DNA from: Candidatus Zixiibacteriota bacterium
Lineage (GTDB): Bacteria; Zixibacteria; MSB-5A5; GN15; FEB-12
Direction of reading: 5' to 3'
DNA: 64,000 nt
Assembly: GCA_019038695.1 (NCBI GenBank)
Contig: JAHOYZ010000052.1
Location: 1-64,000, forward strand
Shown piece after piece: positions 1-64,000 of this stretch. The notes beneath the pieces were generated by a model, which did not search any database, had not been told where the DNA came from, and worked only from the letters and a program-made list of their open reading frames with translations. A program made the translations under genes and the position numbers. How positions within the stretch are numbered: the first letter of the stretch is position 1; the number at the start of each line of letters is the position of its first letter.

Positions 1-1
1 C

Positions 2-48
2 AAATAGGACATTTCTACTTTGCTAAAAATAGGACATTTCTACTTTGC
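2..48. repeat. Two tandem copies of a 22-bp repeat at the left edge (possible IS end)
   Basis: The unit AAATAGGACATTTCTACTTT plus GC occurs at 2-23 and again at 27-48, identical, with a period of 25 bp. A TTGACA hexamer follows at 50-55. Repeated end sequences of this kind occur at the tips of some insertion sequences such as the IS21 family, so this may be the right end of an element whose body lies left of the window. No transposase is visible here, so that reading is an inference. Confidence 0.45.
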
Positions 49-187
49 CTTGACATTGCTGCTTGAGACACTTGAAAACCGGATGTAATTGTCTTACCTT
101 TCTCCGCAATGAATACGAATATCATTGGTGAACACAAGAGTGCCGGTCTTCCGGAAAAGCTCTTGTGCTTGCAAGGAGAATTACATT

Positions 188-1420
188 ATGCACTTCAAGT
201 TACTAAGTGACCGAGACACCAGAGCCATCGACGCCCTGATCGATTCCTATGGCGGAGCAAAAGCGATCGGTGAGAAAATCACCGCCGCGCGGGATTACGA
301 AACCAGAAAGAAAATCGCTGCCGAAAAGGGCTTCGGCGATATGCTCCAGAAGGCGGAGCAGCAAGCCGCTACTTTCCCAAAGATTGAGGACTTCATTGCA
401 AAAGAGGGAATCAAGTTCGGCAAGCCAGGAATCTGTACTACCCAGGTATCCGGATTCCAGGGTGCCTATGTTACCGCCGACTGTATCCGACGCTTGGCCG
501 AGAACGGCACGGTGCTTTTTCCCACTGAAATGATTTCGGTGGTGGCGCTTACCGATCACTACATCTATAGCGGCGATCTGATGACTACGCTGGCGATGGC
601 GGAGAATATCCTCGGAGCCAGTAAGTTCTGCTCTACCAATCTTGTCTCCACCCCATTGCCAGAGGAACGCTTTGCCCGGCTGGAAAAAGTCACCGGTGAG
701 AAATTTGACCGCCGTGATCTTGGTGATGGAATCAGTCAGTTGATCCTCAAGAATATGGGCACCCCGTTCGGCAACTTAGGCGGCGTCGAAATCGGGGATA
801 ACAACCATCTGGTCTACCTTGATGGTGTTGTCAGAGCAGCTACTGAGACGGGTAATGATTTTTTCCTCAATCCCAGTTGGTCGACAATTGTTGCGGCGTG
901 CTATTTCGGTCGCGAGATACCGGAAATCAGCTTCAAGATATCGATGCTGCTGTCTACCCAGAACGCGATTCTCTTCCGAATGCTGATGAATATCTTCAAG
1001 GAATACTTACGTGATGATGGCACCACTCCGGTCTATGAGATCAACATCGGGAACGCTGCCAGTCCAGATACTTTTGTCCAGTGTTTCGAGGAACTCAAAG
1101 CCTCCTCTCTACCGGAGATTTCTCTGGCCGCTCACCTGCGTATCAATCCCGATCTTGGAATAGAAGGCTTCGACTGGACTGAAAACGCCCATAATGTGTT
1201 CGATGCTGGTGCCAATCTGACCATCAAGTACGAAAGTGACGGCACGGCGCGACCGTATGATACAATGGAGGCCTATTTCCTTTCCGATGAAGAACGAGAT
1301 GAAAAAGCTAAACTGATCGGAGACGTCATTTATCATAAATGTATTCGTTGTGACCAGGATGCTAAGGAAATAATGCGCCGCGGCCACGAGACCAGATTTG
1401 CGGCCATCTCCACAAAATGA
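188..1420 (+). CDS. Conserved-looking protein of unknown function, first gene of a metabolic operon
   Basis: The open frame extends upstream to 125, but the ATG at 188 has a strong ribosome binding site (AAGGAGAA, about 8 bases before it), so translation most likely starts there and gives 410 residues. I do not recognise the family. The protein has no signal peptide or membrane segment. It looks globular and cytosolic, with a glycine-rich middle (GTPFGNLGGVEIGDNN) and a C-terminal stretch with two close cysteines (HKCIRCDQ). The cupin gene follows 12 bases later, and then the homoserine-dehydrogenase-like and aldehyde dehydrogenase genes, so it is probably an enzyme of the same pathway. No catalytic motif could be assigned. 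Confidence 0.85.
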   Translation: MHFKLLSDRDTRAIDALIDSYGGAKAIGEKITAARDYETRKKIAAEKGFGDMLQKAEQQAATFPKIEDFIAKEGIKFGKPGICTTQVSGFQGAYVTADCIRRLAENGTVLFPTEMISVVALTDHYIYSGDLMTTLAMAENILGASKFCSTNLVSTPLPEERFARLEKVTGEKFDRRDLGDGISQLILKNMGTPFGNLGGVEIGDNNHLVYLDGVVRAATETGNDFFLNPSWSTIVAACYFGREIPEISFKISMLLSTQNAILFRMLMNIFKEYLRDDGTTPVYEINIGNAASPDTFVQCFEELKASSLPEISLAAHLRINPDLGIEGFDWTENAHNVFDAGANLTIKYESDGTARPYDTMEAYFLSDEERDEKAKLIGDVIYHKCIRCDQDAKEIMRRGHETRFAAISTK

Positions 1421-1432
1421 TGGAATAGAATT

Positions 1433-1792
1433 ATGCAAGAACTAATGAAGAAATGGGAAGGAACTGCCTTCCCGGAGATGATCCGTGATCTCCCGGAAGT
1501 TGAGCTTCCCTTTGAAGGTGTTCGCGGCTGGTTGCTTCAGGGAGGTAGGCAGCAGGTTGTTTTCTTTGACATTGAGCCATCCGGGGAAGTTCCTCCGCAT
1601 TCGCACTGTGCCCAATGGGGCATAATGCTCGAAGGCGAGATGTCACTGACTATTGGCGATAAAACCCAGACCGTTCGCAAGGGTGACTGGTATTTCATTC
1701 CCGAAGGCGTGGTGCACTCGGCCAAATTCCATTCGCGGGTCAATGTTATTGACATGTTCGATACTCCGGATCGGTACAAGGTGAAGGGCTGA
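1433..1792 (+). CDS. Small single-domain cupin protein
   Basis: This 119-residue protein is a single cupin beta-barrel. Cupin motif 1 is visible as HSHCAQWGIMLEGE around residues 57-70 (the two histidines and the glutamate usually bind a metal). Motif 2 is GDWYFIPEGVVHSA around residues 84-97 with its histidine. Such small cupins act as metal-dependent isomerases, dioxygenases or ligand sensors, and the sequence does not tell which. It starts 12 bases after the 431-aa class gene and precedes two dehydrogenase genes, so it probably serves the same catabolic or biosynthetic route. No secretion signal is seen. Confidence 0.9.
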   Translation: MQELMKKWEGTAFPEMIRDLPEVELPFEGVRGWLLQGGRQQVVFFDIEPSGEVPPHSHCAQWGIMLEGEMSLTIGDKTQTVRKGDWYFIPEGVVHSAKFHSRVNVIDMFDTPDRYKVKG

Positions 1793-1860
1793 CTTCGCGA
1801 GTATTGCCGGTGTGTACAAATAGAAAAAGAAACAAACAATGAACCTGGAGGTTTAGATTC

Positions 1861-2880
1861 ATGCGATTACTGCTGATTGGTTTTGGAACGGTTGGCCAGG
1901 GACTAGCCGAACTACTTCTGGAAAAAGAGAAGAGCTTGTTTGACGATTACGGTCTGAAGACGCAGGTGGTCGGTATTTCCGATATGCTCAAAGGTAGTTT
2001 GTATAATACGGATGGCATCGACTTGACCGCTGCTCTGGAGAAGGCAAAATCCGGCGGCAAGATTTCTGACTTGTCGGATAAATACGACGGTGACGCGCTA
2101 AGCCTGATCGCTGCGGCTGATGCGGACATGATTGTCGAAGCGACCTACACCGACATCAAGACCGCGGAACCTGCTACTTCTCATATCAGGGCTGCTCTGG
2201 AAAAAGGCATGCACGTCACAACTACCAACAAAGGACCGACAGCTCTCTTTTTCCACGATATGGCTAAACTTGCCAAGGACAAAGGCGTGGAGTTTCTCTA
2301 TGAAGGAACGGTGATAAGCGGCACGCCGTTACTGAACCTTATTCGTGAGACACTGGCCGGATGCGCTATTTCTGAAGTTAAAGGAATACTCAACGGCACC
2401 ACCAACTATATCCTCTCAGAGATGGAAGCGGGGCTTGCTTACGAGGATGTTTTGAAAACTGCACAAGAACTCGGTTATGCCGAAGCGGTACCTGATGCCG
2501 ATGTGTTGGGTTGGGATGCGCTGGCCAAGGTGACAATCATCGCCAACGCTGTCTTTGGCGCTTCGTGTAAACCGGACGATTTCTCCTGCAAAGGTATCAC
2601 CGATATTACCAGCGATGCCATTGCCGATGCCAAGAAACGTGGCAAGCGATTCAAATTGATCGGCAAGGTCTGGCGCGATGGTGACCAGGTTAAGGGCAGT
2701 GTTGCTCCCGAAGAAGTGGACTTGAGCCATCCCCTCGCGGGTGTCATGGGGGCCACCAACGCGGTGACGATCACGACCGATGCCCTGGGCGATGTGACAA
2801 TCGTCGGACCAGGTGCGGGCAGAGTTGAGACAGGGTACAGCGCTTTGGTGGACATCATTCATGTAGGAGGTAAGCTATGA
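1861..2880 (+). CDS. Homoserine-dehydrogenase-like NAD(P) oxidoreductase
   Basis: The 339-residue protein begins with a Rossmann dinucleotide motif (GFGTVGQGLAE, residues 7-17). It continues with the homoserine dehydrogenase catalytic domain: TTTNKGPTA near residue 120, the LNGTTNYIL motif near residue 178, and a D..G.DA..K pattern (PDADVLGWDALAK, about residues 210-222) that holds the family's substrate and catalytic acid and lysine positions. The C-terminal ACT regulatory domain of biosynthetic enzymes is absent. Canonical VTANK and SVGGGIP motifs are altered, so the substrate may not be homoserine. A GGAGG ribosome binding site precedes the ATG. Its stop overlaps the start of the aldehyde dehydrogenase gene by four bases (ATGA), so the two are coupled and may act in sequence on an alcohol/aldehyde pair. 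Confidence 0.88.
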   Translation: MRLLLIGFGTVGQGLAELLLEKEKSLFDDYGLKTQVVGISDMLKGSLYNTDGIDLTAALEKAKSGGKISDLSDKYDGDALSLIAAADADMIVEATYTDIKTAEPATSHIRAALEKGMHVTTTNKGPTALFFHDMAKLAKDKGVEFLYEGTVISGTPLLNLIRETLAGCAISEVKGILNGTTNYILSEMEAGLAYEDVLKTAQELGYAEAVPDADVLGWDALAKVTIIANAVFGASCKPDDFSCKGITDITSDAIADAKKRGKRFKLIGKVWRDGDQVKGSVAPEEVDLSHPLAGVMGATNAVTITTDALGDVTIVGPGAGRVETGYSALVDIIHVGGKL

Positions 2881-4298
2881 AGATGCTGCTTGACGGCCAA
2901 TGGATTGATCGCGATGACAAGATCGATGTGATTGACCCGTTTGACGGTTCGCTGATAGACACTGTACCAAGCGCCAATGCGGCTGATTGTGAAACCGCTC
3001 TCGCCAGTGCTGTCAAAGGATTTGAGATTACCAAGAAAATGACCGTTTACGACCGGGCGCAGATTCTGTTCAAGGCGGCCGACTTGATCTCGGATCGTCT
3101 GGAAGAGTTCGCGACGATTATCGCTCGCGAGGGTTCCAAGACGATCAAAGAAGCGCGGAAAGAAGCTTCACGTTGTGTCAATACGATTACCTGCTCGGCC
3201 GAAGAAGCCAAACGTATTCTCGGCGAAACAATTCCCTGGGATTCATTCCCCGGTGGCGAGAAACGACGAGGTTACTACTACCGTTTCCCTATTGGTGTTG
3301 TGCTGGCGATTACTCCGTTTAATGATCCACTCAATCTGGTGGCGCACAAATTGGGCCCGGCCATTGCCGCCGGTAATGCTGTAATTCTCAAACCAGCTAC
3401 GGTTACGCCCCTCTCGGCCCTCAAACTCGTCGAAGTGTTACTGGAGGCAGGCCTCCCGCCGCAGGCGATTCAGGCTATCACCGGCGTTGGTTCGGTGATT
3501 GGCGATCCATTGGTCAGCGATGATCGTGTACGCATGATCTCGTTTACGGGTGGTGTCGAAGCCGGTAAACATATCGCCTCGAAAGCTGGAATCAAGAAAA
3601 TCGGTATGGAGTTGGGTTCCAACTCGCCGGTGATTGTATGGAAAGATGCCGATCTTGATCTCGCGGTCGAGTCGTGTGTCTCAGGTGCATTCTGGGCTGC
3701 CGGCCAGAACTGTATCGGCGTGCAGCGACTGCTGGTCCATCGTGATATCTACGACACCTTCAAGACTCGTTTTGTCGAACTTACGAAGAAATACAAGATC
3801 GGCGATAAAATGAACGAAGAGACCGATATGGGACCAATGATCACCGAGTCCGAAGCGAAACGTGTAGAGACTTGGGTGAACGAAGCAGTTGACAAAGGAG
3901 CCAATTTGTTGATCGGTGGCAAACGCACCGGCGCTCTGTATGAGCCGACTGTGCTTGAGAATCTCGCCCCCGATACGACGATTCATTGCGAGGAAGTCTT
4001 CGGTCCAACAGTAAATTTGTATACGGTTGACGATATCGATAAAGCTATCAAAGAAGCCAACTCCCTGCCGTTTGGTTTACTGGCGGGAATCTTCACCAGC
4101 AATATCGAAATCGCTTTCAAGGCTGCTTACGAGTTGGATTGTGGTGGCGTAATGATTAACGATTCTACCGACTACCGTCTTGATTCGATGCCGTTCGGCG
4201 GCGTCAAGTACTCCGGACTCGGACGGGAAGGATTGAAATTTTCGTTGCAGGAGATGACCGAACCAAAGGTCGTCTGTTTCAACTTGCCGGGGATGTAG
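2877..4298 (+). CDS. NAD(P)-dependent aldehyde dehydrogenase
   Basis: At 473 residues this is a full-length aldehyde dehydrogenase superfamily member. The general base is Glu245 (GMELGSNSP) and the nucleophile is Cys279 (GQNCIGVQR). The cofactor loop FTGGVEAGK and the C-terminal MPFGGVKYSGLGREG motif are present. The overall pattern is closest to lactaldehyde/glyceraldehyde-3-phosphate type dehydrogenases, but the substrate cannot be read from sequence. It would oxidise an aldehyde to an acid. The start overlaps the preceding stop by four bases, and a rho-independent terminator lies about 30 bases after the stop, which closes the four-gene operon. Confidence 0.93.
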   Translation: MKMLLDGQWIDRDDKIDVIDPFDGSLIDTVPSANAADCETALASAVKGFEITKKMTVYDRAQILFKAADLISDRLEEFATIIAREGSKTIKEARKEASRCVNTITCSAEEAKRILGETIPWDSFPGGEKRRGYYYRFPIGVVLAITPFNDPLNLVAHKLGPAIAAGNAVILKPATVTPLSALKLVEVLLEAGLPPQAIQAITGVGSVIGDPLVSDDRVRMISFTGGVEAGKHIASKAGIKKIGMELGSNSPVIVWKDADLDLAVESCVSGAFWAAGQNCIGVQRLLVHRDIYDTFKTRFVELTKKYKIGDKMNEETDMGPMITESEAKRVETWVNEAVDKGANLLIGGKRTGALYEPTVLENLAPDTTIHCEEVFGPTVNLYTVDDIDKAIKEANSLPFGLLAGIFTSNIEIAFKAAYELDCGGVMINDSTDYRLDSMPFGGVKYSGLGREGLKFSLQEMTEPKVVCFNLPGM

Positions 4299-4328
4299 AG
4301 ACTGTAACACATATCCAGAAGCGTTAAT

Positions 4329-4364
4329 GGGCCGGGAATCGAAGGGTTTCCGGCCCCTTGTTTT
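4329..4364 (+). terminator. Rho-independent terminator of the aldehyde dehydrogenase operon
   Basis: A 10-bp stem (GGGCCGGGAA pairing with TTTCCGGCCC through one G-U pair, loop of 8) at 4329-4356 is followed by CTTGTTTT. It sits 30 bases downstream of the last gene of the operon. Confidence 0.8.
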
Positions 4365-4453
4365 GAGTGCCAATCCGTTTGACATTGACAACCCAGACCA
4401 TAAACCTGCGACAGGTTCAGTTCACGATCTATGGACTGATGGGAGGTGTTTTC

Positions 4454-4729
4454 ATGAGATTTTCCAGATGATTTATTATTGCTTATCTGGTGTTGATGCC
4501 CCTGACCGGCGCGGTCCACAGCTCAGACGAGCCAGGTAAGAGAGGCAACATCAGTCTGGATCGCATACCCGACAACGAGTGTAGTTCGTTCCTGTTGACC
4601 GAAGTCGCCTACCTAAAGAGGCTATCTCAGAATTACGGCGTGGAACTCTGGCCTGGTTATTATTCAAACAACCATCTGGATTACTATTTCTCTGCTGATG
4701 TGGGTTTGGATGATTACGGTATTATCTAG
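4454..4729 (+). pseudogene. Small secreted-protein gene interrupted by TGA inside its signal peptide
   Basis: A good ribosome binding site (GGAGGT at 4442-4447) and an ATG at 4454 open a frame reading MRFSR, then TGA at 4469, then FIIAYLVLMPLTGAVHS and a mature part of about 70 residues up to the TAG ending at 4729. Together the two parts read as a normal signal peptide (positive n-region, hydrophobic core, A-H-S cleavage area). The gene therefore looks intact apart from one nonsense codon, or one base error. Downstream restart at the GTG (4490) or ATG (4496) would lose the charged n-region. The function of the short mature protein is unknown. The next gene also encodes a secreted protein. 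Confidence 0.6.
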
Positions 4730-4813
4730 TCCGTAGGGGAATATCCGCTTGACAGCATGCGGCCCTGTAAACTATCATAATAACAGCAATAGAAATGATG
4801 AAATGGAGGGATT

Positions 4814-5359
4814 ATGAAGATAGTATCGGCAATGATCCTGACCGTGTTCCTGTTGATGCCAATGGCTCAGGCTGGACAGGTCGGATTGGGTGCAGGAGTT
4901 TCCGGAGGGCTCGAGTTCCCGATTGCGCAGCAGGACCAGAAGCAAGGATCGGTCTTCTGTCTTAAGGCTCGGATCGGTGTTATGCCCATAGTGACGCTGG
5001 AGCCGGGGCTGAGTTTCACTCGTTATGGTGACCCTGAGTTTGATGATTTCACGTCAGACCTTGAGGGTGCCAAAGTGACGGGATACATTCTCGATGCCAC
5101 CCTTGGCGGGTCATTCGGGGGTACGGGTGTCGAGCCATATGGTCTCTTTGGAATTGGTTATTACAACACATCTCTGGAGCACTTCGGGGACGACAAGAAG
5201 AACTTTGGTTGGTCGGCCGGTTTTGGTCTTGAGATTGGCGTGGCGCCGAGAGTCGGTCTCGATTTCAGAGGTCGTGTAGCAATGATCTCGACTGATGGTG
5301 GCGGCACCAAGAAATCGGGATCGGTTACTGGTGGCATTAACATATACTTCGGTAAGTGA
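4814..5359 (+). CDS. Outer-membrane beta-barrel protein
   Basis: This 181-residue protein starts with a clear Sec signal peptide (MKIVSAMILTVFLLMPMAQA). The rest consists of alternating, glycine- and aromatic-rich beta strands typical of small eight-stranded outer-membrane barrels of the OmpX/OmpW or 'porin family, outer membrane protein beta-barrel' type. It ends GGINIYFGK. A GGAGGG ribosome binding site precedes the ATG. The next gene (a lipoprotein) starts 11 bases after its stop, so the two are probably one unit of envelope proteins. The precise role is unknown. Confidence 0.8.
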   Translation: MKIVSAMILTVFLLMPMAQAGQVGLGAGVSGGLEFPIAQQDQKQGSVFCLKARIGVMPIVTLEPGLSFTRYGDPEFDDFTSDLEGAKVTGYILDATLGGSFGGTGVEPYGLFGIGYYNTSLEHFGDDKKNFGWSAGFGLEIGVAPRVGLDFRGRVAMISTDGGGTKKSGSVTGGINIYFGK

Positions 5360-5370
5360 GGGATGACTGC

Positions 5371-5925
5371 ATGAAAAAGATTAGCAACAAGCTGGGTATG
5401 CTTGGTGGCGCCGCAGTCCTTCTGTTTCTGGCCTGTGGTATCATTAGCGGCACCTGGGTGGTAAAGTTCGAAATCGCCAAGAACAACCCCCTTTTCTGGA
5501 CCGGCGAATTCTATTATAGCCAAGTGGATATGTCTGAAGCTGGCGACTGGGAAGATCACAAGGATCATCTCAAGGATATCGATCTGATCGGTTTTGAACT
5601 TTGGGCGGTGAACAATACCGACTCCGATAAAAAGTACCGAGTTTACGCCGCCTCTGATGGTTCGGGGTTGGATGCAACTTCCGCTCGATCGGAGATAGAG
5701 ACTTCTGGAACATTGATCCTGGATGATGTACCTCTGCCACCTGGCATTAATACGCATATTACGTACGGACAGTCTTTTAAGTATCTCAAGAACTTTGAAA
5801 AACTCGTTAGTTACGCAGAGGATGGTTCGATACGGTTCTTTGCTATGGAAACTGACGGAGCTGTCCATGCCGATTTGCACGTGGATTCGATGTATGTGAT
5901 CGTAACATTTACGGCTGGATTGTAG
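5371..5925 (+). CDS. Predicted lipoprotein of unknown function
   Basis: The frame is open from a GTG at 5356, but the ATG at 5371 gives a normal lipoprotein signal: MKKISNKLGMLGGAAVLLFLAC, with a lipobox LFLAC. That start is chosen and gives 184 residues. The mature part has no recognised domain. It is rich in charged and aromatic residues and predicted beta strands (for example FDLIGFELWAVNN). It follows the barrel gene by 11 bases and is closed by a strong hairpin terminator at 5946. An envelope role beside the barrel protein is an inference. Confidence 0.78.
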   Translation: MKKISNKLGMLGGAAVLLFLACGIISGTWVVKFEIAKNNPLFWTGEFYYSQVDMSEAGDWEDHKDHLKDIDLIGFELWAVNNTDSDKKYRVYAASDGSGLDATSARSEIETSGTLILDDVPLPPGINTHITYGQSFKYLKNFEKLVSYAEDGSIRFFAMETDGAVHADLHVDSMYVIVTFTAGL

Positions 5926-5945
5926 CTTCACACTACGAAAATCAG

Positions 5946-5977
5946 GCCGGCCGGTATCTCTATCGGCCGGCTTTCTT
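5946..5977 (+). terminator. Rho-independent terminator after the lipoprotein gene
   Basis: GCCGGCCGGT pairs with ATCGGCCGGC (10 bp, one G-T pair, loop of 6), followed by TTTCTT. It lies 20 bases after the lipoprotein stop codon. Confidence 0.85.
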
Positions 5978-6585
5978 ATGCCATCAAATGAAATTGCACT
6001 TCCGCCATTGACTGATTAAGGGACAACTACAATATATAACCAGTTGAGACTCATGAGTTGTTCTCGTTTATAGCCTACAAACGCAGAAGCTGCTCATCAC
6101 GACCCAAACACTGCCATTTGAGCAATATCTCCGAACGCAACCTATGCGGACGTGTAACAATATACATTACAGGGTATTAGTCCGCTACACAGAGAATAAG
6201 CCCGACCGTCACGACGCAAATTATGCGTTTCTTAGTGGAGCGCCTTTTGGTGTCGCTCTTTTGATTTCCTTGTAACTGATTGTAATAACAACACATAACT
6301 GGTGAGGGTAGATATTCTTTGGTTGTGGCATGAAGGTTGTTTCTTTATTGGTTGTGAGATAAAGATCATTCATAGCAAGAATGGCGGTGAAGGGTTATTT
6401 CACTAGGTGGGGATTAGAGGAGCTATCAGGAAGATGGCTCCTTTTTCCTTTTTAGCCAATAACGGGCTTGAGCCGACTTGGAGATACGGGGGCGCACCTC
6501 TAAAGAATTTCATAGAGATCGGTAGTTCGAGGTTCAGAATGGTAAGCAAAGTTCTCAAGAACGGCCTGTGACCGTGAATATAGCC
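5978..6585. other. Gene-free stretch upstream of the tRNA
   Basis: No credible protein gene is present in these 600 bases. Two further hairpins with T tracts are visible. GAGCG..CGCTC followed by TTTT lies around 6239-6261. A 9-bp stem followed by a long T/C tract lies at 6419-6453. Terminators without an obvious gene in front could mark a small RNA, but no convincing promoter or conserved RNA shape was recognised. Confidence 0.5.
6419..6453 (+). terminator. Hairpin with T-rich tail, no assigned gene
   Basis: GGAGCTATC (6419-6427) pairs with GATGGCTCC (6433-6441), loop of 5, followed by TTTTTCCTTTTT. This is a textbook intrinsic terminator. The transcript it ends is not identified; a small RNA from 6262-6418 is possible. 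Confidence 0.65.
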
Positions 6586-6613
6586 TTGACTAGAGCACAG
6601 TTTTTGTTACATT
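6586..6613 (+). promoter_or_regulatory. Sigma-70-type promoter of the tRNA gene
   Basis: TTGACT (6586-6591) and TACATT (6608-6613) are separated by 16 bases. The tRNA begins 15 bases after the -10 element. Confidence 0.6.
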
Positions 6614-6627
6614 CTCTAACCTATGAT

Positions 6628-6701
6628 GGCGGTGTAGCTCAGCTGGTTAGAGCAGCGGAATCATAATCCGCGTGTCCGGGGTTCAAGTCCCTGCACCGCT
6701 A
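6628..6701 (+). tRNA. tRNA with anticodon CAT (Met, elongator-like)
   Basis: The cloverleaf folds fully. The acceptor stem GGCGGTG pairs with CACCGCT (first pair G-U). The D arm is GCTC/GAGC. The anticodon stem GCGGA/TCCGC encloses the loop ATCATAA with anticodon CAT at 6662-6664. The T arm is CGGGG/CCCTG with loop TTCAAGT, and the discriminator base is A6701. No CCA is encoded. The lack of the initiator's GGG/CCC anticodon stem and C1-A72 mismatch argues against fMet. An Ile2 tRNA (modified CAT) cannot be excluded. The 3' end is the integration site of the island. Confidence 0.93.
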
Positions 6702-6702
6702 T
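6675..6702 (+). repeat. attL: left copy of the 28-bp tRNA-derived attachment core
   Basis: The 28 bases covering the T arm and 3' end of the tRNA plus one base are identical to 43558-43585. Beyond the core the match continues imperfectly, with CATTGACAACTACTTACAA at 6719-6737 against 43603-43621. The integrase gene starts 100 bp inside the left copy, as expected for a tyrosine recombinase using a tRNA 3' end as attB. Confidence 0.9.
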
Positions 6703-6720
6703 ATTTTTTCAACTTACCCA

Positions 6721-6749
6721 TTGACAACTACTTACAACTTCCGTATCTT
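6721..6749 (+). promoter_or_regulatory. Integrase promoter
   Basis: TTGACA (6721-6726), a 17-bp spacer and TATCTT (6744-6749) make a near-consensus promoter pointing into the integrase. The first 14 bases of this promoter recur at the promoter of the leftward hydrolase cassette (30673-30687). Confidence 0.75.
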
Positions 6750-6762
6750 GGCACATGAGTCA

Positions 6763-6782
6763 ATTGTGACGAGATTGTGACG
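6763..6782 (+). promoter_or_regulatory. Bipartite direct repeat (site A) in the integrase leader
   Basis: Two exact copies of ATTGTGACG at 6763-6771 and 6774-6782 (period 11 bp) lie between the predicted transcription start and the integrase start codon. The same arrangement recurs at 11925, 24907, 31321 and 43406. A binding site for an island-encoded protein such as the AlpA/excisionase-like regulator or the integrase is the likely reading (inference). Confidence 0.7.
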
Positions 6783-6802
6783 TGGATTTCGGAGGGTTTG
6801 AT

Positions 6803-7897
6803 ATGGGTTCGATTTTCAAACGCGGAAGAATCTGGTATATCGATATCACAGTTGAAGGCAAACGCCTTCGCAAGCCAGTCGGTACATCAAAAAAGGTGGC
6901 ATCCCTGGCTCTTGCCGATCTGGAGGTGAAGGTTGCTCGCCAGCAATTCGACCTTGACGTGCCAGATGGGCAGCTGGCTGATCTATTCGAAGCATATCTA
7001 GGTTATTCGGATACTAATAATGCTCCGAGCACCACCTTGCGATATCGCCAGGTCATTCAGAACTTCGTGCTGTTTCTGCGGCTTCACCATTCCCATATCT
7101 CCAAGGTGTCTGAACTGAGCTTACCAACCATCGAGGGATACAAACGCTTTCGGAAATCTATCAATCCACGCACAATAGAACTTCCTGATGACTTCGAGTA
7201 CAAGGTGGCCAGGAACACAAAGCTGGCCAGTCCCAAAACAATTAACTATGAACTCAAGACTCTAAAATCAATATTCCGTTGGGGGAAAAAGCACGGCTTC
7301 TGTCATACCAATCCATGTGAGGATGTGACACTCTTTAAAATCCAGGATGCAAAAACACCAAGGTTTCTTTCAAGAAACGAATGCAGTCAGCTTCTTGACT
7401 ACTCCAGCCCAAAGTACTACCCGGTTTTCTACACCTTTCTTAACACTGGCCTAAGGCTCGGTGAACTCATCAATCTGCAATGGGGCGATATCAACCTCAA
7501 GCGACGGATTCTCACCGTGCGAAAAAAGGAGGACTGGAAGCCCAAAACTGGAGAGCGTGAGATTCCCCTAAACGATGGGATGATTGGTCTCTTAAGGCGG
7601 ATGAAGCCACCAAGGGCAACCTTGCGCGATTACATCTTCACACACGAGGATGGAAGGAAAATGGGGCCAAAGGTCCGGAAAGCTCTCATCAGTACCGCAG
7701 TTGAAGCGGATATTCCGGACTTAACCAAAGTCCACAGTCTGCGTCACACTTTCGCCAGTCAGCTGGTAATGAGCGGGATCGATTTGCCAACCGTACAGCG
7801 ATTGCTGGGACACAGCGATATCCAGACCACGATGATCTACGCCCACTTGGCACCAGAACATCTGCTCGACGCGGTTCAGAAACTCGAAATCAGTTGA
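6803..7897 (+). CDS. int: Tyrosine recombinase / integrase of the island
   Basis: The protein is a phage-type integrase of 364 residues from the ATG at 6803. That start is chosen over the upstream GTG at 6782 because GGAGGG lies 6 bases before it. An N-terminal DNA-binding part (KRGRIWYIDITVEGKRLRK) and a SAM-like core-binding domain precede the catalytic domain. All catalytic residues are visible: Arg218 (NTGLRLGEL), His311 and Arg314 (HSLRHTFA), His337 (LLGHSDIQ) and Tyr346 (MIYAHL). It catalyses integration and excision between the tRNA end and the element's att site. It sits directly beside attL and converges with the AlpA-like gene 12 bases downstream. Bipartite repeat A in its leader suggests regulated expression. 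Confidence 0.96.
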   Translation: MGSIFKRGRIWYIDITVEGKRLRKPVGTSKKVASLALADLEVKVARQQFDLDVPDGQLADLFEAYLGYSDTNNAPSTTLRYRQVIQNFVLFLRLHHSHISKVSELSLPTIEGYKRFRKSINPRTIELPDDFEYKVARNTKLASPKTINYELKTLKSIFRWGKKHGFCHTNPCEDVTLFKIQDAKTPRFLSRNECSQLLDYSSPKYYPVFYTFLNTGLRLGELINLQWGDINLKRRILTVRKKEDWKPKTGEREIPLNDGMIGLLRRMKPPRATLRDYIFTHEDGRKMGPKVRKALISTAVEADIPDLTKVHSLRHTFASQLVMSGIDLPTVQRLLGHSDIQTTMIYAHLAPEHLLDAVQKLEIS

Positions 7898-7909
7898 ATC
7901 GTTGACGAG

Positions 7910-8155
7910 CTACGTTGCTGCCTTGCTCCTGCGACGTATGCCTGGGGGTAAGAATCTGTCAAGGTCCGCCGTCGGCATTGCCACCGTTTTCTTCGTTCGA
8001 GACTTCAACCATCTCTCAATATCCTCTTCTCTGAAACGAACCAGCCGACCCACCTTGATGTATGGTATAGTACCCAGGTGCGTCCACTTGTATACCGTCG
8101 CTGGTTTGACTCCCAGCGTCTCGGCAAGTTCGTTTAGTGTGAGGAGCTTCTTCAT
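7910..8155 (-). CDS. AlpA/excisionase-family helix-turn-helix protein
   Basis: This 81-residue protein is a MerR-like winged helix of the excisionase/AlpA (HTH_17) family. The motif LTLNELAETLGVKPATVYKW is followed by HLGTIPYIKVGRLVRFREEDIERWL, the classic 'YKVGRLVRF' wing. In prophages and satellites such proteins bind direct repeats near att sites to promote excision, or activate transcription. It is encoded leftward, tail to tail with the integrase, and is the last gene of the replication module. It is the best candidate for the protein that binds the TTGTGACG-type repeats, but this is an inference. Confidence 0.9.
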   Translation of the reverse strand: MKKLLTLNELAETLGVKPATVYKWTHLGTIPYIKVGRLVRFREEDIERWLKSRTKKTVAMPTADLDRFLPPGIRRRSKAAT

Positions 8156-8167
8156 ATCAGTCTACTC

Positions 8168-9538
8168 TCAAAATAGCTCTCGATTGGGCGATTCTTCGAA
8201 GAACCGCATGGCCTTCGGATGCCAACGACATTTATGTAGGAATGTCTCGCCTTCCTTGTTCTTCGCGATGACAATGTATGCGGCATGGTCATCACGGGAC
8301 GGGTCCAGAGCGTTTTTATATTTCGGACTGGTCTCACCGTACCGCCGTTTGAGAAACTCTAAAGGAATCCACGGAAACAGTACGATGTTGGCCTCCTGCT
8401 CAATCTCACCAGAGTCCCGCAACATGGACGGCCGCGGGAGCTCATTGACCTTCAGTTTGTCGTAAGATCGATTCAACTGAGACAGAGCTATACACGGGAC
8501 TTCTAGATCCTTTGCAAGTACCTTTAGGCCCCTGACTATTGATCCCACCTGAAGAGTACGGGATTCCTGATTGTCTATGGCGATCTGTCCCAGATAGTCG
8601 ACTAGAATTCCGTCCAGCCCATAGCGACGCTTGACCCGACGGGCCAACGAAGCAATATCGCCTACGGAGAGACCGGATGAGTCAATCAGAAAGAGCCGGT
8701 CATCAGCGACAAACGGAGCAGCAGCCAAGCACAGCTTTTCCTTTTCCTTCTCGGTGACAACGGCATCACGCATCTTGATGGCCGATATGTTGGTACGGTT
8801 GGCAAGGAGCCGACGCACTACAGCCGCTTTGCTCTCATCCAGTGAGATGTACAGGAGTTTCTTGCCTTTGGAGAGGTTCTCTCGCACAATGCCAATCAAG
8901 AAGGATGTCTTGCCCATGGAGGGCGGCCCGCCGATAATCATAAGCTGCCCCGGCTCAAGGTAACTCAGCCGACGATGAAGGCCGGGGAACGGCATCTTGA
9001 TGCCGTCCTGAACGCTCTTCACGCTGCCAGAACATACTTCGTCGACATAGGATTGCATGAAGGAGCCAATAGGCTCAGCAGTCAAATCCTGCTGGCCATC
9101 TGAATGGGTTAGTAGTGTCTCCACCCTGGCCGCGATATCAGAGTCATTCGCCCCGGGATCTTCGCATCGAACGGCTATCTGTCCGACCTTGCTCACAAGT
9201 TCGCGCCGCCACGCCAGGCTCCGTAGTGTCTCCAGGTGGTTGCCGGGATGTGAGACGCAGGATTGGTTTTCCTTGAGTTCAATCGCATACGCACCGGGAC
9301 TGCCGCCCTTGAATGCTTCAGATTTCCGCAGGAGCGGTGTCAGGTCGAAAACGTCGAACTCACTATTAGTGGCTACCAGTTCCTGAACAGCTTCCCACAC
9401 CGCACGGTTCTTGGGGTCAGAGAACACCAATGGGTCGACAGGTCCGCCTTCAAGATTCTGAAGCTCCGAGGGATTGTGTATCGCCGCACCCAGGAACTGA
9501 CGCTCGATATCGATATCATAAAGTCCCGTGACATGCAT
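8168..9538 (-). CDS. DnaB-like replicative helicase of the element
   Basis: The protein is a RecA-fold helicase of 456 residues, somewhat shorter than chromosomal DnaB. The N-terminal DnaB domain (DIERQFLGAAI) is followed by a linker and the C-terminal ATPase: Walker A GGPPSMGKTS, Walker B ILVDYLGQ, the sensor/H4 region ALSQLNRS and SGEIEQEANIVLF. Translation can start at GTG 9547 or ATG 9538. The ATG is preferred because it has GGAG 8 bases upstream and overlaps the RepO-like stop (TGATG). Together with the upstream initiator-like gene it forms an autonomous replication module. It would unwind DNA at the element's origin after loading by the initiator. Confidence 0.92.
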   Translation of the reverse strand: MHVTGLYDIDIERQFLGAAIHNPSELQNLEGGPVDPLVFSDPKNRAVWEAVQELVATNSEFDVFDLTPLLRKSEAFKGGSPGAYAIELKENQSCVSHPGNHLETLRSLAWRRELVSKVGQIAVRCEDPGANDSDIAARVETLLTHSDGQQDLTAEPIGSFMQSYVDEVCSGSVKSVQDGIKMPFPGLHRRLSYLEPGQLMIIGGPPSMGKTSFLIGIVRENLSKGKKLLYISLDESKAAVVRRLLANRTNISAIKMRDAVVTEKEKEKLCLAAAPFVADDRLFLIDSSGLSVGDIASLARRVKRRYGLDGILVDYLGQIAIDNQESRTLQVGSIVRGLKVLAKDLEVPCIALSQLNRSYDKLKVNELPRPSMLRDSGEIEQEANIVLFPWIPLEFLKRRYGETSPKYKNALDPSRDDHAAYIVIAKNKEGETFLHKCRWHPKAMRFFEESPNRELF

Positions 9539-10326
9539 CAGTAGCACTCCAGGACTGTATGTGATTCCGAGAGCGATTGAGCCAATTTGTTGACCGTACC
9601 CTTGAGCGTACCCATTGTCCTGCCAGCTTTGTCGTAGAAGGGGTCGTCACTCAAGAATAGGGCATCGACAAGTTGTCGGAACTTCTCCAGGTCGTAGGTT
9701 GCCAACAGATCCCGCACGATTGTCCCGTCCTTGCCCTTCACGAAGTGGTAAGGGGTGTCGGTGGAGTCCAGGTGCTTGTCACAGAAGTATGCAATTGCCT
9801 TCGCATGGTCCGACTTCGGTTTCGGCGATTTTGCCTTCTCGGATTCGCCTGCCCTTTCTATATCTTTCTTTCTTTCTATTATAGAGGGGGGTGAACTCTC
9901 GGACAGTAGTTGTGTACCTTCTGGTTCAGGGGTAACGGTACTGGAGTTCAGGGGTGAACTCTCGAACAGCTGTCGTGTAAGCCAGGTGTCGTAGTGTTTA
10001 TTGAATAGGAACTCGTTCAGATGCTGACCCCGGACAAGTGCACCTGTGCGTTCATAGTGGATGATTCGTCTAGCCTTGAGTAAGCTAATGACCTTGCGTA
10101 TCATTCTGGACGTGAAACCAGTAGCTGCCACCATTGCGGATACCGTGATGGAAGCGGACTTCTTGCTGTACCCCCAAGTCTGGTCGATTATATACAAAAC
10201 GACCTTCAGTTCGGAAGCAGTCATATCGGAGAGCAATAGCTCCCGATAAACATCGTTAGCGATACGACGGTGACCATCTTCGCGCTGCGGGCTAACCGCC
10301 GACAACTTTTGGTATGGGTTTTCCAT
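9538..10326 (-). CDS. Phage RepO-like replication initiator
   Basis: This 262-residue protein has an N-terminal winged-helix domain of the phage replication protein O type: RIANDVYRELLLSDMTASE, then VVLYIIDQTWGY, and a helix-turn-helix TVSAMVAATGFTSRMIRKVI. A charged linker rich in Ser, Pro and Lys (residues 125-175) leads to a C-terminal helical domain that in this class contacts the helicase. Order and overlap with the DnaB-like gene match phage O/P or DnaT/DnaC-like organisation, with origin recognition followed by helicase loading. The origin is often inside or beside such genes, but no clear iterons were seen in it. Confidence 0.85.
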   Translation of the reverse strand: MENPYQKLSAVSPQREDGHRRIANDVYRELLLSDMTASELKVVLYIIDQTWGYSKKSASITVSAMVAATGFTSRMIRKVISLLKARRIIHYERTGALVRGQHLNEFLFNKHYDTWLTRQLFESSPLNSSTVTPEPEGTQLLSESSPPSIIERKKDIERAGESEKAKSPKPKSDHAKAIAYFCDKHLDSTDTPYHFVKGKDGTIVRDLLATYDLEKFRQLVDALFLSDDPFYDKAGRTMGTLKGTVNKLAQSLSESHTVLECY

Positions 10327-10430
10327 GGCCCTACAGGCGCGTCAGCGACTTCGCCTGACCTCATAGACTACTGGCTTCGGATTCGCGAAAGAGCAAGCCA
10401 TTCTCGGGGCGTTATGGATATTAAAGGTTG

Positions 10431-10784
10431 TCATCTCGCAACTTCCTCACAGACCTCCCGAGTGTTCACGATGAACCCGGCATCTGTGGCTAAGAAGTCA
10501 TCGGGACTGAAATTCTCTATCCCGTAATCACTTGGATCGCCTTCCACGCGACCACACATTCCCACTCGGTCGAAGCCAAAGCATGTCCTGCCTGAATCGG
10601 TTCCCCTTGACCACCAGACCAAGCGTCGAACCTGGTCTAACAGGAGTGGGTAGCCGAACCTATCCAGCCCCTGGTGCATGTTGCTGACGGTCAGGTCAAA
10701 AAGCTCACGCGACATTGTTTGAGTGCTGGGATCAAGAACGTAAAGGAGCTCTTCAGCCTTCTTAAGTCGTGTGTTTAGTGCCAT
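10431..10784 (-). CDS. Small island protein of unknown function (117 aa)
   Basis: The frame extends to 10928, but the ATG at 10784 has GGAGG five bases upstream and overlaps the previous gene by 23 bases, so that start is used. The protein begins with a short coiled stretch (MALNTRLKKAEELLYVLDPS), then SRELFDLTVSNMHQGLDRFG and an acidic C-terminus (DPSDYGIENFSPDDFLA). No known domain was recognised. It lies between two other small proteins and the replication genes in a leftward operon, which is typical of the accessory early genes of satellites and prophages. Confidence 0.75.
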   Translation of the reverse strand: MALNTRLKKAEELLYVLDPSTQTMSRELFDLTVSNMHQGLDRFGYPLLLDQVRRLVWWSRGTDSGRTCFGFDRVGMCGRVEGDPSDYGIENFSPDDFLATDAGFIVNTREVCEEVAR

Positions 10785-11247
10785 CGTATCCTCCATGATC
10801 TTGAATTGCGTCCATAACATTTTGATATCCCGGCCGGTCACCACGTTTTGAGAGCCATTCCCGAAAGTCGTCGAACGATGAGATTGGTCGGCCGGCGAAC
10901 TTCGAGACTGACTTGAAGCAATCGGCAACCACCGGTTCGACGTTGCCGAGTCGGTCCGCAGTAGGGTTCCAGGGTACAGCCGCTATCTCATCATGCGCGG
11001 CTCTCTCGGCCTCACGGATTCTGTTCGACGGTGCGTCGTCTGGAATCGGTCTATCCAGTTCATTCTGGACCCACATCGGTACATCGATACTCCCGAGCAG
11101 ACAGAGGATGCCCACATCAAGCCCCTCTGTGCTCATAGTTCGTAAGTTGTAATTCTGACGGACCAATTGTTGGAATCGCACCTGATCCTCTCCGATGACG
11201 AGTGCGTCTTCGGCCTTTCCAACACGGCGGTTTAGCGATGCTATCAT
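10762..11247 (-). CDS. Island protein of unknown function (161 aa)
   Basis: The product starts with MIASLNRRVGKAEDALV, similar in style to the start of the next gene's product (a short N-terminal helix LNxRxxKAED/E). This suggests that the two neighbours share a module or arose by duplication of the N-terminus. The rest is soluble and acidic with no recognised motif. Its ATG overlaps the stop of the upstream zinc-finger-like gene by four bases, and its end overlaps the following gene. It is part of the leftward early operon that runs into the replication genes. Confidence 0.75.
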   Translation of the reverse strand: MIASLNRRVGKAEDALVIGEDQVRFQQLVRQNYNLRTMSTEGLDVGILCLLGSIDVPMWVQNELDRPIPDDAPSNRIREAERAAHDEIAAVPWNPTADRLGNVEPVVADCFKSVSKFAGRPISSFDDFREWLSKRGDRPGYQNVMDAIQDHGGYDGTKHTT

Positions 11248-11654
11248 GAATCTCCTCCTTTTTGGATATGTTCTTCGATAGCGATCAATCGTTCATCAAG
11301 CTCACCCTGTTCCCGAGCCTTCAGAGCGATGTTACACAGGTATCCCACACAGTTGGCTACGCGCACTCCGATTTCGCCCCGTCTAACCTGGCTGATGGTC
11401 ATCGCCAGAAGCTTTTTAACATCATCAGCCGAGTCGATGACAACGTCAGGAGCATTTTTCGAGAGAGTTGCAGCATCGATCGAGACTTTGGTGCTCGGTG
11501 CAACGCTGTTTGCATAGCCGCGCTTACGAGCTGCCCTTTGTTCGGCTTGTTTGGACGGATCATGGAAGAAACAGAACTCTGAATCCTTGCCAGGCCACGC
11601 CTTGCAGCGATTGCCATCCAGCTTCACATGGTTGCATTGCCGTTTACTTTTCAC
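11244..11654 (-). CDS. Small Cys/His-motif protein typical of prophage-like elements
   Basis: This 136-residue protein has an N-terminal metal-binding pattern QCNHVKLDGNRCKAW...FCFFHDP (Cys-x-His, Cys, Cys-x2-His) followed by a basic stretch (QRAARKRGYA). The C-terminal part is helical and reads SADDVKKLLAMTISQVRRGE, then VANCVGYLCNIALKAREQGEL. I recall this architecture from small proteins common in prophages and islands (DUF5763-like), of unknown role. The start is GTG at 11654 with an AGGGGGA ribosome binding site that overlaps the end of a 67-codon ORF just upstream. It overlaps the following gene by four bases. Confidence 0.82.
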   Translation of the reverse strand: MKSKRQCNHVKLDGNRCKAWPGKDSEFCFFHDPSKQAEQRAARKRGYANSVAPSTKVSIDAATLSKNAPDVVIDSADDVKKLLAMTISQVRRGEIGVRVANCVGYLCNIALKAREQGELDERLIAIEEHIQKGGDS

Positions 11655-11658
11655 TTAG

Positions 11659-11862
11659 CTATTCCCCCTTCATGCCATTGTGGCGGTATAATGAAGTCGA
11701 TAAGCCGCTTATGAATGGTGACCGACCAATCTCTTCACCGTCCACCGGAGAATCAAACAGTAGGCTGCTGGCTCTCCAAAGATAATCGGCGGTATATGTG
11801 GCACGACTTCTTATCACGTCGTCTCCAAGATAGATGTCTCGCCGCACTCCGGCGGTGAGCAT
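11659..11862 (-). CDS. Possible 67-aa first gene of the leftward early operon
   Basis: A 67-codon frame ends 4 bases before the GTG of the Cys/His-motif gene, and its last codons contain that gene's ribosome binding site, the arrangement expected for a translationally coupled gene. It has no strong ribosome binding site of its own (GAGAGATG 13 bases upstream) and no recognised domain. The repeat cluster at 11903-11944 lies about 40 bases upstream, where a promoter/operator would be. Confidence 0.4.
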   Translation of the reverse strand: MLTAGVRRDIYLGDDVIRSRATYTADYLWRASSLLFDSPVDGEEIGRSPFISGLSTSLYRHNGMKGE

Positions 11863-11902
11863 CGGGTTGAGTCATCTCTCTACTTGGCTACGCGTGACAG
11901 TC

Positions 11903-11944
11903 GACGTCACATTGTGACATTTGACGTCACAACGACATCACAAC
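11903..11944. promoter_or_regulatory. Cluster of GACGTCAC / TTGTGAC repeats (site E)
   Basis: GACGTCACA occurs at 11903 and 11923, and GACATCACA at 11934 (spacings 20 and 11 bp). An inverted ATTGTGACA lies at 11911-11919. Read on the minus strand, the pair at 11925-11944 matches the bipartite repeat found at the integrase leader and elsewhere. It lies between the end of the 1021-aa gene and the first leftward early gene, so it may act as the operator of the replication operon. Confidence 0.65.
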
Positions 11945-11980
11945 TGTGTTTTTTTAGGGAACGGATATGAAAATCGCAGG

Positions 11981-14900
11981 CTACAGCCACCACTCGTATT
12001 CGGACTGTGGAGTGTAGGATACGTATTTGCCTGTTTTGATTGAGGTCATCAGATGCATTGCCAAGGCGTTTGATCCCTCTGAATCGTATTCGACTAAGTG
12101 TTTGATAACGCGATCTATGGCTCTTCTGACTGCAGTTCGCTTGCTATTGAGAACGTTTGTATCCTTTCGTGATCTCCCGAAAATGTCGGTGCTGGCGTTA
12201 AGGTACACCTTTACGGCCTGAAGTTCCTCTTTTGCTTCCATCTTCTCCTCAGGGTTGACCAGTGTATCCAACCCCAGCTTCAGATCGAGTTCGTCCCTTC
12301 TACTCAAAAGAAGCGAGATGGTCTTCTTGTCAACAAGGTCATACGGTGATTCAAAATGGACTCTTCTCAGACCCATGCTCTCAAGGTTGTGCTCGTTTAG
12401 CTGGCTGAGTAGCCTGCTCGCCTCTGCAAGGACCGGAGGGTCGACTAGGCCCACCAGCGACAAGACATGTATGCCCTGGCCTTCGGGGTCGGGATGTCCA
12501 AGAAGGTAATGGACGTATTTGCAGCCCAACATATCATCTAAAGCAAACGTTTTACCATCCTCGAAAGAGACAACCCACTTGTCGCCCGCCTTCTCGAACC
12601 GATAGATAGCTTCATCGCGTGCTTCTGATTTGGTCGAAGCTTCCGATTCGAATTCGGTGGAAGATTTGCCCTGGCCAGGCGCTTCCTTGGGTGCTTCGTC
12701 ACCAATTCCCAGCACCTCGCAAGCTGATTTCCACTCATCATAGATTGTATCAGGCTCCGGAAAACTGAGGGCGCAGCAGCACCGTCTCATGAGATCGTCG
12801 TATTCGGCGGACGAGCTACACAGCCCATCGTTGAGGAGGGCATCAATCTCAGCCTGACGATCCCAACCATGCCAGAATGTGGGTATGTTTGCATCTCTTA
12901 GTGCAGCTTCCGCATCAGAGCTTCCCAAATCACACACAATTGGCTCGATGTGTTCGAAACATTGATCCCGACGAATCACGATGACCTTACTCACAACCGG
13001 TTCGGCCTCATGGGACAATAGAACGCTTCCCCCGGGACCACGGCGCAGCATATAGACGTTGTCCATCACCTGTCGCATAGCAGAAATGGGAAATCGATTG
13101 GCGATGGGATACCCTGGAAACTCGGGATACGAGTGAAGATAACGATGGGCGAATTGGATTTCAAAGTCCGCGTCCTCGTTTTCGCCCGGAAATCTTTTGT
13201 ATCCAAGTTCAAGTTCTGTTCTGGCCTTCACTGACTCAGAATCTTCAGGGATCAACTGTCTTTTCTGCTCATCGTGATATTCCTTGTATTTCTTATCGGA
13301 AAGGGGTGTATACTCTCCGAACGACTCATAACTCAGGTCAAGTACGCGATCATAGTATATCGTATTCTCGCTCTTGTACCAGTCCGCCCTGATAGCCTCT
13401 CTGAGGAAGTTGAATAGATGATCGAAACCAGCCCAAGAACGGTAGCGCAGAAGGAAGTCGATAGTTCGTCCGCAAATGTACTTCGGTTCTCCAAGACGAT
13501 TACCCCGCTCGTCAAGATGTTGGTTGATCATGGTGGATATTATTAGCGGCAAGTCATCAAGTCTTTCCTTGTACTCTGGAGCAGTGATTTTCTCTGCTGC
13601 ATATTTCGAAGGAACCGTCTCATCCTCCTGAAACACACTTATTCCGTTAGCCGTAAGTAAGCTTGCCAAATGCCTTCGGAAGAACAAATCGCCTTTGAGG
13701 ATCACAGTCTTATTCGACCTGTTTTCTTCAAGTAGACCGAACACACTCTGCACCAGTTTGTCACCTTTAGTGTCTTGAATAGGCTCGACCATCAAGTACG
13801 CGTAGAGTAGATTCTTTAGATCGATGCCTTGTTGCTTGAATTTAAATACAGCATCGTCTTGATCTACGGGCAGTTCGTACAAGGCTGCCGAATGAGTAGG
13901 TGGCACTGGTTCGGTGCAGCGTGGTTCTGCCTTCATCTTTCCGTCAGTAACTCCCAGGAACTCCTTTGCTTCCAGCCATTCGGCATAGGCGTCTGCGCTG
14001 TCGGATGGTGGCCAGTCGATGGATTCCTTCTCGGTCCACAGCACGTAATCCGCCATCTTATCGAATCCCAGCCGTTCACGAATGCGATCCTCGTCCACGT
14101 TCTTGAGTCGCATCCGAAGGCAGTCTACTACTTTTTGATTGAAGTGCGGAGTTGAACTCTGTCTATCAATGGCATGCCATGCCTTGAAACCGTGATAACT
14201 CACCTGAGCTCCCGTGAGTGACACTACATTCCTCTCGAAGCATCGGACTTGGGAAAGTGTAAGCACTTTGTTCTGAAGTATTCGCGGCGGAATACTCGCT
14301 TCAGCACCTGGCTGTACTATTGATGCAACGTAAGCAGAGAAAAGGTTTATCGGATGATATCGCACATCTTCATCAGGAGATAGGCCCTTGCAGGTTCCGT
14401 CACATGGATCAAATCCGGTGTACATCAGCGCGGGCGAGGAGTAATGCCATAATTCTCCAGACACGGACTTGGAGAGGTCATCATCTGACAAAAGCCTCTG
14501 GTCTGGAGTGAGAATGCCTAACTTGACGGCAGCGACTATATCTTCAAAAACCCGATCTTCCAAAGAATGGCCATATTGTCGAGTCAACACACTCAGGGAA
14601 ACCGTGTAGAGAGCCGCTACTTTCAACTTGTGCAGCTCATTTCTGCCTTGGACTATCTCAGAAATAGCTCGCTGAATCGCATACGGAACAATTACTTCAT
14701 AATCCACATATCGGGCTGAAGTGTCAGGGACCCAAATTCGTGGATGCTTAGGCTTTGCCTCCTTGAGCCAACTATCAATATGGATAGAATGAACCGATCT
14801 ACGCTCGCGGTCCGGATGGACGCTGAAGTCAAGATCCAACAGCTCCAAGACGGCGATGAAGTCATCCATTAAGGACCCTGGCTTGCCTCTTATCTCAACA

Positions 14901-15046
14901 GGCCAGCCATATTGACGCGCGGTCACAATCCTATTAATCGCGTAGGCTGTCATGGATCTATCCGACGAGCGTAAGTACGCCCTGAGATGGCGGGTCAACT
15001 CAACAACATCGAAGTCTGGGGATTGGCTGCTGTGCTTATTGGCCAT
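11981..15046 (-). CDS. Large protein of unknown function with a C-terminal transcription-regulator-like module
   Basis: The product is a 1021-residue soluble protein with no signal peptide or membrane segment. Residues 1-790 have no motif I can name. The last 200 residues resemble a module seen at the C-terminus of many AfsR-like and adenylate-cyclase-like signalling proteins: a strand-rich piece (WVVSFEDGKTFALDDMLGCK, then VHYLLGHPDP) followed by a helical end (TAVRRAIDRVIKHLVEYDS, then SIKTGKYVSYTPQ). In those proteins the last part usually reads 'AIR..L.RIAEHDP.LG.HL..SIRTG..CSY.P'. This recognition is from memory and moderate. It is encoded opposite to the restriction operon, with a diverging start region. 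A role in defence or signalling is a guess from location. Confidence 0.85.
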   Translation of the reverse strand: MANKHSSQSPDFDVVELTRHLRAYLRSSDRSMTAYAINRIVTARQYGWPVEIRGKPGSLMDDFIAVLELLDLDFSVHPDRERRSVHSIHIDSWLKEAKPKHPRIWVPDTSARYVDYEVIVPYAIQRAISEIVQGRNELHKLKVAALYTVSLSVLTRQYGHSLEDRVFEDIVAAVKLGILTPDQRLLSDDDLSKSVSGELWHYSSPALMYTGFDPCDGTCKGLSPDEDVRYHPINLFSAYVASIVQPGAEASIPPRILQNKVLTLSQVRCFERNVVSLTGAQVSYHGFKAWHAIDRQSSTPHFNQKVVDCLRMRLKNVDEDRIRERLGFDKMADYVLWTEKESIDWPPSDSADAYAEWLEAKEFLGVTDGKMKAEPRCTEPVPPTHSAALYELPVDQDDAVFKFKQQGIDLKNLLYAYLMVEPIQDTKGDKLVQSVFGLLEENRSNKTVILKGDLFFRRHLASLLTANGISVFQEDETVPSKYAAEKITAPEYKERLDDLPLIISTMINQHLDERGNRLGEPKYICGRTIDFLLRYRSWAGFDHLFNFLREAIRADWYKSENTIYYDRVLDLSYESFGEYTPLSDKKYKEYHDEQKRQLIPEDSESVKARTELELGYKRFPGENEDADFEIQFAHRYLHSYPEFPGYPIANRFPISAMRQVMDNVYMLRRGPGGSVLLSHEAEPVVSKVIVIRRDQCFEHIEPIVCDLGSSDAEAALRDANIPTFWHGWDRQAEIDALLNDGLCSSSAEYDDLMRRCCCALSFPEPDTIYDEWKSACEVLGIGDEAPKEAPGQGKSSTEFESEASTKSEARDEAIYRFEKAGDKWVVSFEDGKTFALDDMLGCKYVHYLLGHPDPEGQGIHVLSLVGLVDPPVLAEASRLLSQLNEHNLESMGLRRVHFESPYDLVDKKTISLLLSRRDELDLKLGLDTLVNPEEKMEAKEELQAVKVYLNASTDIFGRSRKDTNVLNSKRTAVRRAIDRVIKHLVEYDSEGSNALAMHLMTSIKTGKYVSYTPQSEYEWWL

Positions 15047-15272
15047 ATTCTGCTCTGATCTCAGATTTGTTCCTTAGGACACGGTGCTAATTGTCTATTC
15101 CTATCCATCTGTGCTTCGCTGCGATGTGTTGCTCCTCTGACGTCTGGAATATAGCCAGTTGGAGTCGTTCAGGCAACAACGGCAATCCCTAGCCCCCCCC
15201 TTGCCAAACTGGACATCATGTTCTATGCTAAAGGAGGCAATCGAGGATTGGATATGTCAGCAGAGGATGTAC

Positions 15273-15500
15273 ATGAAGGGTAAGAAGGCGTTTACAGAAG
15301 CAGAAGCACGGGATATCCGGAATCTACTCAGTAAGAAGGAAAGGGCTCAGAAATCTGATCGAAAGAGAATTAGAGATGAGCTGAGAAGCATTGGATTCTA
15401 TATCACCGATTGGGATCAGACACAGAGGGGGTTTGGACGGGCAGATTTCGATACCCTTGTACAGATCGGCCAAGTCCGCATCTTAGAAAGCGATTCCTGA
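15273..15500 (+). CDS. Small basic protein of unknown function upstream of the restriction operon
   Basis: The frame is open from 15159. The ATG at 15273 has GAGG with a 6-base spacer, so it is preferred over ATG 15225 (no ribosome binding site). The 75-residue product is rich in lysine and arginine in its first half (EARDIRNLLSKKERAQKSDR) and ends with a pattern I remember from small proteins near restriction genes: IRDELRSIGFYITDW, then FDTLVQIGQVRI. The function is unknown. It lies 230 bases before hsdM, and a promoter for hsdM lies between, so it is probably a separate unit. Confidence 0.55.
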   Translation: MKGKKAFTEAEARDIRNLLSKKERAQKSDRKRIRDELRSIGFYITDWDQTQRGFGRADFDTLVQIGQVRILESDS

Positions 15501-15595
15501 TCAAAACTAATCTTGTTCTGTGTGAGTCGCCATGGCTGATGTCCAGCCCTCGCGTCGTACATCACAGATCATCAATGATCGATGACCAAAAGGGC

Positions 15596-15624
15596 TTGGC
15601 ATTCGACCGGTCATGGTGTAGTTT
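15596..15624 (+). promoter_or_regulatory. Promoter of the type I restriction operon
   Basis: TTGGCA (15596-15601), 17 bases, TAGTTT (15619-15624). An imperfect dyad GATCAT-CA-ATGATC lies just upstream at 15567-15580 and could be an operator. Confidence 0.55.
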
Positions 15625-15646
15625 GTCGTCAACTTGAAGGGACAAC

Positions 15647-15742
15647 ATGAATCACGATTATTACCGGATCAGAGTGTGCAAGTGGGCGGCTGACAAACTT
15701 CGGAACGCTAACAATGAAGGAGGCAGGCATGTCAAACGGTAA
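15647..15742 (+). CDS. 31-codon leader ORF overlapping the start of hsdM
   Basis: ATG at 15647 has AAGGGA five bases upstream. The frame reads MNHDYYRIRVCKWAADKL and continues to TAA at 15740-15742, overlapping hsdM by 14 bases in another frame. This arrangement would couple or attenuate hsdM translation. Nothing beyond the ribosome binding site and overlap supports it as a functional peptide. Confidence 0.35.
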   Translation: MNHDYYRIRVCKWAADKLRNANNEGGRHVKR

Positions 15743-17654
15743 CCTCAGTTGGATTGCCGGATTCATCTGGGGTATTGCAGATGATGTGTTGCGTGACGTC
15801 TATACCCGAGGGAAGTACCGGGATGCTATTCTTCCGATGACAGTCATCCGACGACTCGACGCCGTACTCGAGCCGACCAAAGAGGCTGTTCTCAAACTGA
15901 GCAAGCAACTCGATGATGCGGGCGTTGCGAACAAACAGGCCGCCCTGTGCCAGGCTTCCGGGAACGCCTTCTATAACATATCTCCGTTTACGCTTCGCGA
16001 CCTCCGTGCCCGGGCAAGGCAACAGCAACTCAAATCCGATTTTGAGGCTTATCTCGATGGCTTTTCGCCCAACGTCCAAGAAATACTCAGCAAGTTTAAA
16101 TTCCGAAATCAGATTCCCACGCTGGTCGAGGCAGACATCCTCGGCAGTCTCGTTGAGAAATTCACCTCGAGCAAAATTAACCTCAGCCCGAATCCCGTCA
16201 ACGATCAAGATGGCAAGGTGCGTTTGCCTGGCCTGGACAACCATGCCATGGGTACGATTTTCGAAGAATTGATCCGACGCTTCAATGAGGAGAACAACGA
16301 GGAGGCTGGCGAGCACTGGACTCCACGTGATGTTGTCAAGCTGATGGCTAATCTGATCTTTTTCCCAATTGCCGACGATATCCTCGACGCCACCTACCGT
16401 GTGTACGATGGTGCCTGTGGCACCGGAGGAATGCTTACCGTCGCAGAAGAGACCCTAAATTCGCTCGCCGGTGACCAAGGCAAGGAAGTGTCAATCCACC
16501 TGTTTGGTCAGGAAATCCAGCCCGAAACATACGCCATCAGCAAGGCTGATCTACTTCTCAAAGGGGAAGGGCAGGCGGCTGATAACATCAAGTATGGTTC
16601 GACACTTTCGTCTGACGCTTTTCCGGCGATGGAGTTCGATTTCATGCTCTCCAATCCACCCTACGGCAAGAGCTGGAAAACGGACCTCGAACGCATGGGT
16701 GGCAAGAAAGATCTTATCGACGCGCGTTACACCGTCCAGCACAAGGGCGAGGAACTTTCGCTCATCACCCGCTCAAGCGATGGCCAGCTTATGTTCCTAG
16801 TCAATAAGCTGTCAAAGATGGTCCCTGTGAGCGACCACACTCCACTGGGCAGCCGCATCGCCGAAGTGCACAATGGCTCGTCGCTCTTCACCGGTGATGC
16901 CGGCCAGGGGGAGTCCAACATCCGCCGGTGGATAATTGAGAACGATTGGTGCGAAGCCATCATCGCCCTACCCCTGAACATGTTCTACAACACCGGCATT
17001 GCAACCTACATCTGGGTGCTCTCCAATAGCAAACCCGAGCATCGTCATGGCAGGGTTCAGCTTATCGACGCCACTGGCATTTACCAACCCTTGCGTAAGA
17101 ACCTCGGCAAGAAGAATTGCGAGTTGTCCAACGAACAGATCAATCAGATTACCGACATATTCCTCACCTTTGAAGAAACCGAGCAATCAAAGATATTTCC
17201 CAACGAGGCTTTCGGCTATTGGAAGATCACCGTCGAACGTCCCCTTCGGATTCCGGGCATAGATCCCGATCGCATCTACAAGGCAAAGGAGATCAAAGAC
17301 CTCAAGGCCGAGCATGGCACCGACCCCGAGGCACCCCCTGTCATCAAGAAGAAAACCAGGGAAAATGTCGAATACGAACCCGACACCAATCTGCGCGACA
17401 CCGAACAGGTGCCACTACTTGAAGATGGTGGCATCGAGGCTTTTGTTGAGCGTGAAGTATTGCCACATGTGCCGGATGCGTGGATTGACCAAGCCAAGAC
17501 CAAGATCGGTTACGAAGTTTCTTTCACGCGACACTTCTACAAACCGACACCTTTGCGTTCGCTCGACGAGATCAAAGCAGACATCCTGGCGTTGGAGAAG
17601 GATAACGAGGGTCTGCTCGGCGAAATTATTGAAAGTGGGGAGGATTTGTATTGA
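15729..17654 (+). CDS. hsdM: Type I restriction-modification system, DNA N6-adenine methyltransferase subunit
   Basis: The start is ATG 15729, six bases after AAGGAGG, giving 641 residues. The N-terminal HsdM helical domain is present (IRRLDAVLEPTK). It is followed by the class I methyltransferase fold with motif I DGACGTGG (residues 227-234) and the catalytic motif IV NPPY (309-312). The protein transfers a methyl group from S-adenosylmethionine to adenine in the site chosen by HsdS. It is the first gene of a tight operon in which all five genes overlap by four bases (hsdM, DUF262, hsdS, rhuM-fic, hsdR). At about 640 residues it belongs to the longer HsdM type with a C-terminal extension that contacts HsdS. 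Confidence 0.97.
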   Translation: MSNGNLSWIAGFIWGIADDVLRDVYTRGKYRDAILPMTVIRRLDAVLEPTKEAVLKLSKQLDDAGVANKQAALCQASGNAFYNISPFTLRDLRARARQQQLKSDFEAYLDGFSPNVQEILSKFKFRNQIPTLVEADILGSLVEKFTSSKINLSPNPVNDQDGKVRLPGLDNHAMGTIFEELIRRFNEENNEEAGEHWTPRDVVKLMANLIFFPIADDILDATYRVYDGACGTGGMLTVAEETLNSLAGDQGKEVSIHLFGQEIQPETYAISKADLLLKGEGQAADNIKYGSTLSSDAFPAMEFDFMLSNPPYGKSWKTDLERMGGKKDLIDARYTVQHKGEELSLITRSSDGQLMFLVNKLSKMVPVSDHTPLGSRIAEVHNGSSLFTGDAGQGESNIRRWIIENDWCEAIIALPLNMFYNTGIATYIWVLSNSKPEHRHGRVQLIDATGIYQPLRKNLGKKNCELSNEQINQITDIFLTFEETEQSKIFPNEAFGYWKITVERPLRIPGIDPDRIYKAKEIKDLKAEHGTDPEAPPVIKKKTRENVEYEPDTNLRDTEQVPLLEDGGIEAFVEREVLPHVPDAWIDQAKTKIGYEVSFTRHFYKPTPLRSLDEIKADILALEKDNEGLLGEIIESGEDLY

Positions 17655-19486
17655 AGGAGATTCGTGGCGACGCTAAAAACATCCGCACACTATTGGGCGG
17701 TTCAAAGTTTGCTATTGACTACTATCAACGGGAATACCGATGGGAAACAAAACAGGTTTCTGAGTTTCTTGATGACCTTGGCGGCAAGTTCTTGGAGAGT
17801 CATGAAGCAGGAAACGAACGTGGTGCTGTCGAGCACTATGGCCATTACTTCCTTGGCTCCATCATCATTAGCGACAAGAAAGGTCAGAAGTTCATCATCG
17901 ACGGGCAGCAACGTCTGACCACACTGACTCTACTGTTGATCCACATCCATCGCCAACTCGAAGACGAAGAACAGAAGGGTCAGGTTACCGACCTCATCTT
18001 CTCCCGGAAGTTCGGCAAGCGCTCTTTCAACCTCGACGTCCCCGAGCGTGCCGTGTGTATGGAAGCGCTTTTCACTGGCGAGCCCTTTGATGAGAATGGG
18101 GAAGCAGAGTCGGTGACTAATATCCTCAACCGCTTCCAAGACATTGAGGAGCACTTCCCTCACGATCTCACGGGCGATGCTCTGCCGTACTTTGCCGACT
18201 GGCTGATTGAGAACGTTCACTTCGTTGAGATCACAGCATACTCGGACACCGACGCCTACTCCATTTTCGAAACCATGAATGATCGTGGGCTTTCACTGAC
18301 GCCCACGGACATGCTCAAGGGATACCTGCTGGCTAATATCACCGACACCGACCACCGCAACTTAGCCAGCCAAACATGGCGCAGCCATCTCTCCGCTCTG
18401 AAGCAAATCGACAAGGATGAGGACGCCGATGCCATTAAGGCATGGCTGCGCAGCCAGCATGCCATGACAATTCGTGAACGCAAACGCGGTGCGAAAGCTC
18501 GTGACTTTGACCTCATTGGCACCGAGTTCCATCGTTGGGTGCGCGACCACGAGGAAGCCCTTGGTCTCACCGCCAGCGCCGACTTTGGACGCTTCATCCA
18601 GGAAGATCTTGCCTTCTACAGTCACTGGTACGAACGTATCCGCATGGCTACCGAATCGCTGACCAACGGACTGAAGGCGATTCACTACAACGCCCAGAAT
18701 AACTTTACACTACAATACCCAGTCCTTCTTGCACCCCTGATTCGCTCTGACAGCGAGAACGAGATACTGCGTAAGCTGCGCATAACCTCATCGTTCATAG
18801 ACATCCTGGTCGCCCGACGAATCTGGAACTGGAAATCTACCAGCTATTCGACTATGCAATACAATATGTTTCAGCTGGTGGTTCTAAAAGTCCGTGGGAA
18901 GTCAGCGGGAGAGGTGGCAGAGTTTCTCACGGAGCGACTAGACGCCGAGGAAGAGACTTTTTCTGCCAACGAACGTTTCCGTCTACACGGCATGAATGGC
19001 CGTCCAATCCACCGCTTGCTGGCACGCATGACCGACTATGTTGAGACCAGTTCCGGGCGAGCATCGCGCTACAATGAGTATATCAAACGTCACGGCAAGA
19101 ACGGCTATGAGGTCGAACATATCTGGGCCAATCATCCCGAGCGCCACGAAGACGAATTCGATCATCCCGCGGATTTTGCCGAGTACCGCAACCGCATTGG
19201 CGGCTTGCTTCTCTTACCCAAGAGCTTCAACGCCAGCTATGGCGACAAACCCTATGCGGACAAACGCGAACATTATTATGGCCATAACCTTCTAGCTCAG
19301 AGCCTTCACGAGAGGGCCTATGACCATAACCCAGGCTTCCGACGTTTCCTGGATGATAGCGGCTTGGCTTTCAAGGCACACTCTGAGTTCAGGAAAGCCG
19401 ACCTGGATGCCAGACAGGAACTCTACTGCAAGCTCGCCGAGCAGATTTGGAATCCAGAGAATCTGCTGCGTGAGGTAGACGCATGA
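17651..19486 (+). CDS. DUF262/DUF1524 (GmrSD-like) protein inside the restriction operon
   Basis: This 611-residue protein has the DUF262 (GmrS-type, ParB-like NTPase) domain at its N-terminus: FAIDYYQREYRWE and the family's FIIDGQQRLTTLTLLLIHIH. The C-terminal DUF1524 HNH-type nuclease domain (GmrD-type) has YEVEHIWANHPER as the HNH histidine region and YRNRIGGLLLLP. Known members are type IV restriction enzymes that cut modified phage DNA (GmrSD, BrxU). It starts with TTG at 17651, overlapping the hsdM stop by four bases. Its place between hsdM and hsdS suggests it adds a modification-dependent or accessory layer to the type I system. Confidence 0.93.
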   Translation: MKEIRGDAKNIRTLLGGSKFAIDYYQREYRWETKQVSEFLDDLGGKFLESHEAGNERGAVEHYGHYFLGSIIISDKKGQKFIIDGQQRLTTLTLLLIHIHRQLEDEEQKGQVTDLIFSRKFGKRSFNLDVPERAVCMEALFTGEPFDENGEAESVTNILNRFQDIEEHFPHDLTGDALPYFADWLIENVHFVEITAYSDTDAYSIFETMNDRGLSLTPTDMLKGYLLANITDTDHRNLASQTWRSHLSALKQIDKDEDADAIKAWLRSQHAMTIRERKRGAKARDFDLIGTEFHRWVRDHEEALGLTASADFGRFIQEDLAFYSHWYERIRMATESLTNGLKAIHYNAQNNFTLQYPVLLAPLIRSDSENEILRKLRITSSFIDILVARRIWNWKSTSYSTMQYNMFQLVVLKVRGKSAGEVAEFLTERLDAEEETFSANERFRLHGMNGRPIHRLLARMTDYVETSSGRASRYNEYIKRHGKNGYEVEHIWANHPERHEDEFDHPADFAEYRNRIGGLLLLPKSFNASYGDKPYADKREHYYGHNLLAQSLHERAYDHNPGFRRFLDDSGLAFKAHSEFRKADLDARQELYCKLAEQIWNPENLLREVDA

Positions 19487-20868
19487 CGGCTAGCTTACAG
19501 GCCTATCCTGAATACAAAGACTCTGCCCTGCCGTGGTTGGGGCAGGTGCCAAAGCATTGGGATATCGAACCAGCCTTCGCCTGTTTTGCTCCGAGGCTAG
19601 TCCGAAACAAGGGTATGCAGGAGACAACTGTACTATCGCTAAGTTATGGCCGAATAGTGGTGAAACCCCCTGACAAACTCCACGGCCTTGTTCCTGAGTC
19701 ATTCGAGACATACCAGATCGTGGAGCCAGGTGATATCATCATCAGAACAACAGACCTGCAGAACGATCACAAGAGTCTTCGGGTGGGCCTTGTGGAAGAG
19801 CGAGGGATCATTACGTCGGCTTACCTTTGTCTCCGAAGTAAAAACTCAGTCAGTAGTGTCTTCGCATACCAATATCTAAACACCTGGGATCTGACGAAAG
19901 CTATCTACGGATACGGATCAGGACTCAGACAGAATCTTGACTTCTCTCATTTCAAGCGCATGCAGGTAGCGTTGCCTTCCCCGAAAGAACAAATGGCAAT
20001 AGATCGCTATCTTACGGCTACCGACCGTCGCATTGACCGCCTCATTCGCAATCGGCAGCGGTTAATAGAGCTATTGAACGAGCAGAAACAAGCCATCATC
20101 AATCGGGCGGTTACTCGTGGACTCAATCCCGATATTCCCCTCAAACCCTCCGGCATCGACTGGCTTGGGGATGTGCCCGAGCATTGGGAAGTGCTGAAGA
20201 TCAAACGAATTGCTCGGATCAATCCCTCTCGCGCCGAAGCATTTCATATGCGAGAGTCGAGTAAGAAAGTTGTGTTCCTACCGATGGAACGAGTTTCCAC
20301 TGAGGGGGGGATTGACGATTTCGAGCGACGGCCGATCAAAGAGGTCTGGCAAGGCTTTACGTACTTTAGACGGGGTGATGTAGTTCTGGCTAAAATTACT
20401 CCCTGCTTTGAAAATGGTAAAGGCGCAGACCTCAGTACCCTTGATACCGATGTCGGTTTCGGCACTACGGAATTCATTGTCTTGCGACCCTCTCAGAGAA
20501 TATCTGCAGAGTTCCTTTATCAGTTGACACAGCTAACTTATTTTCGGTCTCTTGGTGTTGAATCTATGACCGGTGCTGCGGGACAGCAACGTGTTCCACC
20601 CAACTTTGTGATGGATTTTGGTGTTCCGATACCTCCTCCTGAGGAACAATCTCAGATCGTCTCATACGCTAATTCGGTAACGACCCAATTACTGTGCGTA
20701 GTGGATCGTGCCCGACGCGAAATCGACTTAATCCGCGAATACCGCACCCGCCTTATTGCCGATGTCGTCACGGGCAAGCTGGACGTCCGCGAGGCAGCGG
20801 TGGATTTGCCGGAAGAACTGGAAAAGGAGAGGGACACTGAGGGCGCAACCGAGGAGACCGAGGAATGA
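19483..20868 (+). CDS. hsdS: Type I restriction-modification system, specificity subunit
   Basis: At 461 residues this is a complete HsdS with two target recognition domains. TRD1 opens with ALPWLGQVPKHWDIEPA, and TRD2 opens with the matching IDWLGDVPEHWEVLKIK. Each is followed by a conserved helix: EQMAIDRYLTATDRRIDRLI in the middle and EEQSQIVSYANSVTTQL at the end, the latter leading to EYRTRLIADVVTGKLDVRE. It reads the bipartite DNA target and holds two HsdM and two HsdR subunits. It overlaps both neighbours by four bases. Confidence 0.96.
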   Translation: MTASLQAYPEYKDSALPWLGQVPKHWDIEPAFACFAPRLVRNKGMQETTVLSLSYGRIVVKPPDKLHGLVPESFETYQIVEPGDIIIRTTDLQNDHKSLRVGLVEERGIITSAYLCLRSKNSVSSVFAYQYLNTWDLTKAIYGYGSGLRQNLDFSHFKRMQVALPSPKEQMAIDRYLTATDRRIDRLIRNRQRLIELLNEQKQAIINRAVTRGLNPDIPLKPSGIDWLGDVPEHWEVLKIKRIARINPSRAEAFHMRESSKKVVFLPMERVSTEGGIDDFERRPIKEVWQGFTYFRRGDVVLAKITPCFENGKGADLSTLDTDVGFGTTEFIVLRPSQRISAEFLYQLTQLTYFRSLGVESMTGAAGQQRVPPNFVMDFGVPIPPPEEQSQIVSYANSVTTQLLCVVDRARREIDLIREYRTRLIADVVTGKLDVREAAVDLPEELEKERDTEGATEETEE

Positions 20869-21860
20869 CAAGACAAACTGATGACTCTCGTGGGGAGATT
20901 ATCCTCTACCAGGCCCCGGAGGGTGAGGTCTCTCTGGATGTCCGTCTGGAAAAGGAAAGCGTTTGGCTTAGCCAGAGGCAGATGTCATTGCTCTTCGATA
21001 AGGATACCGACACAATAGGACTCCATCTTCGTAACGTATACAAAGAAGGGGAGTTAGAGGAGCCGGCAACTACCGAGGAATCCTCGGTAGTTCAAAAAGA
21101 GGGTAATCGACAAGTCCGCCGCAAGGTTCGTTTTTACAACCTCGATGCCATTATTTCTGTCGGCTATCGTGTTAATTCCAAGCGCGGTACCCAGTTTCGG
21201 ATTTGGGCGACCGGTATTCTGCGGGATCATATTCTCAAAGGCTACTCGATCAACCAGAACCGCCTGCGGGACTTGAACCAAGCCGTGCGGCTGATTTCGG
21301 ATGTAGTGGAGCGCAGAGACCTCTCCGGCGATGAGGCCAAAGCACTGCTAAGGGTAGTCGGTGAATACAGCGTTGCTCTGGATCTGCTCGGTGATTATGA
21401 CCATCAGCGGGTGGACCCACCGGAGACTACGAGCAAGGCTGTCCACATAATGGGCTATGAGGAAGCCTTGCGTATCGTCGATCAGTTGCGTGAACGTTTC
21501 AACGAATCTGCTATTTTTGGATTGGAAAAGGACAAGGGACTCGCAAGTGCTCTGGGCGCAGTGGTTCAGACTGCTAACGGTGTGGACGTATATCCGAGTC
21601 TCGAAGAGAAGGCTGCCCACCTGCTCTATTTCCTGGTCAAGAACCACGCCTTCATCGATGGCAACAAGCGTATCGCTGCCGCGCTTTTTCTATGGTTTCT
21701 GGAGTGCAACGACATTCTCGTTGATGTTACCGGTTCGCCCCTAATCTCTGATGCCGCACTCGTGGCAATGACCCTTATGATTGCCGAAAGTCGCCCCGAA
21801 GAAAGGATCGTGTTAGTGCGTATCGTGACACATCTACTCTGTGAAAGGACCCGGACATGA
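20865..21860 (+). CDS. RhuM-type protein with C-terminal Fic/Doc domain
   Basis: This 331-residue protein has two parts. Residues 1-180 match the RhuM/virulence-protein family (ILYQAPEGEVSLDVRLEKES, VWLSQRQMSLLFDKD, FYNLDAIISVGYRVNSKRG). Residues about 200-331 form a Fic fold with the active-site motif HAFIDGNKR starting at His261 (consensus HPFxxGNGR). Fic proteins transfer AMP or another nucleotide to target proteins, while Doc-type members act as kinases. The Lys in place of the second Gly of GNGR (GNKR) resembles Doc and RhuM-Fic forms. In type I operons such genes are frequent accessories, possibly as a guard toxin when restriction is blocked; that role is an inference. Confidence 0.92.
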   Translation: MTRQTDDSRGEIILYQAPEGEVSLDVRLEKESVWLSQRQMSLLFDKDTDTIGLHLRNVYKEGELEEPATTEESSVVQKEGNRQVRRKVRFYNLDAIISVGYRVNSKRGTQFRIWATGILRDHILKGYSINQNRLRDLNQAVRLISDVVERRDLSGDEAKALLRVVGEYSVALDLLGDYDHQRVDPPETTSKAVHIMGYEEALRIVDQLRERFNESAIFGLEKDKGLASALGAVVQTANGVDVYPSLEEKAAHLLYFLVKNHAFIDGNKRIAAALFLWFLECNDILVDVTGSPLISDAALVAMTLMIAESRPEERIVLVRIVTHLLCERTRT

Positions 21861-24829
21861 TTTCGGATACAAGTGAAGCAGGTCTCGAAAAACTGATCGT
21901 CGAGTCTCTTGTGAGCAAGGCGGGCTACTCTCAGGGCCAGAGCACTGACTACGACCGCGACCATGCTGTGGACCTGGCCCAACTGCTGGCTTTCGTTAGT
22001 GCTACTCAGCCGACAGCTGCCGAAGCATTGGATCTGGAACATGAGGGACCAACGCGGATGCAGTTTCTTCATCGGCTTCAGGGGGAGATTGCCAAACGTG
22101 GTGTGATCGACGTCCTCCGACATGGTGTCAAGCACGGACCGGTGAACCTTGATCTATTCTACGGCGCTCCCACTCCCGGCAACACGATAGCCGGGGAACG
22201 GTTCGCCGCCAACGTCTTCAGCGTCACCCGGCAGTTGCGTTATAGCAAAGATGAAACGAGGCTCTCCCTGGACCTGGGCATCTTCATCAATGGCCTGCCA
22301 GTTGCAACGTTCGAGTTGAAGAACTCACTGACGAAGCAAACCGTTGAGGATGCGGTGCAGCAATACAAGCGCGACCGCAGCCCGAAGGAACTCCTGTTTC
22401 AATTCGGCCGATGTATGGTGCACTTTGCCATCGACGATCAGGAAGTACGAATGTGTACACACTTGCAGGGCAGAGATTCGTGGTTTCTTCCTTTCAACAA
22501 GGGTTTCCATGACGGTGCAGGCAACCCACCTAACCCGCACGGCCTGAAGACCGCGTACTTGTGGGAGCAAGTACTGACCAAGACAGAACTAACGGACATC
22601 ATAGAGAACTATGCACAGGTGGTACAGGAGAAAGATGAGAAGGGCCGGAAACAACCACCGAAACAGATATTCCCACGTTACCATCAGCTCGACGTTGTGC
22701 GGAAGCTACTGGCGGATGCCAAGGCCAGCGGTGCCGGGAAGAAATATCTAATCCAGCACTCGGCCGGCAGCGGCAAGAGCAACTCCATTGCCTGGCTAGC
22801 ACATCAGCTTGTCGGACTGGATGACACAGCTTCCGGTGGTACTGGCGCACCACTGTTCGACTCGGTGATTGTCGTGACTGATCGGCGGATATTGGACAAA
22901 CAAATCCGAGATACAATCAAGCAATTTTCCCAGGTTTCGTCAATCGTCGGTGCGGTCACAGGTGATTCTACCAGCAAGACCAAGCAACTCAGTGAATTCC
23001 TACGATCAGGCAAGAAGATCATCATTTCAACGGTGCAGACATTCCCGTACATCCTTGATCAGATTGGCGAAGAGCATCGTGGAAGAGCGTTTGCTATCAT
23101 CATTGATGAAGCCCATTCAAGCCAAGGCGGCCACACGACTGCAAAGATGAACATTGCATTAGCGGAGCATGGCGGGGAGCAGGAAGAGGAGACCTACGAG
23201 GACACGATCAATCGGATCATGGAAGCTCGGAAGATGTTGGCTAATGCCAGTTATTTTGCGTTCACGGCAACACCTAAGAACAAGACGCTGGAACTTTTCG
23301 GTGAACCGTTGCCTGAAGGGGCAAAGGTAAGACATTTACCCTACCACAGCTACACAATGAAGCAGGCGATTCAGGAAGGTTTCATTCTGGATGTGCTGGC
23401 CTATTACACGCCGGTAGACAGCTATTACCACTTACTGAAGACTGTGGAGGATGATCCCGAGTTTGACACCAAGAAAGCAGCGAAGAAGCTTCGTCGATAC
23501 GTCGAATCGCATGACCATGCTATCCAGCAGAAGGCTGAGATCATGGTCGATCACTTTCATGAAAAGGTGATTGGCCGGAGGAAAATCGGTGGTCAGGCAA
23601 GGGCCATGGTGGTTTGTAGCGGTATCGTAAGAGCCATTCAATATTACCACGCAATCACGGCGTATCTGAGGGAACGGAAGAGTACGTATGAAGCCATTGT
23701 GGCATTCTCAGGCGAGCATGAGTATGGCGGAAAACAGGTGACCGAGTCGACTCTGAATGAGTTCCCGAGTTCACAGATCGAAAAGAAGTTCCAGCAAGAC
23801 CCATATAGGTTCCTGGTTGTGGCTGACAAGTTCCAAACCGGGTACGACGAGCCGTTACTGCACACCATGTACGTTGATAAGCAGTTATCAGGAATAAGAG
23901 CGGTGCAAACTCTCTCACGGTTGAATCGAGCACGCCCACCAAAGTCCGACACATTTGTGCTCGACTTCATGAACGACACTGACACAATCACGATGGCCTT
24001 TGCGGACTATTATCGAACGACTGTCCTTAGTGAGGAGACTGACCCGAACAAGTTGCACGACCTGATGGGCACGATGGATGGATATCAAGTGTACGCTTGG
24101 TCCCAGGTTGAGCAGCTGGTCGATCTATTTCTCGGCGGTGCTGATCGCGACAAGCTGGACCCCATCCTCGACGCGTGCGTTGCGGTCTATATCAGAGACC
24201 TGGATGAAGACGGGCAAGTAGGCTTCAAGGGCAAAGCTAAGGCGTTCGTGAGGACATATCAGTTTCTTGCGTCGATTCTTCCGTATAGTAACGCCGAGTG
24301 GGAGAAGCTGTCCATCTTCCTGAATTTCCTGATTCCCAAGTTACCCGCTCCAATAGAGGAAGACCTATCTAAGGGCATCCTTGAGGCTATCGACATGGAC
24401 AGTTACCGCAACGAAGTAAAAGAAACACTCAAGCTGGCGTTGGCCGATGAGGACGGTGAAATCGGCCCCGTTCCTACCAGCGGTGGAGGTGTGAAGCCTG
24501 AGGCTGAGCTTGACAGGTTGAGTATTATCATAAAGGCATTCAACGATCAGTTTGGCAACATCGACTGGAAAGATGCCGATCGCATCCGCCAGGTGATCGC
24601 GGAGGAAATTCCGGGCAAGGTCGCTGCCGACAAGGCATATCGTAACGCTATGAAGAACAGTGACAGAGCAGCGGCCCGTCTCGAGCACGACCGGGCACTG
24701 CAGAGTGTGGTCAATGAAATGCTGAATGACCACCTTGAGCTCTTCAAGCAATTCAGCGACAATCCCAGTTTCAAGAAATGGCTGGCGGACACGATCTTTG
24801 GAGTGACTTATGAGGAGACTAGGCCTTAG
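21857..24829 (+). CDS. hsdR: Type I restriction-modification system, endonuclease/translocase subunit
   Basis: This is a complete HsdR of 990 residues. The N-terminal PD-(D/E)xK nuclease is visible as LDLGIFINGLPVATFELKN. The SF2 motor has Walker A (SAGSGKSN, about residues 303-310), the DEAH box at 417-420 (IIDEAHSS), motif III TATPKNKTL and motif VI QTLSRLNRA. A C-terminal helical domain contacts the methylase complex. It pumps DNA past the bound complex and cuts unmethylated DNA far from the site. It is the last gene of the operon; about 75 bases later come the repeat block at 24907 and the tail of an opposing gene. Confidence 0.96.
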   Translation: MISDTSEAGLEKLIVESLVSKAGYSQGQSTDYDRDHAVDLAQLLAFVSATQPTAAEALDLEHEGPTRMQFLHRLQGEIAKRGVIDVLRHGVKHGPVNLDLFYGAPTPGNTIAGERFAANVFSVTRQLRYSKDETRLSLDLGIFINGLPVATFELKNSLTKQTVEDAVQQYKRDRSPKELLFQFGRCMVHFAIDDQEVRMCTHLQGRDSWFLPFNKGFHDGAGNPPNPHGLKTAYLWEQVLTKTELTDIIENYAQVVQEKDEKGRKQPPKQIFPRYHQLDVVRKLLADAKASGAGKKYLIQHSAGSGKSNSIAWLAHQLVGLDDTASGGTGAPLFDSVIVVTDRRILDKQIRDTIKQFSQVSSIVGAVTGDSTSKTKQLSEFLRSGKKIIISTVQTFPYILDQIGEEHRGRAFAIIIDEAHSSQGGHTTAKMNIALAEHGGEQEEETYEDTINRIMEARKMLANASYFAFTATPKNKTLELFGEPLPEGAKVRHLPYHSYTMKQAIQEGFILDVLAYYTPVDSYYHLLKTVEDDPEFDTKKAAKKLRRYVESHDHAIQQKAEIMVDHFHEKVIGRRKIGGQARAMVVCSGIVRAIQYYHAITAYLRERKSTYEAIVAFSGEHEYGGKQVTESTLNEFPSSQIEKKFQQDPYRFLVVADKFQTGYDEPLLHTMYVDKQLSGIRAVQTLSRLNRARPPKSDTFVLDFMNDTDTITMAFADYYRTTVLSEETDPNKLHDLMGTMDGYQVYAWSQVEQLVDLFLGGADRDKLDPILDACVAVYIRDLDEDGQVGFKGKAKAFVRTYQFLASILPYSNAEWEKLSIFLNFLIPKLPAPIEEDLSKGILEAIDMDSYRNEVKETLKLALADEDGEIGPVPTSGGGVKPEAELDRLSIIIKAFNDQFGNIDWKDADRIRQVIAEEIPGKVAADKAYRNAMKNSDRAAARLEHDRALQSVVNEMLNDHLELFKQFSDNPSFKKWLADTIFGVTYEETRP

Positions 24830-24906
24830 CTATACGATCTTGTTTCGCCCAGCGCGTTACTTTCCGGTACGAGATTGACTCGAATCGGCTGTCAATCCTC
24901 ATTAGT

Positions 24907-24990
24907 CGTCACAATACTGTCACAAATCGAGACCGGACGGCTGGCAAATATAGGAGCAATGGTGACTTAGCATCTGAGGGACTTGAATAC
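24907..24990 (-). repeat. att-like block C: bipartite repeat plus tRNA T-loop-like motif
   Basis: On the minus strand the block reads TATTCAAGTCCC (motif GTATTCAAGTCCC at 24990-24978), then about 50 bases, then TTTGTGACA and ATTGTGACG (24926-24907, period 11 bp). Block D at 31321-31404 has both elements at exactly the same distance (71 bp between CGTCAC and GGGACTTGAATAC) and in the same orientation. The TTCAAGTCCC piece equals the T-loop part of the attL core, and attL has the same order: T-loop piece, then the bipartite repeat. Confidence 0.65.
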
Positions 24991-25083
24991 TTCGTTCGGG
25001 GACAAGAATCCTCTGGACAATTGGTACGAGGGCACAGCGAATCCACAACTTTCACGATTTCGGTAAGGATTCCGGAGAAGAGG

Positions 25084-27834
25084 TTAGGCCGATTCTTCCC
25101 GCATGAGTTCGTCCAATAGGCGAACATCCCTGTCAAGACGCGACTCCCCACCGAATTTCTTCTCTATACTCCTCAAGATCTGTTTTCCCTCTTTGTTACT
25201 GCTAGGCAGCATAGTCTTGATGAGCGCGAGAACGTCTTTGAACTTTTGCTTCGACTGTTTATAGGCATCAACCAGAGACCACGGGCTGCGATCATCTTTG
25301 CTATCAGAACTGTCCATGGTAGATTGCAGTCGTGATATCTGGCGCTTGAGAACCCGTTCGACCACTTCTGGGTCAAGACGCCTACCCAAGGCGATATTGT
25401 AACATCGCCGGGCCTCCGCGGCTGCGTTTTGCCTGGCCACCGGTTCATCAGACAATACTGCCAGCACGTAGTAAGTGAAGGCCTTGTTGTGCATGCAAAT
25501 GGCTGTAAATCTGTCCTCTTTCATAAAACCGGGAACTATCTCTTCATGAATTCTGATAGCATCTAGAACAAGCTGTGTATTCTCTCTCTCCAACGCCTCA
25601 ATCGCTCTATAGTAAGCCAAGCTGGTCCATATGGTTGCCTTGAGGTGAATTAATCCACCGGATCGCCCAGGATCGGTCCAGTCGGCCTCCAGCGGTTCCT
25701 TCTCTACTTCATCCCTCGCCTTCTTGCAGAAGTCAAGAGCCATTTGCCTGAATTTAGAATTTGCCCGAGCCAGCTGTCCGGCCGCGTAAGCCGCCAAGTA
25801 ATGGGCCCTGTAATCCACGGTTTCCTCGCCCGAGTTAAGCTTCTGACAAATCCCAATAATCCGCCCAATCGCTTCTATCTTTTCGGCTGGCGTATCGAAT
25901 TTGGCTTTGTTCTCAGTGTATTCTCTCAATCGGGCTTGGGCCGCCACTATCCTGAATTCTCCTCTAAAATGGTGGACCGAATCCATTTCGGCCAATTGCT
26001 CGGCGCTACGATAGGCTCCTTGAAAACTGCCGAGTGACAACAGCAATACCATCACCGCCAAGTGTCTCTCCAAGGAATCCTTGTCCAGAGACGTCAATTC
26101 CAACTTCTGACCCCAGTAACTCTTGGCTGGGTCGCTGGCGGCCATGCTGCCGGCGGCTATTCTCTCGAGTATCTCATAGAAGTCATTCAACTCCTCATCC
26201 GTTGGTGACTGTTTGGGATAATAGTGAAGGCTTCGTAACTGTTTTACTTCCTCCAGTAATCCCTCGTTTTCAAACCGCACGCGATAAGGAAACATCGTAA
26301 AGTGAACAAAGAGCATCCTGATCTCATCCGAAGTTGGGCCCACCGATTTCAAGCGCGACATAGCTACCCACAGGCGAAATTCAGCTGACATCAGTGTCTT
26401 GAGCTTCAGTACGTGCGCTGTAATATCAGAGTCGTGCGACTCTGATACGTTCTGCAGATCTTGGAGTAGAGCCACAGCTCTATCAAAATCGTCTGATGGG
26501 TGTTGTCCATTTGGGGGTAGCTCTAGATTTCCCCGTTCGAAGTACCTGACAAAGAGGTGACTGGAGTACATTAGGTGTACGTCAAACAGTTTCTTCCGAA
26601 TCGTATTGACATTCTGTACCAGTTGGCAAATTTCGGGCGTTACGTTCAAACTTCCTTCGCAGTACTTGCTGACTTCAAGCGGATTCTTGGCGCACTCTTC
26701 GCGCCTGTCCTTTCGGTCTGAGATAAACTGTTGGATAGCCACCGCATTTTGGGGTTCGACTACCTCCCTTAGTAATTTGCGATCGCTCCTGGCCTGATCG
26801 ATCACTGATTTCGGGTTAACGTTATTCCTCTGCCCCCTGGAGAAGCGGTCATAGAACCTGAAGACGTCGAGGCCACGGAAGAAGGTGGTATGGGGGATCG
26901 GTTTACCATCGGAGTCATGCCACCGCGTCCACTCCGGATTGGCTCGCAGGACGCGATTTACCATGTGGGCTGAGGAGACAAACACAACCCGGTAATCATA
27001 CTTCGCGAGGACCTTGTTCAGGTAGTCGGTCATGGCGACAGCTTCAATATCTCTCTGCCAGGAGATTCTGTAGGTTAGACCCTGGCGTTTGCATTCTTCC
27101 TTAAGCCTCTTAATCCATCGTCCAAGGTCGGCTTCTCCGAGCCCGGTTATCTTCCCGTCCTGGCTTATAGTATCACGGATCGAGTCTGGCAAGCCCCAGT
27201 CCCGGATGTCCAGAGTAACCCTATTGTCCTCGAATAGCCGTTTGGTGAGTTCGATGCCCCGTTCAAAGGAACCGCACAGGATTGAGAACAGTTCGGGGCA
27301 TAGTTCAATTATGAACTCCAAGAGCCTACTATCGGGCGCTCCCTGTTTTAGGTCTCCCAGAAGCTCGGCCAAACTCTTCTTGTACTTCTCCTGAGCTTTG
27401 GACTCTAGGTTACGGAGCTCCCTGCTCAGTCGTTTCTGATCTGAGGCACCAATTTCAGGATGCCATAGGCATTTGTAGAATTCACTTACATACGGAGAGG
27501 GTATCCACAACGGGTAATAGACGCTGTCTTCCGGGAGTCCGAAAAGTAGGCTGACACGACCGGCCAACTCGCGGAGAATCTCATCCTTGATCGGTCCTGT
27601 GACGGTCTCGTAACCATACCTCTTTATGGGATTGGCCTGTGGAAAGGCTACTTCGAATATGTCGAAGAAGTCAACCGTGATGAGCAGTTTATTCTTAGGA
27701 TCGCCGATAAACTCATGATCTGCAATTAGAGCATCAAGATCGGCAATGCGATCCGTCACCCACGCTTGGAACTCGTCGGCTTGGTCGCAAAACTCCTTGC
27801 AGACCGGTTGCGTCTTATCGACAGATTGGCACAT
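25084..27834 (-). CDS. PIN-like N-terminal domain fused to helical (TPR-like) repeats; candidate defence protein
   Basis: The product is a 916-residue soluble protein, last gene of a leftward three-gene operon. Residues 45-300 could form a PIN-like nuclease fold. A hydrophobic strand with an acidic residue (LLITVDFFDIFEVAFP, Asp55) comes first. An acidic helix and strand follow much later (RDIEAVAMTDYLNKVL, then YRVVFVSSAHMV, about residues 259-295), with a helical insertion between. From about residue 500 the sequence is all helix with a repeated A/L/Y pattern (AAYAAGQLARANSKF, ATIWTSLAYYRAIEALE, HNKAFTYYVLAVLSDE) like tetratricopeptide repeats, which bind partners. The PIN assignment is tentative. 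The stop of the 297-aa gene lies 1 base upstream of this start. Confidence 0.85.
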   Translation of the reverse strand: MCQSVDKTQPVCKEFCDQADEFQAWVTDRIADLDALIADHEFIGDPKNKLLITVDFFDIFEVAFPQANPIKRYGYETVTGPIKDEILRELAGRVSLLFGLPEDSVYYPLWIPSPYVSEFYKCLWHPEIGASDQKRLSRELRNLESKAQEKYKKSLAELLGDLKQGAPDSRLLEFIIELCPELFSILCGSFERGIELTKRLFEDNRVTLDIRDWGLPDSIRDTISQDGKITGLGEADLGRWIKRLKEECKRQGLTYRISWQRDIEAVAMTDYLNKVLAKYDYRVVFVSSAHMVNRVLRANPEWTRWHDSDGKPIPHTTFFRGLDVFRFYDRFSRGQRNNVNPKSVIDQARSDRKLLREVVEPQNAVAIQQFISDRKDRREECAKNPLEVSKYCEGSLNVTPEICQLVQNVNTIRKKLFDVHLMYSSHLFVRYFERGNLELPPNGQHPSDDFDRAVALLQDLQNVSESHDSDITAHVLKLKTLMSAEFRLWVAMSRLKSVGPTSDEIRMLFVHFTMFPYRVRFENEGLLEEVKQLRSLHYYPKQSPTDEELNDFYEILERIAAGSMAASDPAKSYWGQKLELTSLDKDSLERHLAVMVLLLSLGSFQGAYRSAEQLAEMDSVHHFRGEFRIVAAQARLREYTENKAKFDTPAEKIEAIGRIIGICQKLNSGEETVDYRAHYLAAYAAGQLARANSKFRQMALDFCKKARDEVEKEPLEADWTDPGRSGGLIHLKATIWTSLAYYRAIEALERENTQLVLDAIRIHEEIVPGFMKEDRFTAICMHNKAFTYYVLAVLSDEPVARQNAAAEARRCYNIALGRRLDPEVVERVLKRQISRLQSTMDSSDSKDDRSPWSLVDAYKQSKQKFKDVLALIKTMLPSSNKEGKQILRSIEKKFGGESRLDRDVRLLDELMREESA

Positions 27835-27835
27835 C

Positions 27836-28729
27836 TTACCGGATGTTCCTCAACAGTTGCCAGTCATCAAAACTGCTAATGACAGATTCCTTGGTCGCCC
27901 CCACTTCAATCGGTATGCCCCATGGTTCCCGAAGTAGTTTCTCGGAGACCTTTCTGGAAGTGTACCAGCATGCGTTAAGCAGCACTTGATTGGCAGAAGG
28001 TAAGGAGAACTGAAAACTGGACCATATCGTATTGAAAAACGTTCGTTCATATCCGCCATGTTCAAGAAACTCGCCCAGAACAACACTCAACTCAGGATCT
28101 TCCGGATTTATTGCAGCCAGGCGCACTCCTGCCGCCTTGAACGCATGAACCACAATCATGGCCTTTTCTTCGACGTCCAATCCAGGGAAAGAATCTAGAA
28201 AATCGTTGACCAGAAATTCCGGACGCCGATGTCTTGCCACATTGCGACGCATAGCCTTAGCGCGATCAGGTTCCTTCGTTTCTGCAATACAGGCATCGAG
28301 AACCTTGCCCGACCACTCGCGATTAATGAGGCGGTGTGCGGTGACCCGGGCAGGAAAACCTTCAGGGTCGAGATGAAACAGACTGATATCCGATGTTCTT
28401 TCTCGAAAGCCCTTGCTAACTATATAGTCGATATCGGATCGGTACGAGTCGACGGCGCTTCCCAGAGGATTGCCAACTTGACTCAGCGCCCGAATCATCA
28501 CCTGGTAGGTCAGAATCAGGTCCTGTACTGCGGTCAACTTCTCGGAAACCGGCTTTGATCGATCCGCGATTATTTCCAGCAGACAGAGTAATTCGGCATA
28601 GAACGTATCCTCTCGGATAAGCTCATCCGATAAGAGGGTATCGGAATTATCCGGGGCGAGGCTTGGTGCGTATGCCCACTGCCCTTGGCTGAGCGGCTTG
28701 GTGTTAGTGTCGGGGCCGAATATGGTCAT
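27836..28729 (-). CDS. Protein of unknown function in the candidate defence operon (297 aa)
   Basis: This soluble, mostly helical protein has no recognised motif. The first 30 residues are polar and probably disordered; the rest alternates amphipathic helices (YAELLCLLEIIADRSK, VSEKLTAVQDLILTYQ, EKAMIVVHAFKAAGV) and a DSYRSDIDYIVSKG segment. The start overlaps the stop of the upstream hydrolase gene by four bases (ATGA), and it ends 1 base before the 916-aa gene, so all three proteins are made together and likely form one system. It could be a linker or a regulator between the hydrolase and the PIN-like protein (inference). Confidence 0.83.
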   Translation of the reverse strand: MTIFGPDTNTKPLSQGQWAYAPSLAPDNSDTLLSDELIREDTFYAELLCLLEIIADRSKPVSEKLTAVQDLILTYQVMIRALSQVGNPLGSAVDSYRSDIDYIVSKGFRERTSDISLFHLDPEGFPARVTAHRLINREWSGKVLDACIAETKEPDRAKAMRRNVARHRRPEFLVNDFLDSFPGLDVEEKAMIVVHAFKAAGVRLAAINPEDPELSVVLGEFLEHGGYERTFFNTIWSSFQFSLPSANQVLLNACWYTSRKVSEKLLREPWGIPIEVGATKESVISSFDDWQLLRNIR

Positions 28730-30390
28730 TGACCTAGGTGCTCCTTCCAGAAGCCGGGAATGTCTTTATGTTTCTTATACGGTAACTTCGTGATCGCAGT
28801 GGCAAAGTTTTTGGGCAAGTCGTCAGGGTTTGGCGGACCCAAACTGTCTTTGACGGCACGACATGTCTGTTGTACTACTATGTCGGCCAGATTATTCAAT
28901 TCCTTGCTGATGTCAAAGTCTGAAAATGCCATCTGTATAGCGAGCAAGAGGTTCCCATACGTTGTTTTTGTCACTAACTCGTGGCCCTTTTCCTGCCAGC
29001 TTGTGTCCGTCTGATCCAGTTCTCTTAAGAGGTTGTGAAGCTCGTACAAGTGGCGCCTCAGACCGAATAACTGCCTTGCCCGCTCCTTTGCGAATGCACC
29101 CCTCAGGAGCCTTCTTGAGGCGAAACGACTCAATCTGCGGGTTGGCTTGTCCTTCCAGTCGTCATCGTAGCCATGCCTCTTTAGGTCACGCACATAAGTA
29201 GTAAGATTGTCTAGTGTCCTCTTTAGCTGTACCATAGCTAAACCAATGGCAGCCTCGTCGTTGGGTTTTTCCCTATTGATCTCCAGAAATATGTCCACTT
29301 GACGAGATACGGTGAGGCAGTGTCTTGCGAAGTCTCGTATTTCAGCCGTAGATTCAATTGTTCGGGTCAGCTCGGCGATAAGGCAGATCGACTGAGATCC
29401 CATTTTGCATGGGTGATCTCCTTGATTCTGGCAGGCGCCAATTTGGGTGGCATCGACATCACAGCCGCAGATAGACTCCAGAACTTGCGATTCGTCCTGT
29501 TCGCTGTCATATGGACTTGGGCTACCTCCCCCCTTCTCTATCATATATTCCGAAGGCTCGATACCGACTTTTCTGAAGCTTTCTTTCAGAAAGTAGATAG
29601 TATCACTTACCACTTTGTCCTCGCGAGTCTGTGGCTTGCAGACGGCAATATGGTCGCCAGGCCTTTCCCAACAGAAATATTCACCCAATTCTGCATTCGC
29701 GCTGACATGGTCGACTATCTTAAAAGGGAACTCGAAAGAAAACCATTTATTCCATTCCAGCTTATCTCGTTCAGAGATGCTCTGGATGAATAGCCTGTCA
29801 CCACCGCGTTTTTTAAAGAAGGCGCGAAATCCCTCATGTAAGTCTTCGAGCCCAGAGGAGTCCCACTTCAGTTCCTTGACCAATTCGTTTTCTTTCAGCC
29901 ACTCTGTGAAGAATGAGACCCATTTGGCGGATTTGGCTCCGCGATGCGGGACGGCAATAAACTCAATGCCCACCGTATTCTCTGCCAATCCGACAAACTG
30001 CCCATTTGGGAATTCCATCGCCTTCGTTAGGGACTTCTTGGTTACGATTCCACCAAGGCTGTGGGTGACAAATGCCAGCGGGAGCTTCCCTACGTCACCT
30101 TTGGCCAAATCAAGAAGGAAGGACCTTGCCAGCCCAACCGTATCGGACTCTTTACCAGACCAGTCCAGCACGCTGGACCTGAAATCGTAGGTCCACACCC
30201 CCAGTTTGGGACATTGCTCGGCAATCCAGGTCGGCCAGAATGTCTCGGCGTCGTCTTCATCGGCCATCCAAGTAGTGAAGCATCCTCCCCGAAATCCATG
30301 GATGAATACTACGTCTGCTATTCGATCGGTTGGCAGGTTACCAACTGAATGAAGGCCTTCGGCATCCACTAACGTAGGCTTATCGGCCAT
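28726..30390 (-). CDS. SesB-like alpha/beta hydrolase (DUF676/PGAP1 type) with helical C-terminus
   Basis: With ATG at 30390 (GTG 30396 is the alternative) the protein has 554 residues. The N-terminal 255 form an alpha/beta hydrolase: the oxyanion strand VVFIHGFRGG, a WPTWIAEQ..GVWTYDFRSS stretch, the nucleophile Ser111 in THSLGGIV, the invariant VPHRGAKSA region and the catalytic His247 in GDHIAV. This pattern is that of SesB-like lipases/esterases. In fungal NLR proteins and bacterial nSTAND defence proteins these act as membrane-damaging effectors fused to an NTPase. Here no NTPase is fused; the remaining 300 residues are helical (DLKRHGYDDDWKDK, RHLYELHNLLRELDQ). It is the first long gene of the three-gene leftward operon. 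Confidence 0.88.
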   Translation of the reverse strand: MADKPTLVDAEGLHSVGNLPTDRIADVVFIHGFRGGCFTTWMADEDDAETFWPTWIAEQCPKLGVWTYDFRSSVLDWSGKESDTVGLARSFLLDLAKGDVGKLPLAFVTHSLGGIVTKKSLTKAMEFPNGQFVGLAENTVGIEFIAVPHRGAKSAKWVSFFTEWLKENELVKELKWDSSGLEDLHEGFRAFFKKRGGDRLFIQSISERDKLEWNKWFSFEFPFKIVDHVSANAELGEYFCWERPGDHIAVCKPQTREDKVVSDTIYFLKESFRKVGIEPSEYMIEKGGGSPSPYDSEQDESQVLESICGCDVDATQIGACQNQGDHPCKMGSQSICLIAELTRTIESTAEIRDFARHCLTVSRQVDIFLEINREKPNDEAAIGLAMVQLKRTLDNLTTYVRDLKRHGYDDDWKDKPTRRLSRFASRRLLRGAFAKERARQLFGLRRHLYELHNLLRELDQTDTSWQEKGHELVTKTTYGNLLLAIQMAFSDFDISKELNNLADIVVQQTCRAVKDSLGPPNPDDLPKNFATAITKLPYKKHKDIPGFWKEHLGQ

Positions 30391-30652
30391 GAGCACTCAC
30401 TTGCTCTTGACCAACGGGCGAGTTCGCCACCACATCAAATCGCTGTCGTCTCGGAGCACTCTCACAAAGATATATCGGTACGGTTTCCCGATTTGCTGCT
30501 GCATTACACCCATCGAATCTGCTATCAAGCGTCTCACCTTTGATCTCGGGTGTTGGCTCTTGAGACAGCCCCCCCTTTGCATCACTCCCATGATACAAAT
30601 CACTTGTCACATTGGGTAACGGGTTAACACCCCTCTCGCTGTTTGAAAGCAT
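30380..30652 (-). CDS. Possible 90-aa first ORF of the hydrolase operon
   Basis: The ATG at 30652 is only 5 bases downstream of a good -10 element, so transcript and ORF would start almost together (leaderless). The frame overlaps the hydrolase start by 11 bases. The product is polar with no recognised domain, so it may simply be the transcribed leader that couples translation to the hydrolase. Included because promoter, frame and overlap agree. Confidence 0.35.
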   Translation of the reverse strand: MLSNSERGVNPLPNVTSDLYHGSDAKGGLSQEPTPEIKGETLDSRFDGCNAAANRETVPIYLCESAPRRQRFDVVANSPVGQEQVSAHGR

Positions 30653-30657
30653 CTAAA

Positions 30658-30686
30658 ACAATAATAGACTTTTAAGTAGTTGTCAA
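30658..30686 (-). promoter_or_regulatory. Promoter of the leftward hydrolase/PIN-like operon
   Basis: On the minus strand TTGACA (30686-30681), a 17-bp spacer and TATTGT (30663-30658). The segment ATTGACAACTACTT is identical to the integrase promoter at 6720-6733, so the two promoters share the -35 box and the first half of the spacer. Confidence 0.7.
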
Positions 30687-30809
30687 TAGAGAATGATACC
30701 AGTATTGATGCGGGTAGCACGTCGGGCCAGCAGTTTCGCATACCCCTGCTAGTGAGAGCCGTTTCTCGAAGGTTACACCTCAAAACCTCTAAACATCAGG
30801 ATACATGAC

Positions 30810-31148
30810 GTGTTGGATTGCTATGTAGGCGCCGTATCGGGTCTACCTAGACGGACCCAAGTCCAGTACACTGACATCTGCAAGAGTGTCTACCCAGAAT
30901 TTGTAGTAGATTGTTCTCTTCCAGACTCTGACACTTTCCCAAGCCACTTCTTCACCTGCACAAGAGATGAACTGAAAGATGCGTTCAACCGCACGATCCT
31001 GCATGAGGACACATCAAGTAGTGACTTTTGGAATCTGTTGTCTGAAGATCCGTCTCGAACCGCAGACGTGATCGAACCTGTTAATGGAGGAGAAACCAGC
31101 AGCTTGACTATTGAGGAAGTTACCATCTTAATTCGAGAGCTCCGATAG
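30810..31148 (+). CDS. Possible small acidic protein (112 aa)
   Basis: This frame, from a GTG at 30810 without a clear ribosome binding site, encodes an acidic protein with regular amphipathic stretches (CTRDELKDAFNRTILHED, SSLTIEEVTILIRELR). It lies in the divergent gap between the leftward hydrolase operon and block D, and a GATGGGG/CCCCATC hairpin follows at 31192-31212. No family is recognised. Composition looks protein-like, but the start is weak. Confidence 0.35.
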   Translation: MLDCYVGAVSGLPRRTQVQYTDICKSVYPEFVVDCSLPDSDTFPSHFFTCTRDELKDAFNRTILHEDTSSSDFWNLLSEDPSRTADVIEPVNGGETSSLTIEEVTILIRELR

Positions 31149-31672
31149 CTAAAATCGACTCATTTGAAAGGGACAATTCCTGTGGGATTATGATGGGGTC
31201 TGGCGCCCCATCGCGATGGATCAGAGTCTCCCGAAGGTCCACATCCGCATTCGGGCAATAGATGGCGAAATAACAAGCGCCCTCCAATGATTCCACGCAA
31301 CTGAACTAAAGGTAGGCACACGTCACTATCTCGTCACAAGTCGATCGATCTCGTGTTGTAAGTGGTTGATTGGAGAACGCTTTCTTGTTAGGGGACTTGA
31401 ATACCTTGATCTGCCGCCGAGTGTGATTGCATCGTGATCTTCCACATTCAGCAGAGGGCTGCAATCTATAGAAATCGGTGATCAGAGATAGTTACTCGTT
31501 TAGATCAGGCTATAGTTTCACGTATAACACCAGCTGGTCCAACAACGGAGGGATTGCCAACAAGTCTGCCCCATTGTCAACGGCTACAGTTGCTTCATCT
31601 TGACAACGGATGAGAATACTGATATGTTCGTCAGTAGCAGTGCATCTTGACGTTACGGAGCCATAGCAAATC
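31149..31672. other. Gene-free stretch between the two candidate cassettes
   Basis: This 520-bp stretch contains a 7-bp-stem hairpin (31192-31212) and the att-like block D (31321-31404). No convincing gene was found. A 72-codon minus-strand frame at 31510-31728 runs into the next gene on the other strand and is not accepted. Confidence 0.6.
31321..31404 (-). repeat. att-like block D: second copy of the internal bipartite repeat and T-loop-like motif
   Basis: On the minus strand the order is TATTCAAGTCCCC (31403-31391), then CAACCACTTACAAC (around 31368-31355), then CTTGTGACG and ATAGTGACG (31340-31321, period 11 bp). The attL/integrase leader has the same three elements in the same order (TTCAAGTCCC, CAACTACTTACAAC, ATTGTGACG twice), with both gaps exactly 10 bp longer. 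Block C shares the outer two elements at identical spacing. Confidence 0.7.
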
Positions 31673-32758
31673 TTGGGACAGACAATAACGAAGCCAAACG
31701 GCAACATTGTTAGAGATTTTCTCATCAAGCCTCTTGATAGAAGGTGCTTCGACGATTTCTATCGTATGTGCTTTGTCCACACTGTGGGATTCCTCCGGTA
31801 TCTCAAGATCAAGGGTTTTCAGATGCCTACAGAGCGGCAATCTGATAGCCATGCTCTTGCCGATCTGGCTATGGACATGCTGGGGACATTTCTTCAGAGT
31901 TCCAATGAACAGCCCTATTGGGTCGTGTTTGACTACTTCAATAGGATCGAAATAGACGACATTGTCAACACTGACGATGACGAGTTGTACCACCAATTCA
32001 GAATCCTGCTACAAGGCTATGTGCGCAAAGAACTCAGTCGCCTTCGAGGGGGAACCGATCCACAGATTCATAATCTTAAGCGACGTTTCAAAGATGTGTT
32101 GAAGGAGCCTGAGTATATAGTCAGTCGCATTGACGGTAACTGTATTGACCTTGTATATCTACGAAAACACCAGCACAATCTCCGTGATACTCTGCCGCCG
32201 TTATCATACGAGAGCCTGACTACCATTGTGGAGAAAGCATATCTGAATAGCACCAACCGTAAGCAGTGGTGTCAGGGCGTATTTGAGCTTGTCGATAGCC
32301 ACGAGGTTTGCCAGAATCTTGTTAAGAAACACGAACTTCTCAGCGCCGCAGTTGCCGTTAACCTGAGATACTGCGATCTTGATGGTATCCGGCCTACAAA
32401 ATTGACCTCACCAGATCACGGTTTGATTGTAAGGGCTATTAACGAAGCCCGTAGCGAAACACTTGACTGGATGCGGGAGTCTGTACTCAATAAGTATGTT
32501 AGGAAAAGCCAGATCACGCAAGACGAGGCTAATCGTTTCAGGGTAGCGTTTGAGCAGTTTTCAACAGACCTGGCTCATGTTGGCGAGGTTGATCTGCTGC
32601 CGGTCTATTTCCGGGAGGTTATGCCTGATGACAAGCATGACCAGTATCTTGAGGATTACAAATATGTGTTCGAAACAGCTATGGACAGCGCTAAAGAAGA
32701 TTTCTTGTCCCGGCTAAAGAAAAAATCGACATTGCAAAAGTATCGGGACTATTTGTAG
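31673..32758 (+). CDS. Sigma-factor-like or regulatory helical protein, first gene of the Lon-like protease cassette
   Basis: The 361-residue frame starts at TTG 31673, the first start codon after an in-frame stop; GGAG lies about 12 bases upstream. The protein is helical and charged. The arrangement DDFYRMCFVHTVGFLRYL..HALADLAMDMLGTFLQ and LLQGYVRKELSRLRGG only loosely recalls sigma-70 region 2, and the C-terminus has YVRKSQITQDEANRFRVAFE. I could not confirm a helix-turn-helix. Next comes a protein with an anti-sigma-type zinc finger, so a sigma/anti-sigma pair is a reasonable but unproven reading. It opens a rightward three-gene unit (gap 26 bases to the next gene). Confidence 0.75.
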   Translation: MGQTITKPNGNIVRDFLIKPLDRRCFDDFYRMCFVHTVGFLRYLKIKGFQMPTERQSDSHALADLAMDMLGTFLQSSNEQPYWVVFDYFNRIEIDDIVNTDDDELYHQFRILLQGYVRKELSRLRGGTDPQIHNLKRRFKDVLKEPEYIVSRIDGNCIDLVYLRKHQHNLRDTLPPLSYESLTTIVEKAYLNSTNRKQWCQGVFELVDSHEVCQNLVKKHELLSAAVAVNLRYCDLDGIRPTKLTSPDHGLIVRAINEARSETLDWMRESVLNKYVRKSQITQDEANRFRVAFEQFSTDLAHVGEVDLLPVYFREVMPDDKHDQYLEDYKYVFETAMDSAKEDFLSRLKKKSTLQKYRDYL

Positions 32759-32784
32759 AGTGAAGAATAAAAGGATGGAGAGAT

Positions 32785-33660
32785 ATGCATCCATCGCGTA
32801 AAGAGTTGGCTCAGTTTGTTGACAAAAAGCTGAATCCGCAAAGTATTTCCAGCATTGAGAAACATCTGGAAATCTGCGAGTTCTGTCGTGACTTCGCAAA
32901 CGACTACCGACTCCAAAACAAATTGCTAACCGAGGCTGCAGCAGAGACATTGCCCCCTGGAGCCATGACTCTTGCGGACAGTCTGTACAATCAGGCTATA
33001 GCTGGAAGAACGATTCACATATCTACGCTGCTTGAGCGTGGATCGCAGGCTTCTATGGCATTAGCCGCCGATGGCGACAAGCAATTTGTGCCGTCTGTTC
33101 AGAACCTCGTTACTCTGTGTTCTGAATCTCCTGAAATCATCCTACGCGTGATGCGCGACCAACGCAAGCATCAGGATTATTTACAATTGATAAGCGATGA
33201 TCCGTTGATGACGGCAAACGTTCTCGTGCAAATTCCAGAGTTGAACCTCCAGTATGTCACTGATTCGAATGGTAAAGCCGAGTTGGATAAGGCTCTTGAT
33301 GATTCTATTGAAAAACTCAAGTGGCAGATCAAGCTACCGGATGTTGTTTATGACCTCGAGCCACTCGTTTATGATCCTGACAAAACGGAATATACTGAGG
33401 ATGTCGAACTCAAGACCGATAGAGATGATCGGATCAGAGTCACATTCGAGGGCAAAACTGAGGGCAAGCAGATTGGCATTGAAATCCTTGCCATAGACGG
33501 CAGGGAAGATTTCGGCGAAGTGTTAGTATCGGTGACCCAAAGAAGTAAACCTCAGTCTATAGAGACGCAATCCAAAAAAACGATAACGTTCGATCTGACC
33601 GATGATGATTCTACTATCAACATCCGTCTCTTTCAAGCACGGGATGAACAGACCGAATGA
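32785..33660 (+). CDS. Zinc-finger (anti-sigma-like) protein with beta-rich C-terminus
   Basis: The 291-residue protein opens with a zf-HC2/anti-sigma-type finger: HPSRKELAQFVDKKL, then SSIEKHLEICEFCRDFA, i.e. His, then His-x3-Cys-x2-Cys. In ECF systems this finger grips the sigma factor. No membrane segment follows, unlike many anti-sigma factors. The middle is helical with repeat-like 'ESPEIILRVMRD' and 'DDPLMTANVLVQ' segments, and the C-terminal third is beta-rich (RIRVTFEGKTEGKQIGIEIL). GGAG precedes the ATG. Its stop overlaps the protease start by four bases, so the two are coupled. A role as the substrate or adaptor of the Lon-like protease is an inference. Confidence 0.85.
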   Translation: MHPSRKELAQFVDKKLNPQSISSIEKHLEICEFCRDFANDYRLQNKLLTEAAAETLPPGAMTLADSLYNQAIAGRTIHISTLLERGSQASMALAADGDKQFVPSVQNLVTLCSESPEIILRVMRDQRKHQDYLQLISDDPLMTANVLVQIPELNLQYVTDSNGKAELDKALDDSIEKLKWQIKLPDVVYDLEPLVYDPDKTEYTEDVELKTDRDDRIRVTFEGKTEGKQIGIEILAIDGREDFGEVLVSVTQRSKPQSIETQSKKTITFDLTDDDSTINIRLFQARDEQTE

Positions 33661-35927
33661 CCACCTCCCCTATACAATTCGCTAAGCAGTTTGCTCGACT
33701 GCGGGAAATTATCCAGGCTTCGGCAGCGTCTGATTTGAAGTTACTCCAAATGTTTGATTTCTGGCCCGAGCTAAAAGACCATCGCGACGAACCAGCCTAC
33801 GCATCGTACTATGATGAGTTCACTCCCCTTGTTGAGAACTTCCTCACTGACACCAACCTGCACGACCTGTCGCTTGATGAACTGACAGGCTTGCGTGAGA
33901 TGGCTTCCGACCTATCCCTGAAAAAACCAGCTTCGCTGGTAGTGCGCAGGATGGCGAAGGTCTATTGCTATGTTGGAGAAGTTGACAAGGCACTACAATT
34001 GTTCGCTGAGATTGCTGGTGAACAGTGCAACATACCGGACTCAGAAATCTACCTGGAAACACTCTCTGAGTTCGAGCGCCTGCAAGCTATCTGCTCAAAG
34101 ATTCCTGAGACTTACTCGATGACAAAAGAGATGCTATGCACCATTGCTGATGAATGGGAGTCCGAGCGTGGACATCTTTGGTTTGATCGGGCGCGATGTC
34201 TGTTTGTTGAGAAAAACACCAATGGTAAAGCTTCGCGCGGTCGGATGCGAACCTTGATAGGCTCTGCAAAGATGGCCGAGAAGAATAAAAACGGTGATGC
34301 CGTCGGAGCTGCTACTATCGAAGTTACGTTTGAGAACCAGATCACGACCCCGGATGATCCCTTTATCGGCGTAGTCTATGACGGTCTTACAGCAGTGCGG
34401 GCGATGGTAACTCAGCCACATAGTGGCATTTTGCGTGGATCGGACAAGAGCCGTATTCAGGCACGGTTTCAAATTGAAGATGCCGACCATGCCTTCACCG
34501 GCGATTCCATTGGACTGGCCGCGGCGTTGGTCGCGTATGCGCAACTTCTGAAACCGGACATTGCTCGCTATGAACGGTTCATCTCGTCGGAAGTCGCTTT
34601 CACTGGTGGCATAGACCGGCAAGGTCGGCTTCTCCCGGTGAACAAAGACACACTTAGTGTGAAGGTAGAGCGGGCATTTTTCTCGTCAGTGAAATACTTG
34701 GTTTTACCAGAGAGCAACATTGTTGTCGCCAGGGAATGTGTGACGATATTGCAAGAAAAGTATCCTCATCGCGATTTACAGCTCATACCCTCTACGCACA
34801 TAGGAAAAGTCGCTTGCGACCATAATATTGTGCGCGCCGAGCGGGTTTGTATGGGACAGTTTGTGGCCCAAAAAGCAGGCCAATACGGCCGCATGGTCAA
34901 AATCCAGGTGCCCTTGTTGCTGGCGTTGTTGTGGGTCCTGCTAGCCTTCTTTTATCCCAGGTTCTTCAATCCGTGGTTTGACCGTAACCCGAAGTATGTG
35001 AAGGTGACCACCCGCGGCTTTGAAGCCCTGAACAAGGACTCGATCTTCCTGTGGGATGTGGAGTATGAGTGTGAGGGAATTGAAGCCATTCCTAAATGGC
35101 AGACAGGCGACCTGGATGGGGATGGGATGAATGAGATTGCGCTTGCTCCCAAGTCACTTGGACCGTGCGATAGGAACGCTGTTCTGCATGTGTATGATTC
35201 TGAGGGTGAGCTTCTCTTCGAGCGAACAATGGTACAACGTATGCCGAATGACGACGTGGGAGATCAATTCGTGCCTTCAGTTATTTCGTTCCAGCCATTG
35301 AATGACAGGCATGTTATTATCACTGTAGCCTGCCGTTCAGGTCCAGCTCGCGGACATGTGAGAATATGGAGTCGAACGGGCGATTCCCTGGTTACCTATA
35401 TAAATAAGGGCTTCCCGGGACCGAGTCTATTGGTTGATGTCGATTCGAATGGTGAGAACGAGATACTCTTTTGCGGCATCAACAATCCTATGGCGAGTGT
35501 ATGCCTCTTTACACTCGGCGATGGTCCGTGCAATGGGGAGTCGCCACCACGTGCGCCAGGTCCGGGACCCGAGGAGGTCTATTTGATCGTGCCACCAACT
35601 GGGGTTTCACAGCAACTCGTGGAGCAGTACAACTGTGTTTTGGGAGTAAGTGAGGAAGCTCCGGGCCGTGTGAGACTCATTGTTTGCGAAAACATCTCGC
35701 GGATACCTCGGTGCGACCTCTATTACTATTTCGATGAAAGAATGCGAGTAACCAGTGTTCTGGCGAGTGATAGCTACATCGCACAATGGGAAGCGTTTGT
35801 AGAGCAGGGCCTTCTTCCCGATGAAAGCCTCGTTTCCGTTCAAGCGCGAGCGCGGGACAACGTCACCTACTGGACAGACAGCGGCTGGGTTACAGAGGGA
35901 GAACTCCGTGCTCTCGAAGAACGGTAG
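33657..35927 (+). CDS. Membrane-anchored Lon-like (S16) serine protease with extracytoplasmic FG-GAP-like region
   Basis: The 756-residue protein has a helical N-terminus (1-180) followed by a Lon-type peptidase domain (about 210-390). The Ser-Lys dyad is visible: Ser284 in FTGDSIGLAAAL, and Lys336 in NKDTLSVKVERAFF followed by VKYLVLPESN, matching the GLKEK..A....VLIPEEN pattern of Lon. There is no AAA+ module. One transmembrane helix follows (QVPLLLALLWVLLAFFYP, about 420-440). After it comes a C-terminal part with two calcium-loop-like FG-GAP/VCBS motifs (GDLDGDGMNEIAL near 485, DVDSNGENEILF near 594). The protease side would face the cytoplasm with the zinc-finger protein. A sensor that degrades a regulator on an outside signal fits this layout (inference). 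Confidence 0.88.
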   Translation: MTTSPIQFAKQFARLREIIQASAASDLKLLQMFDFWPELKDHRDEPAYASYYDEFTPLVENFLTDTNLHDLSLDELTGLREMASDLSLKKPASLVVRRMAKVYCYVGEVDKALQLFAEIAGEQCNIPDSEIYLETLSEFERLQAICSKIPETYSMTKEMLCTIADEWESERGHLWFDRARCLFVEKNTNGKASRGRMRTLIGSAKMAEKNKNGDAVGAATIEVTFENQITTPDDPFIGVVYDGLTAVRAMVTQPHSGILRGSDKSRIQARFQIEDADHAFTGDSIGLAAALVAYAQLLKPDIARYERFISSEVAFTGGIDRQGRLLPVNKDTLSVKVERAFFSSVKYLVLPESNIVVARECVTILQEKYPHRDLQLIPSTHIGKVACDHNIVRAERVCMGQFVAQKAGQYGRMVKIQVPLLLALLWVLLAFFYPRFFNPWFDRNPKYVKVTTRGFEALNKDSIFLWDVEYECEGIEAIPKWQTGDLDGDGMNEIALAPKSLGPCDRNAVLHVYDSEGELLFERTMVQRMPNDDVGDQFVPSVISFQPLNDRHVIITVACRSGPARGHVRIWSRTGDSLVTYINKGFPGPSLLVDVDSNGENEILFCGINNPMASVCLFTLGDGPCNGESPPRAPGPGPEEVYLIVPPTGVSQQLVEQYNCVLGVSEEAPGRVRLIVCENISRIPRCDLYYYFDERMRVTSVLASDSYIAQWEAFVEQGLLPDESLVSVQARARDNVTYWTDSGWVTEGELRALEER

Positions 35928-35940
35928 GTAAGTCAATCGG

Positions 35941-35966
35941 CCTGCCGCTTGACAGCCAGCGGCAGG
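35941..35966 (+). terminator. Hairpin after the protease cassette
   Basis: CCTGCCGCT pairs perfectly with AGCGGCAGG (9 bp, loop of 8), 13 bases after the protease stop. No T tract follows, so it may be a stability or factor-dependent termination structure. Confidence 0.5.
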
Positions 35967-36090
35967 TCCCACCTCAGAGTTAATTCAATTCCTTTTCTAC
36001 AAACTGAGTTTTCGGTGCCTATTCTATAGTTGAAGATAATGATGAGCGAAACAAGCAATCATTGTAACCATTTAACTTGAGGTTGGTACT

Positions 36091-37905
36091 ATGAAGCAAT
36101 TTTCATCAATCTGTCTCGTGGCGGTAGTTATCGTGCTACTGCTAACAGGCTCGAGCAGGGCTGACAATGTGATACTCAATGGAGGGTTCGAGGATGATCT
36201 CACCTATTGGGATGCATATCAATACCCTAGCGGTTGGACTACTTCGACAACAAACCCCCACAGTGGACAAAAGTGCGCGGTCTTCACTTTTCCAGGAGGG
36301 GCGGGGTATTATGACGCCGCAATGCGCACATCAAGCTTTGAAATGTATGTCGTACCGGACGTGCTATATCGGTTCACCTTGTGGACGCGTGAGATAGACA
36401 CTCATGATACATGGACTGACACTGAGAGTATTCTTGATGCCACAGTCTCATTGAATGGATCGTATGCTTTCCATCCCTTACATCCTTCACCTTCTGAATC
36501 TTGGCAACAATGGGAATTGATCGGTCAATTCGAGGATAGCGGTTATGTAACTGTATACTTAGAGCTTCACGGATATGCCACGTCGGGGGCAGCAGAATTT
36601 GCCGTTGATGACGTTATATTGGAACGCATTCCTGCCGTCCTCAGCTTCCCTTCAATCGCCGTCTCACCCTGTGATGATGCACAGCCTGTGATGCTTGACC
36701 TCTCGCAGCCGATCAATGGAGCTATTATCCCGATTCGTATTCCAGATGGGGCTGAGTTCTGCGGCCTCACTACCGATGGCCTGTTCACCGAGGATTGGGA
36801 GATGGCTGTGTACTACAATGGGGATAGCACCGAAATCTCGGTTGGGCTCTGGAATCTGGTTGGAGACCGTATCCCAAGTGATACCACTACGGTGGTTAAT
36901 GTGTTGTTCCATGCCACCCCAGAATGTGAAACGAGCTATTATCTACACTGGGATACGGCCTTCATGGGTGATCCCCAGCATGAATTGCTTTTCTCCGATA
37001 CCAATGATTTCGATCTGGCCGGATATTTCGATCCTGACGTAGATTCGACCGAGATAGAAGGCTACATCCCTGGAGATGTTAACGGTGATGGGGAAGTTAA
37101 TATCGCTGATCTCACTTACCTGGTTGCTTACCTATTCACTGGCGGACCGCCGCCATGCGTGATGAATGCAGGTGATGTTAACGGTTCCTGCACAGGACCG
37201 AATATCGCCGACTTGACCTACCTTGTGTCATATCTATTTACTGGTGGTCCCGCTCCGGTGTGTGGCTGCCTCGGCGAAGGTGCTGCTATGAAAGTGAGCA
37301 GCGATATCTCGTTGATCACCGAGTATCACGACGGCACTACCACTATTACCCTTAACTCCAACCGGGACCTTCGCGGATTACAGTTGACTTTCGCCGGTGA
37401 TGGCGTCCCGCAACCGTTGAGTCTGCTTGATAGCCGTATCGAATTGATGTCAGGCACCAACATTATTGGTCTGGCAGATCTCGAAGGCGAGGCAGTCATT
37501 CAGTCTGGAACACAGAGTGTCATCCGATTGGAAGGAGAGTACGAAATCGTCGAGGCGATAGCATCCGACATGAACCACAACGAGGTTGTGCTTGCAATTG
37601 GCGCTCCAAAGGAAGAAAGCCTGCCATGTAGGTTCGTCCTTGATCAGAACTACCCCAATCCATTCAACCCGACGACGGCGATTAGTTTCAGCCTGCCCAA
37701 CGCCGGGGAAGTTCGTCTGGAAGTGTTTAATGTCATGGGGCAGCAAGTTGCTACTCTGGTCAATCATCACATGGAAGCGGGGAGTCATACCGTGACCTGG
37801 GACAGCAGAGATAACAGCGGACACAATGTGGCGAGCGGTGTCTATTTCTATCGTCTTGAGGCAGGAAGCATCAATAAGACGAAGAAGATGGTGTTACTCA
37901 AGTAG
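36091..37905 (+). CDS. Secreted dockerin-repeat protein with C-terminal sorting domain
   Basis: The product has 604 residues, with a Sec signal peptide ending LLLTGSSRA. The N-terminal part looks like a carbohydrate-binding/beta-sandwich module (VILNGGFEDDLTYWDAYQYP). Residues about 329-385 hold two dockerin-type calcium repeats (GDVNGDGEVNIADLTYLVAY and GDVNG...NIADLTYLVSY). The end is the FlgD-like / type A sorting domain (NYPNPFNPTTAISF, VASGVYFYRLEAG, KKMVLLK) that marks cargo for export across the outer membrane in FCB-group bacteria. It is followed by a strong terminator. It lies inside the island, and its paired dockerin repeats are typical of Zixibacteria-like genomes. Confidence 0.88.
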   Translation: MKQFSSICLVAVVIVLLLTGSSRADNVILNGGFEDDLTYWDAYQYPSGWTTSTTNPHSGQKCAVFTFPGGAGYYDAAMRTSSFEMYVVPDVLYRFTLWTREIDTHDTWTDTESILDATVSLNGSYAFHPLHPSPSESWQQWELIGQFEDSGYVTVYLELHGYATSGAAEFAVDDVILERIPAVLSFPSIAVSPCDDAQPVMLDLSQPINGAIIPIRIPDGAEFCGLTTDGLFTEDWEMAVYYNGDSTEISVGLWNLVGDRIPSDTTTVVNVLFHATPECETSYYLHWDTAFMGDPQHELLFSDTNDFDLAGYFDPDVDSTEIEGYIPGDVNGDGEVNIADLTYLVAYLFTGGPPPCVMNAGDVNGSCTGPNIADLTYLVSYLFTGGPAPVCGCLGEGAAMKVSSDISLITEYHDGTTTITLNSNRDLRGLQLTFAGDGVPQPLSLLDSRIELMSGTNIIGLADLEGEAVIQSGTQSVIRLEGEYEIVEAIASDMNHNEVVLAIGAPKEESLPCRFVLDQNYPNPFNPTTAISFSLPNAGEVRLEVFNVMGQQVATLVNHHMEAGSHTVTWDSRDNSGHNVASGVYFYRLEAGSINKTKKMVLLK

Positions 37906-37932
37906 CTCATCTCTTACTCTCGAGCAATCTAC

Positions 37933-37970
37933 ACGGCCACTTCTCACACAGAGGAGTGGCCGTTTTCTTT
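37933..37970 (+). terminator. Rho-independent terminator of the dockerin-protein gene
   Basis: ACGGCCACT (37933-37941) pairs with AGTGGCCGT (37955-37963), followed by TTTCTTT. A nearly identical hairpin with the same loop follows the 1598-aa gene at 43178. Confidence 0.88.
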
Positions 37971-38077
37971 CCGGGGGGCATATCATAGTTACACAAAGCA
38001 CGTGACTCCTTAATAATAAAGGACGGAGTACCCCCCTTGGCGATCTGGCCAGATAACACGATAACGTCTCGCGAACA

Positions 38078-38106
38078 TTGACATTCGTATCGCTATTTGC
38101 TATACT
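38078..38106 (+). promoter_or_regulatory. Consensus sigma-70-type promoter of the 1598-aa secreted protein gene
   Basis: TTGACA (38078-38083), 17-bp spacer, TATACT (38101-38106). It lies about 245 bases before the large ORF, leaving a long leader that contains small ORFs. Confidence 0.75.
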
Positions 38107-38247
38107 ACGCCGTAGCAGGATGGCGATACAGTCTTACGTGTCACCGATCTGGAATGACAACTTTAGTTTGGAGTGTCTTCGATGAAACCTCACCGCATCC
38201 TTGACTCGGAACCTCACTTCAATACCTCTATGCTTTGGGGGTGAATC

Positions 38248-38355
38248 ATGAAACGGATCGCTGCTGCATTCGTTGCGCTCGGCGTCAGCTGTATTGATCA
38301 AGGCTACAGATTAAACCAAGATAATGACAAAATTGTATTAAGGGGAGTAAGATGA
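38248..38355 (+). CDS. 35-codon signal-peptide-like ORF coupled to the large secreted protein
   Basis: ATG at 38248 with GGGGGTGA upstream opens MKRIAAAFVALGVSC..., a short lipoprotein-like signal (GVSC) followed by about 20 polar residues. It ends with TGA overlapping the ATG of the 1598-aa gene (ATGA at 38352-38355). It could be a coupled leader peptide or the remains of a truncated secreted-protein gene. Confidence 0.4.
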   Translation: MKRIAAAFVALGVSCIDQGYRLNQDNDKIVLRGVR

Positions 38356-41300
38356 AAAAGTCTCTTGTGCTTCTAATGGTGTGTGCGTCGGTTGCTATTC
38401 TATGGTCACCAGCCCAAGCCGATTCGACTACAGTAACATTCGGGGAACCTTCGCCCGCTGCGTTCATTTTCGATGAGGAGATGTCTGGATTGTCCAGTGA
38501 ATCCGACGGTATAATGGCGCAATCCGAGGGAACGGCGGACTTCTATTATGACCTCCAGGCGAGAACCGCCAGTGGGATGGTCATAATCGGGGATGATACT
38601 TGGGACGGTTTCGGACAAAGCTTAGCCACCGGAGACTTGAATGGCGATGGCTATGATGACTTGATTGTGAGTGCAGATTATGCCGATGGTATTTCCAATG
38701 GATCGCCAAGATCGGGTGAGGTCTATGTATTCTATGGGAACGGGAGTTATGCTGGTGACACGTTGTTGGCATCAGAAGCGGACGCAATTATCTACGGAGT
38801 GGATGCAAACGATGTCTTCGGAACAGCTCTTGCCTGTGGTGATGTTAACAATGATGGATTAGCCGATATTGTCATTGGCGCATGTTGGGGCGATGGGCTC
38901 AATAACAGTACTTCAGGCACTGGAGAAGCATATATTGTCTTTGGTAAAACTACTCTACTGACTACTATGAGTGCCTCAACGGCCGACGTCATCATATATG
39001 GTTCAACATCCAGTTACGGAGTTTCAAGTAACCAACTAGGGAACGCTGTCAGTATTGGCGATATAAATGGTGATAATATTGGTGACGTCATCATGAATGC
39101 TCCGGGGGAAGATAACCTCGCTTTGGGCATCATTGATTGCGGGGCATACTACGTAATCTACGGCTCATCGACCTGGCCGGACGCCATAAATCTGTCTTCA
39201 CATTATGATGTGAGGGCTTTGGGTGAAGCTACCGACGATTGTTTTGGCTGGTTATCTGGAACCAAATATCGCTACTTGAATTGCCTGAGTTCGGGAGACA
39301 TAAACTGCGATGGATCTGATGATCTATTGCTTGGATTTTCAGGTGGAGACGGACCGCTTGACAATATTGCAGAAGCTGGAGAAATAAGAATTGTATATGG
39401 TTCTCCATCGCTTCCCTCGGATATAGATTTATCAACCAGCACTGATGTTATAATCTATGGTGATGACGCTGAAGACAAACTATGTGTTTCCAGGGCCGTC
39501 GACGTAAACAACAATGGGTGCAGCGATATTTTAGTGGGCGTTCCATATGCTGATGGCAGGTACGATGATTCATTTAACGCGGGTGAATTCTGGGTAATTC
39601 ACAACTCAGGGAGCCTGCCCGACACGATTTTGGAATCGCTGGTGGATATGGCTATCTATGGGCGGGACACCCGGGATCACTTGGGGTGGTCGTTCTTTGC
39701 CGGTGACCATGAAAACAACGGAACGAACTCGTTGATGATCGGAGTGCCGGGGGGTGATGGACCAGCCAACTCAAGAGATCGTTGCGGCGAGATTGCTCTT
39801 TTCAAGCGCTCCGACATGTTACCGGCCATCGTTGATCTTGCCACCGAAAAGAGTGATGCCATAATCTTTGGATCAGTGATTCAGGATTTTTTGGGGGTGC
39901 ATGAGATTGTTCTCTCGAATTTTGACGGTGACGGTCTTCCTGAAATAATCGGAGCAGCCACTTGGGCTAACTTCGACGGTAAGGAGGAGGTTGGAAAGGT
40001 CTTTGTCATGCAGGGCAGTTCTTTCTTCCTTAACCCACCTACTGTTGAATTCACCGAACCTGGATCTGACGACCTTTGGTCGATTGGTGATTCAAGACCA
40101 ATCAGTTGGGAATTGTCAGGTGGTCTTCCTGATAAGATCGAGATCTTTGTATCAAGAGATGGAGGGTCCAGTTGGCCATCAGAACCAATCGCTAGCTTCA
40201 GCCATGTTTTCCCTCTCTCCTGGAATTGGACAGTCACCGGACCTGAGACAGACAATTGCCAATTCAAAGTGGTTGCATCAAATTCGTCGGGATCAGGAAC
40301 AGCGTGGTCAGAATGGGTCCGAATAAAACCAGTGATTAGTTACGGTACAACAGTTATAACTCATGGATACATACTTGATTTCATAAACAGTAATGACTTG
40401 GATGAAGGTGCTGGTTGGACAATATCTATGGCCAATGCGATCATAGAAAGGCTCGGCCATGGAATAATCTATAGAGTGGTAGACGGCAGAATCATGCCGG
40501 TCGAGTTAGGTGAGAACCGATTGGATGCTGAGGGGAATGGGGAGAAAGTTATCGTCTTTGACTGGATGGAGGAGTCCGATCGTCCTTTTTTTGGTCTAGC
40601 GGAGGCAGCGGCCGATGTTTTGTTTGCCTGTTTGATAGATGGAGTCGATAATTTCTTAACTGAGCCTTATTGGTCTTTAGAGCAACTCCATTTTATCGGG
40701 CATAGCCGTGGGGCAGTTATTAATAGTGAAGTAATTCAAAGGCTAGGTTACTATCAAAATAAAGGTGAATTGCCTGTATTTGTAGATGAAGATATTCATA
40801 TGACAACATTAGACCCACACCCTGCTGATGATGATGATTTTGATTGTATCGGAGACCCGATAAATCCACAAGACAATGATGTGAATTTAGGTATTGATGA
40901 GTTAACTCCTGAAACTGTTGTTGGTAGGGGAGTTGTCGCATGGAAGAATGTTATATATGCTGATAATTACAGACAAGGAATGTGTCCAGATATTGATATC
41001 TATTTAAATGGGCTGTCAGAGTATCCTGGTATAGGTTATAAGGCAGATTTAACAGGGGGATTAACATTAAATTATCCAGCTACTTATAGTGGAGCTGGCA
41101 TAGTAGGTCATCATTCAGCGGTACATGCTTGGTATCATGGAACAATAGATACTCATACTGACATCGAAATAGATGGTGCTATTACAATTCTTGAACCTAA
41201 TATTTGGTATCCTGGTGATTTGCGGTCATCTATTGGCTTTAATATAAATCAATCTTATCCTGGAAGTAATTTGGACTGGTATAAAGTCACAAATGGAATT

Positions 41301-43148
41301 GAGATTGCAGAAGACAACAATCTAAGAGTAGATAAAATATTCAATGGTGATTTCTCAATGACGGAAGGTAGCGATTCAAAATTACCAGGATGGAGTTTTC
41401 AAGGTGGTGGTGGAGATGGAAACATTCATGAAGAAGATAAGAAGTATTACTTAGAATTAGAGCGTGGCGATACTTATAAGAGACATAATACTTTATATAT
41501 ACCTAATAATGCAATTTCAATTGAATTTTGGGCTAGAGTACAAAATAGTGGTGGTGGTGACCTACTAGAAGTTACTTTGACCGGGGATCTGAGTAACCAT
41601 GTCTATATCTTTTCCTTAGAAGACAAAACCTCTTGCGCTGGGGAATATTGGCGAGTAGACATCCCAGTTCTATTAAGAGGAACTTCACAAACAATTGAAT
41701 TTAAAGTAGATGATCCAGACTGGGGATGGGTTGACTCAAGAATCTGGATTGATAATATTGAATTCGACTTTGATAATGAAAGTTCGTTAATATTTACTAA
41801 GTGTTCTCCAGTCGATTTAATAATTACAGATCCTAATGGTAATATTCTAAGTAACTCAATTATCGAAATTGAAAATTCAATTTATGAATCTTATGAGATT
41901 TCACCTGGGGATTCAATCGCAGTGCTTAAAATAAAAAATCCGATTGATCAAGGATTGTATAAAATAGAAGTGGTACCATGGGCAAATGCAAACCCAGACG
42001 ACCATTATTCTATAACTGCCTACTTTGGAGAAGATACAATAGTATATGCTGATAATGAACCAATCTCAAGTATCCCACCTAATGGTTATTTATATTCAAC
42101 ACTTGATACTGGTTCGGTAAATGGAACTATCGGAGCAGGCGGTACCGGATTATTGGGTGTAACAGTTGGACTGTATGATTCAACTGGTGAGTTTGTGTCA
42201 TCAATGACATCAAATGATTCAGGTTATTATCAATTTGCTGGGTTAAATAATGGAATTTATACGGTTTCAATTGTTACTCCATTGGGTTATCAAGCTGTAT
42301 CTGAATCGCAGGAAATTAAAGTTCGAGGATTACCTCATGAAGTTAATTTTGAGCTAACTCAACTTGAAATCCCTCTTGCTCAGCGTGGCCGAGGATATTG
42401 GATGCACCAGGTGAATGCATTGCTTTCTGGGAAGGGGAATCCACAAGAAGCAATGGGTGATATGTGTGATTACATGGAACTGATCCGCACACATTTCAAC
42501 GAACATGGGCTTAACCAAATCAATGTCTTCCAAGTGGTTTTCACTGATGAATGCGATCAGCGTTTGGAAGCTCTTAGAACGACTATTTCACCAAAAGCGA
42601 AAGCAACCATGAACGAGAAGGCAAGAGCTCACCTGACAGCTCTTTTGCTTAATATGGTCTCGGGCAAAATAGCTCAGTGGCATCCTGTTAGTGAGGATTC
42701 CCTCACACTCTCCCAGGCGATCACATATTGCAACAGCTTAATCACAGACAGCTATCCGGAAAATGATGAGATGGCCAAGGATATCGCTGAAATGATCAAT
42801 GAGGGGCAAACAATACCTGCAAGTTGGATTGATCCACTTACTCCCGACATTACCTATAAGCAGGGATTAGAATCAAGCCTACCGACAGTCTATACACTTT
42901 CTCAGAACTACCCCAACCCGTTCAACCCTGTAACTGAGATTACATTTACTCTTCCTCAGGCGTCGAGGGTTAGACTCGAAGTTTTCAATATGCTCGGGCA
43001 GGAGGTATCTACTATCTATGACGGTGGCCTTAAGGCGGGAGTCCATTCATTTACATGGGACGGCTCATCGGTGGCGAGCGGTGTCTACTTCTATAGGCTT
43101 ACCGCGGGCAACTTTGTCGAGACGAAGAAGATGGTGCTGATCAAATAA
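38352..43148 (+). CDS. Very large secreted FG-GAP protein with lipase-like motif and sorting domain
   Basis: The 1598-residue protein has a signal peptide ending SPAQA. Residues about 70-560 are integrin-like FG-GAP repeats (GDLNGDGYDDLIVSADYADG, GDVNNDGLADIVIGACWGDG and more). An Ig-like piece follows (PTVEFTEPGSDD). A stretch around residues 660-880 contains a lipase-type nucleophile elbow GHSRGA with Ser785. A CnaB/SdrD-like fold comes near 1250-1340 (GVTVGLYDSTGEFVSSM), and the end is the YPNPFNP...GVYFYRL sorting domain. Bases 40340-42360 are visibly more A/T-rich than both ends and use TTA, ATA and AAT codons freely, so the middle was probably acquired by recombination. AGGGGAG precedes the ATG. 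The substrate and role are unknown. Confidence 0.88.
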   Translation: MKKSLVLLMVCASVAILWSPAQADSTTVTFGEPSPAAFIFDEEMSGLSSESDGIMAQSEGTADFYYDLQARTASGMVIIGDDTWDGFGQSLATGDLNGDGYDDLIVSADYADGISNGSPRSGEVYVFYGNGSYAGDTLLASEADAIIYGVDANDVFGTALACGDVNNDGLADIVIGACWGDGLNNSTSGTGEAYIVFGKTTLLTTMSASTADVIIYGSTSSYGVSSNQLGNAVSIGDINGDNIGDVIMNAPGEDNLALGIIDCGAYYVIYGSSTWPDAINLSSHYDVRALGEATDDCFGWLSGTKYRYLNCLSSGDINCDGSDDLLLGFSGGDGPLDNIAEAGEIRIVYGSPSLPSDIDLSTSTDVIIYGDDAEDKLCVSRAVDVNNNGCSDILVGVPYADGRYDDSFNAGEFWVIHNSGSLPDTILESLVDMAIYGRDTRDHLGWSFFAGDHENNGTNSLMIGVPGGDGPANSRDRCGEIALFKRSDMLPAIVDLATEKSDAIIFGSVIQDFLGVHEIVLSNFDGDGLPEIIGAATWANFDGKEEVGKVFVMQGSSFFLNPPTVEFTEPGSDDLWSIGDSRPISWELSGGLPDKIEIFVSRDGGSSWPSEPIASFSHVFPLSWNWTVTGPETDNCQFKVVASNSSGSGTAWSEWVRIKPVISYGTTVITHGYILDFINSNDLDEGAGWTISMANAIIERLGHGIIYRVVDGRIMPVELGENRLDAEGNGEKVIVFDWMEESDRPFFGLAEAAADVLFACLIDGVDNFLTEPYWSLEQLHFIGHSRGAVINSEVIQRLGYYQNKGELPVFVDEDIHMTTLDPHPADDDDFDCIGDPINPQDNDVNLGIDELTPETVVGRGVVAWKNVIYADNYRQGMCPDIDIYLNGLSEYPGIGYKADLTGGLTLNYPATYSGAGIVGHHSAVHAWYHGTIDTHTDIEIDGAITILEPNIWYPGDLRSSIGFNINQSYPGSNLDWYKVTNGIEIAEDNNLRVDKIFNGDFSMTEGSDSKLPGWSFQGGGGDGNIHEEDKKYYLELERGDTYKRHNTLYIPNNAISIEFWARVQNSGGGDLLEVTLTGDLSNHVYIFSLEDKTSCAGEYWRVDIPVLLRGTSQTIEFKVDDPDWGWVDSRIWIDNIEFDFDNESSLIFTKCSPVDLIITDPNGNILSNSIIEIENSIYESYEISPGDSIAVLKIKNPIDQGLYKIEVVPWANANPDDHYSITAYFGEDTIVYADNEPISSIPPNGYLYSTLDTGSVNGTIGAGGTGLLGVTVGLYDSTGEFVSSMTSNDSGYYQFAGLNNGIYTVSIVTPLGYQAVSESQEIKVRGLPHEVNFELTQLEIPLAQRGRGYWMHQVNALLSGKGNPQEAMGDMCDYMELIRTHFNEHGLNQINVFQVVFTDECDQRLEALRTTISPKAKATMNEKARAHLTALLLNMVSGKIAQWHPVSEDSLTLSQAITYCNSLITDSYPENDEMAKDIAEMINEGQTIPASWIDPLTPDITYKQGLESSLPTVYTLSQNYPNPFNPVTEITFTLPQASRVRLEVFNMLGQEVSTIYDGGLKAGVHSFTWDGSSVASGVYFYRLTAGNFVETKKMVLIK

Positions 43149-43177
43149 GCGACAGTAACAGTTCCGTAAAATAGACA

Positions 43178-43215
43178 ACGGCCATTTCTTACACAGAGGA
43201 GTGGCCGTTCTCTTG
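43178..43215 (+). terminator. Rho-independent terminator of the 1598-aa gene
   Basis: ACGGCCATT pairs with AGTGGCCGT (43200-43208, one G-T pair), followed by TCTCTT. It is a near copy of the terminator at 37933, including the loop ACACAGAGG. Confidence 0.8.
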
Positions 43216-43405
43216 GCTCCTGTATGACTATCTTGTCAGAGTCAATGGGCACAGACGATTTCTAATACCTGTTCTATAACCGCCAGATCAGAACACCTGG
43301 GTCGGGGTAAACCGGGTATGCACGACATTCCATCCTCTGTCGCTGATAATGGTAACTTGAACATTTGTCTCAAGTCCGTGTATATAACTGTCCACGTTTT
43401 GTTGA

Positions 43406-43425
43406 ATTGTGACGAAATTGTGACA
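43406..43425 (+). promoter_or_regulatory. Bipartite direct repeat (site B) next to attR
   Basis: ATTGTGACG (43406-43414) and ATTGTGACA (43417-43425), period 11 bp, lie 133 bp inside the right att core. With site A (60 bp inside the left core) this puts the motif at both island ends, as expected for an excision-factor binding site. Confidence 0.7.
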
Positions 43426-43557
43426 CAACCCACTCAAAACCCGTCAAAAGTTATCAAAACAGAGCAAGATACAGCAATGACGTATGTTTGTGCTACTCAG
43501 CGTATTACGGCGTAAATGGCTGCACTACAAAACATTGACAAATGGACCCCTATTGAT

Positions 43558-43585
43558 TCCGGGGTTCAAGTCCCTGCACCGCTAT
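43558..43585 (+). repeat. attR: right copy of the 28-bp tRNA-derived attachment core
   Basis: Exact copy of 6675-6702, comprising the T arm and 3' acceptor strand of the tRNA. Only this 3' fragment is present, so it is not a second tRNA gene. It marks the right boundary of the 36.9-kb island. Confidence 0.9.
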
Positions 43586-43602
43586 TATTTCTTCAAACTT
43601 TT

Positions 43603-43621
43603 CATTGACAACCACTTACAA
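43603..43621 (+). repeat. Copy of the integrase-promoter arm sequence just outside attR
   Basis: CATTGACAACCACTTACAA differs by one base from 6719-6737 and lies 18 bp after the att core (17 bp on the left). Chromosomal flank and island arm should not match in this way after a simple integration. Confidence 0.6.
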
Positions 43622-43731
43622 ACATCATGCCTTAGTGCATGCGGTATCCCACCCTTAGTGACTTGAGACGACATAGGTTCGAGCAAGTGAGGAAGCACTC
43701 TTTACAAACTTACCTCAAGAACGGATGAAGG

Positions 43732-44166
43732 TCATCTCCGACCGATCAATCCCAGATGTACGAGCCGCGAGCGAACAGCGCCCGGCTGGCGTTTCAAGGC
43801 TTTTGACATGTCCTCAAAGGGAAGCCTGCTCTTGAACAACGAGGCTAACTCATTGTCCTCGTTTGGCTCCCATTTCTCGTAAGCCCGAGGGTATTCCTTA
43901 CGAATTTCCGCCAGGTTCACAATTCGGCTATTGTTCGCCCGGAGTATAATGGCCCCGTTAATCTCAATAATGTCCTCTGCCTTCACATGCTGGGCGATCA
44001 GGTCAGCGGCGAATTTCGCCGAAGCCATAATGTCACTGATCGTTAACTTGGGATGACGTTCCACAATCTGATGAAATGCGAAGCCCTGGGCAATATCCTC
44101 CAACACTCGGGTAACTGTGATTCCGGTATCTCTAATGGCAATACTGTGTTCCACTTCAACCTCCAT
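43732..44166 (-). CDS. DUF433-type protein with a second C-terminal helix-turn-helix
   Basis: This 144-residue protein has a DUF433 winged-helix segment (GITVTRVLEDIAQGFAFHQI, then VERHPKLTISDIMASAKFAA), a family often found as antitoxins or DNA-binding partners. It also has a C-terminal SANT/Myb-like motif (WEPNEDNELASLFKS, then ALKRQPGAVRSRLVHLGL). No toxin gene (for example a DUF5615 PIN-like protein) lies beside it, so it may be an orphan regulator. It is the first gene to the right of attR and could be chromosomal or the remnant of an older insertion. Confidence 0.82.
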   Translation of the reverse strand: MEVEVEHSIAIRDTGITVTRVLEDIAQGFAFHQIVERHPKLTISDIMASAKFAADLIAQHVKAEDIIEINGAIILRANNSRIVNLAEIRKEYPRAYEKWEPNEDNELASLFKSRLPFEDMSKALKRQPGAVRSRLVHLGLIGRR

Positions 44167-44262
44167 GTAGGTTCGTTAGCCTTCACACAGCATATTCAAG
44201 GCGACTGACAGGGTCTGTCAGTAAAAGTGGACCGTTGTCGGAGTAAATCGAATAATGAAAAA

Positions 44263-44290
44263 AATGGCAGGAGCGATAACTCCTGCCATT
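44263..44290 (-). terminator. Terminator of the OmpA-like lipoprotein gene
   Basis: AATGGCAGGAG pairs with CTCCTGCCATT (11 bp, loop of 6). On the minus strand it is followed by a run of seven T, so it ends the leftward lipoprotein gene 65 bases downstream of its stop. Confidence 0.85.
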
Positions 44291-44355
44291 ACAATGTTGA
44301 TCTGGTTCTAGGTAAATCGATCTATGATTCCAGGACCATGAATCCGATTGGGTAA

Positions 44356-45021
44356 TTATCCCTCAGTTTTCTTCTCTGCCACACCCTTCAGCTTGTCGTT
44401 GGCAAAGATCGCGATCTCGACCCGGCGGTTTGCCTGTCTTCCCTCCTGAGTATCGTTAGACATGATTGGTTGATCCTCACCATAACCCATCATACGGAAG
44501 CGGCCCGACATTACTCCCAGCCCGGCCATATAGTTGGCTACCGACTGCGCACGGCGAAGTGAAAGGTCCAGGTTATGATCCTCACTACCGGTGGCATCGG
44601 TGTGGCCCTCCACCAATACTTCAGTATCCTCGTACTTGTTGAGAATTGTCGCCAGATTGGCTAGATTATTTCTGGCCACCTGTCTCAGGCCGGAAGCATC
44701 GATATCAAATAGAATCCCAGAATCAAAAGTAATCTTGATGCCTTCGCCAACACGCTCGACAGTTGCTCCTTCCAGGTCGCGTTCGATTTCCTCAGCCTGC
44801 TTATCCATGTAATTACCGATATATGCGCCAGCCGCACCACCGATAACTGCTCCAAGGATAGCCCCAACTGCTGTATTACCGGCCTTGTCGCCGATTACGC
44901 CCCCGATTACCGCCCCAGTACCTGCTCCAATTGCAGCACCCTGGTTCTTCTTGCTCCAGCCACAGCCCAAGATGCTGACTAACAATAGAGCCACAAGTGC
45001 GAAAACTGTTACTCTCTTCAT
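44356..45021 (-). CDS. OmpA-family lipoprotein with glycine-zipper domain
   Basis: The product has 221 residues. A lipoprotein signal ends VSILGC (Cys20). A glycine-zipper segment GAAIGAGTGAVIGGVIGDKA, continuing to about residue 70, may span or associate with the membrane. The C-terminal OmpA domain (about 110-205) binds peptidoglycan (VEGHTDATGSEDHNLDLSLR, QANRRVEI). It resembles the YiaD/Pal-like class that tethers the outer membrane to the cell wall. It is transcribed alone, leftward, and ends in a clear terminator. Confidence 0.93.
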   Translation of the reverse strand: MKRVTVFALVALLLVSILGCGWSKKNQGAAIGAGTGAVIGGVIGDKAGNTAVGAILGAVIGGAAGAYIGNYMDKQAEEIERDLEGATVERVGEGIKITFDSGILFDIDASGLRQVARNNLANLATILNKYEDTEVLVEGHTDATGSEDHNLDLSLRRAQSVANYMAGLGVMSGRFRMMGYGEDQPIMSNDTQEGRQANRRVEIAIFANDKLKGVAEKKTEG

Positions 45022-45220
45022 TTTTCAAATCTCCCGTATTTGTATGTTATTTCGTTCACCAAACTTATTTATATCTTACTATTGTCGACTTCGTTCTGTT
45101 TAAGAATACAGAATTACGAACAAAAATCATCAACAAAACGCTGTTGCTCCGTCATCTTTCCCGGGATCTAGTCCAACTTTTCTCAGCACACTGACCGGCG
45201 ATTAACTATATTATCAGGTT

Positions 45221-46525
45221 ATGAGTACACGCGCACACAAGACAGTCCGGCTTAAAACGGTCGGTTGCCGATTGAACCAATATGAGACAGAAAAAATTGG
45301 TGCCAGTTTGTTTGCCTGCGGATTCCACCGAGCTGCCCCGTATGAACCGGTCGACCTGACACTAATCAACACTTGTACAGTCACGCATCGGGCCGATTCC
45401 GACTGCCGCTACCTCATTCGCCGCGCCCACCGTGATAATCCAGCGGGCTACATTGTAGTGGTTGGCTGTTACGTCGAACATGAACGGGAGCGATTGGCCG
45501 CTATGGACGGAGTGAATGCTCTCATTGATAACAGTGAAAAAGACAACATTATATCTATTCTTCAAAAGAGGCTTCCAGACCTGTTTGCCGGAATCTCGGA
45601 GAAAGGGGATGATGCGGCTGCTCCTGAGACTCACCACCGCAATCGCGCCTGGATAAAGATTTCAGATGGTTGCAACCAAAAATGTACTTTCTGTCTGGTG
45701 ACAAAAGTGCGAGGACCACTGGTCAATCGGCAAGCCGATGAGATTGTTGATGAAATCGGGGGGGTTGCTGGGCAGGGTTTCCGAGAAATCGTGCTTACCG
45801 GAGTCAATATCGGATACTACCGGGATAGAAACCGAAAACCAATGGTAGGCGATCTCGCTTCGCTCTGCCGACTTATTATTGACCACTCTGATTCTGTCCG
45901 CCTGCGATTGTCATCAATCGAACCCCAAGCTGTGACAGACGATCTCTTGACGCTGCTGGCCAACTCTGACGGGAGAATGTGCCGTCATCTGCATTTGCCG
46001 CTTCAGTCGGGATCTGATAGGATTCTCAAACTGATGCGGCGTCCATATAATGAGGCAAAATTCATTGATCGCGTCTCAGCCATCCGACAGGCATCGCCTA
46101 GCACTCTGATCGGAGCCGATGTCATCGTTGGTTTTCCCGGCGAAACCGAAGAGGATTTTGATCGCACCCGCAACCTGTGCGAGTCCGGCATGATCGACTA
46201 TCTACATGTCTTCAGCTATAGTGACCGTCCGGGCACAGTCGCCGTTGAACTGCCCGACAAAGTGAAGCCAGAGACGATTCGCAACCGTAGCCTTGTTCTG
46301 AGCGAAATATCTGACCGGAATCTGGCCAGGGCAAGACAACGCCATACGGGCCGGATATTGGAAGTTATCTCCGAGCACAAAGCAGGTGGCGACGGCAATC
46401 ATTTCGCTGTATCTGACAACTACCTGCGAGTCAAACTTCCGCCCGGAGTCGAAACGGGGCGGGAACTAGTGCGGGTGAAGATACGCGATGTGCGAGAAGA
46501 CTATTTGGAATGTGACTTGATCTGA
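45221..46525 (+). CDS. mtaB: tRNA (N6-threonylcarbamoyladenosine-37) methylthiotransferase MtaB
   Basis: The product has 434 residues, the usual MtaB size. The UPF0004 domain binds one iron-sulfur cluster through Cys in TVGCRLNQYE, NTCTVT and VVGCYVE. The radical SAM domain has CNQKCTFC (CxxxCxxC). The C-terminus is a TRAM RNA-binding domain (GRELVRVKIRDVREDYLECD). The KTVGCRLNQYETE and CTVTHRAD signatures favour MtaB over MiaB and RimO. It converts t6A37 to ms2t6A37 in tRNAs that read ANN codons. It stands alone between the lipoprotein gene (divergent) and the flagellar operon. Confidence 0.95.
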   Translation: MSTRAHKTVRLKTVGCRLNQYETEKIGASLFACGFHRAAPYEPVDLTLINTCTVTHRADSDCRYLIRRAHRDNPAGYIVVVGCYVEHERERLAAMDGVNALIDNSEKDNIISILQKRLPDLFAGISEKGDDAAAPETHHRNRAWIKISDGCNQKCTFCLVTKVRGPLVNRQADEIVDEIGGVAGQGFREIVLTGVNIGYYRDRNRKPMVGDLASLCRLIIDHSDSVRLRLSSIEPQAVTDDLLTLLANSDGRMCRHLHLPLQSGSDRILKLMRRPYNEAKFIDRVSAIRQASPSTLIGADVIVGFPGETEEDFDRTRNLCESGMIDYLHVFSYSDRPGTVAVELPDKVKPETIRNRSLVLSEISDRNLARARQRHTGRILEVISEHKAGGDGNHFAVSDNYLRVKLPPGVETGRELVRVKIRDVREDYLECDLI

Positions 46526-46605
46526 TAGAAGCACGCCAGTCACTCTACTGCTCCAGCCGGCATTAGCGACCCCGTTTTTCCATCTCCACTCGGAAAAGAT
46601 TTCAA

Positions 46606-46627
46606 TATATCGCGCTTCAGCGATATA
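46606..46627. promoter_or_regulatory. Perfect inverted repeat upstream of the flagellar operon
   Basis: TATATCGC (46606-46613) and GCGATATA (46620-46627) separated by 6 bases, about 120 bases before the motE-like start. It could be an operator; no promoter boxes could be assigned with confidence around it. Confidence 0.4.
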
Positions 46628-46749
46628 CATCAGCCCTACCCTCACTACACAAACATCACTGTACCATCACGTTACGACGATCTCAGAGAATGCGGCACGG
46701 ACCTTGCTCAAGGGGACTGTGGAATAATAGCTCTACACGGAGTAAACAA

Positions 46750-47493
46750 GTGTCGGAATCTGAAGAGAAAAAAGACCAAGCCCAGCCGTCGGACGTTACG
46801 GAAGAAACCGCCGCACCGAAGAAGAGTGGACTGATCAAGTACCTTATCATTGGTGTAGGGGCTGTGGTGCTGGTGGCAGGTAGCGTTATTGTAGCCATGA
46901 TGTTTCTTGGTGGCGAGCAGGCTCAGGACCCGGAAAACGCCGAGCCGGATTCACGCGCTGAAGCCCAGGCCAATTCGAATGCAAAGCCAGGGGAAGACGA
47001 TGAAGAGGCGATGTTTGATAGTCTCTTTGATGGTGAGTTCGACCCAGATGTGCTGGCCCAAATCACAGAGAACCTGGCTGCACTTGACTGGGAACCCGAT
47101 GCTGGCGAAATGGATGAAGAGAAAATCGTCATGTCAGTCGAGGACTCGATTGAGGCTGTCAACTGGCTGGAACAGGAAAAGAGTAAACTTAAAAAACTCC
47201 AGGCCGATCTGGATTCCCGTCAAAAGGAACTCAGTCGCCTTGATCGCGAAGTAACCAGCAAGATAGTTCGTATAGAACAAGCGGAATCAATGCGGGTTAA
47301 TTCCCTGGCTAAACTCTATGATGGAATGGACGCCCGTGCGGTGGCGCGACTGATGGCCAATCTTGACGACGAGACCGTCGTGTCGCTCCTCCCACGCATG
47401 AAAGCAAAAAACGCATCGGCGGTACTGCAACTGTTGCCCTCCAAACGCGCAGCCAAATTGTCCAAACAGATGATCACAATCGCCGGAAAATAG
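46750..47493 (+). CDS. MotE-like / FliG-middle-domain flagellar protein
   Basis: The GTG at 46750 with GGAG about 7 bases upstream gives 247 residues and places a polar N-terminus before the single transmembrane helix (YLIIGVGAVVLVAGSVIVAM). An acidic linker and a coiled coil (LEQEKSKLKKLQADLDSRQK) follow. The C-terminal MgtE-N/FliG-M-like domain reads AKLYDGMDARAVARLMANLD, then VVSLLPRMKAKNASAVLQLL. This is the layout of MotE/YlxF-type proteins that stabilise stator or basal-body parts. As first gene before fliK it matches many flagellar operons. Confidence 0.87.
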   Translation: MSESEEKKDQAQPSDVTEETAAPKKSGLIKYLIIGVGAVVLVAGSVIVAMMFLGGEQAQDPENAEPDSRAEAQANSNAKPGEDDEEAMFDSLFDGEFDPDVLAQITENLAALDWEPDAGEMDEEKIVMSVEDSIEAVNWLEQEKSKLKKLQADLDSRQKELSRLDREVTSKIVRIEQAESMRVNSLAKLYDGMDARAVARLMANLDDETVVSLLPRMKAKNASAVLQLLPSKRAAKLSKQMITIAGK

Positions 47494-47497
47494 TGAA

Positions 47498-49537
47498 ATG
47501 AATACGACCGACGTCAACATCTTAAACATCCTCCTCGGTGGCAATCAGCTGCTCGGTGGCAACCAACTGCTCGGTGGCAACCAGTTGCTCGGCGGCAACC
47601 AGTTGCTCGGCGGCAATCAGCTACTCGGTGACAATCAGCTGCTCGACAACGCGACCGGAACCGGATCGCCTCTGTTGGGCTTGCTTGGTGAAGATGCACC
47701 GCTGGCGGCTACACTGCTCGCAACAACACCGCTTGATGTTACGCCACTTGTGGGTAGATTTGACGTCGTATTGGATCAACTCCTATCTCCGCAAACAGAG
47801 ACAAAGAAGACATTCGATCTCGCTGGCCTCACTTCTGAGAGTCCTGACGGTGAGATCAAGGCGGCTTCTGTCGCATCAATTAAGAACCTTTCTCCTGCGT
47901 TGTCACCAGACTTAGCCAACGAACTGGACATAGCTCGGCCCGCTGAGGTTCCGAGCAGTCAGATTGATATTCGTCCCCAGGAAAATGTTTCGATTGACTT
48001 GCTCGTCCCTACTGAAGAATCGACTGGTAGCAAAGATACCATCCCCAACTTGGTGGATATCGTCTCCAATCCCCGGAATATGATCCAACATCCCGGGAAC
48101 ATGATCCCGAACTCGGGCGATATCATCTCCAATTCCGAGGATATGATCCAACATTCCGGGAATATGATCCCGAACTCGGGCAATATCGTCTCCAATTCCG
48201 AGGATATGATCCAACATTCCGGGAATATGATCCCGAACTCGGACGATATCATTTCCAATTCAGGCGATATCATCCAGACTCTTCCCGGTGTTGGGGCCGA
48301 AAGTGCTGGCGTCGCCATTGAACAAAATGAACCATTCAGGGTTCTTCCAAAATCAGCCGTGACTCTACCCGAACTGACCAAGCTGAACCTCGGCGGTGAT
48401 GAATCACAACTCCCGTCCGGAAAATATCAGGTACGGAGTTGGTTCACTGAAGGCCAGACGTTGCATCTTGATGTGGCACAACCCAAGCAACCCGACTCGA
48501 CGGTACGCATCTCGATCCCGCTTGAAAAATTAACAGGTCTGAATACCGTTGCGTCGTCAGTCTCCAATGAAAATCAACCTCGCGTAGTCCTTAAGGGATC
48601 AGGCCAACCTAGCTTAACTAATCTACTGTCCCAGTATGATATCAAGGAAGTACACCTTGCACCCACCCATGAGTCATCCGAAAAACCGGTTATCCCTACG
48701 GGTGAACGAGAGATAAATATCAAGATTATTGCGCAGAATACGGGGCAGGAACTGGTCATTAAAGCCAACCTGCCCCGATATGCGCTCCGTAAAATTGATA
48801 CGACTGGTAAGGATGACAACCGGCTGATGTCTGCCAAAGCGGAACAGTCTGAAACGAATGCCATCATTCCGAATCGAGTTGGATTGGTTGCAAGACCGGT
48901 CGAGATGACCACCCGTCCAGTATTGCCAGGTAATCATGGTCTCCCCCACGAACTATTGAAGTCTGACAAGTTTCTGACGGGCGACACAGCCAACACACTG
49001 TCATCGACAATCGGCGGACAGGCTGATGAGTCTTCGGATATTCTGCCGTTATTCACGCGCACGTCTACTGAACTGACTCTGCCCCGCGAGAAGGTTGATC
49101 TTCAGCCGGTCAGGTTTGTTCTCCCTGAGAACTTGCAGTCGAAAATGAAACCAAACGGTCAGTCAATACGACTGCTCATTGAGCCACACAACCTCGGGCC
49201 GGCCAAACTGAGCCTGCACCTTCACAACAATCGGCTGCGAGCCGTCGTGGTCGTTGACACTACCCAGGCTAAGATGGCGGTTGAGGGATCGCTTGATCGC
49301 CTCCTCACCGCTTTGGATAAAGCTGACGTTCAGGTCGACCGTATTGATGTCAATGTCGATAGCCGGGACACCCGTGAGCAGCTGTTCAGACAGCAACATC
49401 GGGCGGCACCGGGGTCGCGCTCCGGACGACCGTTCTCGATTGAAGATGAACTGGAAAACGTAGCAGAGCAGAATTCGATAATGCCTCCACCCGAACCTTC
49501 ATACGTCGGCTCAGGCGGAGTTAACCTGCTGGCTTAG
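47498..49537 (+). CDS. fliK: Flagellar hook-length control protein FliK
   Basis: The 679-residue protein starts 4 bases after the motE-like stop. The C-terminal Flg_hook domain is clear (QSIRLLIEPHNLGPAKLSLH, then LDRLLTALDKADVQVDRIDV). The N-terminal ruler part carries two families of tandem repeats: six LLGGNQ hexapeptides (residues 12-47) and three full plus one partial copy of a 21-residue unit (about 187-258). During hook growth FliK is exported, measures hook length with its N-terminal region and then switches FlhB through its C-terminus. Repeat copy number would change the ruler length. Position before flgD supports the call. Confidence 0.9.
   Translation: MNTTDVNILNILLGGNQLLGGNQLLGGNQLLGGNQLLGGNQLLGDNQLLDNATGTGSPLLGLLGEDAPLAATLLATTPLDVTPLVGRFDVVLDQLLSPQTETKKTFDLAGLTSESPDGEIKAASVASIKNLSPALSPDLANELDIARPAEVPSSQIDIRPQENVSIDLLVPTEESTGSKDTIPNLVDIVSNPRNMIQHPGNMIPNSGDIISNSEDMIQHSGNMIPNSGNIVSNSEDMIQHSGNMIPNSDDIISNSGDIIQTLPGVGAESAGVAIEQNEPFRVLPKSAVTLPELTKLNLGGDESQLPSGKYQVRSWFTEGQTLHLDVAQPKQPDSTVRISIPLEKLTGLNTVASSVSNENQPRVVLKGSGQPSLTNLLSQYDIKEVHLAPTHESSEKPVIPTGEREINIKIIAQNTGQELVIKANLPRYALRKIDTTGKDDNRLMSAKAEQSETNAIIPNRVGLVARPVEMTTRPVLPGNHGLPHELLKSDKFLTGDTANTLSSTIGGQADESSDILPLFTRTSTELTLPREKVDLQPVRFVLPENLQSKMKPNGQSIRLLIEPHNLGPAKLSLHLHNNRLRAVVVVDTTQAKMAVEGSLDRLLTALDKADVQVDRIDVNVDSRDTREQLFRQQHRAAPGSRSGRPFSIEDELENVAEQNSIMPPPEPSYVGSGGVNLLA
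47531..47638 (+). repeat. Six 18-bp tandem repeats in fliK encoding LLGGNQ
   Basis: Consecutive 18-bp units CTN-CTC-GGY-GGC-AAY-CAR, six copies, the last encoding LLGDNQ. Third positions differ between copies while the peptide is constant, so the peptide repeat itself is under selection or the array is old. Confidence 0.92.
48056..48274 (+). repeat. 63-bp tandem repeats in fliK encoding a 21-residue unit
   Basis: Units begin at 48056, 48119, 48182 and 48245 (partial) and encode D/N-I-V/I-S-N-S-E-D-M-I-Q-H-S-G-N-M-I-P-N-S-G. The second and third copies are almost identical at the DNA level, which points to recent slippage or recombination. Confidence 0.92.
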
Positions 49538-49546
49538 GAGAATGAT

Positions 49547-50254
49547 ATGACACAAGTTACACCAACCACAGCAGGTATATTCCCGGGAGCAACCAGTTCT
49601 CAGACTGCCACTAGCGTCGACCAGCTTGGTAAGGATGATTTCCTTAAGCTGATGATCGCCCAGATGCAAAACCAGGACCCGCTCAATCCAATGGAAGACG
49701 CAGACTTCATCGCCCAATTGGCGCAGTTCTCATCATTGGAGCAGATGTCCAATATCGCCACCGGAATCGCCGAATCGAACCAGTGGGATTTCCTCCAGAT
49801 GCAGTCGATCAATAACGTCATGGCGGCTGGAATAATCGGCAAGGAAGTCCAGGCCAACTACGACGGCGTGTATTTCGACGGCTCAAGCTCACCGAAGATA
49901 TCCTTCACCAGCGATCAATATGCGGACGAGTTGCAGATTGTCATTACAGGCGCCAACGGTGAAGTGGTGGCAACCCTCAGCGAATCCGGGGTAAGTCCCG
50001 GTAAACACACGTACGAATGGGATGGTCGCGATGAAGCCGGTAACCGCGTTGCGTCCGGCCAATATAACGTCCAGGTAGTCGGCACCTCGGCCACTGGGGA
50101 TACTTTCCGGCCGTCCATGAAACTGACCGGCTTGGTGGAAGCGGTAACTTATCGTGACGGAACGGCCTATTTCCGAGTTGATGGTGTGGACATACCGTTC
50201 GGGGACGTGGCCACAATTGGCCAGGAAGGGTCCTTCGGAGAAGGTGGACAATAA
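49547..50254 (+). CDS. flgD: Flagellar hook cap assembly protein FlgD
   Basis: The product is a 235-residue FlgD. The N-terminal export and capping region is diagnostic: LGKDDFLKLMIAQMQNQDPL, then NPMEDADFIAQLAQFSSLEQ. The C-terminus has the FlgD tudor/Ig-like fold (PGKHTYEWDGRDEAGNRVAS, GQYNVQV). It caps the growing hook so that FlgE subunits can assemble. A GGAG ribosome binding site precedes the ATG, 10 bases after fliK. The Ig-like piece is the relative of the sorting domain at the ends of the island's secreted proteins. Confidence 0.96.
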   Translation: MTQVTPTTAGIFPGATSSQTATSVDQLGKDDFLKLMIAQMQNQDPLNPMEDADFIAQLAQFSSLEQMSNIATGIAESNQWDFLQMQSINNVMAAGIIGKEVQANYDGVYFDGSSSPKISFTSDQYADELQIVITGANGEVVATLSESGVSPGKHTYEWDGRDEAGNRVASGQYNVQVVGTSATGDTFRPSMKLTGLVEAVTYRDGTAYFRVDGVDIPFGDVATIGQEGSFGEGGQ

Positions 50255-50290
50255 ACTGACCGACATGGATGTGTCGTTGGAGAAGTAACT

Positions 50291-50692
50291 ATGGAAACCA
50301 GTCAGCCAATTCAGATTTCGCATTACCAGCGCCCGGTTGATCTAATTGAGATTGCCAAGCGCGGTAAGTCACCAGCCGCCCCCGAATCCGGAGAAACCTC
50401 ATTTAAGGAGATGTTCTCCAGTGAACTTGCCGACTCCCGGCAGTTGTCATTTTCGAAGCATGCCCGGCAGCGACTGTTCTCGCGAGGAATCGAACTTTCG
50501 GAAGATAGCCTGGCTCGTGTTGGCGATGCTGTTGATCGAGCCAGTTCAAAAGGTTCCAAAGAGACGCTGGTGTTAATCGATGACGCTGCTCTGGTCATTT
50601 CAGTCGAGAACCGAACTGTGATTACTGCTTTTGACCGCGAAAACCTTCGAGACGGTATTGTCACCTCGATTGACTCAGCCGTTGTGTTATGA
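50291..50692 (+). CDS. Flagellar operon protein (TIGR02530/YlxG-like)
   Basis: The product is a small cytosolic protein of 133 residues. The conserved core reads SFSKHARQRLFSRGIELSED, LVLIDDAALVISVENRTVIT and AFDRENLRDGIVTSIDSAVV. This matches the uncharacterised 'flagellar operon protein' found between flgD and flgE in many bacteria. Its role is unknown, possibly as a chaperone or regulator for hook assembly. It sits between flgD (36 bases) and flgE. Confidence 0.9.
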   Translation: METSQPIQISHYQRPVDLIEIAKRGKSPAAPESGETSFKEMFSSELADSRQLSFSKHARQRLFSRGIELSEDSLARVGDAVDRASSKGSKETLVLIDDAALVISVENRTVITAFDRENLRDGIVTSIDSAVVL

Positions 50693-50705
50693 AAATGAGA
50701 GAAGA

Positions 50706-50801
50706 ATGAAAACGATAGTAAACAATCAACCCAACAGGGAGCTGGACTCCATCTTGATGGAGAGGCTCTGCTGTCTATGCATGGAGGTAAATGCATCATG
50801 A
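50706..50801 (+). CDS. 31-codon ORF coupled to flgE
   Basis: ATG 50706 with GAGAGAAG upstream opens MKTIVNNQPNRELDSILMER, followed by 11 more residues including LCCLCM. The TGA (50799-50801) overlaps the flgE start (ATGATG). Its last codons contain the flgE ribosome binding site, so translation of this frame could control flgE. It is not a known gene. Confidence 0.35.
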   Translation: MKTIVNNQPNRELDSILMERLCCLCMEVNAS

Positions 50802-52759
50802 TGGCATCTCTTTTTGCCGGTGTATCCGGACTGAAAAACCACCAGGTGAAGATGAACGTGATTGGTAACAACATTGCCAACATCAACACCATTGGCTTCA
50901 AAGGAAGTCGCGTCACATTCCAGGAGGCTCTCGTGCAGACTTCGCGCGGAGCCGGCCGACCCTCAAACTTAAATGGTGGTACCAACCCGATCCAGCTCGG
51001 ACTCGGGATGGAAGTTGGCGCTATTGACACCCTGTTCACTCAGGGCGGTCTCGAAACAACGGGGCAGATTACCGACCTGGCAATCCAGGGTTCGGGTTTC
51101 TTTGTCCTGGGCGACGCCAACGATAACAAGTATTACACTCGCGCCGGAGCGTTCGGCTTTGACGCCAACGCCACATTCGTAGATCCGGCTACCGGCCTCT
51201 TCGTACAAGGTAAGATGGCTGACGCCTCTGGAGAAATTCCTTCTCTAGCAACCACAGGCAGGATAGTTTTGCCATTCGGTCAGCAGGACCCAGCCAAAGA
51301 GACTGAATTGATCATGTTTTCGAGTAATCTGGATAACTCCGCCACGACCTCGATAGCCTCTCTGGATAATACCGATGGCTCATCTGTCACGCTCGTGACT
51401 GGAACAGCAACTGACGGTGTCGGTGGAATACACAGTGTTGTAATCACCGGCGCACAGGCCACCCAGGATACATTCACGAGCGCATCTGCCGGCGCTCTGG
51501 TGGCGAATCAGACTCTGGGGTCATACGGCGTTACCAACTTTGATAACTTCGAGATTTCAGTGGATGGTGGCGACCCAGAGATCATCTCCGGTCTAATCAC
51601 TGACACTACCATCAGTGAACTAGTGACCAGAATCAACCAGGTTAATGGCATTTCGGCCACTTTAACGGGTGGTAATATAGTCATCAACCGCGACTATGCT
51701 GGTGACCACGGGTCATACTCCTTTGAAACCTCGGCCTCTCTCGTGGACGATGACGTTCTGGACATCATTATGCTTGGCGATCCAGCTCTTCATGATCCGA
51801 CCGCCACTGTGGCTTCCTCCGGAGGTTTAGCCACAACTATGATCGCCATTGACACCTTCACCCCGAGCAAAGGTTCTGGAGAGGCGAGCATTGATGTGGT
51901 CACCAATCTGGGATTGGAATTTGATCAGACCGATGGCATGGTAACTGGCCTGACCGGACTGGGTGGCGGCGGCGTGGCCATATCCAGTGGAACTGGCACC
52001 ATTACAGCCACTGCACCAGGCGAGTCACTGCTTATCAACACGGCTCCGACAATACACACTACGTCGATCAGCGTTTTCGATTCCCAGGGTGGCAAACACA
52101 CTTTGTCGATGGAGTTCTTCAAGTCAACGGTAACCAACCGTTGGGAATGGACTGCGTCGGTGTTGGGAGATGCTACTGTCCAGACCGGTGGCACCGGATT
52201 CGTCCAATTCAACTCGGATGGTTCACTCAACTCATTTGATTACAATGCTGGTGCCGATGGCCTGACTATTAATCCGAATAATGGAGCCGAATCAATAAAC
52301 CTGAACTTCAATGCTGGCACTGTCTACGGTTTCGATGGTCTTACCGGTTTCTCTACCGGTCAGCACACCGCCGCCATGACCCAGCAGGATGGCTACGGTG
52401 TCGGAATGCTCGACAAGATCTCTATCGATCAGGCGGGTACTATCTCGGGTATTTTCTCCAACGGTGTCACCCGTGTACTGGCTCAGATCATTATGGCTGA
52501 TTTCTTCAACCAGGCTGGCCTTCGCAAGGCAGGCAAATCGATGTACCAGGAGTCAGCCAACTCTGGTGCCGCGGTTGAGGGCATTGCCGGAGAGACCATC
52601 GCCGCCGACATCTCGTCGGGAGCGCTCGAGTCGTCCTCGGTGGATATCGCGGAAGAATTTACAGGAATGATTACAGCCCAGCGTGGTTTCCAGGCCAACG
52701 CCCGTATCATTACTACTTCCGATACCCTGTTGGATGAACTGGTGAACATTAAGAGGTAA
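50798..52759 (+). CDS. flgE: Flagellar hook protein FlgE
   Basis: The frame opens at 50777, but GGAGGT at 50783-50788 points to ATG 50798 (or the adjacent 50801), giving 653 residues. The N-terminal rod/hook signature is complete: MASLFAGVSGLKNHQVKMNV, then IGNNIANINTIGFKGSRVTF. The C-terminal helix pair is also present (VDIAEEFTGMITAQRGFQAN, ARIITTSDTLLDELVNIKR). The body is longer than enterobacterial FlgE (about 400), with an inserted surface domain at residues about 150-360 rich in Thr, Ser and Gly, as in other large hook proteins. It forms the hook tube exported through the type III apparatus encoded downstream. Confidence 0.96.
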   Translation: MMASLFAGVSGLKNHQVKMNVIGNNIANINTIGFKGSRVTFQEALVQTSRGAGRPSNLNGGTNPIQLGLGMEVGAIDTLFTQGGLETTGQITDLAIQGSGFFVLGDANDNKYYTRAGAFGFDANATFVDPATGLFVQGKMADASGEIPSLATTGRIVLPFGQQDPAKETELIMFSSNLDNSATTSIASLDNTDGSSVTLVTGTATDGVGGIHSVVITGAQATQDTFTSASAGALVANQTLGSYGVTNFDNFEISVDGGDPEIISGLITDTTISELVTRINQVNGISATLTGGNIVINRDYAGDHGSYSFETSASLVDDDVLDIIMLGDPALHDPTATVASSGGLATTMIAIDTFTPSKGSGEASIDVVTNLGLEFDQTDGMVTGLTGLGGGGVAISSGTGTITATAPGESLLINTAPTIHTTSISVFDSQGGKHTLSMEFFKSTVTNRWEWTASVLGDATVQTGGTGFVQFNSDGSLNSFDYNAGADGLTINPNNGAESINLNFNAGTVYGFDGLTGFSTGQHTAAMTQQDGYGVGMLDKISIDQAGTISGIFSNGVTRVLAQIIMADFFNQAGLRKAGKSMYQESANSGAAVEGIAGETIAADISSGALESSSVDIAEEFTGMITAQRGFQANARIITTSDTLLDELVNIKR

Positions 52760-52764
52760 TAATC

Positions 52765-53001
52765 ATGACGGAAACAGCCCGGTTGACATGCACAGCGTCT
52801 CCAAGACCAACGATTCCAGACGGGACCGTTGAATCAACCTCCCGCATAGTGTCCTCGCTGACACTCGGGAGAGGGAATGTCGCACGGGGACGGACAGATT
52901 GTGTATGCAATCGGGCTGCGTCTGTCGACAAAGGAACCCTGCTCGGATCGATTGGCCCGGCCAGGTTTGTAAAAGCACTGGGAGCAGAAAATGGCCGATG
53001 A
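52765..53001 (+). CDS. Short ORF of unknown function between flgE and fliL
   Basis: ATG at 52765 lies 5 bases after flgE and has GAGG 8 bases upstream. The 78-residue frame ends inside fliL (11-base overlap). The product (MTETARLTCTASPRPTIPDG...) matches none of the proteins usually found here (FlbD, MotA, MotB). It may be a degenerate or unrelated coupling ORF. Confidence 0.4.
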   Translation: MTETARLTCTASPRPTIPDGTVESTSRIVSSLTLGRGNVARGRTDCVCNRAASVDKGTLLGSIGPARFVKALGAENGR

Positions 53002-53605
53002 AGACAAAACAATTGTGGAAGCCGGCGACGGTGACACTCAGATACCTGAGGAAGGGCAGCCTAAGAAGAGCGGCGGCAACAAGCTGATTCTGTTCGGTGG
53101 AATCGGCGTGGGAGCCATTGTGATTGGAATAGTTCTGGCTCTATTTGTCATCAAGCCGATGATGGCCTCAGACCCGGATGCTGAAGGCAACGATGAAGCC
53201 ACTGAGGAAGTAGCCAAGGCCGATGATGGGCACGGTGAGAAAAAGAGTGACGGTCACAAGAAGCCGAAGAAGTCTTCACACGGCGATGGAGCAGATTCAG
53301 AAGTCAGCGAAATGTACTCGATAAGTGACATAGTAGTCAACCCGGCCGGTACTGGCGGATCACGATACCTTTCGGTTTCATTCAGTTTTGACCTGGAATC
53401 ACCTGAGGTTCACGCCGCCTTTGATGCCCGGGAACCAGCTATACGCGATGCCTTGATCACGATTCTCTCCTCAAAAACGGTGGCGCAATTGACAGATGCC
53501 AAGCAGAAGGAAATCGTTCGTTATCAAATCAAGAAGCGCATTTCCAAACTGCTGAGGACCGATGAATTGGCCGCAGTGTATTATACGGATTTCGTCTTAC
53601 AGTAA
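52991..53605 (+). CDS. fliL: Flagellar basal body-associated protein FliL
   Basis: The product has 204 residues. A charged cytosolic N-terminus is followed by one transmembrane helix (LILFGGIGVGAIVIGIVLAL, about residues 33-53), a Lys/His-rich linker (HGEKKSDGHKKPKKSSHGDG) and the periplasmic FliL domain. That domain reads YSISDIVVNPAGTGGSRYLS, VSFSFDLESPEVHAAFDARE, and KRISKLLRTDELAAVYYTDF at the end. FliL surrounds the stator units and affects torque and swarming. It lies directly before fliM, as in most operons. Confidence 0.95.
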   Translation: MADEDKTIVEAGDGDTQIPEEGQPKKSGGNKLILFGGIGVGAIVIGIVLALFVIKPMMASDPDAEGNDEATEEVAKADDGHGEKKSDGHKKPKKSSHGDGADSEVSEMYSISDIVVNPAGTGGSRYLSVSFSFDLESPEVHAAFDAREPAIRDALITILSSKTVAQLTDAKQKEIVRYQIKKRISKLLRTDELAAVYYTDFVLQ

Positions 53606-53616
53606 AGGCTTGAATT

Positions 53617-54627
53617 GTGGCAAAGATTCTTTCACAGGATGAGATTGATGCTCTATTGACGACAGTGTCGTCAGGCGAACAGGAAATCGAAGAGCAATCC
53701 AATGACGATGAACGATTACGGTCGGTTGTCGCCTATGACTTCAAGCATCCCAACCGTGTTTCCAAGGATCAGATCCGGACTTTGGAGAACATGCATGACA
53801 ACTTTGCCGGCCACTATGGGTCTTCCCTGTCGACCATCATGCGCACCATCGTGGACGTAGACCTGCTGTCAGTGGACCAGATAACTTACGCCGAGTTTAT
53901 AATGTCGTTGGTCTCTCCGTCGTGCACCTATACTTTTGCGGCTCCCCCTTTGGATGCTGTCGCTCTAGTCGATTTCAATCCAACGCTTACGTTTGCCTTC
54001 GTTGATCGTATGTTTGGTGGCAACGGCAAGATACTGGAGACGGAACGAGAACTGACCCCGATCGAACGCACCGTAATCGGTCGACTGGCCAACAAACTCT
54101 ATGGCGACCTGGAGCGATCCTGGGAGAATATTGTCAAAATCAAGTGTGAACAGAAGAACTTTGAAACCAACCCACAGTTTATTCAGATCGTTCCTCCAGG
54201 TGAGACAGTTGTGGTCGTGTCTTTTCAGATTAAGTTGTTCCAGTCTACGGGATTATTGACAGTCTGCTATCCCTACGTCGCGATTGAACCGATAATCACC
54301 AAATTGTCAGCCCAAAACTGGATCGACGCCACCAAAAAGCGGAACCTTGAGACTGACCAGGAAGTCAACTGTGAAAATCTTGGTTTGGTGGATGCGGATG
54401 TGTCGGCCATCCTGCTGGAGACGTCGTTGAAGATGCGCCATTTCCTGCAGTTGAAAGTTGGCGATATCATTCCCACCGAGAAGTTAATCACAGAACCTAT
54501 GGACGTTACGGTGAACAAACAGAAGAAGTATCTGGCCCACCCGGGACTGTCCGGTAAGAAACGAGCCTTACAAATAACGGATGTGTGCGATATCCCTCTG
54601 GAGAAGGAAATAGAAAATGTCGGATGA
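53617..54627 (+). CDS. fliM: Flagellar motor switch protein FliM
   Basis: The product has 336 residues and starts with GTG. The N-terminal LSQDEIDALLTTV is the short helix that binds phosphorylated CheY in FliM, so chemotactic control of the motor is expected. The CheC-like middle domain carries ENMHDNFAGHYGSSLSTIMR and VDRMFGGNGK. The C-terminal SpoA-like domain ends KYLAHPGLSGKKRALQITDV. It forms the C-ring with FliG and FliN. It overlaps fliN by 11 bases. Confidence 0.97.
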   Translation: MAKILSQDEIDALLTTVSSGEQEIEEQSNDDERLRSVVAYDFKHPNRVSKDQIRTLENMHDNFAGHYGSSLSTIMRTIVDVDLLSVDQITYAEFIMSLVSPSCTYTFAAPPLDAVALVDFNPTLTFAFVDRMFGGNGKILETERELTPIERTVIGRLANKLYGDLERSWENIVKIKCEQKNFETNPQFIQIVPPGETVVVVSFQIKLFQSTGLLTVCYPYVAIEPIITKLSAQNWIDATKKRNLETDQEVNCENLGLVDADVSAILLETSLKMRHFLQLKVGDIIPTEKLITEPMDVTVNKQKKYLAHPGLSGKKRALQITDVCDIPLEKEIENVG

Positions 54628-55255
54628 GGAAAAGGCAGAATCTCAGGAAGAGCTTGAAGCCTCCGAAAACGTAGAAGAGCAGGATCAGTCCGCCGAAGAC
54701 TCTCCCCCGCCAGAAGTGGGCTCGGAAGAGCCGGTAGCTGATCTCGACAAACCCGAACCTGTACCGGACCCTCTGGGTGAGGCCGAAGAAGCAGCGGCGG
54801 ACGATGCCAAGATCGTTAACGAAGACGACGCCTCGGAGGATGATGCCGAGGCGGCCATGATGGCCATGCTGGAGGACCTGCCGTCCGAGAACGAAGGTGC
54901 GGCACCAGAGGATATTGACTTTGGTGCGGCCGATGTCTCCAAGGCGGAGTTCCAGCATTTGTCCGAACCGGCCGCCAAGCCAGAACCGAGGAATATCGAT
55001 CTCCTAATGGACGTCAACCTACCGGTATCGATTGAACTGGGACACACCAAGATGTCGATTTCCGATATTCTTTCACTTGGTCCCGGATCGATCGTGGAAC
55101 TCAACAAACTCGCTGGAGAGCCGGTTGATGTTCTGGTCAATTACAAGATCGTGGCCAAGGGTGAGGTTGTCGTAATCGATGAGAACTTCGGTGTCCGCAT
55201 TACTCAGCTAATGACACCGGAAGAAAGGCTGAAACTGCTCAGTGACGAACAGTAA
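54617..55255 (+). CDS. fliN: Flagellar motor switch protein FliN with long acidic N-terminus
   Basis: The 212-residue protein ends in a standard SpoA/FliN domain (about 130-207): LLMDVNLPVSIELGHTKMSI, DILSLGPGSIVELNKLAGEP, VDVLVNYKIVAKGEVVVIDE, FGVRITQL. The first 120 residues are very acidic and low-complexity (Glu, Asp, Ala, Pro) with no domain. FliN stacks at the base of the C-ring and helps dock export substrates. It overlaps fliM by 11 bases and fliO by 14 bases. The acidic extension is longer than in enterobacteria, but such extensions occur in other phyla. Confidence 0.96.
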   Translation: MSDEEKAESQEELEASENVEEQDQSAEDSPPPEVGSEEPVADLDKPEPVPDPLGEAEEAAADDAKIVNEDDASEDDAEAAMMAMLEDLPSENEGAAPEDIDFGAADVSKAEFQHLSEPAAKPEPRNIDLLMDVNLPVSIELGHTKMSISDILSLGPGSIVELNKLAGEPVDVLVNYKIVAKGEVVVIDENFGVRITQLMTPEERLKLLSDEQ

Positions 55256-55811
55256 GCCAAATAAACGTTCGATAATTGCGATTATCGTAATCCTGGTGGT
55301 TGCCATCGGTGTCCTGCTGACTGTTAACACTGATCCGGTCACGGCCGATCAAAATGCTGCGACCGGTAACGACCAGGCGAACACTACCGAGACCATGACC
55401 TCGACCCTGACTAATTCGGCGTTACCCTCGCTGTTACGCATGGTCAGTGCATTGGTGATTGTCATTGCCTGCATCTATGGCGGCATCTTTCTGTTACGAC
55501 GTCTCATGGGCCAACGCCACGGCAGGCAGGGCCAATCAAACATTCTGGAAGTGCTGGAAACAACTTCAGTAGCCCCCAAGAAGACGGTGTCACTGATTCG
55601 CGTGGCAGGTAAATCGGTTTTGGTGGGCATCACCGAAACCGGGATGTCAGTCCTGACCGAACTAAGCCCAGAGGAGACGGCAGCAATTCTGGACCCGGTG
55701 GAGGATCTTTCCTCTCCCCAACCGGACTTCGCAAACACTCTGGGTAATGCCTGGAATCGGCTTCGTCGGACGACGCCCGCCCAGGAAACGAAGGCGGCTC
55801 TTGAGGGTTAG
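55242..55811 (+). CDS. fliO: Flagellar export apparatus protein FliO
   Basis: This 189-residue protein, with a GTG start, has an N-terminal hydrophobic segment (SIIAIIVILVVAIGVLLTVN), a second membrane helix (VSALVIVIACIYGGIFLLRR) and the FliO cytosolic beta-rich domain (ILEVLETTSVAPKKTVSLIR, VAGKSVLVGITETGMSVLTE). FliO is the assembly factor for the FliP ring of the export gate. It overlaps fliN by 14 bases and precedes fliP by 84 bases. Confidence 0.93.
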   Translation: MTNSKPNKRSIIAIIVILVVAIGVLLTVNTDPVTADQNAATGNDQANTTETMTSTLTNSALPSLLRMVSALVIVIACIYGGIFLLRRLMGQRHGRQGQSNILEVLETTSVAPKKTVSLIRVAGKSVLVGITETGMSVLTELSPEETAAILDPVEDLSSPQPDFANTLGNAWNRLRRTTPAQETKAALEG

Positions 55812-55895
55812 CAGTCGCTTTAACCGGTGTGCCAGGATGGTACGCCAACCGTGTGCGATATGGATATCGCGTACGAAAACTTGATATAGGATGTT

Positions 55896-56648
55896 ATGAC
55901 CAAAACGGCGACGATTATCGTCATTAGTCTGCTCGCGCTGATGATCCTTTCGGCCGATGTTTCGGCCCAGACCATCCCCAAGGTCTCGATTGAGGTCGGT
56001 GAGGTGGAAAACGGATCCGATCTTTCCGCTACGTTGCAGATAATCATTCTGCTGACGGTCCTGGCGCTCGCGCCATCGATCCTCATCATGGTGACATCGT
56101 TTATTCGTTTCATCATCGTGATGTCGTTTCTACGTAATGCGATGGGGATTCACCAGATGCCACCCAATCAACTGCTGGTCGGGCTGGCTCTCATCCTGAC
56201 ATTTTTTGTCATGTCGCCGGTTGTTAACAAATCGTACGATGAAGGCATCAAGCCTTACCTCGATGAGCAAATCGACTCCGACGAAGCCTTTGATAAGGCA
56301 GTCAAACCATTCCGCGAATTCATGTTGTCTCAGACACGCGAAAAGGATTTGGCCCTGTTCGTCGATATCGCCAAACTCGACCAACCCGAAAATGCCGATG
56401 ACATCCCTCTCCAGGTTCTGGTGCCGGGGTTTGTTATTTCAGAATTGCGGACAGCCTTTCAGATTGCCTTTGTGTTGTTCATGCCCTTCCTGGTGATCGA
56501 TATGGTCGTGGCATCCATACTCATGTCGATGGGCATGATGATGCTACCCCCGATCATTGTCTCATTGCCATTCAAGATTCTGCTGTTTGTGCTGGTTGAC
56601 GGCTGGTATCTGCTGGTCAAATCTCTGGTACAATCGTTCAAGATGTGA
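55896..56648 (+). CDS. fliP: Flagellar export gate protein FliP
   Basis: The product has 250 residues, with a cleavable signal peptide (IIVISLLALMILSADVSAQ) and four membrane helices. FliP signatures are complete: LALAPSILIMVTSFIRFIIV, MSFLRNAMGIHQMPPNQLLV, GLALILTFFVMSPV, and VPGFVISELRTAFQIAF at the end of the periplasmic loop. FliP pentamers form the core of the export gate with FliQ and FliR. It overlaps the extended frame of fliQ by four bases. Confidence 0.97.
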   Translation: MTKTATIIVISLLALMILSADVSAQTIPKVSIEVGEVENGSDLSATLQIIILLTVLALAPSILIMVTSFIRFIIVMSFLRNAMGIHQMPPNQLLVGLALILTFFVMSPVVNKSYDEGIKPYLDEQIDSDEAFDKAVKPFREFMLSQTREKDLALFVDIAKLDQPENADDIPLQVLVPGFVISELRTAFQIAFVLFMPFLVIDMVVASILMSMGMMMLPPIIVSLPFKILLFVLVDGWYLLVKSLVQSFKM

Positions 56649-56662
56649 AAGGTGATTCCGGT

Positions 56663-56932
56663 ATGACTCCAGAATTGGTTGTTGCCATAGGACGTGAAGC
56701 TCTCACCGTAACGCTACTGATCGCAGGCCCCATGCTGGCGGCGGCTCTGGTCGTAGGACTACTTATTTCACTTTTTCAAGCAGTAACACAGATCAACGAA
56801 ATGACCCTCACGTTCGTTCCCAAGATCATTGCCATCGGAGTAGCCATGTTGATTTCTCTGCCCTGGATGATCAATCTGGCGATCGATTTCACTAATCACA
56901 TGTTCGACATGATCCCCGGCCTGGCCGGATGA
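56663..56932 (+). CDS. fliQ: Flagellar export gate protein FliQ
   Basis: With the ATG at 56663 (AAGGTG 9 bases upstream; the frame opens at GTG 56645) the protein has 89 residues, the normal FliQ size. It contains two membrane helices: LTVTLLIAGPMLAAALVVGL, and KIIAIGVAMLISLPWMINLA. Between them is the family loop LISLFQAVTQINEMTLTFVP. It wraps the FliP-FliR core. After it a 210-base gap without a gene separates it from fliR. Confidence 0.95.
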   Translation: MTPELVVAIGREALTVTLLIAGPMLAAALVVGLLISLFQAVTQINEMTLTFVPKIIAIGVAMLISLPWMINLAIDFTNHMFDMIPGLAG

Positions 56933-57088
56933 AATTTAGACCCTTTTTCAAGCTCTCCTGAACTTTTTTCCACCACCGGTGGCAACAATTTCCACAGCAC
57001 CGATGCTCAGACTACCCCCCTCATTTAACCCCCATCTTAACTACCTACATTACAACAAGATACAGTCACTTCTATACGCGTTTCAGTC

Positions 57089-57104
57089 TGGCACAGGTTT
57101 TGAT
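57089..57104 (+). promoter_or_regulatory. Candidate sigma-54 promoter upstream of fliR
   Basis: TGGCAC (57089-57094), 5 bases, TTGAT (57100-57104). It differs from the consensus TGGCAC-N5-TTGCW by one base; the GG and GA doublets have the required 10-base spacing. It lies 42 bases before the fliR start in the only long gap of the operon. Confidence 0.45.
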
Positions 57105-57145
57105 TAGTAAATAGTTGATTAACCTGAATTGCGGACACGAAAACC

Positions 57146-57934
57146 TTGTTTGACTTCGTCAATTACGGATCTGAGACTCTACTGACTTTCCTGCTGGTGT
57201 TGCTGAGAGCATCCGGTTTGATAATCATGGCACCAGTATTCAGTCACAATTCAGTTCCCAAGATGGTCCGGGTAGGATTACTAATAATCCTGGCCGGTAT
57301 CATTGTTTCGGCGATCAAACATCCGGTTATACCTGAGATCTTCTCGCTGTGGCAACTGGCCGGATTGGTTGCCAAGGAGATTTTGGTCGGATTCGTAATC
57401 GGCTTAACCTTCAGATTTCTCTTCATGGGACTTAAGACCGGCGGTGCCATACTCGGTTATCAGCTCGGTCTGGCGATGGTAAGTCTTCCCGATGTCGATG
57501 CTTCCGGACAAGTTTCGATCATCGCCCGTTATTGGGTACTACTGGCCACGCTGATCTTCCTGGCCATAGACGGTCATCACGCGGTCATTTCCTCACTGGT
57601 AGACAGCTATCGAGCTATACCGGTAGGTCAAGTGTCCTTGGATATTTCTGTGGGCGAGATGATTCTACGCTACAGCGTGTACGTCTTCGTAATCGCTATC
57701 AAGGTCGCTGCTCCTATTCTGGTCACGTTGTTCCTGGTCGATATGTCCCTGGGCTGTGTTTCCAAGATGATCCCAAGCATGAACATATTCTTCATTGGTT
57801 TCCCGATCAAGATGGGTGTCGGACTGGCCGTAGTGGGTTTGTCACTGCCGCTGTTTGCTCACCTCGTGCAGGGCTTCGTCGGCGCGCTTGATGGTGAACT
57901 CGACGTTCTTTTCGCTACCTGGGGTGAGGTGTAG
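57146..57934 (+). CDS. fliR: Flagellar export gate protein FliR
   Basis: The product has 262 residues, with TTG as the likely start (LFDFVNYGSETLLTFLLVLL). It has six predicted membrane helices. The FliR signature is present: RASGLIIMAPVFSHNSVPKM, EILVGFVIGLTFRFLFMGLK, GAILGYQLGLAM, and IFFIGFPIKMGVGLAVVGLS. FliR closes the FliP-FliQ-FliR export gate. The ribosome binding site is weak (GCGGA), and there is a 213-base gap before it with a sigma-54-like motif, so fliR and the following genes may have their own transcript. Confidence 0.95.
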   Translation: MFDFVNYGSETLLTFLLVLLRASGLIIMAPVFSHNSVPKMVRVGLLIILAGIIVSAIKHPVIPEIFSLWQLAGLVAKEILVGFVIGLTFRFLFMGLKTGGAILGYQLGLAMVSLPDVDASGQVSIIARYWVLLATLIFLAIDGHHAVISSLVDSYRAIPVGQVSLDISVGEMILRYSVYVFVIAIKVAAPILVTLFLVDMSLGCVSKMIPSMNIFFIGFPIKMGVGLAVVGLSLPLFAHLVQGFVGALDGELDVLFATWGEV

Positions 57935-57939
57935 GCGCA

Positions 57940-59010
57940 ATGGCTGAACAGGGATTCCAGGAAAGAACAGAAAAAGCGACGCAACAGCGCCGGAAAAAGG
58001 CGCGTGATCGTGGGCAAGTTGCCAAATCAATGGAGTTGAATTCGGCAGCTATGATCTGCCTTGGCTTCCTGACCATATATGCCGTCGGCCCGTACCTGGC
58101 TGGGCATACCCAAGATATGATGCGCTACACGATGGCCAACGCTCCGATGCTGGCCGCAGCCGATCCGACTTTCTACAAGATGTTCGGCGATAACCTGATG
58201 AAGTTCCTTCTGATTATGGCACCCATCTTCGTGATTTTCTCGGTCATAGCTTTTGGCGCGAACGTTGCCCAGATAGGCTTCAAAATCACACCCAAGGCGA
58301 TGGAGCCTAAGTGGGAGAAGCTTAACGTCCTCAAAGGCATCAAGCGATTGTTTAGTCTCAAGTCACTGGTTCAGCTAATCCGCGACTCACTCAAAATGGG
58401 CGTTGTCGGGTTCGTTGCTTACAAGGTTATCAGCAGTGAGTTCGTCGGGTTCTTCAAACTGTCCGATATGACGGTTGCACAGGTTGCGGCCACTATGGGA
58501 ACATTGGCCATGGAATTGGCTCTCAAGGTTGGGGCCGTGATTTTGGCAATCGCCATCCTCGATTTCATCTACCAGAGATACGAATTCGAGAAGTCGATCA
58601 AGATGAGCAAGCAAGACCTCAAGGATGAGCACAAACAGACCGAGGGTTCACCTCAGAACAAATCCCGTATGCGCCAGGCGCAAATGCAATTGGCCCGCTC
58701 TCGGATGATGCAGGCCGTACCGCTGGCCGATGTGGTCGTAACCAACCCGACCCACTACGCGGTAGCCATCAAATACGAGCCGGACAAATCCAACGCCCCT
58801 TATGTGTTGGCTAAAGGACAGCGTCTGATTGCCCAGCAAATCAAAGCCGTCGCCCTGGAACACGATATCCCGATCGTCGAAGACAAACCTCTGGCACGGG
58901 CACTCTTCAAAATGTGCGAAGTTGGACAATCGATCCCCGCCACTCTCTATCGAGCTGTTGCCGAATTGCTGGCCTATGTCTATCGCCTCAATGGAAAGGT
59001 TATGAGCTGA
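57940..59010 (+). CDS. flhB: Flagellar export switch protein FlhB
   Basis: The product has 356 residues. The N-terminal EKATQQRRKKARDRGQVAKS motif, four membrane helices, and the cytosolic domain with the autocleavage site NPTH in VVTNPTHYAVAIKYEP (residue about 269) are all present. Cleavage between Asn and Pro and contact with FliK change export from hook to filament proteins. It starts 5 bases after fliR and ends 1 base before flhA. Confidence 0.97.
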   Translation: MAEQGFQERTEKATQQRRKKARDRGQVAKSMELNSAAMICLGFLTIYAVGPYLAGHTQDMMRYTMANAPMLAAADPTFYKMFGDNLMKFLLIMAPIFVIFSVIAFGANVAQIGFKITPKAMEPKWEKLNVLKGIKRLFSLKSLVQLIRDSLKMGVVGFVAYKVISSEFVGFFKLSDMTVAQVAATMGTLAMELALKVGAVILAIAILDFIYQRYEFEKSIKMSKQDLKDEHKQTEGSPQNKSRMRQAQMQLARSRMMQAVPLADVVVTNPTHYAVAIKYEPDKSNAPYVLAKGQRLIAQQIKAVALEHDIPIVEDKPLARALFKMCEVGQSIPATLYRAVAELLAYVYRLNGKVMS

Positions 59011-59011
59011 C

Positions 59012-61099
59012 ATGGCAGCACCGACCAAAAACAAAAGTCTGATTGAGGCCATTATGGCCCGCTCCGACATCGCTCTTGCATTGGGCGTGGTGGGCATAAT
59101 CGGCGTGTTGGTGATCCCGATTCCTACAGCTCTGCTTGATTTTGCTCTGACTTTCAATATCACTTTCTCACTCATCGTCCTCTTGACGACTTTGTATGTA
59201 ACGCGTCCGCTCGACCTGTCAGTGTTTCCCGGAATGTTGCTGATGGTTACCCTGATGCGGTTGGCTCTCAACGTTGCCTCTACCCGGCTCATCCTCGGTC
59301 AGGCGTACGCCGGTGAAGTCATTAGCTCCTTTGGTGATTTCGTGGTTCAGGGAAATTATGTAGTCGGGTTCATCGTCTTCATCATCCTTGTGATAATCCA
59401 GTTTGTGGTCATCACGAAGGGTGCCGGTCGGATATCGGAGGTGGCCGCCCGGTTCACCCTGGATGCTATGCCGGGCAAACAGATGGCTATTGATGCCGAC
59501 CTCAATGCCGGTATTCTATCCGAGCAGGACGCCAAACAGCGCCGTCAGGACATTGCACGCGAAGCAGACTTCTACGGAGCAATGGACGGTGCGTCCAAGT
59601 TTGTGCGCGGTGACGCTATCGCCGGCATTCTAATCACCCTGGTCAACATCATCGGCGGCTTTATCATCGGTGTTGCCCAGAATGATATGACTATCTCGGA
59701 CTCTATGCGCACCTACTCGCTGCTCTCGATTGGTGACGGCCTGGTGACACAGATTCCTGCCCTCCTGGTTTCAACAGCCTCCGGTATTATCGTGACCCGG
59801 GCTGCAGCGACAGCCAATATGGGCCAGGATCTCGTCGAACAACTCACCAATCAACCGCGCGCCATCATGGTCGCGGCCGGGGTGCTGATCATTTTTGGTA
59901 TGCTCCCGGGTATGCCCACCATGACCTTCATGATCTTAGGCGCTCTCGCCGGTGGTATCTCCTACATGACCAAAGAAGTTCGAGCCAAAAAAGAGATCAC
60001 TGCGAAAGAAGAAGAAAAGAGACGTAGCGAACAGGAGCAGATGCCTGAGGAGCGCGCTGAAGACCTCCTGAAAATAGACGCTCTCGGCCTGGAGATCGGT
60101 TACGGCCTGATACCGTTGGTTGACCCGAATCAGAAGGGTGATCTGCTGGATCGAATTGCCTCTATGCGTAAGCAACTGGCCGGAGAACTTGGCATTGTCG
60201 TTCCGCCCGTGCGTATCCGTGACAACGTAGCCCTCAAACCCAACGAGTATAGCATCAAAGTCAAGGGAATCAATATCGCCTCGTTCGAGCTGATGACCGA
60301 CCACGTCCTGGCCATTAATCCAGGCTACATCGAGGAGCACCTGGAAGGATTTGAGACACGTGATCCGGCTTTTGGCCTGTCGGCAACATGGATACTACCA
60401 ACCATGCGTGAGGTTGCCGAGGCAAAGAACTTCACCGTCGTCGAACCGAGTGCGGTTCTGGCTACTCATTTGACTGAGGCTGTCCGTCAGGCTGCAGCGG
60501 AAATACTCAGCCGCCAGGATGTTCAACACCTCGTTGACACCCTCAAGGAAGACAGTCCGGCACTGGTCGAATCAGTCATACCGGAATCGGTCTCCCTGGG
60601 GCTTTTACAGAAGATACTTCAGGGCTTACTCAACGAACGGTTACCGATACGCGACCTGGCCACGATCCTTGAGACAATCTCGGATTATATCGGTGCTACT
60701 CAGGAGGCGGATGTCCTTGGCGAATATGTACGCATGTCCCTGAAGCGGCAGATCAGCGAACTCTATCGCGACCGGGAGGGAAAGATAAATGTATTTACAC
60801 TCGATCCGTCGATTGAGCAAACGCTGGCAGAATCGGTTCAGAATACCAAGCAGGGTCTCATGCTGGCCGTTGATCCAGCCATGGCGGAGGTGCTGTTGAT
60901 TAATATGGGACAACAGATTGAGGCCATGCAAAATGCCGGGTTAACGCCGGTCTGCCTCTGTTCACCAAATATCAGATTAGCTTTGCGACGGCTGGCCGAG
61001 GCCAAGTACTCCAGTCTGGCAGTCGTGTCATACAATGAAATTCGACCGGAAGTGGAAGTCGTATCGATCGGAATGGTGAGGTTGAATAATGATAATTAA
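59012..61099 (+). CDS. flhA: Flagellar export gate protein FlhA
   Basis: This is a full-length FlhA of 695 residues. The N-terminal half has about eight membrane helices (IALALGVVGIIGVLVIPIPT) and the conserved FHIPEP-region cytosolic loop: GAGRISEVAARFTLDAMPGK, QMAIDADLNAGILSEQDAKQ, RRQDIAREADFYGAMDGASK. The C-terminal half is the cytosolic nonameric ring (LGLEIGYGLIPLVDPN onward) that receives chaperone-bound substrates. It overlaps flhF by 11 bases. Confidence 0.98.
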   Translation: MAAPTKNKSLIEAIMARSDIALALGVVGIIGVLVIPIPTALLDFALTFNITFSLIVLLTTLYVTRPLDLSVFPGMLLMVTLMRLALNVASTRLILGQAYAGEVISSFGDFVVQGNYVVGFIVFIILVIIQFVVITKGAGRISEVAARFTLDAMPGKQMAIDADLNAGILSEQDAKQRRQDIAREADFYGAMDGASKFVRGDAIAGILITLVNIIGGFIIGVAQNDMTISDSMRTYSLLSIGDGLVTQIPALLVSTASGIIVTRAAATANMGQDLVEQLTNQPRAIMVAAGVLIIFGMLPGMPTMTFMILGALAGGISYMTKEVRAKKEITAKEEEKRRSEQEQMPEERAEDLLKIDALGLEIGYGLIPLVDPNQKGDLLDRIASMRKQLAGELGIVVPPVRIRDNVALKPNEYSIKVKGINIASFELMTDHVLAINPGYIEEHLEGFETRDPAFGLSATWILPTMREVAEAKNFTVVEPSAVLATHLTEAVRQAAAEILSRQDVQHLVDTLKEDSPALVESVIPESVSLGLLQKILQGLLNERLPIRDLATILETISDYIGATQEADVLGEYVRMSLKRQISELYRDREGKINVFTLDPSIEQTLAESVQNTKQGLMLAVDPAMAEVLLINMGQQIEAMQNAGLTPVCLCSPNIRLALRRLAEAKYSSLAVVSYNEIRPEVEVVSIGMVRLNNDN

Positions 61100-62285
61100 G
61101 TCCTTTACGGGAGAATCCACCAGGGAAGTTATGAAACTGGTGCGTAGCGAAATGGGCGGCGATGCAGTCGTCCTGAAAACGCGACAATTAAAAGACAAAA
61201 ATGGCGCAGCGAGGGTTGAGATCACGGCCTGCATGGAACGCCATACTGTGTCACAGGCGGCTACCATTCTCCACGATCGTCCGGAGAAGGTTAAAAACAG
61301 GCTACCCGCTGAAGTAATTGTCCAAGAAGCCTCTCCCCTGTCACTGGTAGTGCCGAACTCTGCTCCGATTGAAGAGGAGGGCAACGAAATGGATATCAGC
61401 GCTCCTGAAATCAGTGAAACACCAGTAATGGTCAGTCCTTCCACCCCGGATATCATGGAGCGACTGAGTTCACTGGAACAGAAGCTGGAACAGCTTATAC
61501 ATCTGAATCTGGTTTCTCCCGGCGGCCCAACTCTGGCACGGAGATTCCTACCGATCGCCTCCATTCTCAAAGGAGCCGATCTTCCCCCTGATTTTGTCGC
61601 GGATTTCTTCATCTCTTGCTGTGACAAGTACGACGAATCAGAAGATCTGATGGAGTACACCCACCGTGAACTCGTTGACACTCTGGCCGGGATGATGACA
61701 CCGTCGATCTCCTTTGCCCCGGGAGATCGGGTAATGTTCTTCGGTCATCCGGGAGTAGGCAAGTCATCGGTAATGGGCAAACTAGCCGCACAACTGGTGA
61801 CGCATGAAAAACAAAAAGTCAAACTGGCTGGTCTTGATTTCCAGAAAGTAGCCGCCTACGATGAACTGGCCATCTATGCTGACTTGCTCAATCTCGAAAT
61901 CACTTCGGCGACCGAAGACGACGACGAAGCTGTGATTCTAATCGATACACCAGCCGTTCCCGGCGATCAACAGAAGCAGATCGCTCTGAAGAAAATGGTT
62001 ACAGAGGCCGAGGCAACGCACCGTATTGCTGTCCTCTCAGCCCTGATGCGCACATCCGATCTTACGAACCTGGCCAATCAGCTTGAATCTTTTGCGCCAA
62101 CCCACATCGCCGTCACGATGCTGGATATGACACACCGTTGGGGTGTGATCGTAGCGGCTGCACGGGCATTGCAAGTGCCGATCGTCTTCCTTTGCGAAAA
62201 CCCAGGGGGGGTCGGGACCATCAAAGCACCCGATCCAGACCGTCTGGCGCGAACCCTTTTAGGCGAGGAAATCAGTCATGAATAG
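61089..62285 (+). CDS. flhF: SRP-type GTPase FlhF with altered G3 and G4 motifs
   Basis: The product has 398 residues. The N-terminal region begins MIIKSFTGESTREVMKLVRS (typical FlhF B domain start), then a linker and the NG GTPase domain: P-loop GHPGVGKSS (about residues 219-227), KVKLAGLDFQKVAAYDEL (G2 region). The usual DTAG of G3 reads DTPA from Asp286, and the usual TKLD of G4 reads TMLD (343-346), so guanine recognition or hydrolysis may be changed. FlhF sets the place and number of flagella together with FlhG, whose gene overlaps by 8 bases. The call is firm from context and the N-terminus. Confidence 0.93.
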   Translation: MIIKSFTGESTREVMKLVRSEMGGDAVVLKTRQLKDKNGAARVEITACMERHTVSQAATILHDRPEKVKNRLPAEVIVQEASPLSLVVPNSAPIEEEGNEMDISAPEISETPVMVSPSTPDIMERLSSLEQKLEQLIHLNLVSPGGPTLARRFLPIASILKGADLPPDFVADFFISCCDKYDESEDLMEYTHRELVDTLAGMMTPSISFAPGDRVMFFGHPGVGKSSVMGKLAAQLVTHEKQKVKLAGLDFQKVAAYDELAIYADLLNLEITSATEDDDEAVILIDTPAVPGDQQKQIALKKMVTEAEATHRIAVLSALMRTSDLTNLANQLESFAPTHIAVTMLDMTHRWGVIVAAARALQVPIVFLCENPGGVGTIKAPDPDRLARTLLGEEISHE

Positions 62286-63147
62286 ACTCAAGTTCGACCG
62301 CCAGGGTGAAAACCCGGAGCGCTGGTTGGGTGCCAGGGTGGTGTCCATAATTTCCGGCAAGGGCGGCGTTGGTAAATCGGTCCTGGCCTATAATCTGGCC
62401 GAGCGGATGGTCGCTTCTGGTATCCTGGTATTGCTGGTCGATGCCGACTTCTGTTGCGGTAACCTGCATATTCTAGCCAACCAGGCCTGTGAACATGGGA
62501 TCTCGGAGTTCATAGAGGATCAGCTCCCGCTGGACCGGGCCAGAACCGTTGTGGCAGATAACCTTCACCTGTTGGCCTCACCTCAGGTCGGCATGAATAA
62601 ACACTTAGCCGATCCCGAAACGGCCTCCCACCTGCTGACTCGTTTGCAACGCGAAGGCTCCGCCTACGATGTCATCCTGATAGATCACAGTTCCGGTATC
62701 TCGGAAGCGGCAGTGGCAATGGTTCAAGGCTCGAATCTCAACCTGATTACTGTCGTGCCGGAACTTACCTCGATTTCTGACGGGTACGGTTTGTACAAGC
62801 ACCTCCTGGAAACCGGTGGCGCGGATCAAAGTCGCCTTTTGGTCAACCGCGTAATTGCTACCGAAGAAGCCGATAACGTACGCAATAAGTTTGGTGCCCT
62901 CACGGGCAGATTCCTGGGGCATCCTTTGGAATGTCTCGGATCAATACCCGAAGATGTATCCGTTCGCAACGCTATCGCATCTCAGGTAGCCGTAGCGCAA
63001 CACAACCCTGACTGCAAAGCAACGAAAGCATTATCTACGCTGGCTCGGACAGTAGTCCGCGAACTGTTCAAAGATCGGATTCCGACCGGATCAGCACAAA
63101 CAGAGAAGATTAACATCGAAGCGGCCATGGCCGATATAAAGGGATAG
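62278..63147 (+). CDS. flhG: MinD-like ATPase FlhG (FleN/YlxH), flagellar number regulator
   Basis: The product is a 289-residue deviant-Walker-A ATPase. The motif SGKGGVGKSVLAYNLAERM (about residues 25-43) is followed by VLLVDADFCCGNLH (switch) and VILIDHSSGISEAAVAMVQG. The short N-terminus before the P-loop carries DRQGENPERWL in place of the usual 'DQA..LR' motif that activates FlhF; the similarity is weak here. The C-terminal region predicts a membrane-targeting helix (ALSTLARTVVRELFK). It limits flagellar number by acting on FlhF and C-ring assembly, and it directly precedes fliA. Confidence 0.93.
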   Translation: MNRLKFDRQGENPERWLGARVVSIISGKGGVGKSVLAYNLAERMVASGILVLLVDADFCCGNLHILANQACEHGISEFIEDQLPLDRARTVVADNLHLLASPQVGMNKHLADPETASHLLTRLQREGSAYDVILIDHSSGISEAAVAMVQGSNLNLITVVPELTSISDGYGLYKHLLETGGADQSRLLVNRVIATEEADNVRNKFGALTGRFLGHPLECLGSIPEDVSVRNAIASQVAVAQHNPDCKATKALSTLARTVVRELFKDRIPTGSAQTEKINIEAAMADIKG

Positions 63148-63154
63148 CATTCAA

Positions 63155-64000
63155 ATGGTTAGTACAACAAAAGCCAGACCTGTTAAAACCGTTCCGGAGG
63201 TCATGAACGGAACTACACCCACCCCGGCAAGAGCTGCAAACTACTGCCGTGCCAACAAGTGGCAAGTGTCCCCTCGCGACTGGACCCTTTACCACAAATA
63301 CCGGACGCCGGAGCTACGCCAGGAATTGCTTAACAAGTATATCCCACTGGTTCGAAATGTGGCATCCCGTATGGCGATGGGTTTCCCCCGTTCGGTCGAA
63401 TTGTCCGATCTGATCAGCACCGGAATGATAGGTTTGATTGAGGCTTTCAAGAATTTCGATCAGGACCGAGGAGTCAAGTTTGAGACCTATGCTGTGCCCA
63501 GAATCCGGGGCGCCATTCTCGATGAGCTTCGCGCTCTGGACTGGGTTCCCAGATCCACTAGAGCCAAGTCACGAGAGATCGAACGATCCATTACAGCCCT
63601 TGAAAACAACCTGGGTCGTCCACCTAAAAAGGCAGAATTGGCCAAGTATATGAATATCACGGAGCGCGAACTCCACCTCGCCCTTGACGATGTTTCCGGA
63701 ACCCAGATTCTGTCCCTCGACGAGGTTATCTATCGGGAGGACGATAATCGCCAGGTTCCCCGCATCGAAACCATAGCCGACAAAGTATCTCATTGCATCC
63801 TTGGTGAAATCGAACGCGGCGAGTTGCGAAGCTTTCTGGTCGTAGCTATGGACCGGCTGACCGATCAGGAAAAACTGGTAATCGCGCTTTACTATTACGA
63901 AGAATTGACCCTCAAGGAGATTGGCGAAGTAATGCACATCTCCGAATCAAGGGTCTCCCAAATTCATACTCGAGCCGTCACCAAGTTGCGCGGAATGGTC
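63155..64000 (+). CDS. fliA: RNA polymerase sigma factor FliA (sigma-28), cut by the window edge
   Basis: The frame runs from ATG 63155 (AAAGGGA about 11 bases upstream) to the last base of the window with no stop, 282 codons so far. Region 2 reads LLNKYIPLVRNVASRMAMGF, DLISTGMIGLIEAFKNFDQD, RGVKFETYAVPRIRGAILDE, LRALDWVPRSTR, which is the FliA/WhiG signature. Region 3 follows (AKSREIERSITALENNLGRP, KAELAKYMNITERELHLAL), then region 4 with the helix-turn-helix LTLKEIGEVMHISESRVSQI. It directs transcription of late flagellar and chemotaxis genes. The last residues are missing. Confidence 0.96.
   Translation, partial: MVSTTKARPVKTVPEVMNGTTPTPARAANYCRANKWQVSPRDWTLYHKYRTPELRQELLNKYIPLVRNVASRMAMGFPRSVELSDLISTGMIGLIEAFKNFDQDRGVKFETYAVPRIRGAILDELRALDWVPRSTRAKSREIERSITALENNLGRPPKKAELAKYMNITERELHLALDDVSGTQILSLDEVIYREDDNRQVPRIETIADKVSHCILGEIERGELRSFLVVAMDRLTDQEKLVIALYYYEELTLKEIGEVMHISESRVSQIHTRAVTKLRGMV

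Follow-up and report, generated by a model that had tools for sequence, protein, structure and literature searches.

The nearest known relay is that of CalpL, CalpT and CalpS from type III CRISPR, in which cA4 activates a Lon protease that cleaves an anti-sigma factor in complex with an ECF sigma factor (PMC11417357). The sensor of CalpL is an intracellular cA4-binding SAVED domain. LonA and LonB carry an AAA+ module, and ZAS anti-sigma factors of the RsiW/ChrR/RsrA type, which have an N-terminal HxxxCxxC helical zinc-finger domain, are inactivated by site-1/site-2 proteases or through redox. The usual partner of a ZAS-type inhibitor is a sigma factor.

Here we analysed a window of 64,000 nucleotides, the whole stretch of Candidatus Zixiibacteriota DNA under study, in which four genes (g1-g2-g3-g4) appear to form a self-contained, cis-acting surface-signalling cassette. 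The literature searched contained no description of a cassette of this kind. By analogy, it may work like CalpL/CalpT/CalpS with another sensor and another output: both have an AAA+-free Lon-type protease, an anti-sigma protein as its presumed substrate and a regulator gene, and in both, proteolysis would proceed without ATP-driven unfolding. However, the putative sensor of the cassette is an outside beta-domain acting across the membrane and, unlike CalpL, g3 gave no SAVED match and has an outside FG-GAP-like domain instead. Unlike CalpS, g1 has no detectable ECF sigma similarity, and unlike the Calp system as a whole, the cassette includes a gene for a secreted protein, its proposed output, that is preceded by a promoter-like element of its own. 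The three ORFs given in the preliminary description of this DNA, as well as the coupling of g2 and g3 through a four-base overlap (ATGA, 33657-33660), were verified at the positions listed here.

31600-31628, forward strand: predicted sigma-70-like promoter driving the g1-g2-g3 operon, TTGACA-N17-TATGTT, its -10 box preceded by TG (10/12 match).
31673-32758, forward strand: g1, candidate for a DNA-binding regulator or a sigma factor; a mostly helical protein of 361 aa whose exact start (TTG) is uncertain.
32785-33660, forward strand: g2, predicted soluble anti-sigma-type protein with an N-terminal zinc finger (H27-C31-C34).
33064-33069, forward strand: Ala94-Ala95 of g2, proposed cleavage site.
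33657-35927, forward strand: g3, with a helical N-terminus, a Lon-type protease domain, a transmembrane helix and an outside beta/FG-GAP-like domain (predicted).
34506-34508, forward strand: Ser284, predicted Lon catalytic serine of g3.
34662-34664, forward strand: Lys336, predicted Lon catalytic lysine of g3.
34905-34967, forward strand: predicted single transmembrane helix of g3, N-in/C-out.
35868-35909, forward strand: YWTDSGWVTEGELR motif (YWTDSGWVTEGxLR) in the outside C-terminus of g3.
35992-36027, forward strand: promoter-like element CTTTTCTACAAA-N15-CTATTCTAT between g3 and g4 (containing TTTCTACAAA-N15-CTATT, 35994-36023).
36091-37905, forward strand: g4, proposed output gene, encoding a secreted protein that has dockerin-like repeats and a T9SS-type/FlgD C-terminal tail (Pfam).

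Other genes of the window were also noted. Three adjacent genes of 916, 297 and 556 aa lie on the minus strand (25084-30396); the 556-aa product is alpha/beta-hydrolase-like and matches the PADLOC entry DUF626_VIII (E=9e-14), which may mark a defence-related set. The second gene downstream of the cassette (38352-43148) encodes a 1598-aa secreted FG-GAP protein with an SdrD_B-like domain and a T9SS tail, and GC content is low at 40-42 kb.

Conservation of the trio, which the preliminary description had named as a check, was evident across Zixibacteria. The order g1-g2-g3 was retained, with short gaps or overlaps, wherever the contig extended far enough. The trio is not a product of chance, as dozens of loci conserve it, with identities of 14-48%. 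The genomes compared were mostly MAGs, with the genes in related loci taken as mechanical ORFs, and the named relatives were mostly Candidatus Zixiibacteriota MAGs. A contig search with a single window protein as the query returned nothing, whilst the alignment as the query returned 21 loci. The distribution of the cassette was patchy. This included g1 in 38/132 searched Zixibacteria genomes, g3-like sequences in 69/132 (around half being only weak matches to ordinary Lon) and one genome with four full copies (G130). Some copies were decaying, with g3 missing after g2 (L152:4199-6228), a g1 remnant beside a T9SS-tail remnant (L155:5823-6738) or an interrupted g1 (L168:2650-3706). In a further broken cassette, two overlapping ORFs made up g3 (L030:7250-9654). 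Upstream of g1, sites scoring at least 10/12 against the sigma-70-like pattern occurred in 11/25 homologous loci, compared to 2.6% of shuffles; for the g1-upstream region of the window taken alone, matches of this type were not above chance.

The g3 product carries a true Lon (S16) proteolytic domain with a Ser-Lys dyad. Its Lon-type domain spans about residues 178-396, followed by the transmembrane helix (about 417-437) and the outside beta/FG-GAP-like domain (440-756). A single-sequence PDB search gave weak LonB matches only, and the family profile matched archaeal LonB at E=3e-6. The AlphaFold2 model (pLDDT 84), built like that of g1 from a shallow alignment (15-18 sequences), returned 148 matches at E<=0.001 in a Foldseek search against the PDB, and among the 50 listed, 50/50 were Lon. 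The best E was 2.5e-8 with probability 1.00, and target TM-scores reached 0.77 where the matched structure was an isolated proteolytic domain. The Ser284/Lys336 dyad of the preliminary description was upheld, as both residues were invariant in 32/32 homologues, Lys336 aligned to the LonB lysine and the predicted fold was that of Lon; G282, G323 and R339 were likewise invariant. The same account of g3 as a membrane protein without an AAA+ domain also held. Pfam and NCBIfam scans gave no AAA match, and the N-terminal ~172-175 residues were helical in the model instead. A conserved hydrophobic stretch, with K/R on its N-terminal side, marks one transmembrane helix ahead of the outside beta domain. 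Because the stretch before the helix is conserved and K/R-rich, the positive-inside rule predicts a cytoplasmic Lon half and an outside beta half. In comparison to archaeal LonB and bacterial Lon (S16), g3 has a similar predicted proteolytic fold and dyad but, unlike LonA/LonB, it has no AAA+ module and carries an outside sensor domain, an architecture that is not that of a general protease.

FG-GAP matches were obtained for 7/15 g3 homologues, none being reported for the window protein. The YWTDSGWVTEGxLR motif was nearly invariant in most homologues and was replaced in a few variants. Two g3 copies (L025:8955-11606 and L027:2-1705) had in-frame insertions of repeated sequence (e.g. GRVPSIDHSGEKPD...) after the helical N-terminal part and ahead of the Lon domain, which look like translated mobile repeats. 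Phage sensing had been raised as one possible role of the cassette, and nothing was found to point to it: the sole PADLOC match was to CRISPR-Lon, and it was weak (E=0.057). A defence role, for which that weak score was the sole indication, was rejected. As to the type III CRISPR association of CalpL, no CRISPR neighbours were noticed in the flanks compared, the flanking genes being annotated in part. A viral scan returned a single g3 relative (L203, 30% identity) on one IMG/VR contig of 83 kb, which could be a misassigned host contig.

The two halves of g3 differed in their histories of divergence. Pairwise identities of the cytoplasmic and outside halves were uncorrelated (r=0.09); the g3 proteins of L026 and L169 shared 54% identity inside and 22% outside, whereas those of L038 and L163 shared 21% inside and 41% outside. 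Judged from these comparisons, the outside domain is swapped independently of the Lon half. A transmembrane helix and outside beta-domain of the g3 type were also fused to histidine kinases in three loci (L147:3727-5805, L148:1616-3667 and L149:214-2292). Genes for secreted proteins of the T9SS/dockerin type adjoin the histidine kinases of L147 and L149 and lie near that of L148, an NtrC-type regulator is also present in L147 and L149, and in L147 a sigma-54-like site lies ahead of the secreted-protein gene. The output of the kinase version would be phosphorylation and a sigma-54 activator, compared to Lon, anti-sigma protein and g1 in the cassette. The occurrence of this outside domain on both Lon proteases and histidine kinases suggests that one sensor type serves two different relays.

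The anti-sigma-type zinc-finger identity of g2 was borne out by its profile match to RsiW (E=5e-4) and by H27, C31 and C34, which were invariant in the alignment; zf-HC2 was matched in 9/19 members. As in the RsiW/ChrR/RsrA-type ZAS anti-sigma factors, g2 carries an N-terminal, helical HxxxCxxC zinc-binding domain. Unlike them, it has about 220 further residues of unassigned sequence and no transmembrane helix, and the inactivation proposed for it is through a Lon-type protease, not through redox or site-1/site-2 proteases. Ala94-Ala95 form invariant columns inside the variable stretch that follows the zinc finger, and we infer that g2 might be cut there.

The identity of g1 as a sigma factor, as proposed previously, was without support in sequence, profile or fold. 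No family match was found in Pfam and NCBIfam scans of 18 g1 members, nor any match in a PDB profile search. Profile-profile comparison (hhalign) with the ECF and group-3 sigma factors of related genomes gave a probability <1%, whereas the ECF and group-3 sets, used as a control, matched each other at 99.9%. Membership of either group was rejected on this result and on hmmsearch scores that were no better than those of decoy genes. A hand alignment of the g1 stretch 'DLAxDxLGxLF' to sigma region 2.2 was also discarded, since it fails in g1 clade B. The AlphaFold2 model of g1 (pLDDT 82, pTM 0.39) was confident locally and poor for domain packing, with a predicted beta-hairpin at residues 148-163. 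Sigma-2/sigma-4 folds had been expected, and Foldseek gave no match at E<=0.001 against the PDB and BFVD; an RpoD model ranked first (E=0.35), and sigma-S entries came 8th, 10th and 14th, interspersed with unrelated helical proteins.

What the cassette controls is suggested by g4 and its promoter-like element, both absent from the preliminary description. In 31/34 loci the gene after g3 shared its strand (exceptions L167, L169 and L171). The domain content of g4 was highly variable between loci. Dockerin-like repeats or a T9SS-type tail were encoded by 24/34 genes in this position, compared to 16/178 other genes of the same loci (Fisher, p about 1e-13, for loci that are related to each other and not fully independent, phylogeny being ignored).

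The g3-g4 gaps of related loci shared TTTTCTACAAA-N15-CTATT, and the core C[TCG][AG]CA-N17-CTA was present in 27/34 gaps at one exact spacing. The same core averaged 0.59 occurrences (maximum 4) in dinucleotide shuffles and occurred 0-4 times at other spacings, with the shuffles testing a fitted pattern, since the core was derived from the same sequences. A few loci were without the element. Its median distance to the predicted g4 start codon was 69 nt, and it was found upstream of g1 in 0/25 loci. In the host genome, the full element had one match, at the cassette, where the PWM score was 23.1; none of 14 further near-matches scored above 7.3. A wider regulon in the host genome was rejected, because these near-matches score far below the cassette site and resemble chance. 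Seven further genomes with a cassette likewise had their best or sole match there, and off-cassette matches in the other genomes scanned occurred at about the rate of a reversed-pattern control. The third base of CTACA followed the g1 clade, being G in clade B and, with one exception, A in clade A (p=3e-6, ignoring phylogeny), a pairing that is no more than suggestive, as it is nested in phylogeny. A bipartite element of fixed spacing before g4, covarying with g1 clade, provides indirect support for a sigma function of g1.

Taken with the cassette layout, these data lead us to favour a relay in which an outside signal would make the Lon domain cleave g2, after which g1 would be released and g4 transcribed from the element, a reading to which we assign a probability of about 0.62. 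The g1, g2 and g3 proteins would be produced constitutively from an ordinary sigma-70-type promoter, with g2 keeping g1 inactive in the cytoplasm. Perception of a signal by the outside beta-domain of g3 would activate the cytoplasmic Lon-type domain, which would cut g2 without ATP-driven unfolding. The freed g1, as a very divergent sigma factor or sigma-like promoter-recognition protein, would then drive the adjacent g4 from the TTTCTACAAA-N15-CTATT promoter. The first part of this relay, from outside signal to inside proteolysis of g2, had been read from the gene layout in the preliminary description and is well supported, by conservation of the trio, by the exchangeable outside domain and by the presence of that domain on histidine kinases; the sigma identity of g1 is the part that did not stand. 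The beta-hairpin in the g1 model also speaks against the relay, as ECF sigma factors lack this feature, and so do the few loci without a same-strand g4 or without the element. A broader possibility, which we raise tentatively, is that g1 founds a promoter-recognition family without detectable sigma-70 kinship, in which each member serves one private promoter and is released through a transmembrane Lon protease, the sensor on the outside being exchanged between proteolytic and phosphorelay signalling.

The lack of sigma homology in g1 would also suit a relay with the same proteolysis in which g1 is a novel DNA-binding activator (or repressor), g2 is its inhibitor and recognition of the g4 promoter falls to an ECF or housekeeping sigma factor. 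The predicted helix and beta-hairpin of g1 could be winged-helix-like, and TCTACA and TATTCT partly resemble -35 and -10 boxes. We consider this less likely, however. The element has an invariant spacing and invariant bases that are atypical of sigma-70 (a C ahead of TATT and AAA behind ACA), as if a single factor contacted both boxes directly. A sigma-70-like site of at least 10/12 was found in 0/34 g3-g4 gaps, and inhibitors of the ZAS type normally bind sigma factors. Given its Lon-type domain and the constant neighbouring gene for a secreted protein, g3 might instead be primarily a quality-control or processing protease, acting for the membrane or on the secreted product of g4, with g2 as an adaptor and no transcriptional relay. 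This is quite improbable: the Lon half is predicted to be cytoplasmic whilst the g4 product is exported, g2 is anti-sigma-like, and both the promoter-like element and the histidine-kinase versions of the sensor indicate gene control. That the g3-g4 element is not a promoter but serves as an RNA element or lets g4 genes be exchanged by recombination, as the variable domain content of g4 might imply, is the least credible reading, given its single fixed spacing and the one full match in the host genome, which leaves no second flanking copy for cassette exchange.

If true, the favoured relay would carry the principle of CalpL/CalpT/CalpS, in which an anti-sigma protein is cut by a Lon-type protease, over to the ordinary sensing of outside signals across a membrane. 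This would suggest that relays built from Lon and an anti-sigma protein are a general design in signalling. Control by the cassette seems to be confined to one adjacent gene, and it would thus represent a compact natural sense-and-express module. The tight pairing of element and regulator in many genomes makes the unassigned g1 family directly testable as a new promoter-recognition factor.
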